NCBI GenBank assembly: GCA_011390635.1 | Contig: JAABSA010000029.1 | Location: forward strand, 1-49,719 | Length of the DNA: 49,719 nucleotides | Direction of reading: 5' to 3' | Source: Desulfotignum sp. | Lineage (GTDB): Bacteria; Desulfobacterota; Desulfobacteria; Desulfobacterales; Desulfobacteraceae | Part shown: positions 1 through 49,719 of the stretch, piece by piece | Layout: each line of letters begins with the position of its first letter | How positions within the stretch are numbered: the first letter of the stretch is position 1 | The notes under the pieces: generated by a model | The model's input: only the letters and a program-made list of their open reading frames with translations | Told to the model about the DNA's origin: nothing | Database searches by the model: none | Program-made: the position numbers and the translations under genes

Positions 1-928
1 GGGGAACGAACACATTTTTAGAGGTCTCTTCCAGCACCTTTATCATGGGCAGATCTGCCAGGGGAAAATCCCGGAACCCGGTGATGTTCAAAAAAGTGAT
101 CTCATCTGCCCCCTCCTTGTAATACTGCCGGGCCAGGTCCACGGGTTTGCCCAGGTTCCGGACACCGCCTTTGCCGCCCTCATCTGCCTTTTCCCTGACA
201 TCATACTGGTCCCCTTTGGTCACCACCAGATCCCCCTGGTCGTTGGACCGCACATCCAGGCAGGCGATGATCCGTTTGGAAAGTCCGCATCCCGGAATAT
301 CCACCCGGCCGCAGGGGGTGAAGTCCGACAGTCTGATAAAATTTTCCAGCAGCTGCATCCCGTGTTTTCCGCTTTTTTCCGGATGAAACTGGGTGCCGAT
401 GATATTGCCCTGCTGAATGGCGCTGGCAAATGGATAATCATAAAATGTGGTGGTCAGGACCACGGATGGATCGTGGGGGATCAGGTGAAAGGAGTGCACA
501 AAATAGAACCGGGCATCCGAACCGATACCCTGCATCAGCGGGGAGTCCTGCTTGAGGTGAATACCGTTCCACCCCATGTGCGGCACGGACAGTCTGGTTT
601 TGAACCGCTCCACCCGGCCTTGGAAAAACCCGATGGACTCGGTATTGGACAGGTCCTCCTCACTTCCCTGGAACAGGGCCTGCATCCCCAGACAGATGCC
701 GAAAAACGGCCGGTTGGCTGCCAGATACTCCCGCAGCGGCGCCATATACCCCTTGCGGTTGAGCACCTGGATCATGTTTTCATAATTGCCCACACCGGGA
801 AAAATAATCTTTTCTGCGGACAAAATATCCGCAGGGGAGGTCACGGTGTGCATGGTACCTCCCAATTTTTCCACGGCATTTTTCACACTGCGCACATTGC
901 CGGCGCCGTAATCCAGTAAGGTTATCAT
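1..928 (-). CDS. hisHF: Bifunctional HisH-HisF imidazole glycerol phosphate synthase (partial)
   Basis: This is a histidine biosynthesis enzyme. The glutaminase half makes ammonia that the cyclase half uses to form imidazole glycerol phosphate and AICAR. The minus-strand frame opens with ATG at 928 and runs uninterrupted off the window edge (309 codons seen). Residues 1 to about 200 are a class I amidotransferase with the nucleophile motif GICLGMQ and the catalytic His/Glu motif QFHPEKSG. After a short linker the HisF barrel begins with KRIIACLDVRSNDQGDLVV, which contains the conserved first-strand Asp. The HisF part has the insert typical of fungal and plant HIS7 (GDQYDVREK, VRNLGKPV, TFLNITGFRD) rather than the shorter bacterial HisF. 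The second catalytic Asp lies beyond the edge. It is downstream of asnS on the same strand. Confidence 0.93.
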   Translation of the reverse strand, partial: MITLLDYGAGNVRSVKNAVEKLGGTMHTVTSPADILSAEKIIFPGVGNYENMIQVLNRKGYMAPLREYLAANRPFFGICLGMQALFQGSEEDLSNTESIGFFQGRVERFKTRLSVPHMGWNGIHLKQDSPLMQGIGSDARFYFVHSFHLIPHDPSVVLTTTFYDYPFASAIQQGNIIGTQFHPEKSGKHGMQLLENFIRLSDFTPCGRVDIPGCGLSKRIIACLDVRSNDQGDLVVTKGDQYDVREKADEGGKGGVRNLGKPVDLARQYYKEGADEITFLNITGFRDFPLADLPMIKVLEETSKNVFVP

Positions 929-985
929 GGGTTGTCCTGCCTATCTAAAGTCAACACGCGTTCATCAAATGCCATTCTTTATGAC

Positions 986-1012
986 CTTCGTGGGCTTCGT
1001 GTTCTTCGTGGT
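986..1012. repeat. Three tandem 9-bp CTTCGTGNN units
   Basis: Three imperfect 9-base units (CTTCGTGGG, CTTCGTGTT, CTTCGTGGT) stand head to tail in the 119-bp gap between asnS and hisHF. The reverse strand reads as CACGAAG repeats. Similar CACGAAG runs are scattered through many environmental bacterial genomes, but that comparison is from memory. No function can be assigned. Confidence 0.6.
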
Positions 1013-1047
1013 AAAAATTTTGCCGCATCACTGCAGTGCACTTTTAT

Positions 1048-2427
1048 CTAAAAATCAATGCTCCCGGGCGTTCTGGGAAAGGGAATCACATCCCGGATAT
1101 TGGTTATGCCGGTGACCATCATCAAAAACCGTTCAAATCCCAGGCCGAACCCGGAATGGGGCACGGATCCATACCGCCTTGAATCCAGGTACCACCAGTA
1201 GGGTTCTTTGGGCAGCCCCATCTGTGCCATGCGCGATTCCAGGACATCCAGTCGCTCTTCTCTCTGGCTGCCGCCGATGAGTTCCCCGATGCCGGGGACC
1301 AGGAGATCCACTGCAGCCACAGTTTCTCCGTCATCATTGATGCGCATGTAAAAGGGCTTGATTTCTTTGGGATAGTCAAACAGGAATACCGGTTTTTGCA
1401 CATGTTCTTCTGCCAGGAACCGCTCATGCTCCGACTGAAGATCGATTCCATATCTGACATCATATTCAAATTTTTTATGGGATTTTTCAAGAATGGCAAT
1501 GGCCTCGGCGTAAGAAATTCTTTCAAATGTTTTGGACACCAGGGTGTCCAGCCGCCGGGAAAGCGTTTTGTCCACAAACCTGGAAAACAGGTTCATATCA
1601 TCTGTACAGTTGGTGAGGGCATCATTGACCAGATATTTTACCAGTTCTTCTCCGTGGTCCATGTTACCGGTCAGATCACAGAACGCCATTTCCGGCTCCA
1701 GCATCCAGAATTCCGCTACATGGCGGCTGGTATTGGAATTTTCCGCCCGAAAGGTGGGACCAAAGGTATACACATCCCCCAAAGCAAGGGCGAACATTTC
1801 CGCTGACAATTGCCCGGAAACCGTTAAATTGGATTCCTGGCCGAAAAAATCCCGGGCAAAATCCATTTTTCCCTGTTTGGCCACCGCATCCGGATCCAGG
1901 CTGGTGACCCGGAACATTTCCCCTGCCCCTTCACAATCTGATCCCGTTATCACAGGAGAGGTCAGGTAAAAAAAGCCCTTTTCTCTGTAAAACCGGTGGA
2001 TGGCATGCACCATCCCGGAGCGGATCCGAAAGGCGGCCCCGTATTTATTGGTTCTGGGCCGCAAATGGGCAATGGTGCGCAAAAATTCATCTGAATGCCT
2101 TTTTTTCTGCAACGGGTATGTTTCCGGTGCCAGGCTGATAATGTCGACATGTGCAGCCTGGATCTCCCATTTCTGACCCTTGCCCGGGGATGCCACCATA
2201 TCTCCAGCAACCGCCACGGCAGACCCTGTGGTAATGCCCTGGATAGCGGTATAATTCGGCAGATCACTGTTTGCCACCACCTGGATATTGGTAAGGCATG
2301 ACCCATCATTGATCTCCATGAAGGAAAATCCTTTGGCATCCCGCCGGGTCCGTACCCATCCTTTGATCAGCACCTTTCCCGGGGAGGTGTCATACCCGTT
2401 CAGCCGGTTGATTTTTGTTCTTTTCAT
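1048..2427 (-). CDS. asnS: Asparaginyl-tRNA synthetase
   Basis: This cytoplasmic class IIb synthetase charges tRNA-Asn. The N-terminal OB fold shows the anticodon-binding signature VLIKGWVRTRRDAKGFSF and DGSCL. The catalytic core carries motif 2 (FRAENSNTSRHVAEFWMLEPE) in its usual AsnRS form and motif 3 near the C terminus (GFGLGFERFLMMVTG), ending in PFPRTPGSIDF as AsnRS proteins usually do. Length is about 459 residues, normal for bacteria. An in-frame ATG at 2433 is possible, but AGGA lies 7 bases before the ATG at 2427 and only 1 base before the other, so 2427 is preferred. It is transcribed divergently from the radical-SAM gene at 2512. Confidence 0.96.
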   Translation of the reverse strand: MKRTKINRLNGYDTSPGKVLIKGWVRTRRDAKGFSFMEINDGSCLTNIQVVANSDLPNYTAIQGITTGSAVAVAGDMVASPGKGQKWEIQAAHVDIISLAPETYPLQKKRHSDEFLRTIAHLRPRTNKYGAAFRIRSGMVHAIHRFYREKGFFYLTSPVITGSDCEGAGEMFRVTSLDPDAVAKQGKMDFARDFFGQESNLTVSGQLSAEMFALALGDVYTFGPTFRAENSNTSRHVAEFWMLEPEMAFCDLTGNMDHGEELVKYLVNDALTNCTDDMNLFSRFVDKTLSRRLDTLVSKTFERISYAEAIAILEKSHKKFEYDVRYGIDLQSEHERFLAEEHVQKPVFLFDYPKEIKPFYMRINDDGETVAAVDLLVPGIGELIGGSQREERLDVLESRMAQMGLPKEPYWWYLDSRRYGSVPHSGFGLGFERFLMMVTGITNIRDVIPFPRTPGSIDF

Positions 2428-2511
2428 TGCCATATCCTGGAAATAATTATATATTAAAAAATTTGGGTACTCTTATGCCATATAACCACTATTATTTTGA
2501 ATTTCAGTATC

Positions 2512-5013
2512 ATGCATAGACAAAATTATCAAGACATCCTTGGCCTGGTCCAGTCCCCCACCCGGTATGCAGGTAATGAAGTCAATACGGTTCACAAAGA
2601 CCTGGACCAGATGGATCTGACCTTTGCCCTTGTGTTTCCGGACCTGTATGAAATCGGCACCTCCCATTTCGGACTCCAGATTCTGTATTCCATCCTGAAC
2701 CGGGAAAAAAATATTGCAGCGGAACGCTTTTTCACTCCGGCCCCTGACCTGGAAGCGTTAATGGCCCAAAAAAACATACCCTGCCTGTCCATGGAATCCA
2801 AAACACCTTTGGCAGCATTTGATATCATAGGCATCAGCCTGTTGTACGAACTCAATTTCACCAATATCCTGACCATGTTTTCCCTGTCCGATATCCCGTT
2901 TTTTGCACAGGACCGGGACCAGGCTTTTCCCCTGGTCATTGGTGGCGGTCCCTGTGCATTCAACCCCGAGCCTCTGGCGGATTTTTTTGATGCCTTTGTC
3001 ATAGGTGACGGGGAAGAAACCGTGCTGGCGGTTTCCAGGACCGTCATTGCGTTCAAGCACCAGGGGGATGGAAAAAAATCCACCCTTTTACAACTGCTGT
3101 CCGGGATTGCCGGGGTGTATGTGCCAAAGTTTTTTACCCCGTCCTTTGATGAAAACGGCTGCCAGAAGCTGTCTGCTGTCCGGGAGGATTATACCCGGGT
3201 AAAACGCGCCTTTTTACCGGAACTGACGCAGGACAATTTTCCCATGGACCCCATTGTGCCCTTTGGCAAGCCCGTACATGACCGGCTGCGCCTGGAAATT
3301 GCCCGGGGCTGCACCCGGGGCTGCCGGTTCTGCCAGGCAGGCATGATCTACCGGCCGGTGCGGGAACGCTCTGTGCCGGACCTGATCCGGATCGCAAAAA
3401 CATCACTGGCTTCCACCGGATATTCAGATATCTCCCTGTTGTCTTTGAGTACCGGGGACTACTCCCGGCTGCCGGAGCTGATGGAACAGCTGCTGGCCAT
3501 CAGCCGCAACCAGTGCAATGCCATCTCCCTGCCGTCCATCCGTGCGGAACGGCTCACCCCCGAGCTGATGACCCTCATCAAAACTGTACGCAAAACCGGG
3601 TTCACCATTGCACCGGAAGCCGCCACCCAGCGGCTGCGGGACATTATCAACAAAAACCTCACCGAAGACAGCATCCGGGCCACGGTGAAAAATGCCTTTG
3701 AACTGGGGTGGAAAAACATCAAACTGTATTTCATGATGGGCCTGCCCTTTGAAGAAGCTGCCGACATCCAGGGCATATGCAATCTTTCCAGCAGCCTGGC
3801 ATCCGACTATGCCAAGGGAAAGCGCAGCATCAATGTCAGTGTCACCACCTTTATTCCCAAACCCCACACCCCGTTCCAGCGTCACCCCCAGCTCACGCTG
3901 GATGCCACCATGGAGCGCCTTGCTTTTCTCAAAAAGAACCTGGGCCATCCCAAGGTGAACCTCAAATGGCAGGATCCCCGGATGAGTCTTGTGGAAGGGA
4001 TGTTCTCCCGGGGAGACAGAAAATTATCACAGGTATTGACAGCAGCCCATGCAAACGGCTGCCGACTGGACGGATGGAATGATCATTTTGATTATGGCGG
4101 ATGGCAAAAGGCCTTTGACCAAACCGGCATTGATCCGGATTTTTACACATCCCGGCACCGGACAAAAAATGAACCCCTGCCCTGGGACCACATTGACACC
4201 GGGGTGTCACAACTTTTTCTAAAAAAAGAATGGGAAAACGCTGCAAAACAGACATTGACCCTGGATTGCCGGGACCAGGACTGCACCGGATGCGGGGTCT
4301 GCGACTTCAAACAAATCAAACCCATCCTCCACAACAGTCCGGTCACCCGGGATATGCACCAGACCTATTCTCCCCGGCTTTCGGATGAGGCTTTTGCCCG
4401 GTACAAGATCTGGTTCTCAAAGCTGAACGATGCACGGTTTTTCGGTCACCTGGAACTGGCCACCATTGTCCAGCGGTCAGTGAAGCGGGCCGGGCTGACA
4501 GTCAAATACTCCAAAGGATTCAACCCCTCCATGCGGCTTGCCTTTGACACTGCCCTGCCTGTTGGCATGGAAAGCGAATCCGAAACCTTTTATATTTTTC
4601 TTGACCGAAAACTTGCCCCAAAAGAGATCGCACAGGCCCTGAACCGCCAGCTGCCCACAGGATTGACAGTAACAGGCTGCTCTCTTGCCGCCAAAGATAC
4701 CCCAGAGCATGACCAGACCTGCCGTTATCTGGTACGGCTTTTTACATTCTGCCCGGACACAAGAGCGGTGGAACGGTTTATGGCCAAAGAGGAATTTATG
4801 GTTGAAGATCTGTCCAAAAAAGGTAAAATCAGGAAAACCGATTTACGGCAATCGGTTGCAGCCATAGCCCATAGAACCCCGGACACCCTTGAAATGACCA
4901 TGCAGCCATACAACGGCAGGCATATCCGTCCCACTGCCGTATTAACACAATGCTTTGGTCTTTCAGAAGAAGCCATGGGCCGGACACGGATCAAAAAACT
5001 GAGCCAAGGATAA
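2512..5013 (+). CDS. Radical SAM protein fused to a DUF2344 domain
   Basis: This is a fusion of about 833 residues matching the family in which a B12-binding-like plus radical-SAM module (TIGR03960 type) is joined to DUF2344 (TIGR03936 type). Near residue 270 the radical-SAM cluster motif reads RGCTRGCRFCQAG (CX3CX2C). Further on there is an extra cysteine group, CRDQDCTGCGVC. The C-terminal part, starting near YKIWFSKLNDARFFGHLEL, is the DUF2344 region. Its role is not established; family members are usually found beside RNase E/G, as here, so a link to RNA or ribosome modification is inferred. ATG 2512 was chosen over an upstream TTG at 2497; neither has a clear Shine-Dalgarno site. The stop lies 4 bases before rng. 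Confidence 0.9.
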   Translation: MHRQNYQDILGLVQSPTRYAGNEVNTVHKDLDQMDLTFALVFPDLYEIGTSHFGLQILYSILNREKNIAAERFFTPAPDLEALMAQKNIPCLSMESKTPLAAFDIIGISLLYELNFTNILTMFSLSDIPFFAQDRDQAFPLVIGGGPCAFNPEPLADFFDAFVIGDGEETVLAVSRTVIAFKHQGDGKKSTLLQLLSGIAGVYVPKFFTPSFDENGCQKLSAVREDYTRVKRAFLPELTQDNFPMDPIVPFGKPVHDRLRLEIARGCTRGCRFCQAGMIYRPVRERSVPDLIRIAKTSLASTGYSDISLLSLSTGDYSRLPELMEQLLAISRNQCNAISLPSIRAERLTPELMTLIKTVRKTGFTIAPEAATQRLRDIINKNLTEDSIRATVKNAFELGWKNIKLYFMMGLPFEEAADIQGICNLSSSLASDYAKGKRSINVSVTTFIPKPHTPFQRHPQLTLDATMERLAFLKKNLGHPKVNLKWQDPRMSLVEGMFSRGDRKLSQVLTAAHANGCRLDGWNDHFDYGGWQKAFDQTGIDPDFYTSRHRTKNEPLPWDHIDTGVSQLFLKKEWENAAKQTLTLDCRDQDCTGCGVCDFKQIKPILHNSPVTRDMHQTYSPRLSDEAFARYKIWFSKLNDARFFGHLELATIVQRSVKRAGLTVKYSKGFNPSMRLAFDTALPVGMESESETFYIFLDRKLAPKEIAQALNRQLPTGLTVTGCSLAAKDTPEHDQTCRYLVRLFTFCPDTRAVERFMAKEEFMVEDLSKKGKIRKTDLRQSVAAIAHRTPDTLEMTMQPYNGRHIRPTAVLTQCFGLSEEAMGRTRIKKLSQG

Positions 5014-5017
5014 CCCC

Positions 5018-6577
5018 ATGTTAAAAGAGCTTGTTGTGAATGCAGTCCCCCATGAAACCCGTGTGGCTTTGCTGGAAAACGGAAATATTGTGGAAGTGTT
5101 CATTGAAAGAGAAGATGAAACCAGCATTGCCGGCAACATATACAAAGGCCGTGTCCAGCGGGTGCTTCCCGGTATGCAGGCAGCGTTCGTGGACATCGGG
5201 TTTGACCAGGCCGCCTTTATCTATGTGGATGATGTGCTGGACACGGAAAGCCACAAAATGTACCGCAAATTTGAACAGGACCAGGATGTGGAACCGGAAA
5301 CCGACGGAGAGGATGATGAGAATATCACCATGGAAAAGCAAACCTGGAAGCCCTCTTCACACCCGGAATGCAGCATTGAAGACCTGCTCACCGAAGGCCA
5401 GGAAATCCTGGTCCAGGTGTCCAAATCCTCCATCGGTACCAAGGGCCCCCGGGTCACTACCCATATTTCCCTGGCCGGCCGCTACATGGTGCTGATGCCC
5501 ACGGTGGACCATATCGGTATTTCCAAACGCATTGAAGATGAGACCGAAAGAACCCGTCTGCGCGAGCTTTTGCTGTCCATCCGCAAAAATGATTTCGGGT
5601 ATATTTTCAGGACCCAGTCCCAGGGGGTGAATGAGGCCACCATTAAAAAGGAAATCGATTTTCTTACCAAAACCTGGGAAGACGTCCAGAACCGCAACCG
5701 TATCGGTGCGGCCCCCTCTCTGGTATACAAGGATCTCACCGTCACCTTCCGGGCGGTACGGGATCTTCTGGCCAGTGAGGCGGACAAATTGATCATTGAT
5801 TCTCCTGTGGAATATGAGCGGGTCCAGCAGTTTTTACAAAAACTGCTGCCGGATGTACATCTGCACGTGGAACTCTACCAGGGGCGCGAATCCATTTTTG
5901 ATGCCTACAATATCGAGGGAGATGTGGCCCGGGCATTGAAAAAAAAGGTGTGGCTCAAATCAGGGGGATACATCGTCATCGAGCAGACCGAAGCTTTGGT
6001 GGCCATTGATGTGAATACCGGCCGGTATGTAGGCAAGCACAATTTTGATGAAACCATATTAAAAACCAACCTGGAAGCGGTCAAGGAAATTGCCTACCAG
6101 ATTCGGCTGCGCAATATCGGGGGTATCATCATCATTGATTTCATTGACATGAAAAAAGATTCCCACAAGGAAAAAGTGATGTCCCAGCTCACTGAGGCCA
6201 TGAAAAAAGACAAAAGCCAGACAAATATCCTGCCCCTGACCGAGCTGGGCCTGGTCCAGATGACCCGCAAGCGTATCCGGCGAAATTTGACCAGAACCCT
6301 TTGTGAGCCGTGTTTTTATTGCAACGGCAACGGCCATCTTCTGTCCAAAAAATCCATCTGCCACAAAATTTACCGGGACCTGGTCTCCGAGGCCGGGGAT
6401 ATCATGGGCAACCGGTTTACGGTAAAAGTACATCCGGAAATTGCCCAGCTTCTGCATGGCAGGGAAAAGCATTTGATCACCTCTCTGGAGACCCAGTTTT
6501 CCAAACCCATTGCCATTTATCCGGAACCCCATTACCACCTGGAAGAATACCATATTTTTGAATCCCTTGTGAAATGA
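5018..6577 (+). CDS. rng: Ribonuclease G (RNase E/G family)
   Basis: This endoribonuclease acts in rRNA maturation and mRNA turnover. An S1-like RNA-binding region lies near residues 35-130 (GNIYKGRVQRVLPGMQAAFV), with an acidic insert (EDDEN) inside it. The catalytic domain shows IDVNTGRYVG, containing the first metal-binding Asp, and IIIIDFIDM, containing the second. The zinc-link region reads TLCEPCFYCNGNGHL. The length of 519 residues fits RNase G and excludes the long C-terminal scaffold of RNase E. AAGGA lies just upstream of the ATG, and the gene is tightly coupled to the radical-SAM gene. Confidence 0.95.
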   Translation: MLKELVVNAVPHETRVALLENGNIVEVFIEREDETSIAGNIYKGRVQRVLPGMQAAFVDIGFDQAAFIYVDDVLDTESHKMYRKFEQDQDVEPETDGEDDENITMEKQTWKPSSHPECSIEDLLTEGQEILVQVSKSSIGTKGPRVTTHISLAGRYMVLMPTVDHIGISKRIEDETERTRLRELLLSIRKNDFGYIFRTQSQGVNEATIKKEIDFLTKTWEDVQNRNRIGAAPSLVYKDLTVTFRAVRDLLASEADKLIIDSPVEYERVQQFLQKLLPDVHLHVELYQGRESIFDAYNIEGDVARALKKKVWLKSGGYIVIEQTEALVAIDVNTGRYVGKHNFDETILKTNLEAVKEIAYQIRLRNIGGIIIIDFIDMKKDSHKEKVMSQLTEAMKKDKSQTNILPLTELGLVQMTRKRIRRNLTRTLCEPCFYCNGNGHLLSKKSICHKIYRDLVSEAGDIMGNRFTVKVHPEIAQLLHGREKHLITSLETQFSKPIAIYPEPHYHLEEYHIFESLVK

Positions 6578-6589
6578 TGATTTCCATTG

Positions 6590-6618
6590 TTGACTTTTTT
6601 ACCAAAAAAAAATATTAT
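6590..6618 (+). promoter_or_regulatory. Sigma-70 promoter of the rpmH operon
   Basis: TTGACT is separated by exactly 17 bases from TATTAT, in an A/T-rich leader just after rng. It would give a leader of roughly 65 bases before rpmH and drive the L34 / RNase P / membrane insertion block. Confidence 0.75.
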
Positions 6619-6688
6619 ATTGTGTTTATTATAGTTTGTTGATGATCCCGATAATAACCAAAATTTTTAGTGTAAGGATTGTAATTTT

Positions 6689-6823
6689 ATGAAAAGAACA
6701 TTTCAGCCCAGCAACCGGAAAAGAACCAGAAAGCACGGATTTCTCAAAAGAATGTCCACACCGGGCGGGAAACGCGTTATCCGGGCCAGGCGGGCAAAAG
6801 GCAGAAAAAGACTGGCATTGTAA
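6689..6823 (+). CDS. rpmH: Ribosomal protein L34
   Basis: The 44-residue protein of the large subunit starts [18 protein letters not shown] and ends [10 protein letters not shown], the canonical full-length L34 pattern. It is very basic. TAAGGA lies 9 bases upstream of the ATG. The gene heads the conserved rpmH-rnpA-yidD-yidC-jag-mnmE order found near the chromosomal origin in many bacteria. No cluster of DnaA boxes was seen in the leader, so no origin is claimed here. Confidence 0.97.
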
Positions 6824-6834
6824 AAAGGGTTTGA

Positions 6835-7191
6835 TTGAAGGATTTTTCTTTACCCAAAGAGGTGAGGCTCAGGAAAAGGGCCCAATTTTTAACGCTTTCG
6901 AAACAAGGCAAACCGATATATTCGGGATATTTTTTAGCCATTGTCTGTGACCGGTCGAACCAGTACAATCGAATCGGCATTACCGTATCAAAAAAAGTGG
7001 GGAATGCAGTAGCGCGCAACAGGATCAAACGACTTATCAGAGAATATTTCAGACATAAGAAACATTCGATCCCGGGAACCAGGGACATTAATATCATTGC
7101 AAGAAAGGGTCTGACTTCGCTATCCAACAGGCAGATAACTGAAAACCTTGATAAACTTTTTACCAAAATAGCATTGGCCAAAATACCATAA
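6835..7191 (+). CDS. rnpA: Ribonuclease P protein component
   Basis: This is the protein cofactor of the RNase P ribozyme, which matures tRNA 5' ends. The 118-residue product shows the RNase P protein signature [13 protein letters not shown] near residues 62-74, preceded by [15 protein letters not shown]. The start is a TTG with AAGGG a few bases upstream; no better in-frame start exists. It lies 11 bases after rpmH, and its stop TAA overlaps the ATG of yidD, implying translational coupling. Confidence 0.95.
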
Positions 7192-7400
7192 TGAAACAGC
7201 TATTGGTACTATTGATTAAATTTTATCAATTTTTTATATCACCGCTTGCAGGACAGCACTGCCGGTTTTATCCCAGTTGTTCCGCCTATGCGGTTGAGGC
7301 GGTACAAAAACATGGCAGTCTCAAAGGCAGTTTACTGGCTGCAAAGCGAATATTGCGTTGTCATCCATTTCATGCAGGAGGGTTTGACCCGGTTCCATAA
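7191..7400 (+). CDS. yidD: Membrane protein insertion efficiency factor YidD
   Basis: The 69-residue protein has an N-terminal amphipathic or membrane-associated stretch, then the family core [15 protein letters not shown] and [12 protein letters not shown]. YidD is thought to assist YidC-dependent membrane protein insertion. The ATG overlaps the last base of the rnpA stop codon. Confidence 0.95.
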
Positions 7401-7475
7401 TTGATTCATATGCCCGACTGTTTTCCTCTTCCTTCAAAACCGTTTGAAAAAAATTTTCAAACCTAAGGAGAGAAG

Positions 7476-9155
7476 ATGGATGATCAAAAACGATTATTGT
7501 TAGCTGTGTTATTGTCTGTGGTAGTCCTTGTGGGTTATCAGTTCTTTTTTGTCACCCCGCCGGCTGACCATAATCTTTCCCGGACAACCCAGGAATCCCG
7601 GGACCAGGAACAGCAGCCTGGTCCCCGGGACAGCCAATCTGCGGTTTCGGACTATAAACCTGCCGACCAGGGTGTGTCTGAACCTTCAACCCAGCCATCG
7701 GTGATGGATTTCAGAACCATTTCCGTGTCAACCCCTTTGTATGACATTGCCATATCCGAACATCTGGCTGCTGTCACCAGCCAGTCTCTCAAACAATACA
7801 AATCCAGCAACGGCAGTGCTTCCGATCTCAAACAAATGGTATCCCCCAAACTGCCCCGGGGCACCCTGATTACAGACACAGAAGGCGGCACCATACAGGG
7901 TCTTGGCAATGCCGTATTTTCAGCAGATACAGATACCAAAAATCTGCAGCTGGCCCAGGGCGAAAAATCCATTGTTTTCTCATGGTCCAATCCCCATGGC
8001 ATCACTGTGCAAAAAATTTATACCTTTCGGGCTGATTCCTATTTGATAGATTGTGACATTCTGATCCAGAACGGATCAGGCATGCCGGTAAATGATGCCC
8101 TGGTAATCACCACCCCCGGCATTTTTGATGAAGAAACCAAAAAACGTTCCAGATTTGCCTTTGAGGGGCCGGTGGCCTATATTGACAATGAATTTCTCTC
8201 CATCAAACCCAAAGACATTGAAGACCAGGATACCTATACCGGCAAGGTTGACTGGACCGGTTATACAGACCGGTATTTTCTGACCGCTGTCATACCTGAA
8301 AATACAGCAGATTCCCATCTCAAGCTGCGGTATGAAAATGAAATTGCCGCAAGCCGCCTGGTGTGGAAAATGGACCGCCTGGATCCGGGAACACAGGGAA
8401 AATATCCCTTTGTCTACTTTATGGGACCCAAAAGCCACAAGGTCTTAAGCCAGTATGACAATACCCTGAAAAAAGCCATCAATTTCGGTTTTTTTGATAT
8501 CCTTGCCAAACCATTGCTCATCACCATGAATGTCATCCACGACGTCATTCCCAACTACGGTGTGGCCATTATCCTTTTGACCATTCTCATCAAGCTCATT
8601 TTCTGGCCTTTGGGCACCAAAAGCTACAAATCCATGAATGAGATGAAAAAGGTCCAGCCTTTGATGATGGAAATCAGGGAAAAATACAAGAACGATAAAC
8701 AAAAGATGAACCAGGAAATCATGGGCCTGTATAAAACCTACAAGGTTAATCCGGCATCCGGCTGCCTGCCGCTGCTGGTGCAGATGCCCATTTTTTTTGC
8801 ATTGTACCGGATGCTCTATCAGGCCATCGAGCTGCGCCACGCCCCTTTTGTGGGCTGGATCAAGGACCTGTCCGGCCCGGACCGGCTGTTTCATTTTGAT
8901 TTTGCCATCCCCCTGATGGATGCGCCTTACGGCATTCCTGTGCTTACACTGCTGATGGGCGCATCTTTTCTGTTACAGCAGAAAATGACACCCATGGCAG
9001 GAGATCCCATGCAGGCCAAAATGATGATGCTCATGCCTATTTTCATGACAGTCCTGTTCATCAATTTTCCGTCAGGACTGGTGTTGTACATGTTTGTAAA
9101 CAATATCATTTCCATGGGCCAGCAGTATTATACCCAAAAGAAATTTTCCAAATAG
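7476..9155 (+). CDS. yidC: Membrane protein insertase YidC
   Basis: This is the inner membrane insertase (559 residues, Gram-negative type). An N-terminal membrane segment (LLLAVLLSVVVLVGYQFFFV, residues 7-26) is followed by a low-complexity Gln/Ser linker and a large periplasmic beta domain to about residue 330. The C-terminal five-helix core contains GVAIILLTILIKLIFWPL, the coiled cytoplasmic loop and SGCLPLLVQMPIFFALYRML. The last helix ends FINFPSGLVLYMFVNNIISM. AAGGAG lies 7 bases before the ATG. The long periplasmic domain supports a Gram-negative host. Confidence 0.96.
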   Translation: MDDQKRLLLAVLLSVVVLVGYQFFFVTPPADHNLSRTTQESRDQEQQPGPRDSQSAVSDYKPADQGVSEPSTQPSVMDFRTISVSTPLYDIAISEHLAAVTSQSLKQYKSSNGSASDLKQMVSPKLPRGTLITDTEGGTIQGLGNAVFSADTDTKNLQLAQGEKSIVFSWSNPHGITVQKIYTFRADSYLIDCDILIQNGSGMPVNDALVITTPGIFDEETKKRSRFAFEGPVAYIDNEFLSIKPKDIEDQDTYTGKVDWTGYTDRYFLTAVIPENTADSHLKLRYENEIAASRLVWKMDRLDPGTQGKYPFVYFMGPKSHKVLSQYDNTLKKAINFGFFDILAKPLLITMNVIHDVIPNYGVAIILLTILIKLIFWPLGTKSYKSMNEMKKVQPLMMEIREKYKNDKQKMNQEIMGLYKTYKVNPASGCLPLLVQMPIFFALYRMLYQAIELRHAPFVGWIKDLSGPDRLFHFDFAIPLMDAPYGIPVLTLLMGASFLLQQKMTPMAGDPMQAKMMMLMPIFMTVLFINFPSGLVLYMFVNNIISMGQQYYTQKKFSK

Positions 9156-9168
9156 CAGGAGGCAATCC

Positions 9169-10218
9169 ATGAAAAAAACCCAGGAATTCAGTGGAAAAGA
9201 CGTTGATGCTGCCATCAAAACTGCCTGCTCAGTATTGTCTGTTTCCAAAAAAGAACTTACGTATGAGGTGATATCAGCCGGTGCATCCGGCATATTCGGA
9301 ATTGTGGGCCGCAAGGATGCGGTGATAAAAGTGTTGCTTCCCCAGAACAGTGGAGGGACATCCGAGGATGATATGGAAGGCATCCGGTCCATGGTGGATG
9401 AAGCCTTTGGGCAGGACACCCGGCTCAATACCCCGGGTTCTCCAAAAAAACTGGATAAGGGTGATGATGGCTTGCAGACCGCAGCCTCCCCTGCAGCAAC
9501 AAAGACGAAACCAGAAAAAAATATTCCCAAACAGCCCCAACCTGCATCCAAACCCGGGCCGGATCATAGTGAAACACCCCCAAAGGCCAAAACCGACAGC
9601 ATAAAACCACGGCAAAAACCCCGGGGAGAGGCAGATGAACCCCAGGTCCGGCCAAAACTGTCCGAGGATGCTTCCGACGACCGGTCACTGGAGCAAGCAC
9701 AGGCAGAAACGCCACCTGTGGTGGATGTGACCCCGGAATCCATCGATCTGGGCAAAACAACCCTGCAGAAAATGGCTGACCTGATCACCGAAGATGCCGT
9801 GGTTGAGGCAACAACCGACAAAGACCACCTGACCTTGAAAATTTCCGGCGGGAACGCCGGTATTCTCATCGGCAGAAAAGGCCAGACCCTGGATGCCATG
9901 CAGTTTTTGACAGACAAGATCATCAACAGGAAAAGCGAGGCCAGGGTCCGGGTAAAAGTGGATGTGGAAGGATATACAGAAACCCGCAAATCCAATCTGC
10001 GGCACCTGGCTGTCAAAATGGCGGAAAAAGCCAAAAAAACGGGGCGACCGGCCACCATCAACCAGATGAGTGCCCAGGACCGGCGAATCGTCCACCTGGC
10101 CCTGAAGGATGACAACCGGGTGAGAACCCAGAGCATGGGGGACGGCTATTACAGACGTCTGGTCATCTTCCCCAAAAAAAAGAATTCCTTTGCCGGGAAA
10201 AAGCGGTTTAAAAGATAG
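9169..10218 (+). CDS. jag: Jag/KhpB RNA-binding protein
   Basis: Three parts are visible in this 349-residue protein. Residues 1-50 are a Jag-N domain (GASGIFGIVGRKDAVIKV). A long Pro/Lys/Asp-rich, probably unstructured linker spans about 60-195. A KH domain has the GXXG motif in GILIGRKGQTLDAM near residues 225-240, and an R3H domain contains RRIVHLALKDD near 305 and GDGYYRRLVI. Such proteins bind RNA and sit next to yidC. The linker is long for the family. It follows yidC by 13 bases and precedes mnmE by 6. Confidence 0.93.
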   Translation: MKKTQEFSGKDVDAAIKTACSVLSVSKKELTYEVISAGASGIFGIVGRKDAVIKVLLPQNSGGTSEDDMEGIRSMVDEAFGQDTRLNTPGSPKKLDKGDDGLQTAASPAATKTKPEKNIPKQPQPASKPGPDHSETPPKAKTDSIKPRQKPRGEADEPQVRPKLSEDASDDRSLEQAQAETPPVVDVTPESIDLGKTTLQKMADLITEDAVVEATTDKDHLTLKISGGNAGILIGRKGQTLDAMQFLTDKIINRKSEARVRVKVDVEGYTETRKSNLRHLAVKMAEKAKKTGRPATINQMSAQDRRIVHLALKDDNRVRTQSMGDGYYRRLVIFPKKKNSFAGKKRFKR

Positions 10219-10224
10219 GTTTAT

Positions 10225-11625
10225 ATGAATGACACCATTGCCGCAATCGCCACCCCGTATGGAAGCGGTGGCATCGGGGTCATCCGGATCTCGGGTCCGG
10301 ATGCCATGGACATTGCGGCACAGATTTTTTCCAGAACCCGCACAGAAACTGCAACATCCGGGCATCTGGAATCCCACCGGGTGTATCACGGATATGTGCG
10401 GGACAAAACAGAGATCATCGATGAGGTTCTGCTCATCCCCATGCATGGCCCCCGGTCCTATACGGCAGAAGATGTCGTGGAAATTCAGGCCCATTCCGGC
10501 ACCATTGTCCTCAAACAGATTCTGGAGCTTCTGCTGTCAAAAGGTGCCCGGCTGTCTGAGCCGGGAGAGTTCACCAAGCGGGCCTTTTTGCACCAGCGCA
10601 TTGACCTGACCCAGGCAGAGGCAGTGGCGGATATCATCAATGCCCGGTCCGCGTCCGCTCTCAAGTTTGCTGCGGCCCAGAACCTGGGGGCCTTGAAACA
10701 GCAGATCCAGGATCTGCGGAATCAGCTGATCCATCTTCTGGCCATGGTGGAAGTCTGCATTGATTTTCCCGATGATGCCACAGAGGTTGATTACACAGCC
10801 CGGGGAACAGACATTCTTGACACGGTGATAAGCCAGTGCAAAGAGTTCATCCAGCAGCACGCAGATGCCTGTTTTCTCAAAGAAGGCATCCGAATTGCCA
10901 TCTGTGGAAAACCCAATGTGGGCAAATCCAGCCTCATGAACCGGCTGTTGACCAAAGAAAAATCCATTGTAACCGCTATGCCGGGCACCACCCGTGACCC
11001 TATCCAGGATGCAGTGAATATGAACGGGGTCCCTTTTGTGATAACCGATACCGCCGGGATTCATGATACCGACGACCTGGTGGAAATCATAGGAATTGAG
11101 CGGGCAAAAGACCATATCAGGGATGCTGACCTGGTATTGTTCATGGTGGAGCCGGGAACGGTTTTATCTGCAATGGAATTTACAAAAATGTTCCCCCGGG
11201 AGAAAAAAACCATCCTGGTGATCAATAAAATGGATCTGGTATACGATAAGAATGGGAATGAAAAACCAGGCAGGCCTGCTATTCCCAAATTGCCGGCTGC
11301 GTGTACTGATATTCCGAAGATGGAAATTTCCGCCCTTCATGACAGGGGGATAAAAGAACTGCGGGAAAAAATCATTTATCTGTGTGTCCGGGATCTGACC
11401 ATGGACGGTTCTTCCGTGGTTCCCAATCTGCGGCATAAAAATGCGCTGACCCAGGCCCTTTCTTTTCTTACATCCGCCAAAGAGGGCATTATCACCGGGC
11501 AGCCGGAAGAAACCCTGGCCATTGACCTGAAAAACAGCATTGATTCTCTGGGAACAATAACAGGGGAAACCGCATCCCTGGATATACTGGATACTATTTT
11601 TAATAATTTTTGCATTGGAAAATAA
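10225..11625 (+). CDS. mnmE: tRNA modification GTPase MnmE
   Basis: With MnmG it installs the carboxymethylaminomethyl group on wobble uridine of certain tRNAs. The N-terminal folate-binding domain begins DTIAAIATPYGSGGIGVIRI. The inserted G domain carries G1 GKPNVGKSS, the G2 region PGTTRD, G3 DTAGIHD and G4 NKMD. The protein ends in FCIGK, the essential C-terminal Cys motif. At 466 residues it is full length. AGATAGGT lies before the ATG, and jag ends 6 bases upstream. Confidence 0.96.
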   Translation: MNDTIAAIATPYGSGGIGVIRISGPDAMDIAAQIFSRTRTETATSGHLESHRVYHGYVRDKTEIIDEVLLIPMHGPRSYTAEDVVEIQAHSGTIVLKQILELLLSKGARLSEPGEFTKRAFLHQRIDLTQAEAVADIINARSASALKFAAAQNLGALKQQIQDLRNQLIHLLAMVEVCIDFPDDATEVDYTARGTDILDTVISQCKEFIQQHADACFLKEGIRIAICGKPNVGKSSLMNRLLTKEKSIVTAMPGTTRDPIQDAVNMNGVPFVITDTAGIHDTDDLVEIIGIERAKDHIRDADLVLFMVEPGTVLSAMEFTKMFPREKKTILVINKMDLVYDKNGNEKPGRPAIPKLPAACTDIPKMEISALHDRGIKELREKIIYLCVRDLTMDGSSVVPNLRHKNALTQALSFLTSAKEGIITGQPEETLAIDLKNSIDSLGTITGETASLDILDTIFNNFCIGK

Positions 11626-11634
11626 AGGATACTC

Positions 11635-12291
11635 ATGGCACTTGATTTTAAAAAACATTTCACACAATACGAAGCCCTGGTTCAGGTGGTGGATGGTATA
11701 TTCGACCGGGTCAAACAGGAATATCCCAAAGAAGTGTTCTGCAGAGAAAAATGCAGTGACTGCTGTTACGCCATTTTTGATATGCCCCTGATTGAAGCCT
11801 TGTACCTGAAGGCCAAATTTCTGGAAAAGTTTTCCGGCAAAGCCAAAAATGATATCCTGGAAACGGCTGACAAAACCGACCGGGTCCTTGTCAAGCTCAA
11901 GCGGGATGCCTATAAAAAAGTGCAGGGCGGCGCAGACCAGCTCGAAATCGTGGGCCGCATGTCCCAGGAGCGGGTGCGCTGTCCATTACTGGGGCCTGAT
12001 GACCTGTGCGTACTGTATGAATTTCGGCCCATCACCTGCCGCATTTACGGAATACCCACCTCCACTGCCGGTGCCAGCCATATCTGCGGACGTACCAATT
12101 TCATCCAGGGAAATGCCTACCCAACACTGAACATGGACAAGCTTTATACCCAGCTTCAACTGCTGTCAGCCCAGCTCATCAAGGACATCAATTCCAGCAA
12201 TATTAAAATGCATGAAATGCTGATCCCGGTCTCCATGGCCCTGGTAACTGATTTTACTGAAGAATATCTGGGAGTGCGACAGGATGGATAA
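11635..12291 (+). CDS. YkgJ-family cysteine-cluster protein
   Basis: The 218-residue product carries the YkgJ zinc/iron-chelating cysteine pattern: CREKCSDCCY near residues 38-47, then CPLLGPDDLCVLYEFRPITC around residues 117-136 and a later CGR. The biochemical role is unknown. It starts 9 bases after mnmE with AAAGGA upstream, and the last 8 bases overlap the next gene, suggesting one operon with the small protein and the PrmA-like methyltransferase. Confidence 0.85.
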   Translation: MALDFKKHFTQYEALVQVVDGIFDRVKQEYPKEVFCREKCSDCCYAIFDMPLIEALYLKAKFLEKFSGKAKNDILETADKTDRVLVKLKRDAYKKVQGGADQLEIVGRMSQERVRCPLLGPDDLCVLYEFRPITCRIYGIPTSTAGASHICGRTNFIQGNAYPTLNMDKLYTQLQLLSAQLIKDINSSNIKMHEMLIPVSMALVTDFTEEYLGVRQDG

Positions 12292-12637
12292 CTTCACTGA
12301 CCAGCAGATCCAGGAAAGAAAAAAAGCCATTTTTGATGCCATGGGAAAACGGGGACAACGTCAGATCCAAAAAAAAGGGTATGACAAATGGGACCCGTTC
12401 CAGGAGCCCAAAGACCCCATTGATATCAGAAAAGACAAGACCAAAAGGACCTCCCAGGTGCTGATCAGGGAATTTTTATCCCAGGCGGACCATGACACCT
12501 ATACCAATTCCTTTGCCCAGGGAGCCCTGGAAATGTGTCTGGGGATCATCAATGAAGAGGAAAAAGTCCGGGGCATGTTTGAGTTTGCCTGCTGGTATAA
12601 GGCACTTCTCAAGCAGGAAGGCCATGACACCCTTTGA
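12284..12637 (+). CDS. Small hypothetical protein
   Basis: I do not recognise a named family. The 117-residue product is charged and soluble, with no signal peptide or membrane span. It has an N-terminal Lys/Gln-rich helix (QQIQERKKAIFDAMGKR) and a predicted helical C-terminal half with one Cys (FACWYKALLKQ). It overlaps the YkgJ gene by 8 bases upstream and the methyltransferase gene by 14 bases downstream, so it is co-translated with both. Its position between them is the only clue to function. Confidence 0.75.
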   Translation: MDNFTDQQIQERKKAIFDAMGKRGQRQIQKKGYDKWDPFQEPKDPIDIRKDKTKRTSQVLIREFLSQADHDTYTNSFAQGALEMCLGIINEEEKVRGMFEFACWYKALLKQEGHDTL

Positions 12638-13445
12638 CCGGGATGCAGTTCTGGCCATCCTGGACAATGCTGACACCCATGTAACAGCCCGGGCCTATGT
12701 GCGCCGGATTGCCACCCGGCTGCAGGTATCTTCGTCCTGTGCCAAAACCATTCTCAAACATCTGGTGAACAATCAGGACCTGGCCTACCATGACCTTTTC
12801 GGCAATACCTATGTCACAAAAAATTTTCAAAAACCGGTCCGGATCACCGACCATTTTTTTCTGATCCCCCCGGAAATCCCCAGCATTGCCGGTCCGGGTC
12901 AGCTGGACATTCGGCTGCTGCAGGGTATCTCCTTTGGATCCGGACACCACCCCACCACCCGGCTGTGTCTGGCCGCCATTGATCATCTGTTTTTCACAAT
13001 CGGGCTGATGGATACAAAAAACCAGGGCATCGGGGCGGATATCGGTACAGGCTCCGGTGTGCTGGCCATTGCCCTGTGCCTGGCGGGGCTGGACCGATGC
13101 CAGGCCTGTGACATTGACCCCATTGCCGTGAGTGAAGCGAAAAAAAACATAGCTGCCAATACGCTTTGTGCCAGAATACAGGTTTTTGACCATCCATTGC
13201 CGGAGATTGGCGCAGGTTTCAGCATCATCTGCGCCAATCTGAGGACCCCGACCCTGGAAAATCTGGCACTGTTTATGCGCCGCCGGCTGAAGCCGGGAGG
13301 GGTGCTCATTTTTTCAGGCATCAGGGATTGGGAAACAAAAGACCTGGTATCCCATTTTAACGGGTACGGATTTGTCAGGATCTGGGAAAAAACACAAAAA
13401 AACTGGACCGCCCTGATCCTGACAAACAACAAAAACAGGCCATAA
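12624..13445 (+). CDS. PrmA-like methyltransferase with a winged-helix-like N terminus
   Basis: A SAM-dependent methyltransferase of the ribosomal protein L11 methyltransferase family. It shows the PrmA hallmark GISFGSGHHPTTRLCL near residue 100, the SAM motif I ADIGTGSGVLAIAL and the post-I acidic DIDPIAVSEAKKN. The N-terminal 65 residues look like a winged helix (TARAYVRRIATRLQVSSSCA, then KTILKHLVN) rather than the L11-recognition domain of true PrmA, so the substrate may differ. The length of 273 residues fits. ATG 12624 has AGGAAG just upstream; the longer open frame from 12492 only overlaps the preceding gene. Confidence 0.82.
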   Translation: MTPFDRDAVLAILDNADTHVTARAYVRRIATRLQVSSSCAKTILKHLVNNQDLAYHDLFGNTYVTKNFQKPVRITDHFFLIPPEIPSIAGPGQLDIRLLQGISFGSGHHPTTRLCLAAIDHLFFTIGLMDTKNQGIGADIGTGSGVLAIALCLAGLDRCQACDIDPIAVSEAKKNIAANTLCARIQVFDHPLPEIGAGFSIICANLRTPTLENLALFMRRRLKPGGVLIFSGIRDWETKDLVSHFNGYGFVRIWEKTQKNWTALILTNNKNRP

Positions 13446-13514
13446 AAACATTGTCTGTGACAGGGTGATCCGCTATACTTGTCTTTATCGGCAACCAGAA
13501 GCCACAAGGGGCCA

Positions 13515-14144
13515 ATGAAAAAATTCATCCGGTACCTGACAGCAGTCCTTGTAATTTTACTTTTTGCCATACAGGTGAGCAGCGATGTATTTGTGTGGAC
13601 AGATGAAGATGGATTCAAACATTTTTCCAATATTTCACCACCCCCGGAAGCTGACGATGCAAAGATACTGGAAGAAGAAATCCAGGGTCAGATCACATCG
13701 GACCGTCAGTTTACGGTAATCAAGGTGGACGACGGTGATTCTCTGCTGGTGCAGGGATTGGACCTGACCTTCAAAATACGCATGGTGGGCATTGATGCTC
13801 CGGAAACAGGAGGCAGGTACAAACCTGGCCAGCCGTACAGCAAAAAAGCCCATCTGTATTTGAGCCGCCTTGTCAAAGACCGGGCCGTCACACTGAAAAG
13901 CTATGGCCTTGGCGGGTATAACCGGATTCTGGCCGAAGTGTTTACCGGGGGCACCAATGTCAACCTGGAAATGGTGAAAATGGGACTTGCAGAGGTTTAC
14001 CAGGGCAGTATGCCCAAAAATTTTGATGCTGCTCCATATGCGGCAGCCCAGAACCGGGCCCAAAAAAGCCGCATCGGCATGTGGAACCAGGGAAGCCATT
14101 ACAAAAGTCCCCGGCAATGGCGAAAGGAAAATCCCAGAAATTAA
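13515..14144 (+). CDS. Secreted staphylococcal-nuclease-like protein with DUF4124-type N terminus
   Basis: The 209-residue product starts with a signal peptide (RYLTAVLVILLFAIQVSS), so it is exported. Residues 25-45 (DVFVWTDEDGFKHFSN) match the short DUF4124 module found at the N termini of many periplasmic proteins. The rest is a thermonuclease fold: FTVIKVDDGDSLLV, IRMVGIDAPETGG with the metal/catalytic acids, then YNRILAEVF and a C-terminal MGLAEVY. The expected Arg of the first catalytic pair appears in KIRMVGID. ATG 13515 has AAGGGG upstream. It converges with ssb. Confidence 0.88.
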   Translation: MKKFIRYLTAVLVILLFAIQVSSDVFVWTDEDGFKHFSNISPPPEADDAKILEEEIQGQITSDRQFTVIKVDDGDSLLVQGLDLTFKIRMVGIDAPETGGRYKPGQPYSKKAHLYLSRLVKDRAVTLKSYGLGGYNRILAEVFTGGTNVNLEMVKMGLAEVYQGSMPKNFDAAPYAAAQNRAQKSRIGMWNQGSHYKSPRQWRKENPRN

Positions 14145-14229
14145 TGCCCGTCACCCGACTCAGATCCCCAGACTGACTGATATCAAAAATTATGAATATT
14201 GCCGGAACTGCCGGCAGCACCATTGGTAC

Positions 14230-14742
14230 CTAGAACGGAATATCATCATCCGGAATAGGGGCCTGTCCGCCGCCCATGCCCGGACTGGTCTGGCCCTCAA
14301 AATTCTGGTTGCTGGGTGCCGGATCACCCTGCTGCCGATAGCCGCCGCTTGGCTGTCCACCCTTCTGGTAACCACCTCCCTGCTGATATCCACTGCCTCC
14401 CTGGTTGTCAGACCGACCGCCCAGAAACACAAAATCATTTACCACAATTTCTGTGGTATAGTGTGTCTGCCCGTCCTTTTCATAATTTCTGGTCTGGAGT
14501 TTGCCTTCAATGTAAACCTGACTGCCTTTGGACAGATATTTTTCCAGAATTTCAGCCGGCTTCCGGAAAGCCACAATCTTGTGCCATTCCGTTTTTTCCT
14601 GTTTTTCACCGGTATTTTTATCCACCCATTGCTCATTTGTGGCCAGTGTAAAATTGACCACTGCCACTCCCTGCTGGGAATACCGGATTTCCGGATCACG
14701 CCCCAGATTGCCGATGAGCATTACCTTGTTTAAACCCGCCAT
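14230..14742 (-). CDS. ssb: Single-stranded DNA-binding protein
   Basis: The 170-residue product begins [20 protein letters not shown], a typical bacterial SSB OB fold. It continues with [20 protein letters not shown] and [19 protein letters not shown]. Residues 115-160 form a Gly/Gln-rich flexible tail, and the protein ends PDDDIPF, the acidic tip that recruits partner proteins. ATG 14742 follows AAGGAG by 6 bases. The open frame extends 33 codons upstream but without family similarity. Confidence 0.97.
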
Positions 14743-14811
14743 GACTGACTCCTTATGATTTCGGTTTACTGTTTTGATGTTTGGTTTACTGTATTGACTT
14801 TTTGGTTTGTC

Positions 14812-14841
14812 ACTATGCACATAAGGCAGGCAAATTGTCAA
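14812..14841 (-). promoter_or_regulatory. Probable sigma-70 promoter of ssb
   Basis: Read on the minus strand, TTGACA (14841-14836) is followed after 18 bases by CATAGT (14817-14812). It would give a leader of about 60 bases to the ssb start. Confidence 0.5.
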
Positions 14842-15041
14842 TTCTTTGTTCTGTCTGTCCAGGGTTCATCACATGCCCTCGGCTTCTGCCAGTTGACCGA
14901 TGTCCGCCCCGCCGCTGCCCTGTTCTTTTTTGTCGGCAGTATATATCCGACCTTTGGTGAAGCAAAACTGCGATCCTGACTAAAACCATTGCAATAGTGC
15001 TACTCTCCCGCACACAAAAGACGGTATCCGAACGTCATATA

Positions 15042-15077
15042 TCAATATATCATATTGAAATAACAATCAATATATTA
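15042..15077. promoter_or_regulatory. Candidate activator-binding palindromes upstream of a sigma-54 promoter
   Basis: TCAATAT-ATC-ATATTGA is a perfect 7-bp inverted repeat (15042-15058). A second TCAATATAT element (15067) lies about 25 bases further on. Both are just upstream of the sigma-54 promoter at 15090, where an enhancer-binding protein would be expected. No matching activator gene is adjacent. Confidence 0.45.
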
Positions 15078-15089
15078 TTTATCAGCCGT

Positions 15090-15105
15090 TGGTATGAACC
15101 TTGCT
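15090..15105 (+). promoter_or_regulatory. Sigma-54 (-24/-12) promoter
   Basis: TGGTATG-AACC-TTGCT matches the TGGCACG-N4-TTGCW consensus, with the invariant GG and GC at the exact 12-base spacing. It points to the Mrp/NBP35 and NifX-like genes, whose first ATG is about 80 bases beyond the expected start of transcription. Confidence 0.75.
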
Positions 15106-15197
15106 AACTATAAAATTAGATGAAATCAGGTAGAATATCAAGCGTGATTGTATACAGATGCTGCAGACAAATAACCATCATATAAAGGCAAAAACAG

Positions 15198-16031
15198 ATG
15201 AAACACAAATCAAGTGATAAAGGACATATTGCCAGTCACATGCCGGGCCCTGACCCGGATGAATCAGCCAGACAATCCTTAACCAAAATCAAACAAAAAT
15301 TCCTCGTCATGAGCGGCAAAGGCGGGGTTGGAAAAACCAGTGTGTCTGTCAACCTGGCCATTGCCCTGGCCAATAAGGGCCACAGCGTAGGATTGTTGGA
15401 CGTGGACCTGCACGGTCCGGATATTCCCCATATGCTGGGGTTATCCGGCATGCTGCACACAAATGATACCCATAAAATGGTGCCCATTGCCTATTCGGAT
15501 CATCTCAAGGTCATATCCATGGAATCCTTGATGCACAACAGGGATGAGGCTATTATCTGGAGAGGTCCTGTCAAACATTCTGCCATCCGGCAGTTTATCG
15601 GAGATGTTGACTGGGGAAATCTGGATTATCTGATCATTGATTCACCACCCGGCACGGGAGATGAACCACTGACGGTTGCCCAGTTAATACCGGATGCCAA
15701 AGCCGTCATTGTTACAACTCCCCAGGAAGTAGCCCTGGCTGATATCCGCAAATCCATCAGTTTTTGCAAAAATGTGAACATGGGTGTTTTCGGAATCATT
15801 GAAAACATGAGCGGATTCACCTGTCCCCATTGTAACCAGATGGTTGATATTTTCGGGGCCGGCGGCGGCCAAAAAACCGCTCTTGCCTATGGCATCACAT
15901 TTTTGGGAAAAATTCCCTTTGACCTTGAGATGGTTAGATGCGGAGACATGGGGGTGGCTTTCCAGGAAAAATTTGAGGCATCGCCCATTACCACTGCCTT
16001 TCAAGACATTGCCGAAAAAATGGCAGTGTAG
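15198..16031 (+). CDS. Mrp/NBP35-family ATP-binding protein
   Basis: The 277-residue P-loop ATPase has a deviant Walker A (SGKGGVGKTSVSVNLA, near residue 39), DVDLHGPDIPHMLGL, a Walker B region (YLIIDSPPGTGDEP) and the C-terminal metal-cluster motif CPHC (MSGFTCPHCNQ). These features define Mrp/NBP35/ApbC iron-sulfur carrier proteins. It is followed 48 bases later by a NifX-type metallocluster-binding protein. In Desulfovibrio, related ATPases accompany the sigma-54-dependent orange protein complex, and the sigma-54 promoter here is consistent with a similar module. The actual client is unknown. Confidence 0.9.
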   Translation: MKHKSSDKGHIASHMPGPDPDESARQSLTKIKQKFLVMSGKGGVGKTSVSVNLAIALANKGHSVGLLDVDLHGPDIPHMLGLSGMLHTNDTHKMVPIAYSDHLKVISMESLMHNRDEAIIWRGPVKHSAIRQFIGDVDWGNLDYLIIDSPPGTGDEPLTVAQLIPDAKAVIVTTPQEVALADIRKSISFCKNVNMGVFGIIENMSGFTCPHCNQMVDIFGAGGGQKTALAYGITFLGKIPFDLEMVRCGDMGVAFQEKFEASPITTAFQDIAEKMAV

Positions 16032-16079
16032 CCAAAAACCAGCACAGACATACAATGCAAATGCATTAAGGAGGAACGT

Positions 16080-16634
16080 ATGAAAATAGCGGTCAGCACC
16101 TCAGGTCAGAATCTTGATGCCCGGATCGATCAGCGGTTCGGTCGGTGTGAATATTTTTTAATCGTTGACACTGACACCATGGATGTACAGGCATACCCCA
16201 ATGAAAACGGTGCCAAAAGCAGCGGAGCAGGCATACAGGCAGCCAGTTTTGTTATTTCCAAAGGTGCCCGGGCTGTTTTAACCGGCAATTGCGGCCCCAA
16301 GGCCATGGATGTATTTTTGGCCGAAAACATTTCTGTATATACCGGACAGGCGGGAAGTGTGCGGCAGGCAGTAGAAGCATTTAAAAAAGGCGCGCTTGCA
16401 GCATCAACACCCCAAAGCACTGATGCCGGAAAATCAACACCCCTTCCCAATGGCGGCCAGGACATGCCGGCACCCGTCCCTGGCCGGGGTATGGGAGGCG
16501 GCGGCGGCATGGGCGGCGGCAGAGGTATGGGAAAAGGCGGCGGCAGAGGCGGTGGGCGCGGCATGGGCGGCGGTGGCGGCCAGGGCATGGGGGGCGGCAG
16601 AGGTTTGGGAGGCGGCTGCAGGAAAAACCGCTGA
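16080..16634 (+). CDS. NifX/NifB-type metallocluster-binding protein with Gly-rich tail
   Basis: Residues 1-105 form the dinitrogenase iron-molybdenum cofactor-type domain: MKIAVSTSGQNLDARIDQRF, then GRCEYFLIVDTDT and AVLTGNCGPKAMDVF. After a short Pro/Ser linker, about 47 residues consist almost only of Gly, Met, Arg and Lys (runs such as GMGGGGGQGMGGGRGLGGG), ending in a single Cys (GGCRKNR). The domain is known from NifX, NifB and the orange protein, which hold metal-sulfur clusters; the function of the tail is unknown. AGGAGG precedes the ATG. Its stop codon is 2 bases from the stop of the convergent CDF gene. Confidence 0.88.
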   Translation: MKIAVSTSGQNLDARIDQRFGRCEYFLIVDTDTMDVQAYPNENGAKSSGAGIQAASFVISKGARAVLTGNCGPKAMDVFLAENISVYTGQAGSVRQAVEAFKKGALAASTPQSTDAGKSTPLPNGGQDMPAPVPGRGMGGGGGMGGGRGMGKGGGRGGGRGMGGGGGQGMGGGRGLGGGCRKNR

Positions 16635-16636
16635 CA

Positions 16637-17881
16637 TCACAAGCCGGCAGCACTTATTTCAGTGACAGCCTGGCTGAGCTGATCACAGGAAAGCAGGTGT
16701 GTTTTAATTCCTCCGTTTGCCAGCACATAACCAGGGCCCTTGTGAGATATATCCTCTTTCATCCCCACATGGTCCACGCCATAATCCACAAGCCATTCAG
16801 CCACACGAATACCTTTTGCAGTCTGGGTAGTGCAGTAGGGATTTTTTAAAATCTCCTGTTTCTCAATTGTCTGGTCCCTGCACCGGATATTAACAAAGGC
16901 AAAATGCGGGGCCTCACCGAAATGCTGACTGATCCGTCCGGTTTCATCTACAAGGGGAAGGGCAATCTTGTAAAAGGTTCGATGTCGGGGTTCAAACAAA
17001 ATGGTAATTTTTTCAATGTGGGGAATCTGATTCCGGATTTTGGTTTCAAGCTGTTCACTGACCTGGTGGGCCTTTTCAAGGTCTTGGGTCTTCACTGTGA
17101 CAGTGGCATGGATAAATTGAAACCGCCCGGCATTTCTGCCGGTTAAAGCGGTTATCTGGTCCACCAGCGGGTCTTTTTTTATGATCTTGCGGATCTGATC
17201 AAGGGTGGCAAAATCAATAGACGCATCCAGCAGCACCCGCATGCCGTCGGACAGCAACTCCCATCCGGCCCGGGCGATAAATACCAGGATCAGACAGGCC
17301 CCCATCTGGTCAATGGTAATGCCCCACAGGGCCCAGTCAACGCCCAGATATCCCAGCACAGCCGCAGTTAAGACCACCAGGGAAGAAAGCACATCCACAT
17401 GGCGGTGCCGGCCTTCGGCAATCAATGTGGGGGATTTTGTTTTGTGCCCGATGATGGTGGCATACCGTCCAAAAAGAAACGTCAATATTGTGGCAAACGC
17501 AAGCAGCCCAACAAAGGGCAGGGAAATTGCCGGTATTCCCCGGGAAGCGGAAAAAATACTTGTGACAATCTCATACCCGGCAATGAAAATAAAAAAGGCA
17601 ATGAGCACCGAGGCAACATTTTCAAGCTTGTACAGACCCAAAGGGAATGAGGGGGTTTTTTTTGCGGACAGTTTTACCCCCCCATAGATCACAAGGGATG
17701 CAACGGCATCAGTAACGGAATCAATAGCACTGGCTGTAATGGCAAGGCTTCCCGACGAAAATGCAAGCATGGCTTTCATGACTGCCAAAAACAGATTTAA
17801 AACAAAGGCATACCCGGCAACTCTGTATATCTGTATGGTTTCATCACCGCTATTGTTGTATTTTTGGTTCATTACGTCCAT
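16637..17881 (-). CDS. CDF cation transporter with a C-terminal NifX-type domain
   Basis: A cation diffusion facilitator (414 residues) with about six membrane segments between residues 20 and 205. A D-x3-D metal site is visible in ITASAIDSVTDAV, and HRHVDVLSS supplies the matching His/Asp pair. A cytoplasmic CDF C-terminal domain follows (about 215-295). From residue about 300, FYKIALPLVDETGRISQHFG starts a domain related to NifX, found also in the neighbouring 16080 gene. Divalent metal efflux is inferred from the family. An alternative ATG is at 17872. The stop is 2 bases from that of the convergent NifX-like gene. Confidence 0.87.
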   Translation of the reverse strand: MDVMNQKYNNSGDETIQIYRVAGYAFVLNLFLAVMKAMLAFSSGSLAITASAIDSVTDAVASLVIYGGVKLSAKKTPSFPLGLYKLENVASVLIAFFIFIAGYEIVTSIFSASRGIPAISLPFVGLLAFATILTFLFGRYATIIGHKTKSPTLIAEGRHRHVDVLSSLVVLTAAVLGYLGVDWALWGITIDQMGACLILVFIARAGWELLSDGMRVLLDASIDFATLDQIRKIIKKDPLVDQITALTGRNAGRFQFIHATVTVKTQDLEKAHQVSEQLETKIRNQIPHIEKITILFEPRHRTFYKIALPLVDETGRISQHFGEAPHFAFVNIRCRDQTIEKQEILKNPYCTTQTAKGIRVAEWLVDYGVDHVGMKEDISHKGPGYVLANGGIKTHLLSCDQLSQAVTEISAAGL

Positions 17882-17909
17882 TTCACATTGATAGTGTGCA
17901 GGATCCGGG

Positions 17910-18755
17910 TTAAACGGAAATAAGAATCAGGGCGATAAAGGCGGCACCTACCCCGATCCACTGCTGCAACTTGAGTTTTTCCTTGAGAAACAGCCAGGCC
18001 AGCAAAACCGTTGCAGCTGGATAAAGGGAGGCCAGAACAGCGGAAACATCCAGCCGGCCCAGGTGGGAAGCGATGGAAAACAACAGATTGCCCAGTGCAT
18101 CCAGCACACCGGTAATCCCGATGAAACGCCACTGCCCTGTCAGGGGACCCGCTTTTCTGCCGATAAGCAAAACGACACAGAACAACAAAGACACAGATGC
18201 CACTCTGGCCCCCACCAGGGGCCAGAAAACAGCCAGGTCATTTGCCCGGTCAATAAAAATAAAAAAAAGTCCAAATCCGAGGCCTGCAACACTGGAAAGC
18301 AACAGCTCCCGGCTGGTCATGCGGAACCCGGCATCTCCGGATGACAACAGCCACACCGCAACCATAAAAACCACAAACCCGGAAAACCGGACCAATGAAG
18401 GAAGTCCCTCATAAAAAGCGCTGTAACCGATGGGAACCAGGGCTGTGAGCACGGCGGACAAAGGGGCCACAATTCCCATACGGCCGGTTGCCAATCCCCT
18501 GTAAAGAGAGATTAATCCAATGTTGCCGAAAATTCCGGCAAACGCCCCATACACCAGATGGCTTGCCGGCGGCATCTTTTCACCAAACGCCAGGGCCATC
18601 ACCAGAAGAAAAAGCCCGCCCAGGAACTGAGAAAACAGCACCACCCGGAGCAGATTGCCTTTTCTGGAGGCTATTCCCCCGCTGAAATCCCCTGCCCCCC
18701 AAGCCATGGCGCTACCGATGCCGCAGGAAATGGCCCATGTTTCAGTGGTAATCAT
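17910..18755 (-). CDS. EamA/DMT-family permease
   Basis: The 281-residue membrane protein has about ten hydrophobic helices and two repeated EamA halves (first from SCGIGSAMAWGAGDFSGG, second from about residue 145). It belongs to the drug/metabolite transporter superfamily; substrate unknown. The C terminus reads FLKEKLKLQQWIGVGAAFIA, a typical EamA ending. It lies 29 bases upstream of the CDF gene on the same strand, so the two may be co-transcribed. Confidence 0.85.
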   Translation of the reverse strand: MITTETWAISCGIGSAMAWGAGDFSGGIASRKGNLLRVVLFSQFLGGLFLLVMALAFGEKMPPASHLVYGAFAGIFGNIGLISLYRGLATGRMGIVAPLSAVLTALVPIGYSAFYEGLPSLVRFSGFVVFMVAVWLLSSGDAGFRMTSRELLLSSVAGLGFGLFFIFIDRANDLAVFWPLVGARVASVSLLFCVVLLIGRKAGPLTGQWRFIGITGVLDALGNLLFSIASHLGRLDVSAVLASLYPAATVLLAWLFLKEKLKLQQWIGVGAAFIALILISV

Positions 18756-18920
18756 TTACACCTTTGCTTTGTTTTTTTATCATATCTATATCTGGTTTTT
18801 ATATCACTATTGTAAAAAAAAAACAGGCAACAGGACAGTTTTTTTTCTCTGTCTTGATTTATCTGGAAAGCACTGATACTACATTTGATATTTTAATTTT
18901 TTACAAAAAAGGAGAGAAAA

Positions 18921-19307
18921 ATGAAACTGTCCATTAACATCGAACTTGACAAAGATTCTTCGCAACTGCTTAAGACCTCATTTGTAAGTTTTTCAAAGCA
19001 GATAAATGATCTGATCGGTTTTTTTGGAAAAGTAAATTGTTCTGTTGAAGAAGTCGCGGTCCCGGAGCCTGAACCGGAACCCGCACCCAAACTTGCCAAA
19101 CCAGCGGCAAAAAAGAAAACCAAGCCACGAAAATCAAACAAAATGACGCTTCTAAAAGTTATTAAAAAACACAAAGACGGCATAAGTTTCAAAGAATTAC
19201 AGCAAGAAACCCGCCTTACCGGCAAGCAAATCTCAGACAATGCATATCGTTTAAAACAGGAAAACCAGATAGAGAAAACAAAAGAAGGGCTGTTTGTCGC
19301 ACTCTGA
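18921..19307 (+). CDS. Hypothetical protein with AK-rich linker and C-terminal helix-turn-helix
   Basis: The 128-residue product has an N-terminal helical region (residues 1-45), an acidic PEPEPEPAPK stretch, a basic Ala/Lys linker (AAKKKTKPRKSNK) and a C-terminal winged-helix-like unit (ISFKELQQETRLTGKQISDN, then AYRLKQENQIEKTKEGLF). A small DNA-binding, nucleoid-like protein is a reasonable inference, not a proven assignment. AAGGAG lies 7 bases before the ATG. It is divergent from the EamA gene. Confidence 0.7.
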   Translation: MKLSINIELDKDSSQLLKTSFVSFSKQINDLIGFFGKVNCSVEEVAVPEPEPEPAPKLAKPAAKKKTKPRKSNKMTLLKVIKKHKDGISFKELQQETRLTGKQISDNAYRLKQENQIEKTKEGLFVAL

Positions 19308-19331
19308 AAAACCCGGACTCCGCAATCATTA

Positions 19332-19529
19332 TTGATTGATGTCCGCAACCGCCGATATCATATGCGGCCCAACCCGGCTTTTGTTCCAGTGCTTGCCACC
19401 CGGTTTAATGGCAATCAGGCACTGTTGATTCTGTGCCGTTCAAGCCAGTGCAGTCCCTGGGCGGTCAATCAATTTGCACAAGCCGGGTTTCAGCGGATAT
19501 ACAATGTAACGGATGGCGTTGGGGCGTGA
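19332..19529 (+). pseudogene. Decayed rhodanese-domain remnant
   Basis: The translated stretch contains ALLILCRSSQCSPWAVNQFA and GFQRIYNVTDGVG, the active-site loop (Cys-Arg-Ser) and C-terminal strand of a single-domain rhodanese, preceded by LIDVRNR from its N terminus. The middle of the domain between IDVR and PNPAFV is missing and the frame ends prematurely. It lacks a Shine-Dalgarno site. Confidence 0.6.
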
Positions 19530-19561
19530 GATCCCGAAACCTAAAGGGAAATTAATGTATG

Positions 19562-19834
19562 CTCAGCAGTACACCCCAAAGCGCCTGGGCGATGACACCT
19601 TTCCTTGTGGGCACCCTGGCCCTGAGTGTCATCGTGACAACGCTTTTCAATCATTCGCGCGGCAGTATCCTGCTGCCTGCGTTTTTCCACCTGCAGTTGA
19701 TAAATCCCCTGTGGCCGGATGCACAGCCCTACGACACCTGGCTGTTCGTGGTTGTTGCCGCAGTTGTGGTGTGGCGCAACCGGGAAACGATGTTCTCACG
19801 CCACAATGCCTTAACAGAGGTGTTTTCAAAATGA
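19562..19834 (+). pseudogene. C-terminal remnant of a CPBP intramembrane protease
   Basis: About 90 residues with two hydrophobic helices and the motif LFNHSRGSILLPAFFHLQLI, which is the last conserved box of CPBP (Abi-type) glutamic membrane proteases. The N-terminal two thirds, including the EE motif, is absent. Its stop overlaps the ATG of the following lipoprotein start, so the arrangement was once an operon. Confidence 0.6.
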
Positions 19835-20051
19835 AAGCAGTCATTTCGATTGTCTTCGCTGCTATGCTCACAGCCTGTGCTGTCCCCCAGCCCCCGGCAA
19901 TGTAGTGGAACGGCGGAGGGCTGGTCAGCACCTCCCGCGATCTCGCCCGCTGGGAAATGACTTTTTCGATGGAGCGGCTATGTCCGGCGATTATCTTTGG
20001 AAGCTGCTCAAAGCAGTGCCAGTGGATCCGGATTTGACCGACGTCACATAA
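19831..20051 (+). pseudogene. Decayed serine hydrolase (beta-lactamase family) lipoprotein
   Basis: The frame starts with a lipoprotein signal (MLTACAVP) and hits TAG after 24 codons. Directly after the stop the same frame reads WNGGGLVSTSRDLARWEMTF, a conserved internal box of beta-lactamase-like serine hydrolases. A one-base shift then gives FFDGAAMSGDYLWKLLKAVP, the next box of the same family. Most of the catalytic domain is deleted. Confidence 0.6.
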
Positions 20052-20159
20052 TGAGTCGCATTTGTGGAATCATCATAGAACGTTTTCGACTTGATATGTT
20101 CTCCATTAACCATTTGAAATTATGAGATAATTAATATTCATAGCCATCATTTTCTGTAA

Positions 20160-20175
20160 TGGTATACTCTTTGCA
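20160..20175 (+). promoter_or_regulatory. Sigma-54 (-24/-12) promoter before the NifU-like gene
   Basis: TGGTATA-CTCT-TTGCA has GG and GC at the exact 12-base spacing and resembles the TGGTAT... element at 15090. It would start transcription about 105 bases before the NifU-like gene. Confidence 0.6.
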
Positions 20176-20290
20176 AATCTAAATATGAGCTTTTTTAAAT
20201 AAAGACCATTACAACCTGTTGCAGATCATCCTCCAGAAAAGATCAAGGCCACATTGGTCCGGGGAACTGTTAGGGAAAGGTATTTTACCC

Positions 20291-20782
20291 ATGAACAACC
20301 TTGATGAATTTATTGATAACCTTCAAGCTGAAATTTTTGAAGATGCAAAACAGGCTCTTGGAGAAAAAGGGTTCCACCGATGGCGCAACCCAAGATTTAT
20401 AGGGAGAATGGAAAACCCCGATGGTTATGGCAAAGTCACAGGGGAATGCGGGGATACCATGGAAATTTTTTTAACATTTGAAAACAACAGGGTTCTTACT
20501 GCCTCTTATGCTACCAATGGCTGTGCTTCCAGCACTGTCAGCGGTTCCTTTGCAGCGGAACTGACCCTGGGGAAAGACCCGGATGAGCTTGCAAACATCA
20601 CAGCAGAAGATGTCTTACATGCCATTGGCCGGCTCCCCGAAGAAGACCAGCACTGTGCAACCCTTGCCGCAAGAACCATACAGGAGGCATTAACCCAATA
20701 CATGTCACACCTTGTAAACAAACCAAAAGGGAATCCAACTTTAAGACGCAGCCCTGCAAGGGGCAGCCGCAATAAAGTTTGA
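20291..20782 (+). CDS. NifU/IscU-like iron-sulfur scaffold protein
   Basis: The 163-residue product contains the three conserved scaffold cysteines in order: GECGDTMEIF, YATNGCASSTV and EEDQHCATLAA. It lacks the C-terminal NfU and central ferredoxin domains of full NifU. It would assemble transient Fe-S clusters in the cytoplasm. The N terminus (about 45 residues) is longer than in IscU. ATG 20291 was chosen as the first Met in the family-like region; AAAGG is about 10 bases upstream. It precedes a broken radical-SAM gene, and the sigma-54 promoter upstream ties it to the NifX/Mrp group. Confidence 0.85.
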   Translation: MNNLDEFIDNLQAEIFEDAKQALGEKGFHRWRNPRFIGRMENPDGYGKVTGECGDTMEIFLTFENNRVLTASYATNGCASSTVSGSFAAELTLGKDPDELANITAEDVLHAIGRLPEEDQHCATLAARTIQEALTQYMSHLVNKPKGNPTLRRSPARGSRNKV

Positions 20783-20845
20783 GGCGGCATATTCTGGGTC
20801 TGAAAAACAATTATAGGCAAAGTATTGTGCTTTGAGGAGTGGAAT

Positions 20846-21483
20846 ATGGATGAAATGAGGATCTTTGGCCCTGTCCCATCAAGGCGCCTGGGAAAGAGTG
20901 TTGGGATAAACAATATCCCTCCCAAAATATGCACGTATTCCTGTGTGTATTGTCAACTGGGCCGGTCTTTAAAAATGGTCATGAACAGGCATGCCTATTA
21001 TGATCCGGATGAGCTGTTGACAGAGACAACAAAAAAAATACAAAACGCCTCTTTCAATAATGAACCCATTGACTACCTGACCATTGTGTCTGATGGAGAA
21101 CCCACACTAGACGCAAATTTGGGACAATTAATTGTACGATGGCTTATCTGAGCATTCCCACAAGGCCACCTGCGCTCAAATGGGTCCGCCCCCCTGAAGA
21201 ACAAAAACTAAACAGGGCCTGTCAGGTGTTTGGCGTACATGGCATAGACACAGAATACCTGATTGGGTATGAAGGGAATCAGTTTGCCTATACAGGAAAT
21301 ATACAAGCTGATATCTTAAGCATTACATCGGTCCATCCCATGCGGGAAGATGCGGTTTATGCCTGTTTGAAAAAAGCAAACAGTGATTTTTCAATCATCG
21401 AAAAACTGTTGACCGAAAAGAAACTTCTTGTCTCAACTTATAACAACGAGCGTTTCTATTTAAGGGCACTGATACATCCCTAA
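20846..21483 (+). pseudogene. Radical SAM gene (COG0731 type) with internal deletion and frameshift
   Basis: The first frame (20846-21151) encodes MDEMRIFGPVPSRRLGKSVG and the cluster motif CTYSCVYCQLG, and runs to GEPTLDANLGQLI before a stop. A second frame (from 21139) resumes with AYLSIPTRPPALKWVRPPEE and continues to the normal C terminus. About 100 residues of the barrel between these points are missing, and the frame changes at the junction near 21138. GAGGAG before the ATG shows it was once expressed behind the NifU-like gene. Confidence 0.75.
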
Positions 21484-21525
21484 AGACAGAAGTAGAGGAA
21501 AACATGAACGTGGGAACAGCGCGTC

Positions 21526-21630
21526 CTATCCTTTTTGTTTTTTTTTCTCTTTTTTTTCATTTCGTTTTTCTTTCAAGGTTTTTTCTGCCTTTTTTTTTAC
21601 GGTTTTTTGGGTATCACGTGCTTTGCTCAT
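21526..21630 (-). CDS. Tiny lysine-rich protein (34 residues)
   Basis: A minus-strand ORF starts MSKARDTQKTVKKKAEKTLK, continues with Lys/Glu-rich sequence and stops after 34 residues. AAAAGGGG lies 7 bases upstream of the ATG, a near-ideal ribosome binding site. Very similar small MSK...KKK proteins occur in other proteobacteria, from memory. The T-rich plus strand gives a spurious hydrophobic ORF over the same bases. Function unknown; the charge suggests nucleic acid or ribosome contact. Confidence 0.65.
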   Translation of the reverse strand: MSKARDTQKTVKKKAEKTLKEKRNEKKEKKKQKG

Positions 21631-22065
21631 GGTGTGTCCCCTTTTATGTTATCGGGTTGAATATGATTGGATTGTATATCTGTTGTATCAAGACTGCAAG
21701 CAATGATTGCACCATATATGCTCAGCAGCTTCCTGTGAATGGATGCTAAGATTCAAAGTGTAACGCCAAGCCCCCGAACCAGTGACAAAATATTGTGACG
21801 GGGTTATCCCGCCGCCAAACCCCGCCAATCACAGAAAAAATTAACACCCCCCTATAACGTTACCGTTATACTCTGAAACAGAAATATGATAAGGTAACGG
21901 CATTTTGCAGCCTGTATTGTGCTGTGTGAACAGGGGCAAAACCGGTTTCCGGCCTGGTTTGCACACGGTTTATACGGCATGGGTGTTTGCTGGCATGAAT
22001 CTTGATTTGATTGATGTCAAGTGTAGCAGCAACGATGCAGACACACAAAGCAAAAGGATACCAAA
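21631..22065. other. Intergenic region upstream of the thioredoxin operon
   Basis: There is no credible gene in these 435 bases. They contain the promoter side of the small Lys-rich gene, the palindrome at 21853-21870 and a GGTAAC half-site at 21893. No clear promoter for the thioredoxin gene was found. Confidence 0.5.
21853..21870. promoter_or_regulatory. Palindromic operator candidate TATAACG-TTAC-CGTTATA
   Basis: A perfect 7-bp inverted repeat with a 4-base centre lies about 200 bases before the thioredoxin gene. Its first 12 bases (TATAACGTTACC) recur exactly, in inverse orientation, at 41026-41037. Confidence 0.5.
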
Positions 22066-22377
22066 ATGGACATCACCGAATTTGAACCCGGTTTAAAAAA
22101 GCAGGTGGCACTGGTGGATTTCAGTGCACCCTGGTGCGGGCCATGCAGGCAAATGGCGCCGATCATCAAAAAACTTACAGAAAAATACAAAAACCGGGCC
22201 GCCATTGTGGAAATCAATATTGATTCAGAGCCGCTGGTGGCAACGCACTATATGGTCCAGAGCATTCCCACCCTGATTTTGTTTGATCACGGCCGGGAAA
22301 TAAAGCGGTTTGTTGGGGTCCAGTCCACAGAGACACTGGAAAAATATATTGATGATATTCTGATAAAAAAATCATAG
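22066..22377 (+). CDS. Thioredoxin
   Basis: The 103-residue thioredoxin fold has the redox motif APWCGPCRQMAP near residues 22-33 and the cis-Pro motif QSIPTLILF. It reduces disulfides in the cytoplasm. AAAGGA lies upstream. It heads an operon with a small Cys-rich protein and an Acr3-like permease. That context would suit supply of reductant to a metalloid-detoxifying partner, but no arsenate reductase is present. Confidence 0.93.
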   Translation: MDITEFEPGLKKQVALVDFSAPWCGPCRQMAPIIKKLTEKYKNRAAIVEINIDSEPLVATHYMVQSIPTLILFDHGREIKRFVGVQSTETLEKYIDDILIKKS

Positions 22378-22402
22378 CGCATTTATTGCGCCAGGAGGAA
22401 AT

Positions 22403-22609
22403 ATGGGCAGATGCGTCAACCATCCGGAAAGGCAAACCAGTTATCTTTGCATGAAACACAACATCTATTTATGCGACCTGTGCCTGGTATGCCGTGATCC
22501 GGATATTTACTGCAAATTCCGACCGTCCTGTCCCATTCATTTTGTATCCAAAAAAGGGTTTGACGACACAGATATCCGGCAAACATTCGCAAAGGAAAAC
22601 CGATCATGA
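22403..22609 (+). CDS. Small Cys/His-rich (zinc-binding) protein
   Basis: The 68-residue product has Cys/His pairs: RCVNHPE, LCMKHNIYLCDLCLVC, YCKFRPSCPIHF. The spacing resembles a B-box-like zinc finger. Function unknown. AGGAGG precedes the ATG, and its stop overlaps the start of the permease gene (ATGA), so the two are translationally coupled. Confidence 0.7.
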   Translation: MGRCVNHPERQTSYLCMKHNIYLCDLCLVCRDPDIYCKFRPSCPIHFVSKKGFDDTDIRQTFAKENRS

Positions 22610-23676
22610 TAAAAGCATTGACATATATCCAGAAAAATCTGGTATGGACCATACCTGTTGCCATGGGTTTTGGATTATTTTTCGGATACCTGTTTGATAC
22701 CTCTTCTTTAAAACAACTGATAATCCCGGTCACCTTTATCATGGTCTATCCCATGATGGTGACCTTGCATGTAAAATCTGTTTTTAAGGGCAAAGATCTC
22801 AAAATCCAAACCGTTACCCAGGTGATCAATTTTGTATTTGTCCCGCTGCTTGCATTTTTTATCGGGAAAATGATGCTGTCAGGCCAGGATGCCAAATACG
22901 GCCTCTGGGCAGTGGGACTTTTTCTGATCGGTGTGCTGCCCACGTCCGGAATGACCATTTCCTGGACCGGGTTTGCAAAGGGCAGCAAAGAGGCGGCCAT
23001 AAAAATGGTGGTATTCGGTCTCATTATCGGATCCCTTGCCGCGCCTGTCTACACAAAGGTATTCATGGGAGCAACCATAGACGTTAATATGCTCCATATG
23101 TTCAAACAGATTGCCATCTTTGTTTTCCTGCCCCTTGTTGTGGGGCTTTTAACCCAGACCTATGGCATAAAAAAATATGGCCCAAAAGACTGGAATGAAA
23201 AAATTAAGCCGAAATTTCCACCGTTTTCAGCTTTGGGGGTTGTGCTCATCGCATTTTTGGCCATGTCGCTCAAGGCACGGCATATCATTGCAAATCCCGG
23301 TGATATCTTCATTATCCTGCTGCCGCTGGTGGTCTTTTACCTGATTTCCTATGTGCTGCTGACTGTTGTGGGCCGGTTTTTGTTTCGCCGGGAAGATGCC
23401 ATTGCCATGGTTTTCGGCGTTGTCATGCGGGATCTATCCATTGCCCTTGCCATTGCCATGACCGCCTTTGGCAAACAGGGCCTGACCATTGCCCTTTTGA
23501 TATCACTGGCCTATATCATCCAGATCCAGTCAGCTGCCTGGTATGTGAAATTTGTCAATGTGATGTTCGGTCCGCCAAAAGCAACTGCAGATGCAACTGC
23601 AAAAACACGACCAGATGTCGAAAAAAAAGAACTAAGCGAAGATCTGAAAATTTCCGGGAAGGCTTCTTTGACCTGA
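22606..23676 (+). CDS. Acr3/BASS-family permease (arsenical-resistance type)
   Basis: The 356-residue protein has about ten membrane helices and belongs to the bile acid:sodium symporter / Acr3 superfamily. The conserved stretch LFLIGVLPTSGMTISWTGFA matches the Acr3-type central motif, although the exact Cys expected in arsenite Acr3 pumps (TAMVF..C) is not seen. Arsenite or another oxyanion efflux is therefore only likely. The last 40 residues are hydrophilic (ATADATAKTRPDVEKKELSE) and run over the remnant of a universal stress protein in another frame, so the original C terminus may have been changed by a deletion. Confidence 0.8.
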   Translation: MIKALTYIQKNLVWTIPVAMGFGLFFGYLFDTSSLKQLIIPVTFIMVYPMMVTLHVKSVFKGKDLKIQTVTQVINFVFVPLLAFFIGKMMLSGQDAKYGLWAVGLFLIGVLPTSGMTISWTGFAKGSKEAAIKMVVFGLIIGSLAAPVYTKVFMGATIDVNMLHMFKQIAIFVFLPLVVGLLTQTYGIKKYGPKDWNEKIKPKFPPFSALGVVLIAFLAMSLKARHIIANPGDIFIILLPLVVFYLISYVLLTVVGRFLFRREDAIAMVFGVVMRDLSIALAIAMTAFGKQGLTIALLISLAYIIQIQSAAWYVKFVNVMFGPPKATADATAKTRPDVEKKELSEDLKISGKASLT

Positions 23677-23789
23677 TTATCCTGGGAACCCACGGCCATG
23701 GTGAGTTTGAAAAAATGATGCTGGGGAGCACCGCCAGCGGGGTCATGTCAAAATCCACAATTCCGGTACTGGTGGCCCGGCCGTCCTAA
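23655..23789 (+). pseudogene. C-terminal remnant of a universal stress protein
   Basis: Overlapping the end of the permease gene in another frame is FFDLIILGTHGHGEFEKMML followed by GSTASGVMSKSTIPVLVARP and a stop. This is the nucleotide-binding glycine motif and last strand of UspA-type proteins. The N-terminal about 100 residues are absent and there is no start or ribosome binding site. Confidence 0.7.
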
Positions 23790-23791
23790 CT

Positions 23792-23822
23792 TTTTGGTTG
23801 ACAAATGCGGCCTGCTATTTTA
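23792..23822 (+). promoter_or_regulatory. Conserved promoter block of paralog 1
   Basis: TTTTGGTTGACAAATG, then 7 variable bases, then CTATTTTA. The same two blocks with the same spacing occur at 32666-32696 before the second paralog. TTGACA is a good -35 hexamer; the -10 is not obvious. Confidence 0.6.
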
Positions 23823-23900
23823 CCTCTTAAAGAACAGCAGATGCTCCATCAATACCAGAACCGATTTCATCTTAATGGAAAACCAGACAGGAGGGCTGCC

Positions 23901-24569
23901 ATGGCCGTAAAACTGATGCATTACTGGACGATCAACCCTTCCAGCAGGGATGAGTACGCCGCCTTCATGATAAAAAAATTCATTCCCGGCGTAAACCGGC
24001 TGGGACTGCATGCGGTTGCCGGCTGGTCAGTGCTGGTGGGATCCTACAGTGACGTGATCATGGAAACCGTCAGCAGCGACCTGGATCAGCTGGAAGCCGC
24101 CCTGAAAACCAGGGATTACCGGCTGCTGAAATCGGAACTGCTCAATCTTGTAAAAGATTACAAGACCAGGGTCATGGTACCGATTCCCAAACGGGGCAGT
24201 TATTCCATGAGCATTTCTCCGGATACCATTAAATTCAACCAGATGTGGGATGTCATCACCCTGAAACCGGGTGACTACAAAAACTATGAACAATTTGTCA
24301 CCCATGAGTTTTATCCGTTACTGGAAAAGATCGGGGTCCACCTGGCCGGCGAATGGGAAGTCCTGATCGGAGATGAGCCGCATACGGTCTGTGAAGGCCG
24401 GGTGACCGATGTCAGCGCCCTGGTTCCCGCCCTCCAGAGTCCTGAGTTCCGCAGGGCCAAAAAGAAACTCAAATTGATTGTCGAGAATTACCAGAGCCGG
24501 ATCCTGTCGTTTCACATTCGCAAAATAAAAGGATTCCGGTCGGAAGGTTATGAGATCGTCGATCACTGA
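23901..24569 (+). CDS. Internally duplicated 222-residue protein, paralog 1
   Basis: No named family is recognised. The protein appears to consist of two similar halves of about 105 residues. The first runs from LMHYWTINPSSRDEYAAFMI to LVKDYKTRVMV. The second runs from IKFNQMWDVITLKPGDYKNY to IVENYQSRILSF. Each has an F[IY]P..-G motif followed by a GWSVLVG or EWEVLIG strand, an alpha/beta pattern reminiscent of NIPSNAP / dimeric alpha-beta barrel proteins (inference). No signal peptide or membrane span. GGAGG lies 6 bases before the ATG. It converges on the antiporter operon with only 2 bases between stops. A close paralog of identical length lies at 32746. Confidence 0.75.
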   Translation: MAVKLMHYWTINPSSRDEYAAFMIKKFIPGVNRLGLHAVAGWSVLVGSYSDVIMETVSSDLDQLEAALKTRDYRLLKSELLNLVKDYKTRVMVPIPKRGSYSMSISPDTIKFNQMWDVITLKPGDYKNYEQFVTHEFYPLLEKIGVHLAGEWEVLIGDEPHTVCEGRVTDVSALVPALQSPEFRRAKKKLKLIVENYQSRILSFHIRKIKGFRSEGYEIVDH

Positions 24570-24571
24570 CG

Positions 24572-26365
24572 TCAGGTGATAAAGAAAAGCAGGACCATCA
24601 GCATGAGGAGGATGAATACGGCTGAAGAGCCGATGGTGAACAGCGACCGGTTGAAATTGTCTGTAAACCGCTGTTCCGCCCCGTCCGTTCCCTTGACCGT
24701 CACGCCGGTCAGATACCAGAAGGGCCGGATCAGCAGCAGGCTCAACCGGGCTGGGCCGGACTGGGAAAATCTGTTGAGGCGCCGGGGAAGGGCTTCCCCC
24801 AGAAACTGTTGTGCCCGGGAGCTCAAATAATCCATGCCTTTTTGCGCCCCCAGTTTGAACACCCGCCCGCCCATCCGGTAGAACCAGTCCATGTCCAGGC
24901 TGATGCCCGGTTCCGGTGTCAGTTTCTTCAGGAAAATAAAAAATCCCAGGGCCGTGAACAGCAGAATCTGCATCGATTCTGTCACATGATACGCGGTATA
25001 AGGGTCATAGGCGACGGCATAGGGCAGCATGTCATACAGATACGGGGTGTACACCCCGATGAAGATGCATAAAAACGCGGCGATCCCCATGGCCAGCTGC
25101 ATGTGCATCGGGGGATCTTCGGCCTTTTTCCAGGTTTGATAGCTACAGTTGTTTTTCCCGAACCAGATGAAATAGGGTACTTTGAGTCCTGTGTGCAGAA
25201 AGGTTCCGGCCGAGGCCACGGTGAGCAGAAACGCGGCCCAGTAAAGATGGTCGTCAAACCCGGCCGCCACGATCATGGATTTGCTCACAAATCCGGAAAA
25301 CAGCGGAAATGCGGAAATGGAAAGCCCGCCGATCAGGGTGAACACAAAAGCCCGGGGCATTCTGCTGTACAACCCTCCCAGGTCGGTGAACCGGCTTTTG
25401 CCGGTCATGTACAGTACCGACCCGACGCCCATGAACAACAGGCCCTTGTAGAGGATGTGGGCAAAGGCATGGGCACAGGCCCCGTTGATGGCCAGCTCGG
25501 TGCCGATCCCCACCCCGGCCACCATATACCCCACCTGGCTGATGATATGGTAGGCCAAAAGCCTTCTGGCATCGTTTTCCAGCACTGCGTACACCACACC
25601 GTACAGGGCCATGACCACCCCTAGCGGGATCAGGATCTCCATGCCGGCAAACCCCCGGGCCAGGGCATACACAGCGGTTTTTGTGGTAAAGGCGCACATG
25701 AACACGGCCCCGCTCACCGTGGCTTCGCCATAGGCATCCGGCAGCCAGGCATGCAGCGGCGGCACGGCCGCATTCAGGATAAACCCGATCAGGATCAGAT
25801 ATACCGGGAACGTGGGCCCGGTGACATCGAGCTGATGGAACCCCAGGTCGCCTGTGGCATGGTACAGCAGCACGATGCCTGCCAAAAGGACCAGACCCCC
25901 GGCAGCATGGACCAGCAGGTAACGGAATCCGGCCCATACCGATTCCGGGCGATCTCTAAACCACACCAGAAACACCGATGAAAATGCCATCACCTCCCAG
26001 AACAGAAACAGCACCAGAAAATCTCCGGCAAAGATCACCCCCAGAGAACCTGCAACATAGATCCAGGCCGCCGCCATCTCAAAGGGGTTGTCCACATGCA
26101 GGCCGTACAGGGTGCCGATGATGCACATCAGGGTCATGATATAGGCAAACACCAGACTCAGCCGGTCCACCCGGCCAAAGGTCAGGTCCCATTCCAGAAA
26201 CGGGAAAACCCCGAACACCCCCTGGGGCATCTGCAGGACCGTAACAAAGGCCAGAAGCGGCACCAGCAGCAGATACGGCCGGAAGAGCCGCCCTTTGACC
26301 AGGGGAAGGAACAGGGCTCCGGCCAGCAGGATCAGGCCAGGATGCAGCCACAGATTATTGATCAT
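24572..26365 (-). CDS. NuoL/MrpA-like proton-translocating antiporter subunit
   Basis: The 597-residue membrane protein has about 14-16 helices. The core includes FLFWEVMAFSSVFLVWF with the conserved Glu, the antiporter Lys/His region of NAAVPPLHAWLPDAYGEATV and HAFAHILYKGLLFMGVGSVL. The C-terminal 120 residues contain an amphipathic, Complex-I-NuoL-like segment and a last membrane helix. ATG 26365 has GGAGG 6 bases before it; it overlaps the preceding small gene by 11 bases. This is the last gene of the antiporter operon. Confidence 0.88.
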   Translation of the reverse strand: MINNLWLHPGLILLAGALFLPLVKGRLFRPYLLLVPLLAFVTVLQMPQGVFGVFPFLEWDLTFGRVDRLSLVFAYIMTLMCIIGTLYGLHVDNPFEMAAAWIYVAGSLGVIFAGDFLVLFLFWEVMAFSSVFLVWFRDRPESVWAGFRYLLVHAAGGLVLLAGIVLLYHATGDLGFHQLDVTGPTFPVYLILIGFILNAAVPPLHAWLPDAYGEATVSGAVFMCAFTTKTAVYALARGFAGMEILIPLGVVMALYGVVYAVLENDARRLLAYHIISQVGYMVAGVGIGTELAINGACAHAFAHILYKGLLFMGVGSVLYMTGKSRFTDLGGLYSRMPRAFVFTLIGGLSISAFPLFSGFVSKSMIVAAGFDDHLYWAAFLLTVASAGTFLHTGLKVPYFIWFGKNNCSYQTWKKAEDPPMHMQLAMGIAAFLCIFIGVYTPYLYDMLPYAVAYDPYTAYHVTESMQILLFTALGFFIFLKKLTPEPGISLDMDWFYRMGGRVFKLGAQKGMDYLSSRAQQFLGEALPRRLNRFSQSGPARLSLLLIRPFWYLTGVTVKGTDGAEQRFTDNFNRSLFTIGSSAVFILLMLMVLLFFIT

Positions 26366-26606
26366 AATAATCCTCCCGTCTGGTAATTCCCAGTTTGCCG
26401 AACCATTTGGAAACAAAGATGATCACCACGCAGGAGACAAACCCGAACAGTGCCCAGAACCCCCACATGTTTTCCGCTGCGGTGTGGGCCTTTTCCTTGT
26501 CCAGCAGCAGTACGTCAAACCCCACCAGCAGGGCCAGAATGGCACAGCATACCTGGATCACGCGTTTGAGCCGGTGCCGCAGAAATTCGATCAGATCGAC
26601 AATCAT
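26355..26606 (-). CDS. Small two-helix membrane protein of the antiporter operon
   Basis: The 83-residue product has two hydrophobic helices (VIQVCCAILALLVGFDVLLL and WALFGFVSCVVIIFVSKWFG) joined by a charged loop. The ATG overlaps the stop of the preceding antiporter gene (ATGA), and the end overlaps the next start. I cannot assign it to a numbered Mrp or Mbh subunit. Tight coupling suggests an accessory subunit. Confidence 0.75.
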   Translation of the reverse strand: MIVDLIEFLRHRLKRVIQVCCAILALLVGFDVLLLDKEKAHTAAENMWGFWALFGFVSCVVIIFVSKWFGKLGITRREDYYDQ

Positions 26607-28087
26607 GATATCACCATCCTCACAAACTGCATCATCACCCCGGGAAAGATGCCTGCCAGCAGCGACAGCAGCGCTGCCGCCACAATCGGGGCCACCATGA
26701 TCAAAGGCGCTTCCCGGATGCCTGTATCCCCGGTTTCCCCATCCGGGGCCCGGCCGAAAAATGCCTGAAAGGTCACCGGTGCAAAATAGACGATATTGAG
26801 CATGGTGGAGGCCACCAGCACCAGAATGATGGCCATCTGACCGGCATCCAGGGCACCGGTGAGCAGATACCATTTGGTGATGAATCCCCCCACCGGCGGA
26901 GCCCCGATCATGGACAGCGAGGCCAGGGCAAAGGCCCCGAAGGTAAAGGGCATCACCCGGCCCAGTCCCCCCATCTCGGAGATGTTTTTCTTGCGGGTGG
27001 CCACATAGATGGCCCCGGCACAGAAAAACAGGGTGATTTTGGCAAAGGCGTGGTTGGCAATATGGATGATCCCGCCCTGGACCGCTGCCGGTGTGAGCAG
27101 TGCCACTCCCAGGATGATATAGGACAACTGGCTGATGGTGGAATAGGCCAGCCGGGCCTTGAGGTTGTCTCTGGTCATGGCGATGATGGAAGCGGTCACG
27201 ATGGTGAAGGACACAATATATGCCGTCACAATGCCGAGATTGAGGGCATCCATCAGATCGATGCCGAACACGTAGAGCATGACCCGGGTGGTGCAGAACA
27301 CCCCCACCTTGACCACGGCCACGGCATGCAGCAGGGCCGACACCGGGGTCGGGGCCACCATGGCACCGGGCAGCCAGGCATGCATGGGCATCACCCCGTT
27401 TTTGGCAAACCCGAACAGGCAGGCAAAAAACAGGCAGGTCACCAGGGTATCCCCGGTGCCGGCAGGGATGATTCCGGTATGAATATTGTCGGCAAAGGTC
27501 AGGTTTCCCCCCAGGGTAAACAAAATGATCATGGCCGGCAGGACAAGCCCCACGGATCCCCCCAGCAGAAAGGTCAGGTATTTGCGGGACCCGCCCCGGC
27601 CTTCTTTGTCCTGGTGGTGGGCCACCAGGGGATAAGTGGAAAGAGAGAGCATCTCATAAAACAGATACAGGGTCAGCAGGTTGCCGGAAAAGGCCACCCC
27701 GATGGCTGCACACAAAGACAGGGCAAAGCAGATGAAAAAACGGGTCTGGGCATGTTCTGACAGCCCCCGCATATACCCGATGGTATAGGCGGCCGCCACA
27801 ATCCACAAGAAAGAGGACACCAGGGCAAAAACAATGCCGAACGCATCCACCTTAAAACGGATGGCCAGTTCCGGCAGCACCTGGATCAAAGTCACCTCCA
27901 CCACATTGCCGGCCAGAATCCAGCCGGCCAGCAGCAGCACCATGCTGAACTTTACAGCAGCCGCCGCAAAGGTCCAGAACTCCCTCAGATTGGGATGCCG
28001 GCGGCTGAGGGCGATCAGGGGCACAACCCCCAGAGATGCGCACAGGGCAATCACCGGGGCGGTCTGATAAAAGGCGGCGGAAAACAT
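26603..28087 (-). CDS. MrpD/NuoN-like proton-conducting antiporter subunit
   Basis: The 494-residue membrane protein has about 14 helices. Conserved features include LTLYLFYEMLSLSTYPLVAH with the key Glu, KNGVMPMHAWLPGAMVAPTP with the conserved Lys, and HIANHAFAKITLFFCAGAIY. This is the second of three large antiporter-like subunits in the operon. It follows the first (28118) by 30 bases and overlaps the small membrane protein. Confidence 0.9.
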   Translation of the reverse strand: MFSAAFYQTAPVIALCASLGVVPLIALSRRHPNLREFWTFAAAAVKFSMVLLLAGWILAGNVVEVTLIQVLPELAIRFKVDAFGIVFALVSSFLWIVAAAYTIGYMRGLSEHAQTRFFICFALSLCAAIGVAFSGNLLTLYLFYEMLSLSTYPLVAHHQDKEGRGGSRKYLTFLLGGSVGLVLPAMIILFTLGGNLTFADNIHTGIIPAGTGDTLVTCLFFACLFGFAKNGVMPMHAWLPGAMVAPTPVSALLHAVAVVKVGVFCTTRVMLYVFGIDLMDALNLGIVTAYIVSFTIVTASIIAMTRDNLKARLAYSTISQLSYIILGVALLTPAAVQGGIIHIANHAFAKITLFFCAGAIYVATRKKNISEMGGLGRVMPFTFGAFALASLSMIGAPPVGGFITKWYLLTGALDAGQMAIILVLVASTMLNIVYFAPVTFQAFFGRAPDGETGDTGIREAPLIMVAPIVAAALLSLLAGIFPGVMMQFVRMVIS

Positions 28088-28117
28088 GACCAGGTTTGAG
28101 GTCTCCTTTCTAGATAT

Positions 28118-29638
28118 CTAAATACCGGAAGGTACGGACCAGCGGATCAGGTATTGGACCACTTCGTTGGTATAAATTCCCAGTCCGACCAGGGCCGCGC
28201 CGGTAAACACCAGGGGCAGCAGCATGGTCAGGGGTGCCTCGTCCATGCGGATTTTCAAGGCTGCGGTGCCGGGCTTTCCGTTGCTCTTTTCAATCATCAG
28301 ATCATCCAATCGGCCGAAAAAAGCCTTCTCCAGCAGCTTGAAAAACATCACCGCCGCTACCAGGCCGGCAATGATCAGGGCAGCCACAAACACCCATGCC
28401 CCGGCCTGGACTGCGCCCTGGAGCAGGTACCACTTGGAAAAAAATCCGCAGGTGGGCGGGATACCCAACACGGACGCAGCCCCCACCAGAAAAACGGCTG
28501 CGGTGACCGGCATCCGCTGGAATATTCCCTGCATGGCGGCGGCCCGGCTCTCGCCGGTCCGGTAGATGATGGCCCCCACCGCCATGAACAGACACAGGGT
28601 TATGATCCCGTCAGCCAGGATATGATAGACCGCGCCGGTGTACCCGGCGGTATTGGCCAGCCAGGCCCCGCCGGTCAGGTATCCGATCTCAGCCACGATG
28701 ATATAGGTCAGCATTTTGCGCAGGTCCCGCTGTGACAGGGCCGTTATCATCCCCAGCACCGCAGCCGCAGATGCCAGAAAGATCACCAGCCGGCTCCAGG
28801 CGATCTGCTGGAAAACATAGTCGGCGGAAAATACGGTATACATCATCCGCAGCATCACATACACACTGACCTTGGTCATGAGCGGGGCGATGAGGCAGGC
28901 CGTGGTGGTGCCGGCCCGGCTGTAGGCATTGGGCAGCCAGGCATGAAGGGGAAACAGGGCCATCTTGATCCAGATCCCGAGAATGATCAGGGTGAAGCCG
29001 ATCCGCACACTCACCGATTCCCTAAGTTCCGGCCGGCTGAGGATCTCGGCCAAATCGGCCATGTTCAGGGACCCGGTCATGATGTAGAGGTATCCCACGC
29101 CCAGCAGATAAAAGCAGGCCCCGATGGTGCCCATCACCAGGTACCGGAAGGTAGCGTAATAGGCCGGGCCACGCCCCCGGGCCAGCATGCCGTAGCTGGA
29201 AAGTGCGGAAATCTCCAGCAATACATACAGGTTGAACACATCCCCGGCAGCTGTCATTCCCAAAAGACCGGCCACCAGCAGGGCAAACAGGGCATAATAG
29301 TGATGCAGCCGGTCCGGGTTGTCCTGTCTTGCAGTGTGCAGGGAATAGATGGCAGTGAGCAGGGAGCAGGTCCCCACCAGCGCCAGAACCCCCGCGCTCA
29401 GATGGTCGATCACCAGTTCGATGCCCATGGGCGGCATCCAGTCCCCCATGCGGTAGTGAACGGCCCGACCCGTTTGCACCACCTGGACCAGCATGGCCAG
29501 GGAGGCGGTAAGGGACAGGGACAGGGACGCGATCAGCAGGCCATACGCGGCCCGGTGGCCCAGGGGTCCGATCAGGGTCAGGGCCAGGGATGCGAACACA
29601 GGTACCACAATCATGAGGACAGGCGCCTGATCCATCAT
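28118..29638 (-). CDS. mrpD: MrpD-type antiporter subunit (MbhH-like)
   Basis: The 506-residue membrane protein shows VFNLYVLLEISALSSYGMLA with the essential Glu, IWIKMALFPLHAWLPNAYSR with the conserved Lys, and YHILADGIITLCLFMAVGAI. Following directly after the MrpC gene (4-base overlap), it occupies the MbhH/MrpD position. Proton or sodium translocation is expected from the family. Confidence 0.92.
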   Translation of the reverse strand: MMDQAPVLMIVVPVFASLALTLIGPLGHRAAYGLLIASLSLSLTASLAMLVQVVQTGRAVHYRMGDWMPPMGIELVIDHLSAGVLALVGTCSLLTAIYSLHTARQDNPDRLHHYYALFALLVAGLLGMTAAGDVFNLYVLLEISALSSYGMLARGRGPAYYATFRYLVMGTIGACFYLLGVGYLYIMTGSLNMADLAEILSRPELRESVSVRIGFTLIILGIWIKMALFPLHAWLPNAYSRAGTTTACLIAPLMTKVSVYVMLRMMYTVFSADYVFQQIAWSRLVIFLASAAAVLGMITALSQRDLRKMLTYIIVAEIGYLTGGAWLANTAGYTGAVYHILADGIITLCLFMAVGAIIYRTGESRAAAMQGIFQRMPVTAAVFLVGAASVLGIPPTCGFFSKWYLLQGAVQAGAWVFVAALIIAGLVAAVMFFKLLEKAFFGRLDDLMIEKSNGKPGTAALKIRMDEAPLTMLLPLVFTGAALVGLGIYTNEVVQYLIRWSVPSGI

Positions 29639-30024
29639 TTTCTCAGGTCCTCCAGGATTTCATCCTCCTCGATGGTCCCATGGACCCGCTGAATCTTCTG
29701 CAACAGGGCCAGGGCTACCCCCAGCACGGCCACCCCCACCACAATGGCGGTAAGAATCAGTACATGGGGCAGCGGATTGGCATAAGCGGAAGCCTCCAGC
29801 AGGGGCTGCTTATCTGCAGAAAATTCGATGATCGGTACCGTTGCCCCCCGCTTCACCCCGATTGACACGATAAACAGGAGGATCGCGGTCTGGAAAATCA
29901 CCATTCCAATAATCTTTTTCATCAGGTTGTTTCTCACGATCATCCCGTACAACCCGATGAACAACAGCACCAGGGAGGCCCAGTAGTTGTATTTGGCGAT
30001 GATGAAATAAAACAGGTCATCCAT
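29635..30024 (-). CDS. mrpC: MrpC/NuoK-like antiporter subunit
   Basis: The 129-residue product has three membrane helices; the last is LPHVLILTAIVVGVAVLGVA, the typical MrpC/NuoK third helix. The loop between helices 2 and 3 is hydrophilic and the C-terminal tail is acidic (EEDEILEDL). ATG 30024 has GAGGGG about 11 bases upstream and lies 4 bases after the previous stop. Confidence 0.92.
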   Translation of the reverse strand: MDDLFYFIIAKYNYWASLVLLFIGLYGMIVRNNLMKKIIGMVIFQTAILLFIVSIGVKRGATVPIIEFSADKQPLLEASAYANPLPHVLILTAIVVGVAVLGVALALLQKIQRVHGTIEEDEILEDLRK

Positions 30025-30028
30025 GGCG

Positions 30029-31060
30029 CTACAACCCCTCTTCCAGGTCGCCGCCCGAGGCGAGATCATAATACAGCGACACCATCACCGCCATTACGGT
30101 GATGCCCACACCCACCTCCACGGCCAGGATACCATGGGATCGGGCCATGACTTCGGTCACCCCCAAAAATCGTGCCAGAGCCTCATAGCCCAGAAAATTC
30201 CACCCCAGGGCCAGGCACACGGCACCGATCCCGGCATACAGCAGGACTCCTCCGGCACAGCACCACAGCACTGCGTGTTCCCGAAACCGGTTCATGGAGA
30301 ACTTCAGGTTGTAGCACAGGGCCAGCAGAATGAAGCTGGCACCGAAAATCACCCCGCCCTGGAACCCGCCCCCGGGGCTGTAATGGCCATGGCACAAAAC
30401 ATACAGCGCAAAAATCTGCATTACCGGAATGATGGACTGGGCAGCCCCCCGCAGCACCGTGTCCCGGCCCTCCCGTTTGGGCCGCAGCCGCAGCACCTTG
30501 CGGTGCTTATGGGAGGTGTGGCGCAGCACCACCATGACAACCAGGGCTGCGGCAAACACCACCACTGATTCGAACATGGTGTCATAACTCCGGTAGTCCG
30601 CCAGCACCGCAGTCACCACATTAGGGGTGGCGGTTTCATGGTACCCCTGCCTGATAAACCCGGGTGACAGATGGGTGCTGGCCGGAGAGGCCGGGTCGGC
30701 CCAGTCCGGCAGGTCCCTGGTTGCCGCGAGCATCATTACGGCGCAGATCACCGCGATGACCAGGGTGATCTGCTTGATCCCCTGTTCTCCGGGCCGATCC
30801 GCCTTGATCCACCGGTTGATATACTGGGCCGTACCCAGGAAAATCACCGTACTGATGGCCGCCCCCACGGCCGCCTCGGTAAACGCCACATCCACCGCCA
30901 TCATATGGGTCCACATCAAGCAGATGAGGAAACTGTACACCCCGGTCACAATGGCGCTGCTGATCAACCCGTCAAGGGCCAGGGCCGCAACGGCACAAAT
31001 CACCATCATCAACAGAATCAGGATATCGAACTGCCACAGCAGACTGGTATCCCAGACCAT
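30029..31060 (-). CDS. Fused MbhD-MbhE-MbhF (DUF4040 + MrpB) antiporter subunit
   Basis: The 343-residue protein joins what are usually three subunits. Residues 10-85 are DUF4040/MbhD (AVDVAFTEAAVGAAISTVIF). Residues 90-195 resemble MbhE (LVIAVICAVMMLAATRDLPD, then YRSYDTMFESVVVFAAALVV). Residues 205-335 are MrpB/MbhF (YVLCHGHYSPGGGFQGGVIF). In bacterial Mrp the first two parts lie at the C terminus of MrpA; here they are fused to MrpB instead. It follows the MrpG gene by 9 bases. Confidence 0.88.
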   Translation of the reverse strand: MVWDTSLLWQFDILILLMMVICAVAALALDGLISSAIVTGVYSFLICLMWTHMMAVDVAFTEAAVGAAISTVIFLGTAQYINRWIKADRPGEQGIKQITLVIAVICAVMMLAATRDLPDWADPASPASTHLSPGFIRQGYHETATPNVVTAVLADYRSYDTMFESVVVFAAALVVMVVLRHTSHKHRKVLRLRPKREGRDTVLRGAAQSIIPVMQIFALYVLCHGHYSPGGGFQGGVIFGASFILLALCYNLKFSMNRFREHAVLWCCAGGVLLYAGIGAVCLALGWNFLGYEALARFLGVTEVMARSHGILAVEVGVGITVMAVMVSLYYDLASGGDLEEGL

Positions 31061-31069
31061 CGCACCCCC

Positions 31070-31462
31070 CTATCCTTTCAGGTCTTCCGGGTAAAACTTG
31101 TTTTCACCATTTTCATCCGTGCCCGCTTTACCGGTGCGGTCAGACGTCCTGGTCCAGTAGGGAACCCGGAACTCGTAACCGGCATCCACAATGGCATGGG
31201 TGGCCGTGGGACTGGCAATGAAAATATAAAACACGATCAACAGCAGCTTGATGGCGGTCAGCAGGGCATCACCACTGAAATCCCGCAGCAGGTATACAAT
31301 GACCCCGCCCAGAAACAGGGAAGTGGAAAGGGTGTCTCCCTTGCCGGCCGCATGGACCCGGGAGTAGAAATCTGGAAACCGGATGATTCCCACGGTGGTG
31401 GCTACAAAAAAAGACAGCCCGGTGAGCATCATGAGAATAACCAGAATATCAAATCCAATCAT
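31070..31462 (-). CDS. mrpG: MrpG antiporter subunit (MbhC-like)
   Basis: The 130-residue product has three helices and the MrpG signature VGIIRFPDFYSRVHAAGKGD near residues 24-43, then SPTATHAIVDAGY. A hydrophilic tail of about 35 residues after the third helix is longer than usual. The start overlaps the MrpF stop by 4 bases. Confidence 0.93.
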   Translation of the reverse strand: MIGFDILVILMMLTGLSFFVATTVGIIRFPDFYSRVHAAGKGDTLSTSLFLGGVIVYLLRDFSGDALLTAIKLLLIVFYIFIASPTATHAIVDAGYEFRVPYWTRTSDRTGKAGTDENGENKFYPEDLKG

Positions 31463-31839
31463 TTGTTTTCCTCCTTTTCCGAATCGGGTTCGGCCGCAGC
31501 GGCATCCGCCTCTTCCACCAGGGGACCGGCCGACGGCGCTGTCAGTGATTCTCTTGGTTCCGGCGGGGCCGGCTGCGCGATGCGCTGGTAAAAACGGGCC
31601 GCCGCTATGGTGGTGATGAAATTGAGCAGGGCATAGGCCAGGGTGATATCGATGAACATCTCCACCCGGCCGTCAATGATCCCGATGAGCACGATCAGGA
31701 CGGTTGTCTTGATACCGATGACGTTCATGCCAAGCATCCGGTCGATGACCGTGGGGCCTGCTACCACCCGGTAGAGGTTGCACAGCATCAGAAACAACAG
31801 CGCCACTACCATGGCGATAAAGAACAGTTCCAGGTTCAT
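31459..31839 (-). CDS. mrpF: MrpF antiporter subunit (MbhB-like)
   Basis: The 126-residue product has three helices and the conserved MrpF box CNLYRVVAGPTVIDRMLGMN, then DGRVEMFIDITLAYALLNFI. A Pro/Glu/Ala-rich cytoplasmic tail of about 35 residues (PAPPEPRESL) is an extension beyond normal MrpF. It overlaps the MrpE stop by 4 bases. Confidence 0.93.
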   Translation of the reverse strand: MNLELFFIAMVVALLFLMLCNLYRVVAGPTVIDRMLGMNVIGIKTTVLIVLIGIIDGRVEMFIDITLAYALLNFITTIAAARFYQRIAQPAPPEPRESLTAPSAGPLVEEADAAAAEPDSEKEENK

Positions 31840-32339
31840 CGGGTCCCGCCTTCAAACACCCAGGCGACCCAGCGCTCCATCTCTCCGGGCCCCGGACCGG
31901 CCAGGTCAGCCGAGGAACGCCGGGTGATTGCATGGACATAAAAGGTATCTTCTTCGATTCTGACACTCACGGTGCCGGGGGTCAGGGTAATGGAGTTGGC
32001 CAGGACAAACCGGGCGAAATCGGTTTTCAGAGAGGTTTTGAATTTGATAATATGGGGTTCCAGGTGTTTTCGAGGATGCAGCGACAGGGCCAGCCCGGCG
32101 ATATGAAAATTGGCCAGCACGATCTGTCCGAAAAGCCATACCAGATATCTGAGAAAGCAGGCGATTTCAACCAGGGTGGGGGCCAGTTTTTTCGTGTGGC
32201 CTTCAAAAAGCAGGTCATGTGATAGCCAGGCCACCAGGCCGCTGGAAAAAATTCCCATGCCCAGATGAAAACCATCGAATTTTCCGGACAATGCCGTCCA
32301 GAAGAGAAACATGACAAAAAAAGTGAAGATAGCCGGCAT
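31836..32339 (-). CDS. mrpE: MrpE antiporter subunit (MbhA-like)
   Basis: The 167-residue product has two N-terminal membrane helices and the MrpE core FARFVLANSITLTPGTVSVR near residue 108, followed by a soluble domain. It is the first gene of a nine-gene operon in the order E-F-G-[DEF fusion]-C-D-D-small-NuoL, which matches the archaeal MbhA-H order. GGAG lies about 10 bases before the ATG. Confidence 0.9.
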   Translation of the reverse strand: MPAIFTFFVMFLFWTALSGKFDGFHLGMGIFSSGLVAWLSHDLLFEGHTKKLAPTLVEIACFLRYLVWLFGQIVLANFHIAGLALSLHPRKHLEPHIIKFKTSLKTDFARFVLANSITLTPGTVSVRIEEDTFYVHAITRRSSADLAGPGPGEMERWVAWVFEGGTR

Positions 32340-32745
32340 ATCTCTATTTCTCCGGCATCGTCACAAGCTGGCAAGCATTTTCGGAAATTGAAAATATCAC
32401 ATAAGTATCCATATCTATTGGGTATTTCCTCCTCGACCAGCCAGTGCCGGCGGTTTCGGGTAAACGCCAGGCGCCCGCATCACGGTGTATAACTGCAGAA
32501 AAGAGGGTGAATAAGTGCATAACAGGGCGCTGATACTTATTTTCGTCCACTCATATCATGAAAAATGGTTTCCATCAAGCAAAACCATGGATGCAAAAAT
32601 GGTATCATGCCTTTGGAGAATGATTTTCTCCGCGATTTTTTTACGCTAACCACTTATTTTGTTTATTTTGGTTGACAAATGAAAAAGGCTATTTTAAGTC
32701 GTAAGTACAGATGTCAATCAAAACCAGACAGGAGGGACCCCCCCA
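32340..32745. other. Divergent control region between mrpE and paralog 2
   Basis: These 406 bases contain no recognisable gene. The right end holds the conserved promoter block of the 222-residue paralog. On the minus strand a GAGGAGG site precedes a 22-codon ORF (32410-32342, MDTYVIFSISENACQLVTMP...), which could be a leader peptide but has no further support. No clear promoter for the antiporter operon was found. Confidence 0.45.
32666..32696 (+). promoter_or_regulatory. Conserved promoter block of paralog 2
   Basis: TTTTGGTTGACAAATG, 7 variable bases, CTATTTTA: identical blocks and spacing to 23792-23822. The ribosome binding segments (AACCAGACAGGAGGG) are also identical. Confidence 0.6.
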
Positions 32746-33414
32746 ATGACCGTAAAATTGATGCACTACTGGACGATCAACCCTTCCAGAAATGACGACT
32801 ACGCTGAATTTATCACCGGTACCTTCATTCCCGGCATCAATGGCCTGGGGATGCAGACGGTGGCCGGCTGGTCCGTACTGGTGGGGTCATACAGTGAGGT
32901 GATCGTGGAAACGGTCGGCAGCGACCTGGATCAGCTGGAAACTGCCCTGAAGAGCAATGAATACCGCCGCCTGAAATCCGACCTGCTCAATTATATCAGG
33001 AACTATAAAACCAAGATCCTGGTCCCTCTTAAAAAAGAACAGGGATATTCCATGGATTTTACTGAAAATACGGTAAAATTCAACCAGGTGTGGGATATCA
33101 TCACCCGGAAACAAGAGGACTTCAAAAATTACAGACAATTTGTCACCTCGGAATTTTACCCGGTACTGGAAGATATCGGCGTCAAGATTGCCGAAGAATG
33201 GGAGGTGCTCATCGGAGAGGGCCCGAGAACCATCTGTGAAGGACGGGTCAAGGATGTGCAATCTTTGATCTCCGGCCTTCAGAGCGTCAAATTCCGCAAG
33301 GCCAAGGAACAACTGAAAACCCGTGTTGAAAATTACGAAAGCCGGATTTTGTCCTTTCATATTATACGTCACCAGTACGGCTCCTCTGACCAATACCAAA
33401 TCGTTGACGATTGA
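32746..33414 (+). CDS. Internally duplicated 222-residue protein, paralog 2
   Basis: The protein has the same length as paralog 1 and closely similar sequence along its whole length, for example LMHYWTINPSRNDDYAEFIT, VAGWSVLVGSYSEVIVETVG, SDLDQLETALKSNEYRRLKS and NYESRILSFH. It shows the same two-fold internal repeat (each half with a W[SE]VL[VI]G strand). No signal, membrane span or known family was recognised. It is transcribed away from mrpE, so the two paralogs bracket the antiporter operon. GGAGG lies upstream of the ATG. A regulatory or peripheral role with the antiporter is an inference from position only. Confidence 0.75.
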   Translation: MTVKLMHYWTINPSRNDDYAEFITGTFIPGINGLGMQTVAGWSVLVGSYSEVIVETVGSDLDQLETALKSNEYRRLKSDLLNYIRNYKTKILVPLKKEQGYSMDFTENTVKFNQVWDIITRKQEDFKNYRQFVTSEFYPVLEDIGVKIAEEWEVLIGEGPRTICEGRVKDVQSLISGLQSVKFRKAKEQLKTRVENYESRILSFHIIRHQYGSSDQYQIVDD

Positions 33415-33431
33415 TAACCACAAATTGGGTC

Positions 33432-33476
33432 AGGGGGTGCTGCGTATTTTGCAGCACCCCCTGCTTCAGCCTTTTT
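33432..33476. terminator. Strong bidirectional intrinsic terminator
   Basis: AGGGGGTGCTGC and GCAGCACCCCCT form a perfect 12-bp stem around the loop GTATTTT, followed on the plus strand by CTTTTTT (33471). It separates paralog 2 from the convergent selenocytochrome operon. Confidence 0.85.
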
Positions 33477-33480
33477 TGTA

Positions 33481-35508
33481 TCAGTCAGCCTGGGTCTTAT
33501 ACTCCATGGGCAGCTTTTTGAACCGCCCACCGTGGAGAATCGGGTCCCCTTTATATCCCAGGGCCTTGAAATTGATGTAGTCGGTTTTTTCAATCAAATG
33601 GTCCACATCCCGTCCCATTGATTTCATATAGGAAAAATCGGTTCCCTTTTGGGCAATGGCCTTGAAATCAACCTCCCGGTTGTCCTGGTGGCACCGGTTG
33701 CAGGTCTGATCGCCTTTGAGGCTTTCATGGCACTGGGCACAGGACAAGGCCATGTCTGCGGGCATGACCTCATGGTTGATCCGCCAGTACATCCAGGTTT
33801 CCTTCCATGTGACGTCCCCGCTGTAGGGCAGGTCCACCGCCTTCATTCCCGCCTGAAACGCCTTGTCCCAGTCCAGGTTTTTCCAGTAGGCCGTGGTGTT
33901 GTCCTTGTCTGCGGAAAACAGCTGGGGCACCAGCACATGGGCATGTTCCGCGTCAATGGCCTGAATGCCTTTCATGATTTTGAAGGCCGTGATCTTGGAC
34001 TCCGGATCATTGATGGAGCCCACCGGATCGGTCAGGGTGATCACGTCCGCCTCCAGGTCCACCTTGTCCCCCATGAGGACCCGGTCCATATATCCGGCGT
34101 ACCAGGTATAATCCGGCACACCGGATTCTTCCCATTTGAATTCCCCTTTTTTCCAGTTGTAGTCGGGCTGGCCGTATTTGTCTTTTTTCACCTCACGGTC
34201 CTTGTCTCCGGCCTTGGACCAGTCCCACCAGGTTTTGGTGGGTTTGCACTTGGCAAACACCGGGGCATGGCAGACATTGCATGCCACGGTTCTGCTGTGG
34301 TCGTTGAGATGGTGATCCAGCAGGCCGCCGCTGTAATGGGGGGTGTCTGAATGACATTTTTCACAGGACACCACCCCTTCGGCCACGGGCACGGAGGAAC
34401 TTTTTCCGGCAATTTTGTGGTTCCGGGTTTTGTGACACTCTGCACAGGCAAAATCATACCCGCCCATGTGGATATCGCAGTTCCGGTCCGGTGTCAGCAG
34501 CTGGCGGGACATGTCTGCATGCTTGATGGCATCCCCGCCGCCGCCATTGAAATGGCAGGCCCCGCAGGTGGCCCTGGAGGAATGCCCCACATTCTGTGCC
34601 ACCAGTTTCAGGTCTACATCCTTTTTGGGCATACCTGCTCCGGGCGGGTCCTTCTTGTAAGTCCCGGTGGTATCATGACACACCAGGCAGTCTATTCTGG
34701 TTTTATCGGTAAAATCAAAAGATGCATCTTTCCATCCATATCCTGCATGACAGCTTGTGCAACGAGCCTCGTTGCTGATGGGGCTGATTCAGAAATTGTT
34801 CAGGGCTGTGGTCCCTTTGCCGTGCAAAATATCCTTGCGGTGACCGGTGGTGTATGGAGACGGTCCCCGCCACAACCAGTGGGCGGTTTTGAGCATGTCT
34901 TCCCCCTGGGTGTCATGGCATTCCAGGCAGGCTTTGGTCACCTGGATGGGATCCGGGTTGTCCGGCAGTTTCACCAGTTCCTTGTGATCCGGCACATGCT
35001 TGAGGTGACACCCCGTGCAGTCCACCGGTCCTTTTGCCTCTTGCTGATGGCATTCCATGCACTGCTGGTGGTAGGCTGCCTTGAGCCCGATGCGCTCCGG
35101 ATGATCCGGATTGAAACTGTCCTGGTGGCAGGCGGAACACCGGGTGGTTTCCAGGGCGTTTTCATCCCTGGGCCGAAAATGGTGGCATTTGCTGCAGTCG
35201 TTCACCAGGGCTGCATGCCGTTTATGGGCAAACCGCACCGGTTCATAATGGTCTTCTCTTTCCTTGATGATGGGGCTGTCCAGCAGAAAATACACCTCTT
35301 TCACATCGTCCAGAGACACACCGGCATCCATCAGGCAGATACGCCGGCTGATCTGGCAATCATCCTGGTATTCCTTTACAAACGGCACCACCTCTTTGGC
35401 CCTTTCCCTGGCCCGTTCCTGGTCCGTGGCCTGCCAGGCCCGGGCCGTACAAACGCCTGCCAGCAACGGTATAAGACCAACGAGACAAACAATTTTTTTA
35501 ATCATCAT
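33481..35508 (-). CDS. Multihaem c-type cytochrome of the octahaem tetrathionate-reductase family with in-frame UGA (probable selenoprotein)
   Basis: The continuous frame from ATG 35508 to TGA at 33481 is interrupted only by TGA at 34791-34789 (codon 240). Reading it as selenocysteine gives 675 residues. A signal peptide (VCLVGLIPLLAGVCTARAWQ) puts it in the periplasm. Five CXXCH motifs lie before U240 (about 105, 124, 150, 164, 194) and eight after (250, 274, 315, 355, 382, 410, 590, 603). The first four form an added N-terminal domain. From CLECH onward the protein matches octahaem tetrathionate reductase, including RCTSCHAGYGWKDASFDFTD right after the TGA and before any usable start codon. 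Homologs, as I recall, carry Cys at the U240 site (NNF-Cys-I). The ATG overlaps the NrfD stop (ATGA) and AAGGAGG precedes it. Probable role: reduction or oxidation of a sulfur or nitrogen oxyanion. Confidence 0.82.
34749..34791 (-). promoter_or_regulatory. Putative bacterial SECIS element after UGA codon 240
   Basis: Immediately 3' of the UGA (mRNA sense) the sequence folds as GCAACG-AGGCT-CGTTGC, a 6-bp perfect stem (7 if A-T closes) with a 3-5 base loop. The stem starts 14 bases and the loop 20 bases after the UGA. A small apical loop with G in its first two positions, about 16-37 bases from UGA, is the general description of bacterial SECIS hairpins recognised by SelB. Confidence 0.65.
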
Positions 35509-36704
35509 GATACCTCCTTGGATTCCTGTAACACCGGCAGATAGGTGACAACAACTCTATAAATGAACATCAGTGCCGCAATAAGTCCCAGGGTAACCAG
35601 TATTTCTGATGGGGCCGGAAAATATCCGTTTTCACTTAACGGCGATCTGTACCCCACGATAAACACATTGATCCGGTTCATCACAACCCCTCCGACAACC
35701 AAAGCCGCTGCTGTAAACAAGCCTTTTGACGAATGCCTGATAGTCTTACACAACAGCATGGCCCAGGGAAGCATCACCCCGAACAGCACCTCCACGATAA
35801 AGGCATTGGTCTGGTAAGTGCCGTCCAGAAGGTATACCCAGGTTCCCCTTACCAGCATATCACCGAGCTTAAGCAGCATGTAGATCCCCAAAAGATAAAT
35901 AGTGATCCGGGTCAACGGCGCCAGGATGTGCATTTCAGAATTCAGCCTGAATGATGCCGTGGCCAGGGTGGTTTCAAACACCACCATGGGATATCCTACG
36001 GCTATGGCTGAGGTAAGAAACAACAGGGGCAGCAGGGGGGTGTACCACAAGGGGTGCAGTTTGGTGGGGGCCACCAGCATGAGGGACCCTAAACTGGATT
36101 GGTGCATGCAGGACAAGACCACTCCCAGGATGATAAAAATCCACATCACCTTGCCCAGAATTCTGTCCGCCACCTGTAAAACTTTATCCACCAGGTTGTT
36201 CAGTTTCGACAGGAGCCCCGGCAGGTTCACCCGGCCCTTGAACTGCTCTGCCACAATGGGCACAAACTCAATATACAGGACCGTGAGATAAATCATCACA
36301 CACATGGCAACCTCAAACAGCACGGAATTTAAATTCCAGTGGAACATGGGCTTCCAGATGGCCCAGGAACGGCCGATATCCACCAGCAGTCCCAGCACCA
36401 CAAAGGTATATCCCAGCACGGCCGTCAACAAGGCCGGCCGGGTGACCGGTTCATAATAATGCCGCCCGAAGATATGGGCCAGGGCCGCTGTTGTGAATCC
36501 GCCGGCAGCCAGGGCTACGCCGGTGGCCACATCAATGCCCACCCAGATGCCCCAGGGCCTGGCATTGGTCAGATTGGTGACATAACCGATACCTCCGGTG
36601 AACCGGGCGATAATGGCCAGGGCCCCGGCAAACATGAATACCAGCATCACCAGCACCCCGGGGGTCCACAAAGGCCGGTTCATGGGACCTGCTTTATGTT
36701 CCAT
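35505..36704 (-). CDS. nrfD: NrfD/HybB-type membrane quinone-interacting subunit
   Basis: The 399-residue protein has about ten membrane helices and starts RPLWTPGVLVMLVFMFAGAL. Conserved NrfD-family features are ARPWGIWVGIDVATGVALAA and HQSSLGSLMLVAPTKLHPLW, the latter placed near the quinone site in relatives such as PsrC and HybB. It would exchange electrons between menaquinone and the HybA-like ferredoxin and, through it, the cytochrome. Its start overlaps the HybA end and its stop overlaps the cytochrome start. Confidence 0.92.
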   Translation of the reverse strand: MEHKAGPMNRPLWTPGVLVMLVFMFAGALAIIARFTGGIGYVTNLTNARPWGIWVGIDVATGVALAAGGFTTAALAHIFGRHYYEPVTRPALLTAVLGYTFVVLGLLVDIGRSWAIWKPMFHWNLNSVLFEVAMCVMIYLTVLYIEFVPIVAEQFKGRVNLPGLLSKLNNLVDKVLQVADRILGKVMWIFIILGVVLSCMHQSSLGSLMLVAPTKLHPLWYTPLLPLLFLTSAIAVGYPMVVFETTLATASFRLNSEMHILAPLTRITIYLLGIYMLLKLGDMLVRGTWVYLLDGTYQTNAFIVEVLFGVMLPWAMLLCKTIRHSSKGLFTAAALVVGGVVMNRINVFIVGYRSPLSENGYFPAPSEILVTLGLIAALMFIYRVVVTYLPVLQESKEVS

Positions 36705-37627
36705 CAGGCACCTCCTTTATCTGCGTTGTTTTGCTTTTGGTCGTTCCCCCGGTTGAACCGGGCCATACATGCTCCGAGTACCCCGAACAGCAGTACCGGT
36801 GACCACAGATAACTGAACAGAGAATGCTGGATGGTTTCCGACAGTTTCGGGGACGGGGTATCCGGCAGCAGCGGCAGGTTCACCTCCTCAAAAGGCACCG
36901 ATGAAAGATACATCCAGGAAGTACCCCCCACCTCTTTTTCCCCGTAAATATGCTGGATGTAGCTGCCCGGATTTTCCTTGAGCCTTTTTCTGGCCACCCC
37001 CAGAAGTGTTTGCCGCCTGCCGAATGTCAGTGCTTCGGTGGGACAGATGCCGGCACATCCTGGCAGTCCGCCTTTTTTGGAAATACGTTCCTGGCAGAAG
37101 GTGCATTTCATCACCCGGGGGGTTATGGGATCATAATACTCATACGCCGGAATTTCAAAGGGACAGGCCACCATGCAGTACCGGCATCCAATGCATTTGG
37201 ACACATCATAATGAACTGCACCGGTATCGTCCTTGGTCAAGGCACCAACAATACAGGCGGACACGCATGCCGGATCCTGGCAGTGCATGCACTGGACCTT
37301 GGCATAGGTGGGTACGGGCTTGTCAAAGACATCCACCGTACCGGTATAATACCGGTTGATAACGGTATATGACGTATCATCCGGACGTCGGTCCTTTTCA
37401 AAAATAGTACACTGGCAGTTGACCCGCTCCGGCTCCGGCAGGTCATTGACCTTTGCGCAGGCTTCTTCACACTTGCGGCACCCCACACACCGAGTCAGGT
37501 CCACCAGGCACCCGAAAGGATCCGGGGGTGCCTGGGACTGCCATGCATGGACAGATGGTGGCCGGACAGCGACGGATGCCCCGGCAGCACCCATGAATCT
37601 AAAAAAATTCCGTCTGGTGATGTGCAT
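36704..37627 (-). CDS. HybA-like periplasmic 4Fe-4S ferredoxin
   Basis: The 307-residue protein has a twin-arginine signal ([19 protein letters not shown]), so it is exported folded. Four [4Fe-4S] cysteine groups follow: [43 protein letters not shown] and CTFCQERI...CAGICP. A single C-terminal membrane helix ([20 protein letters not shown]) anchors it. It links NrfD to the multihaem cytochrome. ATG 37627 has AAAGGAGG 6 bases upstream; the open frame from 37669 lacks such a site. Confidence 0.93.
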
Positions 37628-37676
37628 GTTTCCTCCTTTTTCGGATTCCTCCACACTATTTATATACACTTACAAC

Positions 37677-37925
37677 CTACCTATCATCATAAGATCTTGG
37701 CCCTTTTCTGATACCAATGCAGATACCCTCTTTTGTCTGCCGCTGGTACAGTACTTCATCATTTGACCGGAAGATGATCATGGTCAGATTTTTCACCACA
37801 TCCGCATCCGCCAATAGGACATCCAGTATATCCCCTGTGTCCATGGATTGGAGACAGGCATTGCATTTGAGAAGATCCATGGGGGATACCACCCCTTTGA
37901 GATTCAATGTAATTTTTGCCGTCAT
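37677..37925 (-). CDS. TusA-like protein without the usual catalytic Cys
   Basis: The 82-residue product aligns with the TusA/SirA fold: ITLNLKGVVSPMDLLKCNAC, then GDILDVLLADADVVKNLTMI. In TusA the site reads C-P-x-P; here it is S-P-M-D, and instead a CNAC pair occurs 8 residues later. Sulfur transfer through the normal Cys is therefore unlikely, while another Cys could serve. It is the first gene of the sigma-54 operon with the ferredoxin, NrfD and selenocytochrome. GGAG lies 6 bases before the ATG. Confidence 0.75.
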   Translation of the reverse strand: MTAKITLNLKGVVSPMDLLKCNACLQSMDTGDILDVLLADADVVKNLTMIIFRSNDEVLYQRQTKEGICIGIRKGPRSYDDR

Positions 37926-37986
37926 ATCAGCTCCGGTATTAAACGTACCTGTGGCTTATACAGTACAGGTCTTCATAAGCATGTAT

Positions 37987-38002
37987 TGCAACCCCCATGC
38001 CC
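37987..38002 (-). promoter_or_regulatory. Sigma-54 promoter of the selenocytochrome operon
   Basis: On the minus strand GGGCATG-GGGG-TTGCA matches TGGCACG-N4-TTGCW except at two outer positions, with GG and GC at the exact 12-base distance. Transcription would start about 50 bases before the TusA-like gene. Confidence 0.7.
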
Positions 38003-38100
38003 AAAAATCCGGTTCCAAAACATACTGAATAACCCTTTGATTTCAATGGAAAACAAAAAACCTTGCTGTGATATTGACCAGAAAAGAGGTTACATGATAT

Positions 38101-38144
38101 GTAAACACATGTTTAATTTTAACTATAATTTAACATGTGTTTAC
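38101..38144. promoter_or_regulatory. Paired palindromic activator sites
   Basis: GTAAACACATGTT (38101-38113) and AACATGTGTTTAC (38132-38144) are perfect inverse copies. The core TAAACA-CA-TGTTTA is itself palindromic. Their centres are about 31 bases apart (three helical turns), 100-140 bases upstream of the sigma-54 promoter, and next to the activator gene: a classic enhancer arrangement. Confidence 0.75.
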
Positions 38145-38163
38145 TTTCTCAAAGACAAGGAAA

Positions 38164-39567
38164 ATGCCGATGAAAGAGCATGACATGAACCTATTCTGGA
38201 AAAAGATCGTCAACACCATCAATGACGGACTCATGTTCATCGGGCCTGAAGGGAGCATCCTCATGGTGAACAAGGCCTTTGAAACCCTCACCGGATATAG
38301 CTCCGACCAGGCCATCGGCCTGTCCTGCACCATATTGGGGTGTGATGCCTGTGAGCGGTTCATGCAGACCAGGCAGAATACGATCTGGTGCAAGCTGTTT
38401 GAGCCGGGCCAGCAGGACATGAAAAAATGCCGCTGTCTGATCCGGCGCAAAGACGGCAGCTTTCTTCCGGTATTAAAAAACGCCTCTGTCTTGCGGGATG
38501 AAAACCAGACGATCATGGGGGTTGTGGAAACCCTTACCGACATATCTGAACTGGCCAAGCTGGATGAAAAAGTCCATCTTTTGTCCAGACAATATGACCG
38601 GGAAGATGATTTTTGCGGCATTGTGGGCAGATCCCAACGCATGCGCCAGGTGTTTGAACTGGTCAAAAAAGCATCGGAAAGCAATGCACCGGTAATTATT
38701 TTAGGAGAAAGCGGTACCGGTAAGGAACTGGTTGCCAATGCCATCCATTTGTGCGGTGCCCGGAAAAACGGCCCCTTTGTCCAGCTCAATTGTGCGGCCC
38801 TTAATGAGGCAGTGCTGGAAAGTGAATTGTTCGGGCATGCCAAAGGTGCGTTCACCGGTGCTTACAGCAGCCGCATCGGCAGGTTCGAAGCAGCTAATCA
38901 GGGGGATATTTTTTTAGATGAAATCGGCGATGTTCCCATCTCTTTGCAGACCAAGCTGCTCCGGGTACTGGAATCCGGCCGGTTTGAACGGGTGGGGGAT
39001 ATTTCACCCATCCAGACGGATGCCAGGATCATCACTGCCACCAATAAAAACCTTGAAGACCTGATCAGACAGGAAAAATTCAGGCAGGATCTGTTTTTCA
39101 GGATCAATGTCATCCCCATTCATCTGCCGCCCCTGCGAAAAAGAAAACAGGATATCCCTTTGCTGATCACCGCGTTTCTTCAGCGCCTCAACGCAAAGAC
39201 CGGCAAAGCCATAAAGGGCCTGGACAACCAGACCCTGGACCTGTTTATGGGCTATTCATGGCCCGGCAACATCCGGGAGTTGAAAAATGCGCTGGAGTAT
39301 GCCTTTGTTGTGGCGGACACAACCTTCATCGGGTTACACCATCTGCCCAGGCACCTCACTGGTGATACTACCGTGGATCAGGCCCTTGTTTTTACACGGA
39401 ACACAAAGCACAATGCACCTGATGAAAGAACCGCCCTGATTCAGGCCCTGAAACAGGCAAACGGCAACCAGACAAAGGCAGCCCAACTGCTCAACATCAC
39501 CCGGGTAACGGTATGGAACCGCATGAAAAAACACGGCATTGACCTGAAGCGGGTGCTGTCGGTATAA
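38164..39567 (+). CDS. Sigma-54-dependent activator (PAS-AAA-Fis)
   Basis: The 467-residue protein has a PAS domain (about 10-125) that carries several Cys (ILGCDACERF, TIWCKLFE, KKCRC), possibly a redox or metal sensor. The AAA domain has Walker A GESGTGKELVANAIH, the sigma-54 contact loop GAFTGAY and DEIGDVPISLQTKLLRVLES. A C-terminal Fis-type helix-turn-helix reads QTKAAQLLNITRVTVWNRMK. There is no receiver domain. ATG 38164 (or 38170) follows AAGGA; the longer frame would begin inside the palindromic sites. It most likely activates the divergent selenocytochrome operon. Confidence 0.9.
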   Translation: MPMKEHDMNLFWKKIVNTINDGLMFIGPEGSILMVNKAFETLTGYSSDQAIGLSCTILGCDACERFMQTRQNTIWCKLFEPGQQDMKKCRCLIRRKDGSFLPVLKNASVLRDENQTIMGVVETLTDISELAKLDEKVHLLSRQYDREDDFCGIVGRSQRMRQVFELVKKASESNAPVIILGESGTGKELVANAIHLCGARKNGPFVQLNCAALNEAVLESELFGHAKGAFTGAYSSRIGRFEAANQGDIFLDEIGDVPISLQTKLLRVLESGRFERVGDISPIQTDARIITATNKNLEDLIRQEKFRQDLFFRINVIPIHLPPLRKRKQDIPLLITAFLQRLNAKTGKAIKGLDNQTLDLFMGYSWPGNIRELKNALEYAFVVADTTFIGLHHLPRHLTGDTTVDQALVFTRNTKHNAPDERTALIQALKQANGNQTKAAQLLNITRVTVWNRMKKHGIDLKRVLSV

Positions 39568-39616
39568 GCTGTTTTCACCCGGTTTTTCTCGTTACACCAA
39601 CCGGGGGCAGGGATGG

Positions 39617-40018
39617 TTACGCTTCTTGTATCTGTGCAAAGACCTCAAATTTGGGCGGGGTGAGAATATTGCGCTTCACCGTGCAGAGCCCGGCGGTTCT
39701 GACAACCGCTGATCTGTATTTTTCAGGGAATCCCGGCGGCAGGCTGATATGGATGCGCACGGCTTCAATCAAGTGGGTTTGTTCATTTCTGTCAAATTCC
39801 AGGGACATTTTCATGCCCGTCATATCGATGTTTCGTTCTTCACAAAAATAGAGCACATAAATGCCGGCACAGGTTCCGATAGCGGACAAAAAAAGATCAA
39901 ACGGTTCCGGCGCACTGCCGTTTCCCCCATCCTCTTTTGGCTGATCTGTATCAATGGCAAACCCTTTGTAATGGGCGGTTACCTTTTTATTGCCGGGAAA
40001 TGAAATCTCCATGGTCAT
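39617..40018 (-). CDS. OsmC-family protein
   Basis: The 133-residue product has the OsmC/Ohr fold signature: PEPFDLFLSAIGTCAGIYVL near residues 38-57 with the first reactive Cys, and AGLCTVKRNILTPP with the second. Such proteins are thiol peroxidases or related redox proteins. Its ATG overlaps the DUF1638 stop, so the two are co-translated. Confidence 0.88.
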   Translation of the reverse strand: MTMEISFPGNKKVTAHYKGFAIDTDQPKEDGGNGSAPEPFDLFLSAIGTCAGIYVLYFCEERNIDMTGMKMSLEFDRNEQTHLIEAVRIHISLPPGFPEKYRSAVVRTAGLCTVKRNILTPPKFEVFAQIQEA

Positions 40019-40686
40019 CAATCATTCTCCTTTTGTTGTTGATTCAAAATTGACAGTTGCTCCGTGAGCAGTTTTTTAAATCTGTCAAGGCTTATGGGAT
40101 AAGCCTGCATGGGAATACCCATCCAGTCACAATAGTCCAAAAAGCCTTCCGGATCACTTGCCATATAATCATCCATAAACCCGATGCCGTCAAGTACCAC
40201 TGCCCCGCCGGTATGGCGGGGAAAATTTTCATTGGCAATTCCCTTGTCCCAGCCCTTAAACACCAGTTTCCGGTATTTTACCCAGCCCGGCGTCATGAAC
40301 CAGACCGGTTCACCACCGGCAATTTCCCGGGCAATATTATCCATTTCTTCCTGGCTGGCAAGCATTCCCATGCAGTGGCTGGCCTGTATACGGGCAACAT
40401 TCGGCCCATGTTCGGATACAACAGACCCCATCAATCGGGTGGGCTCGTCCGGATTTACATAACAGTACTTTCCGCCATAAACAACAATAACTCCTTTTGA
40501 CCTGGTTTTGGCTTTTTCTATGGCCCTTGAAAGCTGTCGCTCCAGCTCTCTGATATCCTGATGCAGTCCAGGGGTTGTATAATAAATCTGGTCTGTATCT
40601 ATGAATTTTTCTGCAACCAGATGATCTATTTCCGGCCGCAGGGTACCGCATGCCACGATAGCGGCATCAGCAAATGTATGCATCAT
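40018..40686 (-). CDS. DUF1638 protein
   Basis: The 222-residue product matches DUF1638: IVACGTLRPEIDHLVAE at the N terminus, VVYGGKYCYVN, IQASHCMGMLASQEEM and PVWFMTPGWVKYRKLVFKGW. The conserved Cys/His residues (C13, about C85, H/C around 110) suggest metal or corrinoid chemistry, but the function is unknown. GGAGAT precedes the start; a second ATG follows immediately (40683). It is coupled to the OsmC gene. Confidence 0.82.
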   Translation of the reverse strand: MMHTFADAAIVACGTLRPEIDHLVAEKFIDTDQIYYTTPGLHQDIRELERQLSRAIEKAKTRSKGVIVVYGGKYCYVNPDEPTRLMGSVVSEHGPNVARIQASHCMGMLASQEEMDNIAREIAGGEPVWFMTPGWVKYRKLVFKGWDKGIANENFPRHTGGAVVLDGIGFMDDYMASDPEGFLDYCDWMGIPMQAYPISLDRFKKLLTEQLSILNQQQKEND

Positions 40687-40722
40687 ATCTCCTTTGATCT
40701 CCTTTGAATTTTCAGAATTTGG

Positions 40723-40778
40723 GCCGGCAATTCCAGGGCAGCTCCTGGCGGTATCAAGCTGCCCTGGAATCCCGGCGG
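40723..40778. repeat. Long inverted repeat (hairpin)
   Basis: ATTCCAGGGCAGCT and AGCTGCCCTGGAAT form a perfect 14-bp stem around a 13-base loop (40730-40770). Outside it GCCGG and CCGGC can extend the stem past a small bulge. There is no T run, so it is not an obvious terminator. It lies about 40 bases upstream of the DUF1638 start. Confidence 0.7.
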
Positions 40779-41007
40779 CAGGTCAGATTCTGGAGGTAAG
40801 TAAATGCCTTTACTTCATCTGATCACCGCATTCTTTAATATGCACAGTTCATGCCAGTCGCCTCCAGGATAGTCCTGTTTTTTCATCACCGGATTCCGCA
40901 ATCTACACCCAGGGAACGCCCGACACAGGTCCCTGCTTTTTATATATCTTTCAGCTGCTGATGGCGATCACCAGGTTCTAACGCAATGGAGGTCCGAAAC
41001 CCAAAAA

Positions 41008-41033
41008 ACGTTACCTTTCCACAATGGTAACGT
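41008..41033. promoter_or_regulatory. Inverted repeat ACGTTACC-N10-GGTAACGT
   Basis: Perfect 8-bp arms with a 10-base centre. GGTAACGTTATA (41026-41037) is the exact reverse complement of the first 12 bases of the 21853 palindrome. A further ACGTTAC half-site lies near 41296. Confidence 0.5.
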
Positions 41034-41334
41034 TATATAAAGCCACTCCAACCCTGATTCACATTACGACACATTCATCGTTCACAAACCGTTGCAAACA
41101 TGCAAACCCCTTGTTTACTAGGATATGAAAAACGCGACTGTTTTTTTGTCGGCTGGCAGGGAATTTGCTGTTTTGCACATGGTGCAGGGGGGTGCATATC
41201 ATGCCCCGGGATGGACCGATATCGTTTCGGACATCCTTAGATTATGCGGGAATATGCAGATACATGCATGTGGTCTTCGGTTCACCGAACCTGAAACGTT
41301 ACATGCGATGCCCTGCGTTTCTTCCATTATTTTC

Positions 41335-41380
41335 TTGACAATTTTTTCGGCACCATTTATGTTGCTATTAAGGTAGCAAC
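41335..41380 (+). promoter_or_regulatory. Sigma-70 promoter with overlapping operator
   Basis: TTGACA (41335) - 17 bases - TATGTT (41358). GTTGCTA-TTAAGG-TAGCAAC, a perfect 7-bp inverted repeat, starts inside the -10 and covers the start of transcription (41361-41380), ideal for autorepression by the TrmB-like regulator just downstream. Confidence 0.7.
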
Positions 41381-41415
41381 TTTATATGATCACCATTTTT
41401 TGTCAGGAGCGGGCA

Positions 41416-42204
41416 GTGGAAGACAGATCAAGACTCAAAGACCTCGGGTTTTCCCAATATGAGGCAGCCTGTTACATGGCCCTGGTGGGAAACCACCCGG
41501 TGAACGGCTCCCAGCTCAGCAAGGTGTCGGGTATTGCCAGATCCAGAATCTATGATGTGCTCCGCAGTTTGACCGCCAAAGGATTTGTTATTGAGGTCAA
41601 CACCGGACTGTACGCCCCTTTGCCGGCCGATGAGCTGATACGGCGGCTGCGACGAAATTTTGAAGCCAATATCCAGGCGTTTGAAAACGAAATCGCCCGG
41701 GCTGACAGAAAAGATGATTTTGAATTCATATGGACCCTGAACGGGTATGACAATGTCATGGAAAAAGCCAGGCACATGATCCAGGGCGCAAAAAATGAAA
41801 TTTATGCCCGGCTGTTTCCCGAGGCTGACCAGCGATTGTCCCAGGACCTTGTCAAAGCGGAAAGAAGAGGCGTGGCCATCCGGTACATTGCCATGGGAGA
41901 CATCCCCCGCAGATTTTCGGTCCAGGTCACCCATCCCGATCATGAAAACCTGATCGCAACCATCGGGGGCCGGTCCTTTGATATCATCACCGACAAGAGC
42001 GAAGCCCTGGTGGGCATTTTTGAAGTCAACAACGAAGACAACTCCTCCATCAACTGGACCCGGAACCAGTGGTTTGTGGTCGCCAACAGAGACAGCCTGC
42101 GCCACGATTTCTACCACTGTTTTCTGGAAAAAACCGTAGACAGACATCTGGGTCTGACAGACGAAGAAAAACAATTATACCAACTCATCAAACAAGATAA
42201 TTAA
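41416..42204 (+). CDS. TrmB-family transcriptional regulator
   Basis: The 262-residue protein begins with a TrmB winged helix (LKDLGFSQYEAACYMALVGN, then SQLSKVSGIARSRIYDVLRS). A coiled segment follows, then a C-terminal effector-binding-like domain from about residue 105 (MEKARHMIQGAKNEIYARLF). The GTG at 41416 has AGGAG 6 bases upstream and is preferred to the ATG at 41386, which lies at the operator and has no such site. It precedes an aminotransferase gene by 12 bases and probably controls it. Confidence 0.85.
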   Translation: MEDRSRLKDLGFSQYEAACYMALVGNHPVNGSQLSKVSGIARSRIYDVLRSLTAKGFVIEVNTGLYAPLPADELIRRLRRNFEANIQAFENEIARADRKDDFEFIWTLNGYDNVMEKARHMIQGAKNEIYARLFPEADQRLSQDLVKAERRGVAIRYIAMGDIPRRFSVQVTHPDHENLIATIGGRSFDIITDKSEALVGIFEVNNEDNSSINWTRNQWFVVANRDSLRHDFYHCFLEKTVDRHLGLTDEEKQLYQLIKQDN

Positions 42205-42216
42205 GGAGAAGGAGCC

Positions 42217-43497
42217 ATGACCAGCATGAGAAAAATTCATTATTTCGACGGGTTTTCCAATGAAAGCGACGACACCATCTTTCATCTGGAACAAGATTTC
42301 GGGGCACACCACTATGAGCGTATCCATTTGGTAGTGCGGCATGCCAAAGGCTGCTGGCTCACCGATGACAAAGGCAACAAATACCTGGACTGCCTGGCAG
42401 CCTATTCTGCGGCCAATCCCGGCCACCACCACCCCACCATCACCAATGCGGTCATGGATGCGCTGATCGGCAATTACGCCTCGGTACTGTCCAATGTGGT
42501 ATTTACCGATCCATTAGGTATTTTTCTGTCCGAGGCGGCAAAGTTCACCCCCCAGATGGCCCCGCGATTCGGCAATCATGGTAACAAGGTGCTACCCAAA
42601 AACGGTGGAGTGGAATCAGTGGAGACCGCCATCAAAGCCATGCGCTACTATGGATTCAAGCAAAAAGGCATCCCGGACGGCAAACAGGAAATCATTGTGT
42701 TCAACAATAATTTCCACGGCCGAACCATTTCCGTGGTCTCATTTTCTTCCAAGAAAAAAAATTATGAGGGATTCGGCCCCTTGACCCCGGGGTTTGTTTC
42801 TGTGGAATTCGGCAATATTGAGGCGGTGAAAAATGCCATCACCCCCAACACCTGCGGCATTCTGGTGGAGCCGTTCCAGGGAGAAGGCGGTATGCTCATA
42901 CCGCCCAAAGGATTTCTGGCAGGCCTGCGCACCCTGTGCGATGACAATGACCTGTTGTTGATGGCAGATGAAATCCAGGTGGGCATGGGCAGAACCGGCA
43001 AAAAATTCTGTTTTGAGCATGAAAACATCGTACCGGACGGCGTGATCCTGGGAAAGGCACTGTCAGGCGGCCTGATTCCGTTGTCGGTGTTCATTACCAA
43101 TGCAAAACTCATGGACATGGTGTTCTCCAAAGGATCGGACGGCTCCACCTTCGGGGGCTATCCTCTGGCATGTGTTGCCGGCACTGCATCTCTCAAGGTG
43201 TTTGAAGAGGAAAAACTGGCGGAGCAGGCCGCAAAAAAAGGCGAGATCCTTAAAAAACGTATCCAGGAGATCGGGGAGCGGTCCCCCCATGTGAAGGAAG
43301 TCCGGGGCAAAGGGCTTTTCATCGGCATTGAGGTAAAGAACGGCAATGCCATGGATTTTTGCCACAAACTGCTGAAACTGGGTCTGGTGGTCAATGACAG
43401 CCATGGACACACCATCCGCATCTCCCCGCCCCTGGTGATCAATGAAAAAGAGATGGATTTCATGGTGGAACAACTGGAAAAAGCCCTGGTCGGCTGA
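42217..43497 (+). CDS. Class III aminotransferase (ornithine aminotransferase-like)
   Basis: The 426-residue PLP enzyme has the class III features: LDCLAAYSAANPGHHHP, the phosphate-binding NGGVESVETAIKAMRYYG, FHGRTISVVSFS, the cofactor Asp in LLLMADEIQVGMGRTGK and the Schiff-base Lys in GKALSGGLIPLS. The overall pattern is closest to ornithine-oxoacid aminotransferase (RocD), but acetylornithine or lysine substrates cannot be excluded by eye. AAGGAG lies upstream. The TrmB gene and this gene form an operon. Confidence 0.82.
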   Translation: MTSMRKIHYFDGFSNESDDTIFHLEQDFGAHHYERIHLVVRHAKGCWLTDDKGNKYLDCLAAYSAANPGHHHPTITNAVMDALIGNYASVLSNVVFTDPLGIFLSEAAKFTPQMAPRFGNHGNKVLPKNGGVESVETAIKAMRYYGFKQKGIPDGKQEIIVFNNNFHGRTISVVSFSSKKKNYEGFGPLTPGFVSVEFGNIEAVKNAITPNTCGILVEPFQGEGGMLIPPKGFLAGLRTLCDDNDLLLMADEIQVGMGRTGKKFCFEHENIVPDGVILGKALSGGLIPLSVFITNAKLMDMVFSKGSDGSTFGGYPLACVAGTASLKVFEEEKLAEQAAKKGEILKKRIQEIGERSPHVKEVRGKGLFIGIEVKNGNAMDFCHKLLKLGLVVNDSHGHTIRISPPLVINEKEMDFMVEQLEKALVG

Positions 43498-43503
43498 GAC
43501 ACA

Positions 43504-43539
43504 ACCGGGCATTCCCGCCACCTGTCCGGGATGCCCGGT
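43504..43539. terminator. Hairpin between convergent genes
   Basis: ACCGGGCATTCCCG and CGGGATGCCCGGT pair with one bulged base. It lies just after the aminotransferase stop and before the convergent kinase-like gene. No T run follows, so termination efficiency is uncertain. Confidence 0.45.
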
Positions 43540-43581
43540 CACCATCGCCAACACTTCATCATGAAGGGCACGGGTGCAGGA

Positions 43582-44445
43582 TTACGTCCTTTCTTTTAAT
43601 ACACATGCCACCGCCGTTGGAATATGATCAATGATATCACTGATCCGGGTGGCCGGGGTGGGATCTGCCAGCTGTCCGGCCACCCGGTTTATTTTGGCAG
43701 CAGCAACCGCAGCCATTGGGATATCCATGCCCGTGCTGATCAACGCAGCTGCAATACCGGTAAGGGTATCACCGGTGCCGCCGATGGCTTCCATGACCTC
43801 CTGTGAAGGACTGTCCACACGGAAAAGTTCCCCATCTTTGTTCATGATATAATCTGTGGCCCCTTTGACCAGCAGGAACCGGGCAGCATTGTCATGGGCA
43901 TAGGCCCGTTGCACCAGATCAGCAACCGAATTATCCGTGTGCAGGATAAATCCCCTGGTATAAAAGGGATGGGGCGCATGTTCATCCGCCAGAAATGCCA
44001 GTTCCCCGGCATCGGGGGTGAACAGGTCATACCCGGTTGCCGCACCGCTCATTTTGGCGGCATACATAAACCCGGCATCCGCAATCAGAACCGGTTTGTC
44101 CTGCATCTCCTGGAGTGTGAACATAATCTTGTTCTGCCAGTCCGCATCCGGCTGCAGGTAATGAAACACCAGGGTGTGGATGCCGGACAAAGAGGCGGTA
44201 TTAACCAGATATTCATACATCTTTCTGCTGCCGTCGCCCAGGCCGATATCACCGGCCAGAAATCCGGTCACCTCTTTTTTATCAAATACTGCCAGGGTCT
44301 GGATAGCCGCCCCCAGCAGGGCCGGGGTGCCTCGGTTCACAGAAACGGTTTTGCCATCCAGGCAAAGTTGGTCTTTTACCAACTCCACCAGACCCACTGA
44401 CAGATCAAATTCAATATCAGGCACGGTACCGACTATGGCAAGCAT
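43582..44445 (-). CDS. NAD(P)H-hydrate dehydratase-like sugar-kinase-fold protein
   Basis: The 287-residue product has the ribokinase-like NNRD/YjeF-C pattern: VLIADAGFMYAAKMSG, TPDAGELAFLADEHA, FLLVKGATDYI and the anion-hole/catalytic EAIGGTGDTLTGIAAALI near residue 232. True NNRD repairs hydrated NAD(P)H; this copy lacks the epimerase half. Because it ends the YedE-TusA-DUF3343 cluster, a different substrate is possible. ATG 44445 has GGAGG 9 bases upstream and overlaps the DUF3343 gene by 13 bases. Confidence 0.75.
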   Translation of the reverse strand: MLAIVGTVPDIEFDLSVGLVELVKDQLCLDGKTVSVNRGTPALLGAAIQTLAVFDKKEVTGFLAGDIGLGDGSRKMYEYLVNTASLSGIHTLVFHYLQPDADWQNKIMFTLQEMQDKPVLIADAGFMYAAKMSGAATGYDLFTPDAGELAFLADEHAPHPFYTRGFILHTDNSVADLVQRAYAHDNAARFLLVKGATDYIMNKDGELFRVDSPSQEVMEAIGGTGDTLTGIAAALISTGMDIPMAAVAAAKINRVAGQLADPTPATRISDIIDHIPTAVACVLKERT

Positions 44446-44993
44446 CTGTTTTTTACCTCCGTAAAGGCCAGTGCCAGGGCATAACCGCACAGGGTATGGC
44501 CGATATCCAGTGGATCAGGGGCCGAAGACACCGTTTTTCCCACCATTTCATTGGCCAGGTAGGGCACATCCGGACATCCCCCGCCGGAAATATTCACAAT
44601 AATCCGGGTCTTTTTTTCAATGGTGATCTTCATGTTGGCTGCCCTGACCATGAGAAAATCACCAAAATCCTTGACCTGGAACAGGCTCACTGGTGTGAGC
44701 AGAGGATCGGTCACCGGCACCACCTGCAATGGCGGATTTGAGGTTGTTTCCAACAGCCGGATAATATTGAGCTGCTCAATCAAGGGAAAGAAAATAACCA
44801 GGTCGCACCCGGTCTGGATCTCCGGGGGCGGTCCCATGACCCGGACATCCCAGCCGTTTAATTTGAGCAGTTTTTCCGCCTGAATCACCTCACTGGTATT
44901 TTCAAATACCAGAAAACCATGGTCGGCCAATGCAGGGTCTTTTTTGGACCCAGCGCTTTTTTCAAGCCATTTTTTCTTTACAAAATTAAACAA
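44433..44993 (-). CDS. DUF3343-containing protein
   Basis: The 186-residue product has a DUF3343-like region from residue 25 (GFLVFENTSEVIQAEKLLKL, then WDVRVMGPPPEIQTGCDLVI), a small domain that accompanies TusA/YedF and YedE. The C-terminal 85 residues are a separate part with GGGCPDVPYLANEMVGKTVS and contain a Cys. The start is TTG with AGG 8 bases upstream. It lies 15 bases after the TusA gene. Confidence 0.7.
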   Translation of the reverse strand: MFNFVKKKWLEKSAGSKKDPALADHGFLVFENTSEVIQAEKLLKLNGWDVRVMGPPPEIQTGCDLVIFFPLIEQLNIIRLLETTSNPPLQVVPVTDPLLTPVSLFQVKDFGDFLMVRAANMKITIEKKTRIIVNISGGGCPDVPYLANEMVGKTVSSAPDPLDIGHTLCGYALALAFTEVKNRCLP

Positions 44994-45008
44994 AAGAATC
45001 GCCTGTTT

Positions 45009-45230
45009 TCATAGGTTTTTCACGATGGTCAGGTGATATTCATCCCCTTGCTCTCTGACATCTTTTACCTGGCAGTTCTGGCTTTGTGCCGCCCGGGACA
45101 CATTCTCCTTTGAGGCTTCGGTATCCACCAGAACGGTAAAATTTGTTTCATCGGCTGATTTTACTGCATCCAGAAACATGAGCACCGGCTGGGGACAGGA
45201 CAAACCCCTGGCATCAATGGTTTTTGTCAT
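45009..45230 (-). CDS. TusA/YedF-type sulfur (selenium) carrier protein
   Basis: The 73-residue TusA fold has the active Cys in the CPxP motif (DARGLSCPQPVLMFLDAV). Unlike the copy at 37677, it keeps the catalytic cysteine. TAAGGAGG precedes the ATG. It lies 12 bases after the YedE gene; the pairing YedE-YedF/TusA-DUF3343 is the one associated with selenium metabolism. Transfer of persulfide or perselenide sulfur is the expected activity. Confidence 0.88.
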   Translation of the reverse strand: MTKTIDARGLSCPQPVLMFLDAVKSADETNFTVLVDTEASKENVSRAAQSQNCQVKDVREQGDEYHLTIVKNL

Positions 45231-45242
45231 CGCAACACCTCC

Positions 45243-46328
45243 TTAATTTTTCTTTCTCATGGAAAATCCAATAAACAGACAGACCGCAAATCCAATGACC
45301 ACCGCAGCAATGCCATGGGGTCCCACCCCATTGGGGGAACTTGCCAGACCAAAATTGTGGGCAAACCCGGCCCCCACAATCATACCGAACACAAAAACCG
45401 CGGCATCACCGTCTCCCTCTCCGGCCAGAAACAATTGCCGCCCCGGACATCCCCCTGCCAGGGCAAATGCCAGGCCGGCCAGGGCCATGCCGGCAAAATT
45501 CCAGATATGGAGATTATGGGCCACCGGCTGTTGTTCAAACCCCATGGTAAACTGCCCAAACACTAAATTGGTGATGGTTGCCAGCAAAAGCAGGGCGATC
45601 ACCCCGGATAAGAGATGGAACTGGCGGAACAGCAAAAGATCCCGGAACGCCCCCATGGTGCAGAACCGGCTTCTCTGGGCGATAAATCCGATTACCAAAC
45701 CCGCCAGCAAGGCTATAATCAAGGGTGCATGCATGGCACCCGGACCTTTAAGACTGTAGAACAGAATATCGTTTTTAGGCTCCCCTTCCATCTGGGGAAA
45801 CATCAGCATGAGGATCAGAAAGCCCAGCATCACCAAAGGCATGAGCAGGCCGGCTGCGGTATAGCTCTTCTGGGTCCGTCCCAGGTTATATCCGTTTTTG
45901 AAAAACAGGGTACCCAGCCATATACCGAAAACAAGTCCTGCCAGGCCGAGAATTGCATTCAAATCCCCGCCGGCCAGCCGCAGCAAAGCCCGCCACGGGC
46001 ATCCCAGAAACACCAGAGCCCCGATCATGGCAAAAGCCCCCAGCACAAATCTCACAAAAGGGGCTGAGCCGGTTCTGGGGCGAAAATCCTTGAACGCCAG
46101 GGCCGCTGCCAAAGATCCCAGTACAAACCCGATGATCTCAGGCCGCAGATACTGCACTACTGCGGCCCTGTGAAATCCCAATCCTCCTGATATATCCCGT
46201 TCAAAACAGGCCACACAAATACCCATATTGCCCGGGTTTCCAAGTTTTTGAAGCAGGGGAGCCAGTATGCCTATAACTGCACCCACTGCAATGATTCCCG
46301 TACGGGTTGCAAAAAAATTTTTTGTCAT
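45243..46328 (-). CDS. yedE: YedE-type selenium/sulfur permease
   Basis: The 361-residue membrane protein has about ten helices and belongs to the YeeE/YedE family. It carries Cys-containing motifs typical of the selenium-associated YedE/FdhT type: NPGNMGICVACFERDISGGL, VFLGCPWRALLRLAGGDL and FALAGGCPGRQLFLAGEGDG. It probably brings a reduced sulfur or selenium compound to the TusA partner. ATG 46328 has GAGGAG 8 bases upstream; GTG 46337 is a weaker alternative. Confidence 0.87.
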   Translation of the reverse strand: MTKNFFATRTGIIAVGAVIGILAPLLQKLGNPGNMGICVACFERDISGGLGFHRAAVVQYLRPEIIGFVLGSLAAALAFKDFRPRTGSAPFVRFVLGAFAMIGALVFLGCPWRALLRLAGGDLNAILGLAGLVFGIWLGTLFFKNGYNLGRTQKSYTAAGLLMPLVMLGFLILMLMFPQMEGEPKNDILFYSLKGPGAMHAPLIIALLAGLVIGFIAQRSRFCTMGAFRDLLLFRQFHLLSGVIALLLLATITNLVFGQFTMGFEQQPVAHNLHIWNFAGMALAGLAFALAGGCPGRQLFLAGEGDGDAAVFVFGMIVGAGFAHNFGLASSPNGVGPHGIAAVVIGFAVCLFIGFSMRKKN

Positions 46329-46416
46329 GAATGCCACTCCTCATTATACGTGATTAAATACCATAAACCACACACCTGTGCAGGATATGATCTGGTCCTG
46401 CCACAAAAAATATCCC

Positions 46417-46446
46417 TTAATACCCGCCCGCCTCTGTAAAAGTCAA
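46417..46446 (-). promoter_or_regulatory. Probable promoter of the yedE operon
   Basis: On the minus strand TTGACT (46446-46441), 18 bases, TATTAA (46422-46417). The leader to yedE would be about 80 bases. Confidence 0.5.
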
Positions 46447-46569
46447 ATTGCTAATATGGATACAAATCCCATCAACATATAGATGTTTTCAATACTTCTT
46501 CAGGATTGCCAGATATCCGCCCCTGGGTGTACCCGACATAAAAATCTTTGCCATATTCCTGCCGTATTT

Positions 46570-46609
46570 GACAATATGTCTTGACAACTTAACAAATATA
46601 TTGTAGGAT
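46570..46609 (+). promoter_or_regulatory. Promoter and palindromes of the GntR-type gene
   Basis: TTGACA (46581) - 17 bases - TAGGAT (46604). GACA-ATA-TGTC (46570-46580) and TGTC-TT-GACA (46577-46586) are overlapping palindromes at the -35, a likely site for autoregulation. Confidence 0.5.
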
Positions 46610-46644
46610 ACCATCCGAATACAATAACCCATGTGAGGCCCCAC

Positions 46645-47370
46645 ATGCTCAACCCCAATTCCCCGATCCCTTTGTACCATCAGCTGGCAGATATCATCTC
46701 AGATCGGATCCGGTCCGGACAATATCTCCCCGGTCAGGCCATCCCCTCTGAAACCGCCATGGCCGAGCAATACCACATCGGCCGCCCCACCGTGCGCCAG
46801 GCCATGGACCTTCTGGTGCAAAAAAAACTGATCCAGCGCAAACGCGGTGCCGGCACCTTTGTGCGGCCCCCGGCACCCAGTGTTGATCTGTTTTCTCTGG
46901 CCGGCACTTCCCGGGCATTTCTCATAAAAGGCATTGCTATTGAAAAAATACCTGTTACTCCTGTTTCCCTGGTGCAGGTAAAAAACCAACCGGACAATCC
47001 TTTTAACGAATCATCCGCCTATTTTCTGTCCCGGATGATCCAATCCCAGGGAACACCGGTGCTCAAAGAAGACATTTTTTTAGATAACGAATTGTTCCGG
47101 GGGCTGGAGCGAATGGATATCGGCACAAAATCCCTGTCTTGCATGGTGGCGGATCTGTATCACCTGGTCCCGGAAAACGGCACCCAGACCTTTCGTGTGG
47201 CCATACCCGACCCGGAAACGGCAGCACAACTGGCCCTTGAACCGGACACCCCCGTGCTCACGGTTTACCGGGAGCTGAATTTTCCCCGGGCCCCCAAAGC
47301 GGTATATGCCGTCCTTTACTGCCGAACCGACCGGTTTGCCTTTTCTCAGACCATCGGAAGCGCGGCATGA
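46645..47370 (+). CDS. GntR-family regulator with UTRA domain
   Basis: The 241-residue protein has a GntR winged helix at the N terminus (IPLYHQLADIISDRIRSGQY, IPSETAMAEQYHIGRPTVRQ, KRGAGTFV) and a UTRA effector domain (about 85-240) ending AVYAVLYCRTDRFAFSQTIG. ATG 46645 has GAGG 6 bases upstream; an earlier GTG (46633) is less likely. It precedes trpB by 40 bases on the same strand, an unusual regulator for tryptophan genes. The effector is unknown. Confidence 0.88.
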   Translation: MLNPNSPIPLYHQLADIISDRIRSGQYLPGQAIPSETAMAEQYHIGRPTVRQAMDLLVQKKLIQRKRGAGTFVRPPAPSVDLFSLAGTSRAFLIKGIAIEKIPVTPVSLVQVKNQPDNPFNESSAYFLSRMIQSQGTPVLKEDIFLDNELFRGLERMDIGTKSLSCMVADLYHLVPENGTQTFRVAIPDPETAAQLALEPDTPVLTVYRELNFPRAPKAVYAVLYCRTDRFAFSQTIGSAA

Positions 47371-47410
47371 TTTTTTCACATCATTTTTTTGCTTTAAGGA
47401 AACCCACACC

Positions 47411-48637
47411 ATGAAACACCGCGGCTATTACGGCAGTTTCGGCGGCGCATTTCTGCCGGAAATCCTGATTCCCACCTTTGATGAACTGGTAGCGGCCTAT
47501 GAAAATGCCCGGAACGATCCTGCCTTCTGGAACCAGTACCAACAACTGATGGCTGAATATTCCGGCCGTCCAACACCACTGACCTTTGCCGCCAACCTCA
47601 CCCGGCACTTCGGGGGTGCAAAAATCTATATCAAACGCGAAGACCTGAACCATACAGGGGCACACAAGGCCAACAATGTCATGGGCCAGGGACTGCTGGT
47701 TCAGAAAATGGGCAAAAAACGGGTGATCGCTGAAACCGGTGCCGGCCAGCACGGAGCGGCCTGTGCCACCATGGCGGCCAAATTCGGGTTTGACTGCACC
47801 ATCTACATGGGGGAAAAAGATGTGATGCGCCAGCGGCCCAATGTGTTCTGGATGGAGCAGCTCGGCGCACAGGTGGTGCCGGTGACCGACGGCACCAAAA
47901 TCCTCAAGGATGCCATCAACCAGACGTTCCGGGACTGGGTTACCCATATGGACACCACCCACTATGTGCTGGGAACCGCCTGCGGACCCCACCCGTTTCC
48001 CGAAATGGTGGCCTGGTTCCAGTCCATCATCGGCAAAGAAGCCCGGCAGCAGATCCTGGAACAGGAGGGGCGCCTGCCTCATAAGGTCTATGCCTGCGTG
48101 GGCGGCGGCTCCAATGCCCTGGGTCTGTTTTCCGGCTTCATGGATGATCCGGTGGACCTGGTGGGTGTGGAGGCCGGTGGCAAAGGCATCGATACCGGAC
48201 AGCATGCGGCCCGGTTGTCGTCTGAAGATGCAAGCCCAGGCATCGCCCAGGGATATAAAACCTTTTTTCTCCAGGACAATGATGGTCAGATGAAAGAAAC
48301 CCACTCCATCTCCGCCGGTCTGGATTATGTTGGGGTATCTCCCATCCTGGCCCACATGCATGAAATCAAAAAAGCCCGGTTTGAAAGCGCCACTGATACA
48401 GAAGTCGTGGATGCCTTGAAGCTGACCATAAAAACTGAAGGCATTATCCCGGCCCTGGAATCTGCCCATGCCTTTGCCGGGGCTTTTCGGGAGGCTTCGG
48501 ACCTGTCCGGAGACCAGATCATCATCATCAACCAGTCCGGCAGGGGGGACAAGGATATCTTCACCGTGGCAGAGGCCCTCAACGATCCTGAATGGAAAAC
48601 CTTTATCCAGAAAAAAGCGGCACAATACCATGCTTGA
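47411..48637 (+). CDS. trpB: Tryptophan synthase beta subunit
   Basis: The 408-residue PLP enzyme makes tryptophan from indole and serine. Visible features are YYGSFGGAFLPEIL at the N terminus, the PLP Lys in REDLNHTGAHKANNVMGQGL, ETGAGQHGAACATMAAKFG, the PLP phosphate loop CVGGGSNALGLFSGF, and the C-terminal NQSGRGDKDIFTV. It is the classical TrpB1 type. The upstream open frame from 47306 is not coding for TrpB. AAGGA lies about 10 bases before the ATG. It overlaps trpA by 8 bases. Confidence 0.96.
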   Translation: MKHRGYYGSFGGAFLPEILIPTFDELVAAYENARNDPAFWNQYQQLMAEYSGRPTPLTFAANLTRHFGGAKIYIKREDLNHTGAHKANNVMGQGLLVQKMGKKRVIAETGAGQHGAACATMAAKFGFDCTIYMGEKDVMRQRPNVFWMEQLGAQVVPVTDGTKILKDAINQTFRDWVTHMDTTHYVLGTACGPHPFPEMVAWFQSIIGKEARQQILEQEGRLPHKVYACVGGGSNALGLFSGFMDDPVDLVGVEAGGKGIDTGQHAARLSSEDASPGIAQGYKTFFLQDNDGQMKETHSISAGLDYVGVSPILAHMHEIKKARFESATDTEVVDALKLTIKTEGIIPALESAHAFAGAFREASDLSGDQIIIINQSGRGDKDIFTVAEALNDPEWKTFIQKKAAQYHA

Positions 48638-49400
48638 GACCTATATCCGGAAAAAACAAAAGAAAAAGGAACTGCTCCTCATGACCCACATTGTCATGGG
48701 ATACCCCTCTTTTGACGACTGCCATGACATGGTCCGACAAATGGTAGCGGCAGGGGTGGACCTGATGGAGCTGCAGATTCCGTTTTCAGAACCCATGGCG
48801 GATGGACCCGTGATTCTAAAGGCCAACCAGAGCGCCCTGGAAAGAGGCGCCACTGTGGCAAGATGCCTGACATTTGCAAAAGACATGGCAGCCCGGTATC
48901 CCATCCCATTTTTGTTCATGACCTATGCCAATATCCCTTACCGATACGGCATGGCAGCGTTTGCAAAAACCACTGCCGACATTGGCCTGCATGGCGCAAT
49001 TGTGCCTGATCTGCCCATGGAAGAAGGTGCCGATTATATTGAAGCCATGCATGACAACAATTTGTCGGCCATCCAGATGTTTTCACCCAACACCAGTGAT
49101 ACGCGCATGGAACAGATTGCCGATGTCTCATCAGGTTTTATTTATTGTCTGGCCAGAAAAGGGGTGACAGGTGAGGACACCAAATTTTCCCCGGATCTCG
49201 TTCGGTATCTGTCCCGGTGCCGCAATGCCGCTTCCGTCCCTCTGGCTGTAGGCTTCGGCATCAAAGACCGGGCCGATATGAATTTTTTGAAAGCAATGGC
49301 CGATATCGCGGTCATCGGTTCCCAGACCATCCGGGTGATGGAAGAGCATGGAGTGAATGCTGTCCGGGAGTTTATCCAGGACCTGTTTCCTGCTGCTTGA
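48630..49400 (+). CDS. trpA: Tryptophan synthase alpha subunit
   Basis: The 256-residue barrel cleaves indole-3-glycerol phosphate. The catalytic Glu and Asp are in MELQIPFSEPMADGPVI, where the more common sequence is ELGxPFSDPxADGP. Later boxes are IVPDLPMEEGADY, FSPNTSDTRMEQIA and the phosphate loop LAVGFGIKDRADM. The ATG overlaps the last 8 bases of trpB, so the two are coupled. No other trp genes follow in the window. Confidence 0.95.
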   Translation: MLETYIRKKQKKKELLLMTHIVMGYPSFDDCHDMVRQMVAAGVDLMELQIPFSEPMADGPVILKANQSALERGATVARCLTFAKDMAARYPIPFLFMTYANIPYRYGMAAFAKTTADIGLHGAIVPDLPMEEGADYIEAMHDNNLSAIQMFSPNTSDTRMEQIADVSSGFIYCLARKGVTGEDTKFSPDLVRYLSRCRNAASVPLAVGFGIKDRADMNFLKAMADIAVIGSQTIRVMEEHGVNAVREFIQDLFPAA

Positions 49401-49659
49401 AACGCGCTGCCCAAAAGAGGTGCCGGCCCCGGGAGACGAAATGAAGTAAAGCTGCTTTTTTGTCAGTATCAAATTTGCTTTTAGCCTTTTCCCAAGATTC
49501 GCTCACTTTGTTTGCCCAGACCTGCAGTGAACAGCATTAAGAAAATCCGCGCATTATCAATCAAAAAGATTTAAATGCCCGGCCTGCAATTTGTGAGCGG
49601 CTTGACCCTGACCCATAACCTTCCAGGCAAAGAGGTTGATTTTTGACCGGGAGTCCATT

Positions 49660-49719
49660 TTAGGGCTGCTGCAGGGGGATATTCCATTTTTTCATGAATT
49701 TCCACACCAGGGTCCGGCT
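49660..49719 (-). CDS. C-terminal tip of a possible Fis-type regulator (partial)
   Basis: Only 19 codons are inside the window on the minus strand: SRTLVWKFMKKWNIPLQQP, then stop. The pattern SRTLVWKFMKKWNI resembles the last helix of a Fis-type helix-turn-helix of sigma-54 activators. The assignment rests on this short stretch only. The 259 bases between it and trpA hold nothing recognisable. Confidence 0.35.
   Translation of the reverse strand, partial: SRTLVWKFMKKWNIPLQQP

Follow-up and report, generated by a model that had tools for sequence, protein, structure and literature searches.

An in-frame UGA in a multihaem cytochrome of the octahaem tetrathionate reductase family of Desulfotignum is probably read as selenocysteine

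Introduction

In Desulfotignum sp. (assembly GCA_011390635.1), the reading frame of a multihaem cytochrome of the octahaem tetrathionate reductase (OTR) family is crossed by a single in-frame UGA. Is this codon a stop, or is it translated, and as which amino acid? We analyzed the 49,719-nucleotide stretch of contig JAABSA010000029.1 that carries the gene, hereafter the window. An initial annotation of the window had proposed a probable selenocytochrome. The homologous sequences compared here support this proposal, and we estimate the probability that UGA codon 240 is read as selenocysteine (Sec) at about 0.93.

Results

The interrupted gene and its domains

The frame comprises 675 codons on the minus strand, and codon 240 is its only internal TGA. 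The features of the gene are as follows.

33481 to 35508, minus strand: 13-haem cytochrome, predicted to be translated with read-through of one UGA; 500.6 bits against the NCBIfam model of the OTR family, TIGR04315 (cut-off 375).
35005 to 35253, minus strand: cytochrome c3-like domain, residues 86-168 (PF02085, 51 bits).
33721 to 34953, minus strand: octahaem OTR core, residues 186-596, with the haem-2 motif CTSCH at 250-254.
34789 to 34791, minus strand: UGA codon 240, predicted Sec codon, aligned with Cys64 of 1SP3.
34522 to 34524, minus strand: codon of Lys329, aligned with Lys153 of 1SP3.

The protein begins with a leader that resembles a signal peptide by eye. It contains 13 CXXCH motifs, five encoded before the TGA (at 105, 124, 150, 164 and 194) and eight after it (at 250, 274, 315, 355, 382, 410, 590 and 603). 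Under the standard code, the gene appears as separate open frames, one of 239 and one of 400 codons, so a naive annotation would lose the protein. The first start downstream of the TGA is GTG 34683, which is codon 276. It falls within CLVCH at 274, the third core haem motif, and a protein started there would thus lack core haems 1 to 3. The initial annotation had described a 675-codon frame open save for one TGA (34791-34789), with five CXXCH motifs before it and eight after it, and our counts bear this out. It had also placed two haem motifs in the 35 codons between the TGA and the GTG. CTSCH at 250 does lie there, and of CLVCH at 274 only the two leading residues do.

The eight core haem motifs are the CXXCH at 194, 250, 274, 315, 355, 382, 410 and 590. 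The top match in the PDB was 1SP3, the OTR of Shewanella oneidensis, with 393.7 bits across residues 175-595. Counted along this alignment, codon 240 corresponds to Cys64 and Lys329 to Lys153, which we take to be the distal ligand of the active-site haem. Of the 205 homologues with TGA or Cys that have a residue in this column, 203 retain the lysine and the other two have Arg. Within the core, codon 240 falls between haems 1 and 2, 10 residues N-terminal to the haem-2 motif. According to PMC4484225, the catalytic haem of OTR is haem II, and the substrates of the Shewanella enzyme are nitrite, hydroxylamine and tetrathionate. From the 10-residue spacing and the alignment with 1SP3, we infer that the Sec residue would lie close to the catalytic haem. 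The protein shares with 1SP3 the octahaem core and the aligned Cys/Sec site and lysine. It differs in having a TGA in place of the Cys codon, a c3 domain and one additional C-terminal haem motif, and in an operon that brings HmcB-like and NrfD-like subunits. The AlphaFold model of the protein was poor (mean pLDDT 60.1, pTM 0.60) and was set aside. A second, distant OTR paralogue in the same genome (L098, G000:C9:37043-38332) has Cys at the site of codon 240.

Codon 240 in homologous cytochromes

We collected homologues from 145 relatives, of which 141 gave a match, from 79 GTDB loci (the best 80 of 191 were kept in the scan), and from a phylum draw of 395 genomes, of which 66, including the window's own, gave a match at E 1e-75. 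The window protein served as the query for the relatives and the phylum draw, and Desulfobacterota are over-represented in the sample. Of 238 loci, 236 had the site (L155 and L156 lacked it), and removal of 29 repeated cores left 207 distinct homologues.

The codon in the column of codon 240 is TGA in 86 of these homologues, TGC in 76, TGT in 44 and ACT in one. Thus, 206 of the 207 have Cys (120) or TGA (86). The sole exception, L213, has Thr. Partial counts agree, with 44 TGA and 46 Cys in 90 loci and, in 78 rows of which one is a weak second match in L167, 37 TGA and 41 Cys. By name, the TGA loci of the GTDB scan belong to Desulfobacterota lineages or to metagenome-assembled genomes called Deltaproteobacteria, and among these relatives of the window protein the loci named for other phyla all have Cys. 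The TGA also occurs in the named isolates Desulfocicer vacuolatum and Desulfamplus magnetovallimortis (L128, L137). The initial annotation had expected Cys here in family members, just before the second haem of the core, and had asked whether other Desulfobacterales carry TGA. The Cys column (Cys64 in 1SP3), the distance of 10 residues to the haem-2 motif and the many other Desulfobacterota with TGA agree with these expectations.

Side by side with this, the base preceding the UGA, at the end of codon 239 (34792-34794), is C in 83 of 86 TGA copies versus 85 of 120 Cys copies. Perhaps this is a context effect on UGA decoding.

We then placed Sec and not-Sec states on a tree of 206 rows (L063 was too short and was dropped), from which the SECIS columns had been removed and in which L213 was scored as not-Sec. 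The trees were quick and have many weak forks; on this one, at least 12 changes between the states are needed, and well-supported branches force 8 for the Cys label. Judged by these trees, Sec and Cys have been exchanged repeatedly. Apparently, many lineages do well enough with Cys, and this gives weight to a different view of the residue, in which Sec is inserted and has a structural or protective role outside catalysis at haem 2. Such a view competes with our mechanism and leaves insertion untouched. We regard it as a serious competitor that falls somewhat short of an even chance, since the restriction of the site to Cys or TGA in 206 of 207 homologues, 10 residues before the haem-2 motif, speaks against it.

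Two hairpin designs downstream of the UGA

Insertion of Sec in bacteria would be directed by a SECIS hairpin following the UGA. We coded a model of this element to the bacterial limits as they are quoted in PMC13188914; it requires a loop 16-37 nt downstream with a G within its first two positions. The element that follows codon 240 of the cytochrome gene is as follows.

34759 to 34775, minus strand: bacterial SECIS hairpin of class A, GCAACGA[GGC]UCGUUGC, loop 20 nt 3' of the UGA.

The model recognizes a hairpin in all 86 TGA copies versus 1 of 120 Cys copies. As background, we took the remaining Cys codons of the TGA genes in an earlier set, and 68 of these 1542 codons fitted the model. It turned out that the TGA copies use two unrelated designs. 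In class A (53 copies, including that of the window), the form is GCAACGA[GGC or GUC]UCGUUGC, and the loop lies 20 nt downstream of the UGA. In the 33 copies of class B, the stem is of the GGUGC type and the distance from the UGA to the loop is 24 nt. Neither hairpin is retained in any of the 120 Cys copies. Class A was earlier chosen by AACGAG at codons 246-247, and in the analyses of synonymous change, trees and stem pairs by GCAACGAG, which fixes codons 246-247 together with the second and third bases of codon 245; class B comprises all remaining TGA copies. In class B, the outer pair of the stem is C-G in 29 copies and U-A in 4; at an inner pair, 31 copies have G-C and 2 have G-U. The class A stem offers no evidence of covariation, its pairs being invariant across copies.

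In class A, selected as above, the fraction of synonymous differences in the 7-codon hairpin window was 0.026 versus a median of 0.516, the lowest of 400 windows, and codons 248, 249 and 250, which the choice of the class does not force, showed zero synonymous change. In class B, the value was 0.096 versus a median of 0.564 (rank 1 of 400 for low synonymous change). At the class A place, the Cys copies gave 0.487 (rank 79 of 400), and at the class B place they gave 0.508 (rank 123 of 400). Folding energy did not distinguish the window element. Its 52-nt fold was no stabler than shuffled sequences (z -0.23; 75 of 200 were as good), and class A lies exactly at the energy limit of -7.5. The case for the hairpin therefore rests on conservation. 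A search with Rfam models gave matches at chance level only. The SECIS hairpin is the strongest evidence for Sec, and it was absent from the initial annotation.

The hairpins overlap residue 248 of the protein. Cys copies have Pro there in 90 of 120 cases and Ala in 9. Among TGA copies, class A has Ala (49) or Ser (4), and class B has Cys in all 33. From these alignments, the hairpin RNA seems to override the amino acid preferred at this position. Three Cys copies (L072, L073, L077) are 1-2 bases off the class A hairpin and retain Ala; their sequences look like decayed SECIS elements after a recent conversion. The Desulfobacter group (L044, L045, L047-L049) and Desulfospira (L030) lie within a clade in which most copies have Sec; their own copies combine Cys with Pro and lack the hairpin. 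For these cases we infer the direction from Sec to Cys. Class A appears in two distant clades of a tree with 1 of 143 rows left out, which may reflect descent or transfer of the segment.

The same data bear on the simplest reading of the codon, that it is a true stop, either in a decaying gene or at the intended end of a five-haem short form. In favour of this reading, 3 of the 207 homologues (L056, L176 and L069) have one more in-frame stop in the part that was aligned. However, the stop at codon 240 recurs in 86 distinct copies, each followed by a hairpin that fits the SECIS model. Moreover, among 10 pairwise comparisons of the region 3' of the TGA, the 7 with a finite dS gave dN/dS values of 0.066-0.116. 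Strong purifying selection acts on this region, and termination at codon 240 is very unlikely.

Selenocysteine machinery

The genome contains selA, selB and selD, each above the curated cut-off, and selD carries a TGA of its own (GAGUAAK). The gene of tRNA-Sec, selC, was not found in this assembly with the Rfam model, with ARAGORN on candidate loci, with a pattern or with BLAST using congeners. A search of the genome for the four sel genes had been proposed earlier; it thus succeeded for three of them. The assembly is a draft of 98 contigs with a completeness of 96.4%. Within the genus, tRNA-Sec exceeds the Rfam cut-off in 8 of 13 genomes, the genome studied here being among the other five, and ARAGORN identified tRNA-Sec in all four congener loci given to it. 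We take the absence of selC as a gap in the draft assembly.

Among relatives with a TGA copy, 39 of 42 (counted by hand) have a SelB match at E 1e-65. In the TGA-bearing genomes G126, G081 and G144, relaxing the limit still gave no SelB above the cut-off; G126, which stands as an exception, is 97% complete. In the TGA-bearing G001, one of the 39, the SelB match is partial and under the cut-off. Since SelB matches at E 1e-65 in 128 of 145 relatives overall, its presence says little and is useless as a correlation test.

Separately, two genomes of the genus (L198 and L199, that is G008:C1 and G011:C1; L270) have a second, divergent selB adjoining a second tRNA-Sec, and the pair may represent an additional system for decoding Sec. 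In G011, the neighbours of the second selB resemble, by eye, genes of a NuoE/NuoF-type oxidoreductase.

The missing selC could be taken to mean that the UGA is read as another amino acid, for example as Trp or through near-cognate read-through, with no Sec machinery involved. This is even less likely than a true stop, because 120 of the 121 non-TGA copies have TGC or TGT and none has TGG, while selA, selB and selD are present and the conserved hairpin agrees with the SECIS model. A sequencing or assembly error that turned TGC, TGT or TGG into TGA, for which only the draft state of the assembly with its 98 contigs would speak, has a negligible chance and is refuted for the family by the recurrence of TGA at codon 240 in 42 relatives' genomes (hand count) and in the isolates Desulfocicer vacuolatum and Desulfamplus magnetovallimortis.

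The operon

Upstream of the cytochrome gene, the following features were found.

35505 to 36704, minus strand: NrfD/HmcC-like integral membrane subunit, in the same order in relatives.
36704 to 37669, minus strand: HmcB/HybA-like 4Fe-4S ferredoxin subunit; by eye, its leader looks twin-arginine-like.
37677 to 37925, minus strand: small TusA-like protein, possibly encoded by the first gene of the operon (27.9 bits, just below the Pfam cut-off of 28.6).
38137 to 39567, plus strand: divergent activator with a PAS domain, dependent on sigma-54, a possible regulator of the operon by its position only.

HmcB-like and NrfD-like genes lie upstream of the cytochrome in 39 of 62 GTDB loci, counting those with at least 2.5 kb of upstream DNA, and occur with both Sec and Cys copies. 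Of the 23 loci without the pair, L158, L160 and L163 match only the core. By analogy, this arrangement suggests a quinone-linked complex built like the Hmc complex of sulfate reducers. The two systems share HmcB-like and HmcC-like subunits, and the c3-like domain is related to the end of HmcA. However, the haem subunit here is an OTR, and all three scores are under the curated NCBIfam equivalog cut-offs (HmcA 57.7 of 400, HmcB 338.3 of 420 and HmcC 284.8 of 550 bits). Therefore, we do not class the system as Hmc.

Between the activator gene and the operon, a 17-nt inverted repeat (38105-38140, 88% complementary) is a possible binding site of the activator. A sigma-54-like site at 37987-38002 was given no weight, because the window contains 40 such matches versus 39.1 expected by chance. 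Downstream of the cytochrome, on the minus strand at 26603-32339, genes resemble by eye a multisubunit cation/proton antiporter of the Mrp type.

Discussion

The proposal of a selenocytochrome is supported by TGA or Cys at codon 240 in 206 of 207 homologues, by the SECIS model in 86 of 86 TGA copies and by selA, selB and selD in the genome. In the mechanism that we propose, SelB and tRNA-Sec would decode UGA 240 as Sec, directed by the hairpin whose loop starts 20 nt downstream. The product would be a full-length, exported 13-haem cytochrome in which a c3 domain is fused to the OTR core, with Sec placed 10 residues ahead of the haem-2 motif, at a site occupied by Cys in other members. Together with the HmcB-like Fe-S subunit and the NrfD/HmcC-like subunit, the cytochrome probably forms a membrane-anchored complex, and this complex probably connects the quinone pool with the multihaem chain by electron transfer. 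A selenolate at or next to the haem-2 site may then reduce a sulfur or nitrogen oxyanion.

As to what selenium does and what the substrate is, this is conjecture, which we hold at a little under even odds. More doubtful is the mechanism taken as a whole: the selenolate would act directly at the Lys-ligated catalytic haem, an oxyanion would be reduced in a quinone-linked 13-haem complex, and the two SECIS designs would dictate residue 248 and so reshape the surroundings of the active site. We put it forward tentatively.

Selenoproteins in this family are not new, since Table 1 of a 2026 review (PMC13188914) lists a tetrathionate reductase family octahaem cytochrome (TIGR04315 / WP_331457571.1) with one Sec as annotated in GenBank. 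That entry agrees with our protein in its family and in the single Sec; it is a table line that comes without a Sec motif or supporting analysis. The same table contains ExtKL (NF040886), which is likewise a multihaem c-type cytochrome with one Sec. Nevertheless, ExtKL is a separate family, and only 1 of 21 aligned members touched NF040886 (E 0.0004). In a search of the open-access literature, the family was named as a selenoprotein only in this table line of PMC13188914, and we came across no study of the two SECIS designs, the correspondence with Cys64, the effect on residue 248 or the operon of the c3-OTR fusion. The evidence presented here goes well beyond the prior listing of TIGR04315.

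To our knowledge, the function of OTR-family enzymes in sulfate reducers is unsettled, and an enzyme with selenium next to its catalytic haem would be chemically unusual. The natural exchange of Sec and Cys in these cytochromes provides matched pairs for testing what selenium adds. In addition, the family shows that a hairpin within a coding region may be able to override the preferred amino acid of the protein that it encodes.
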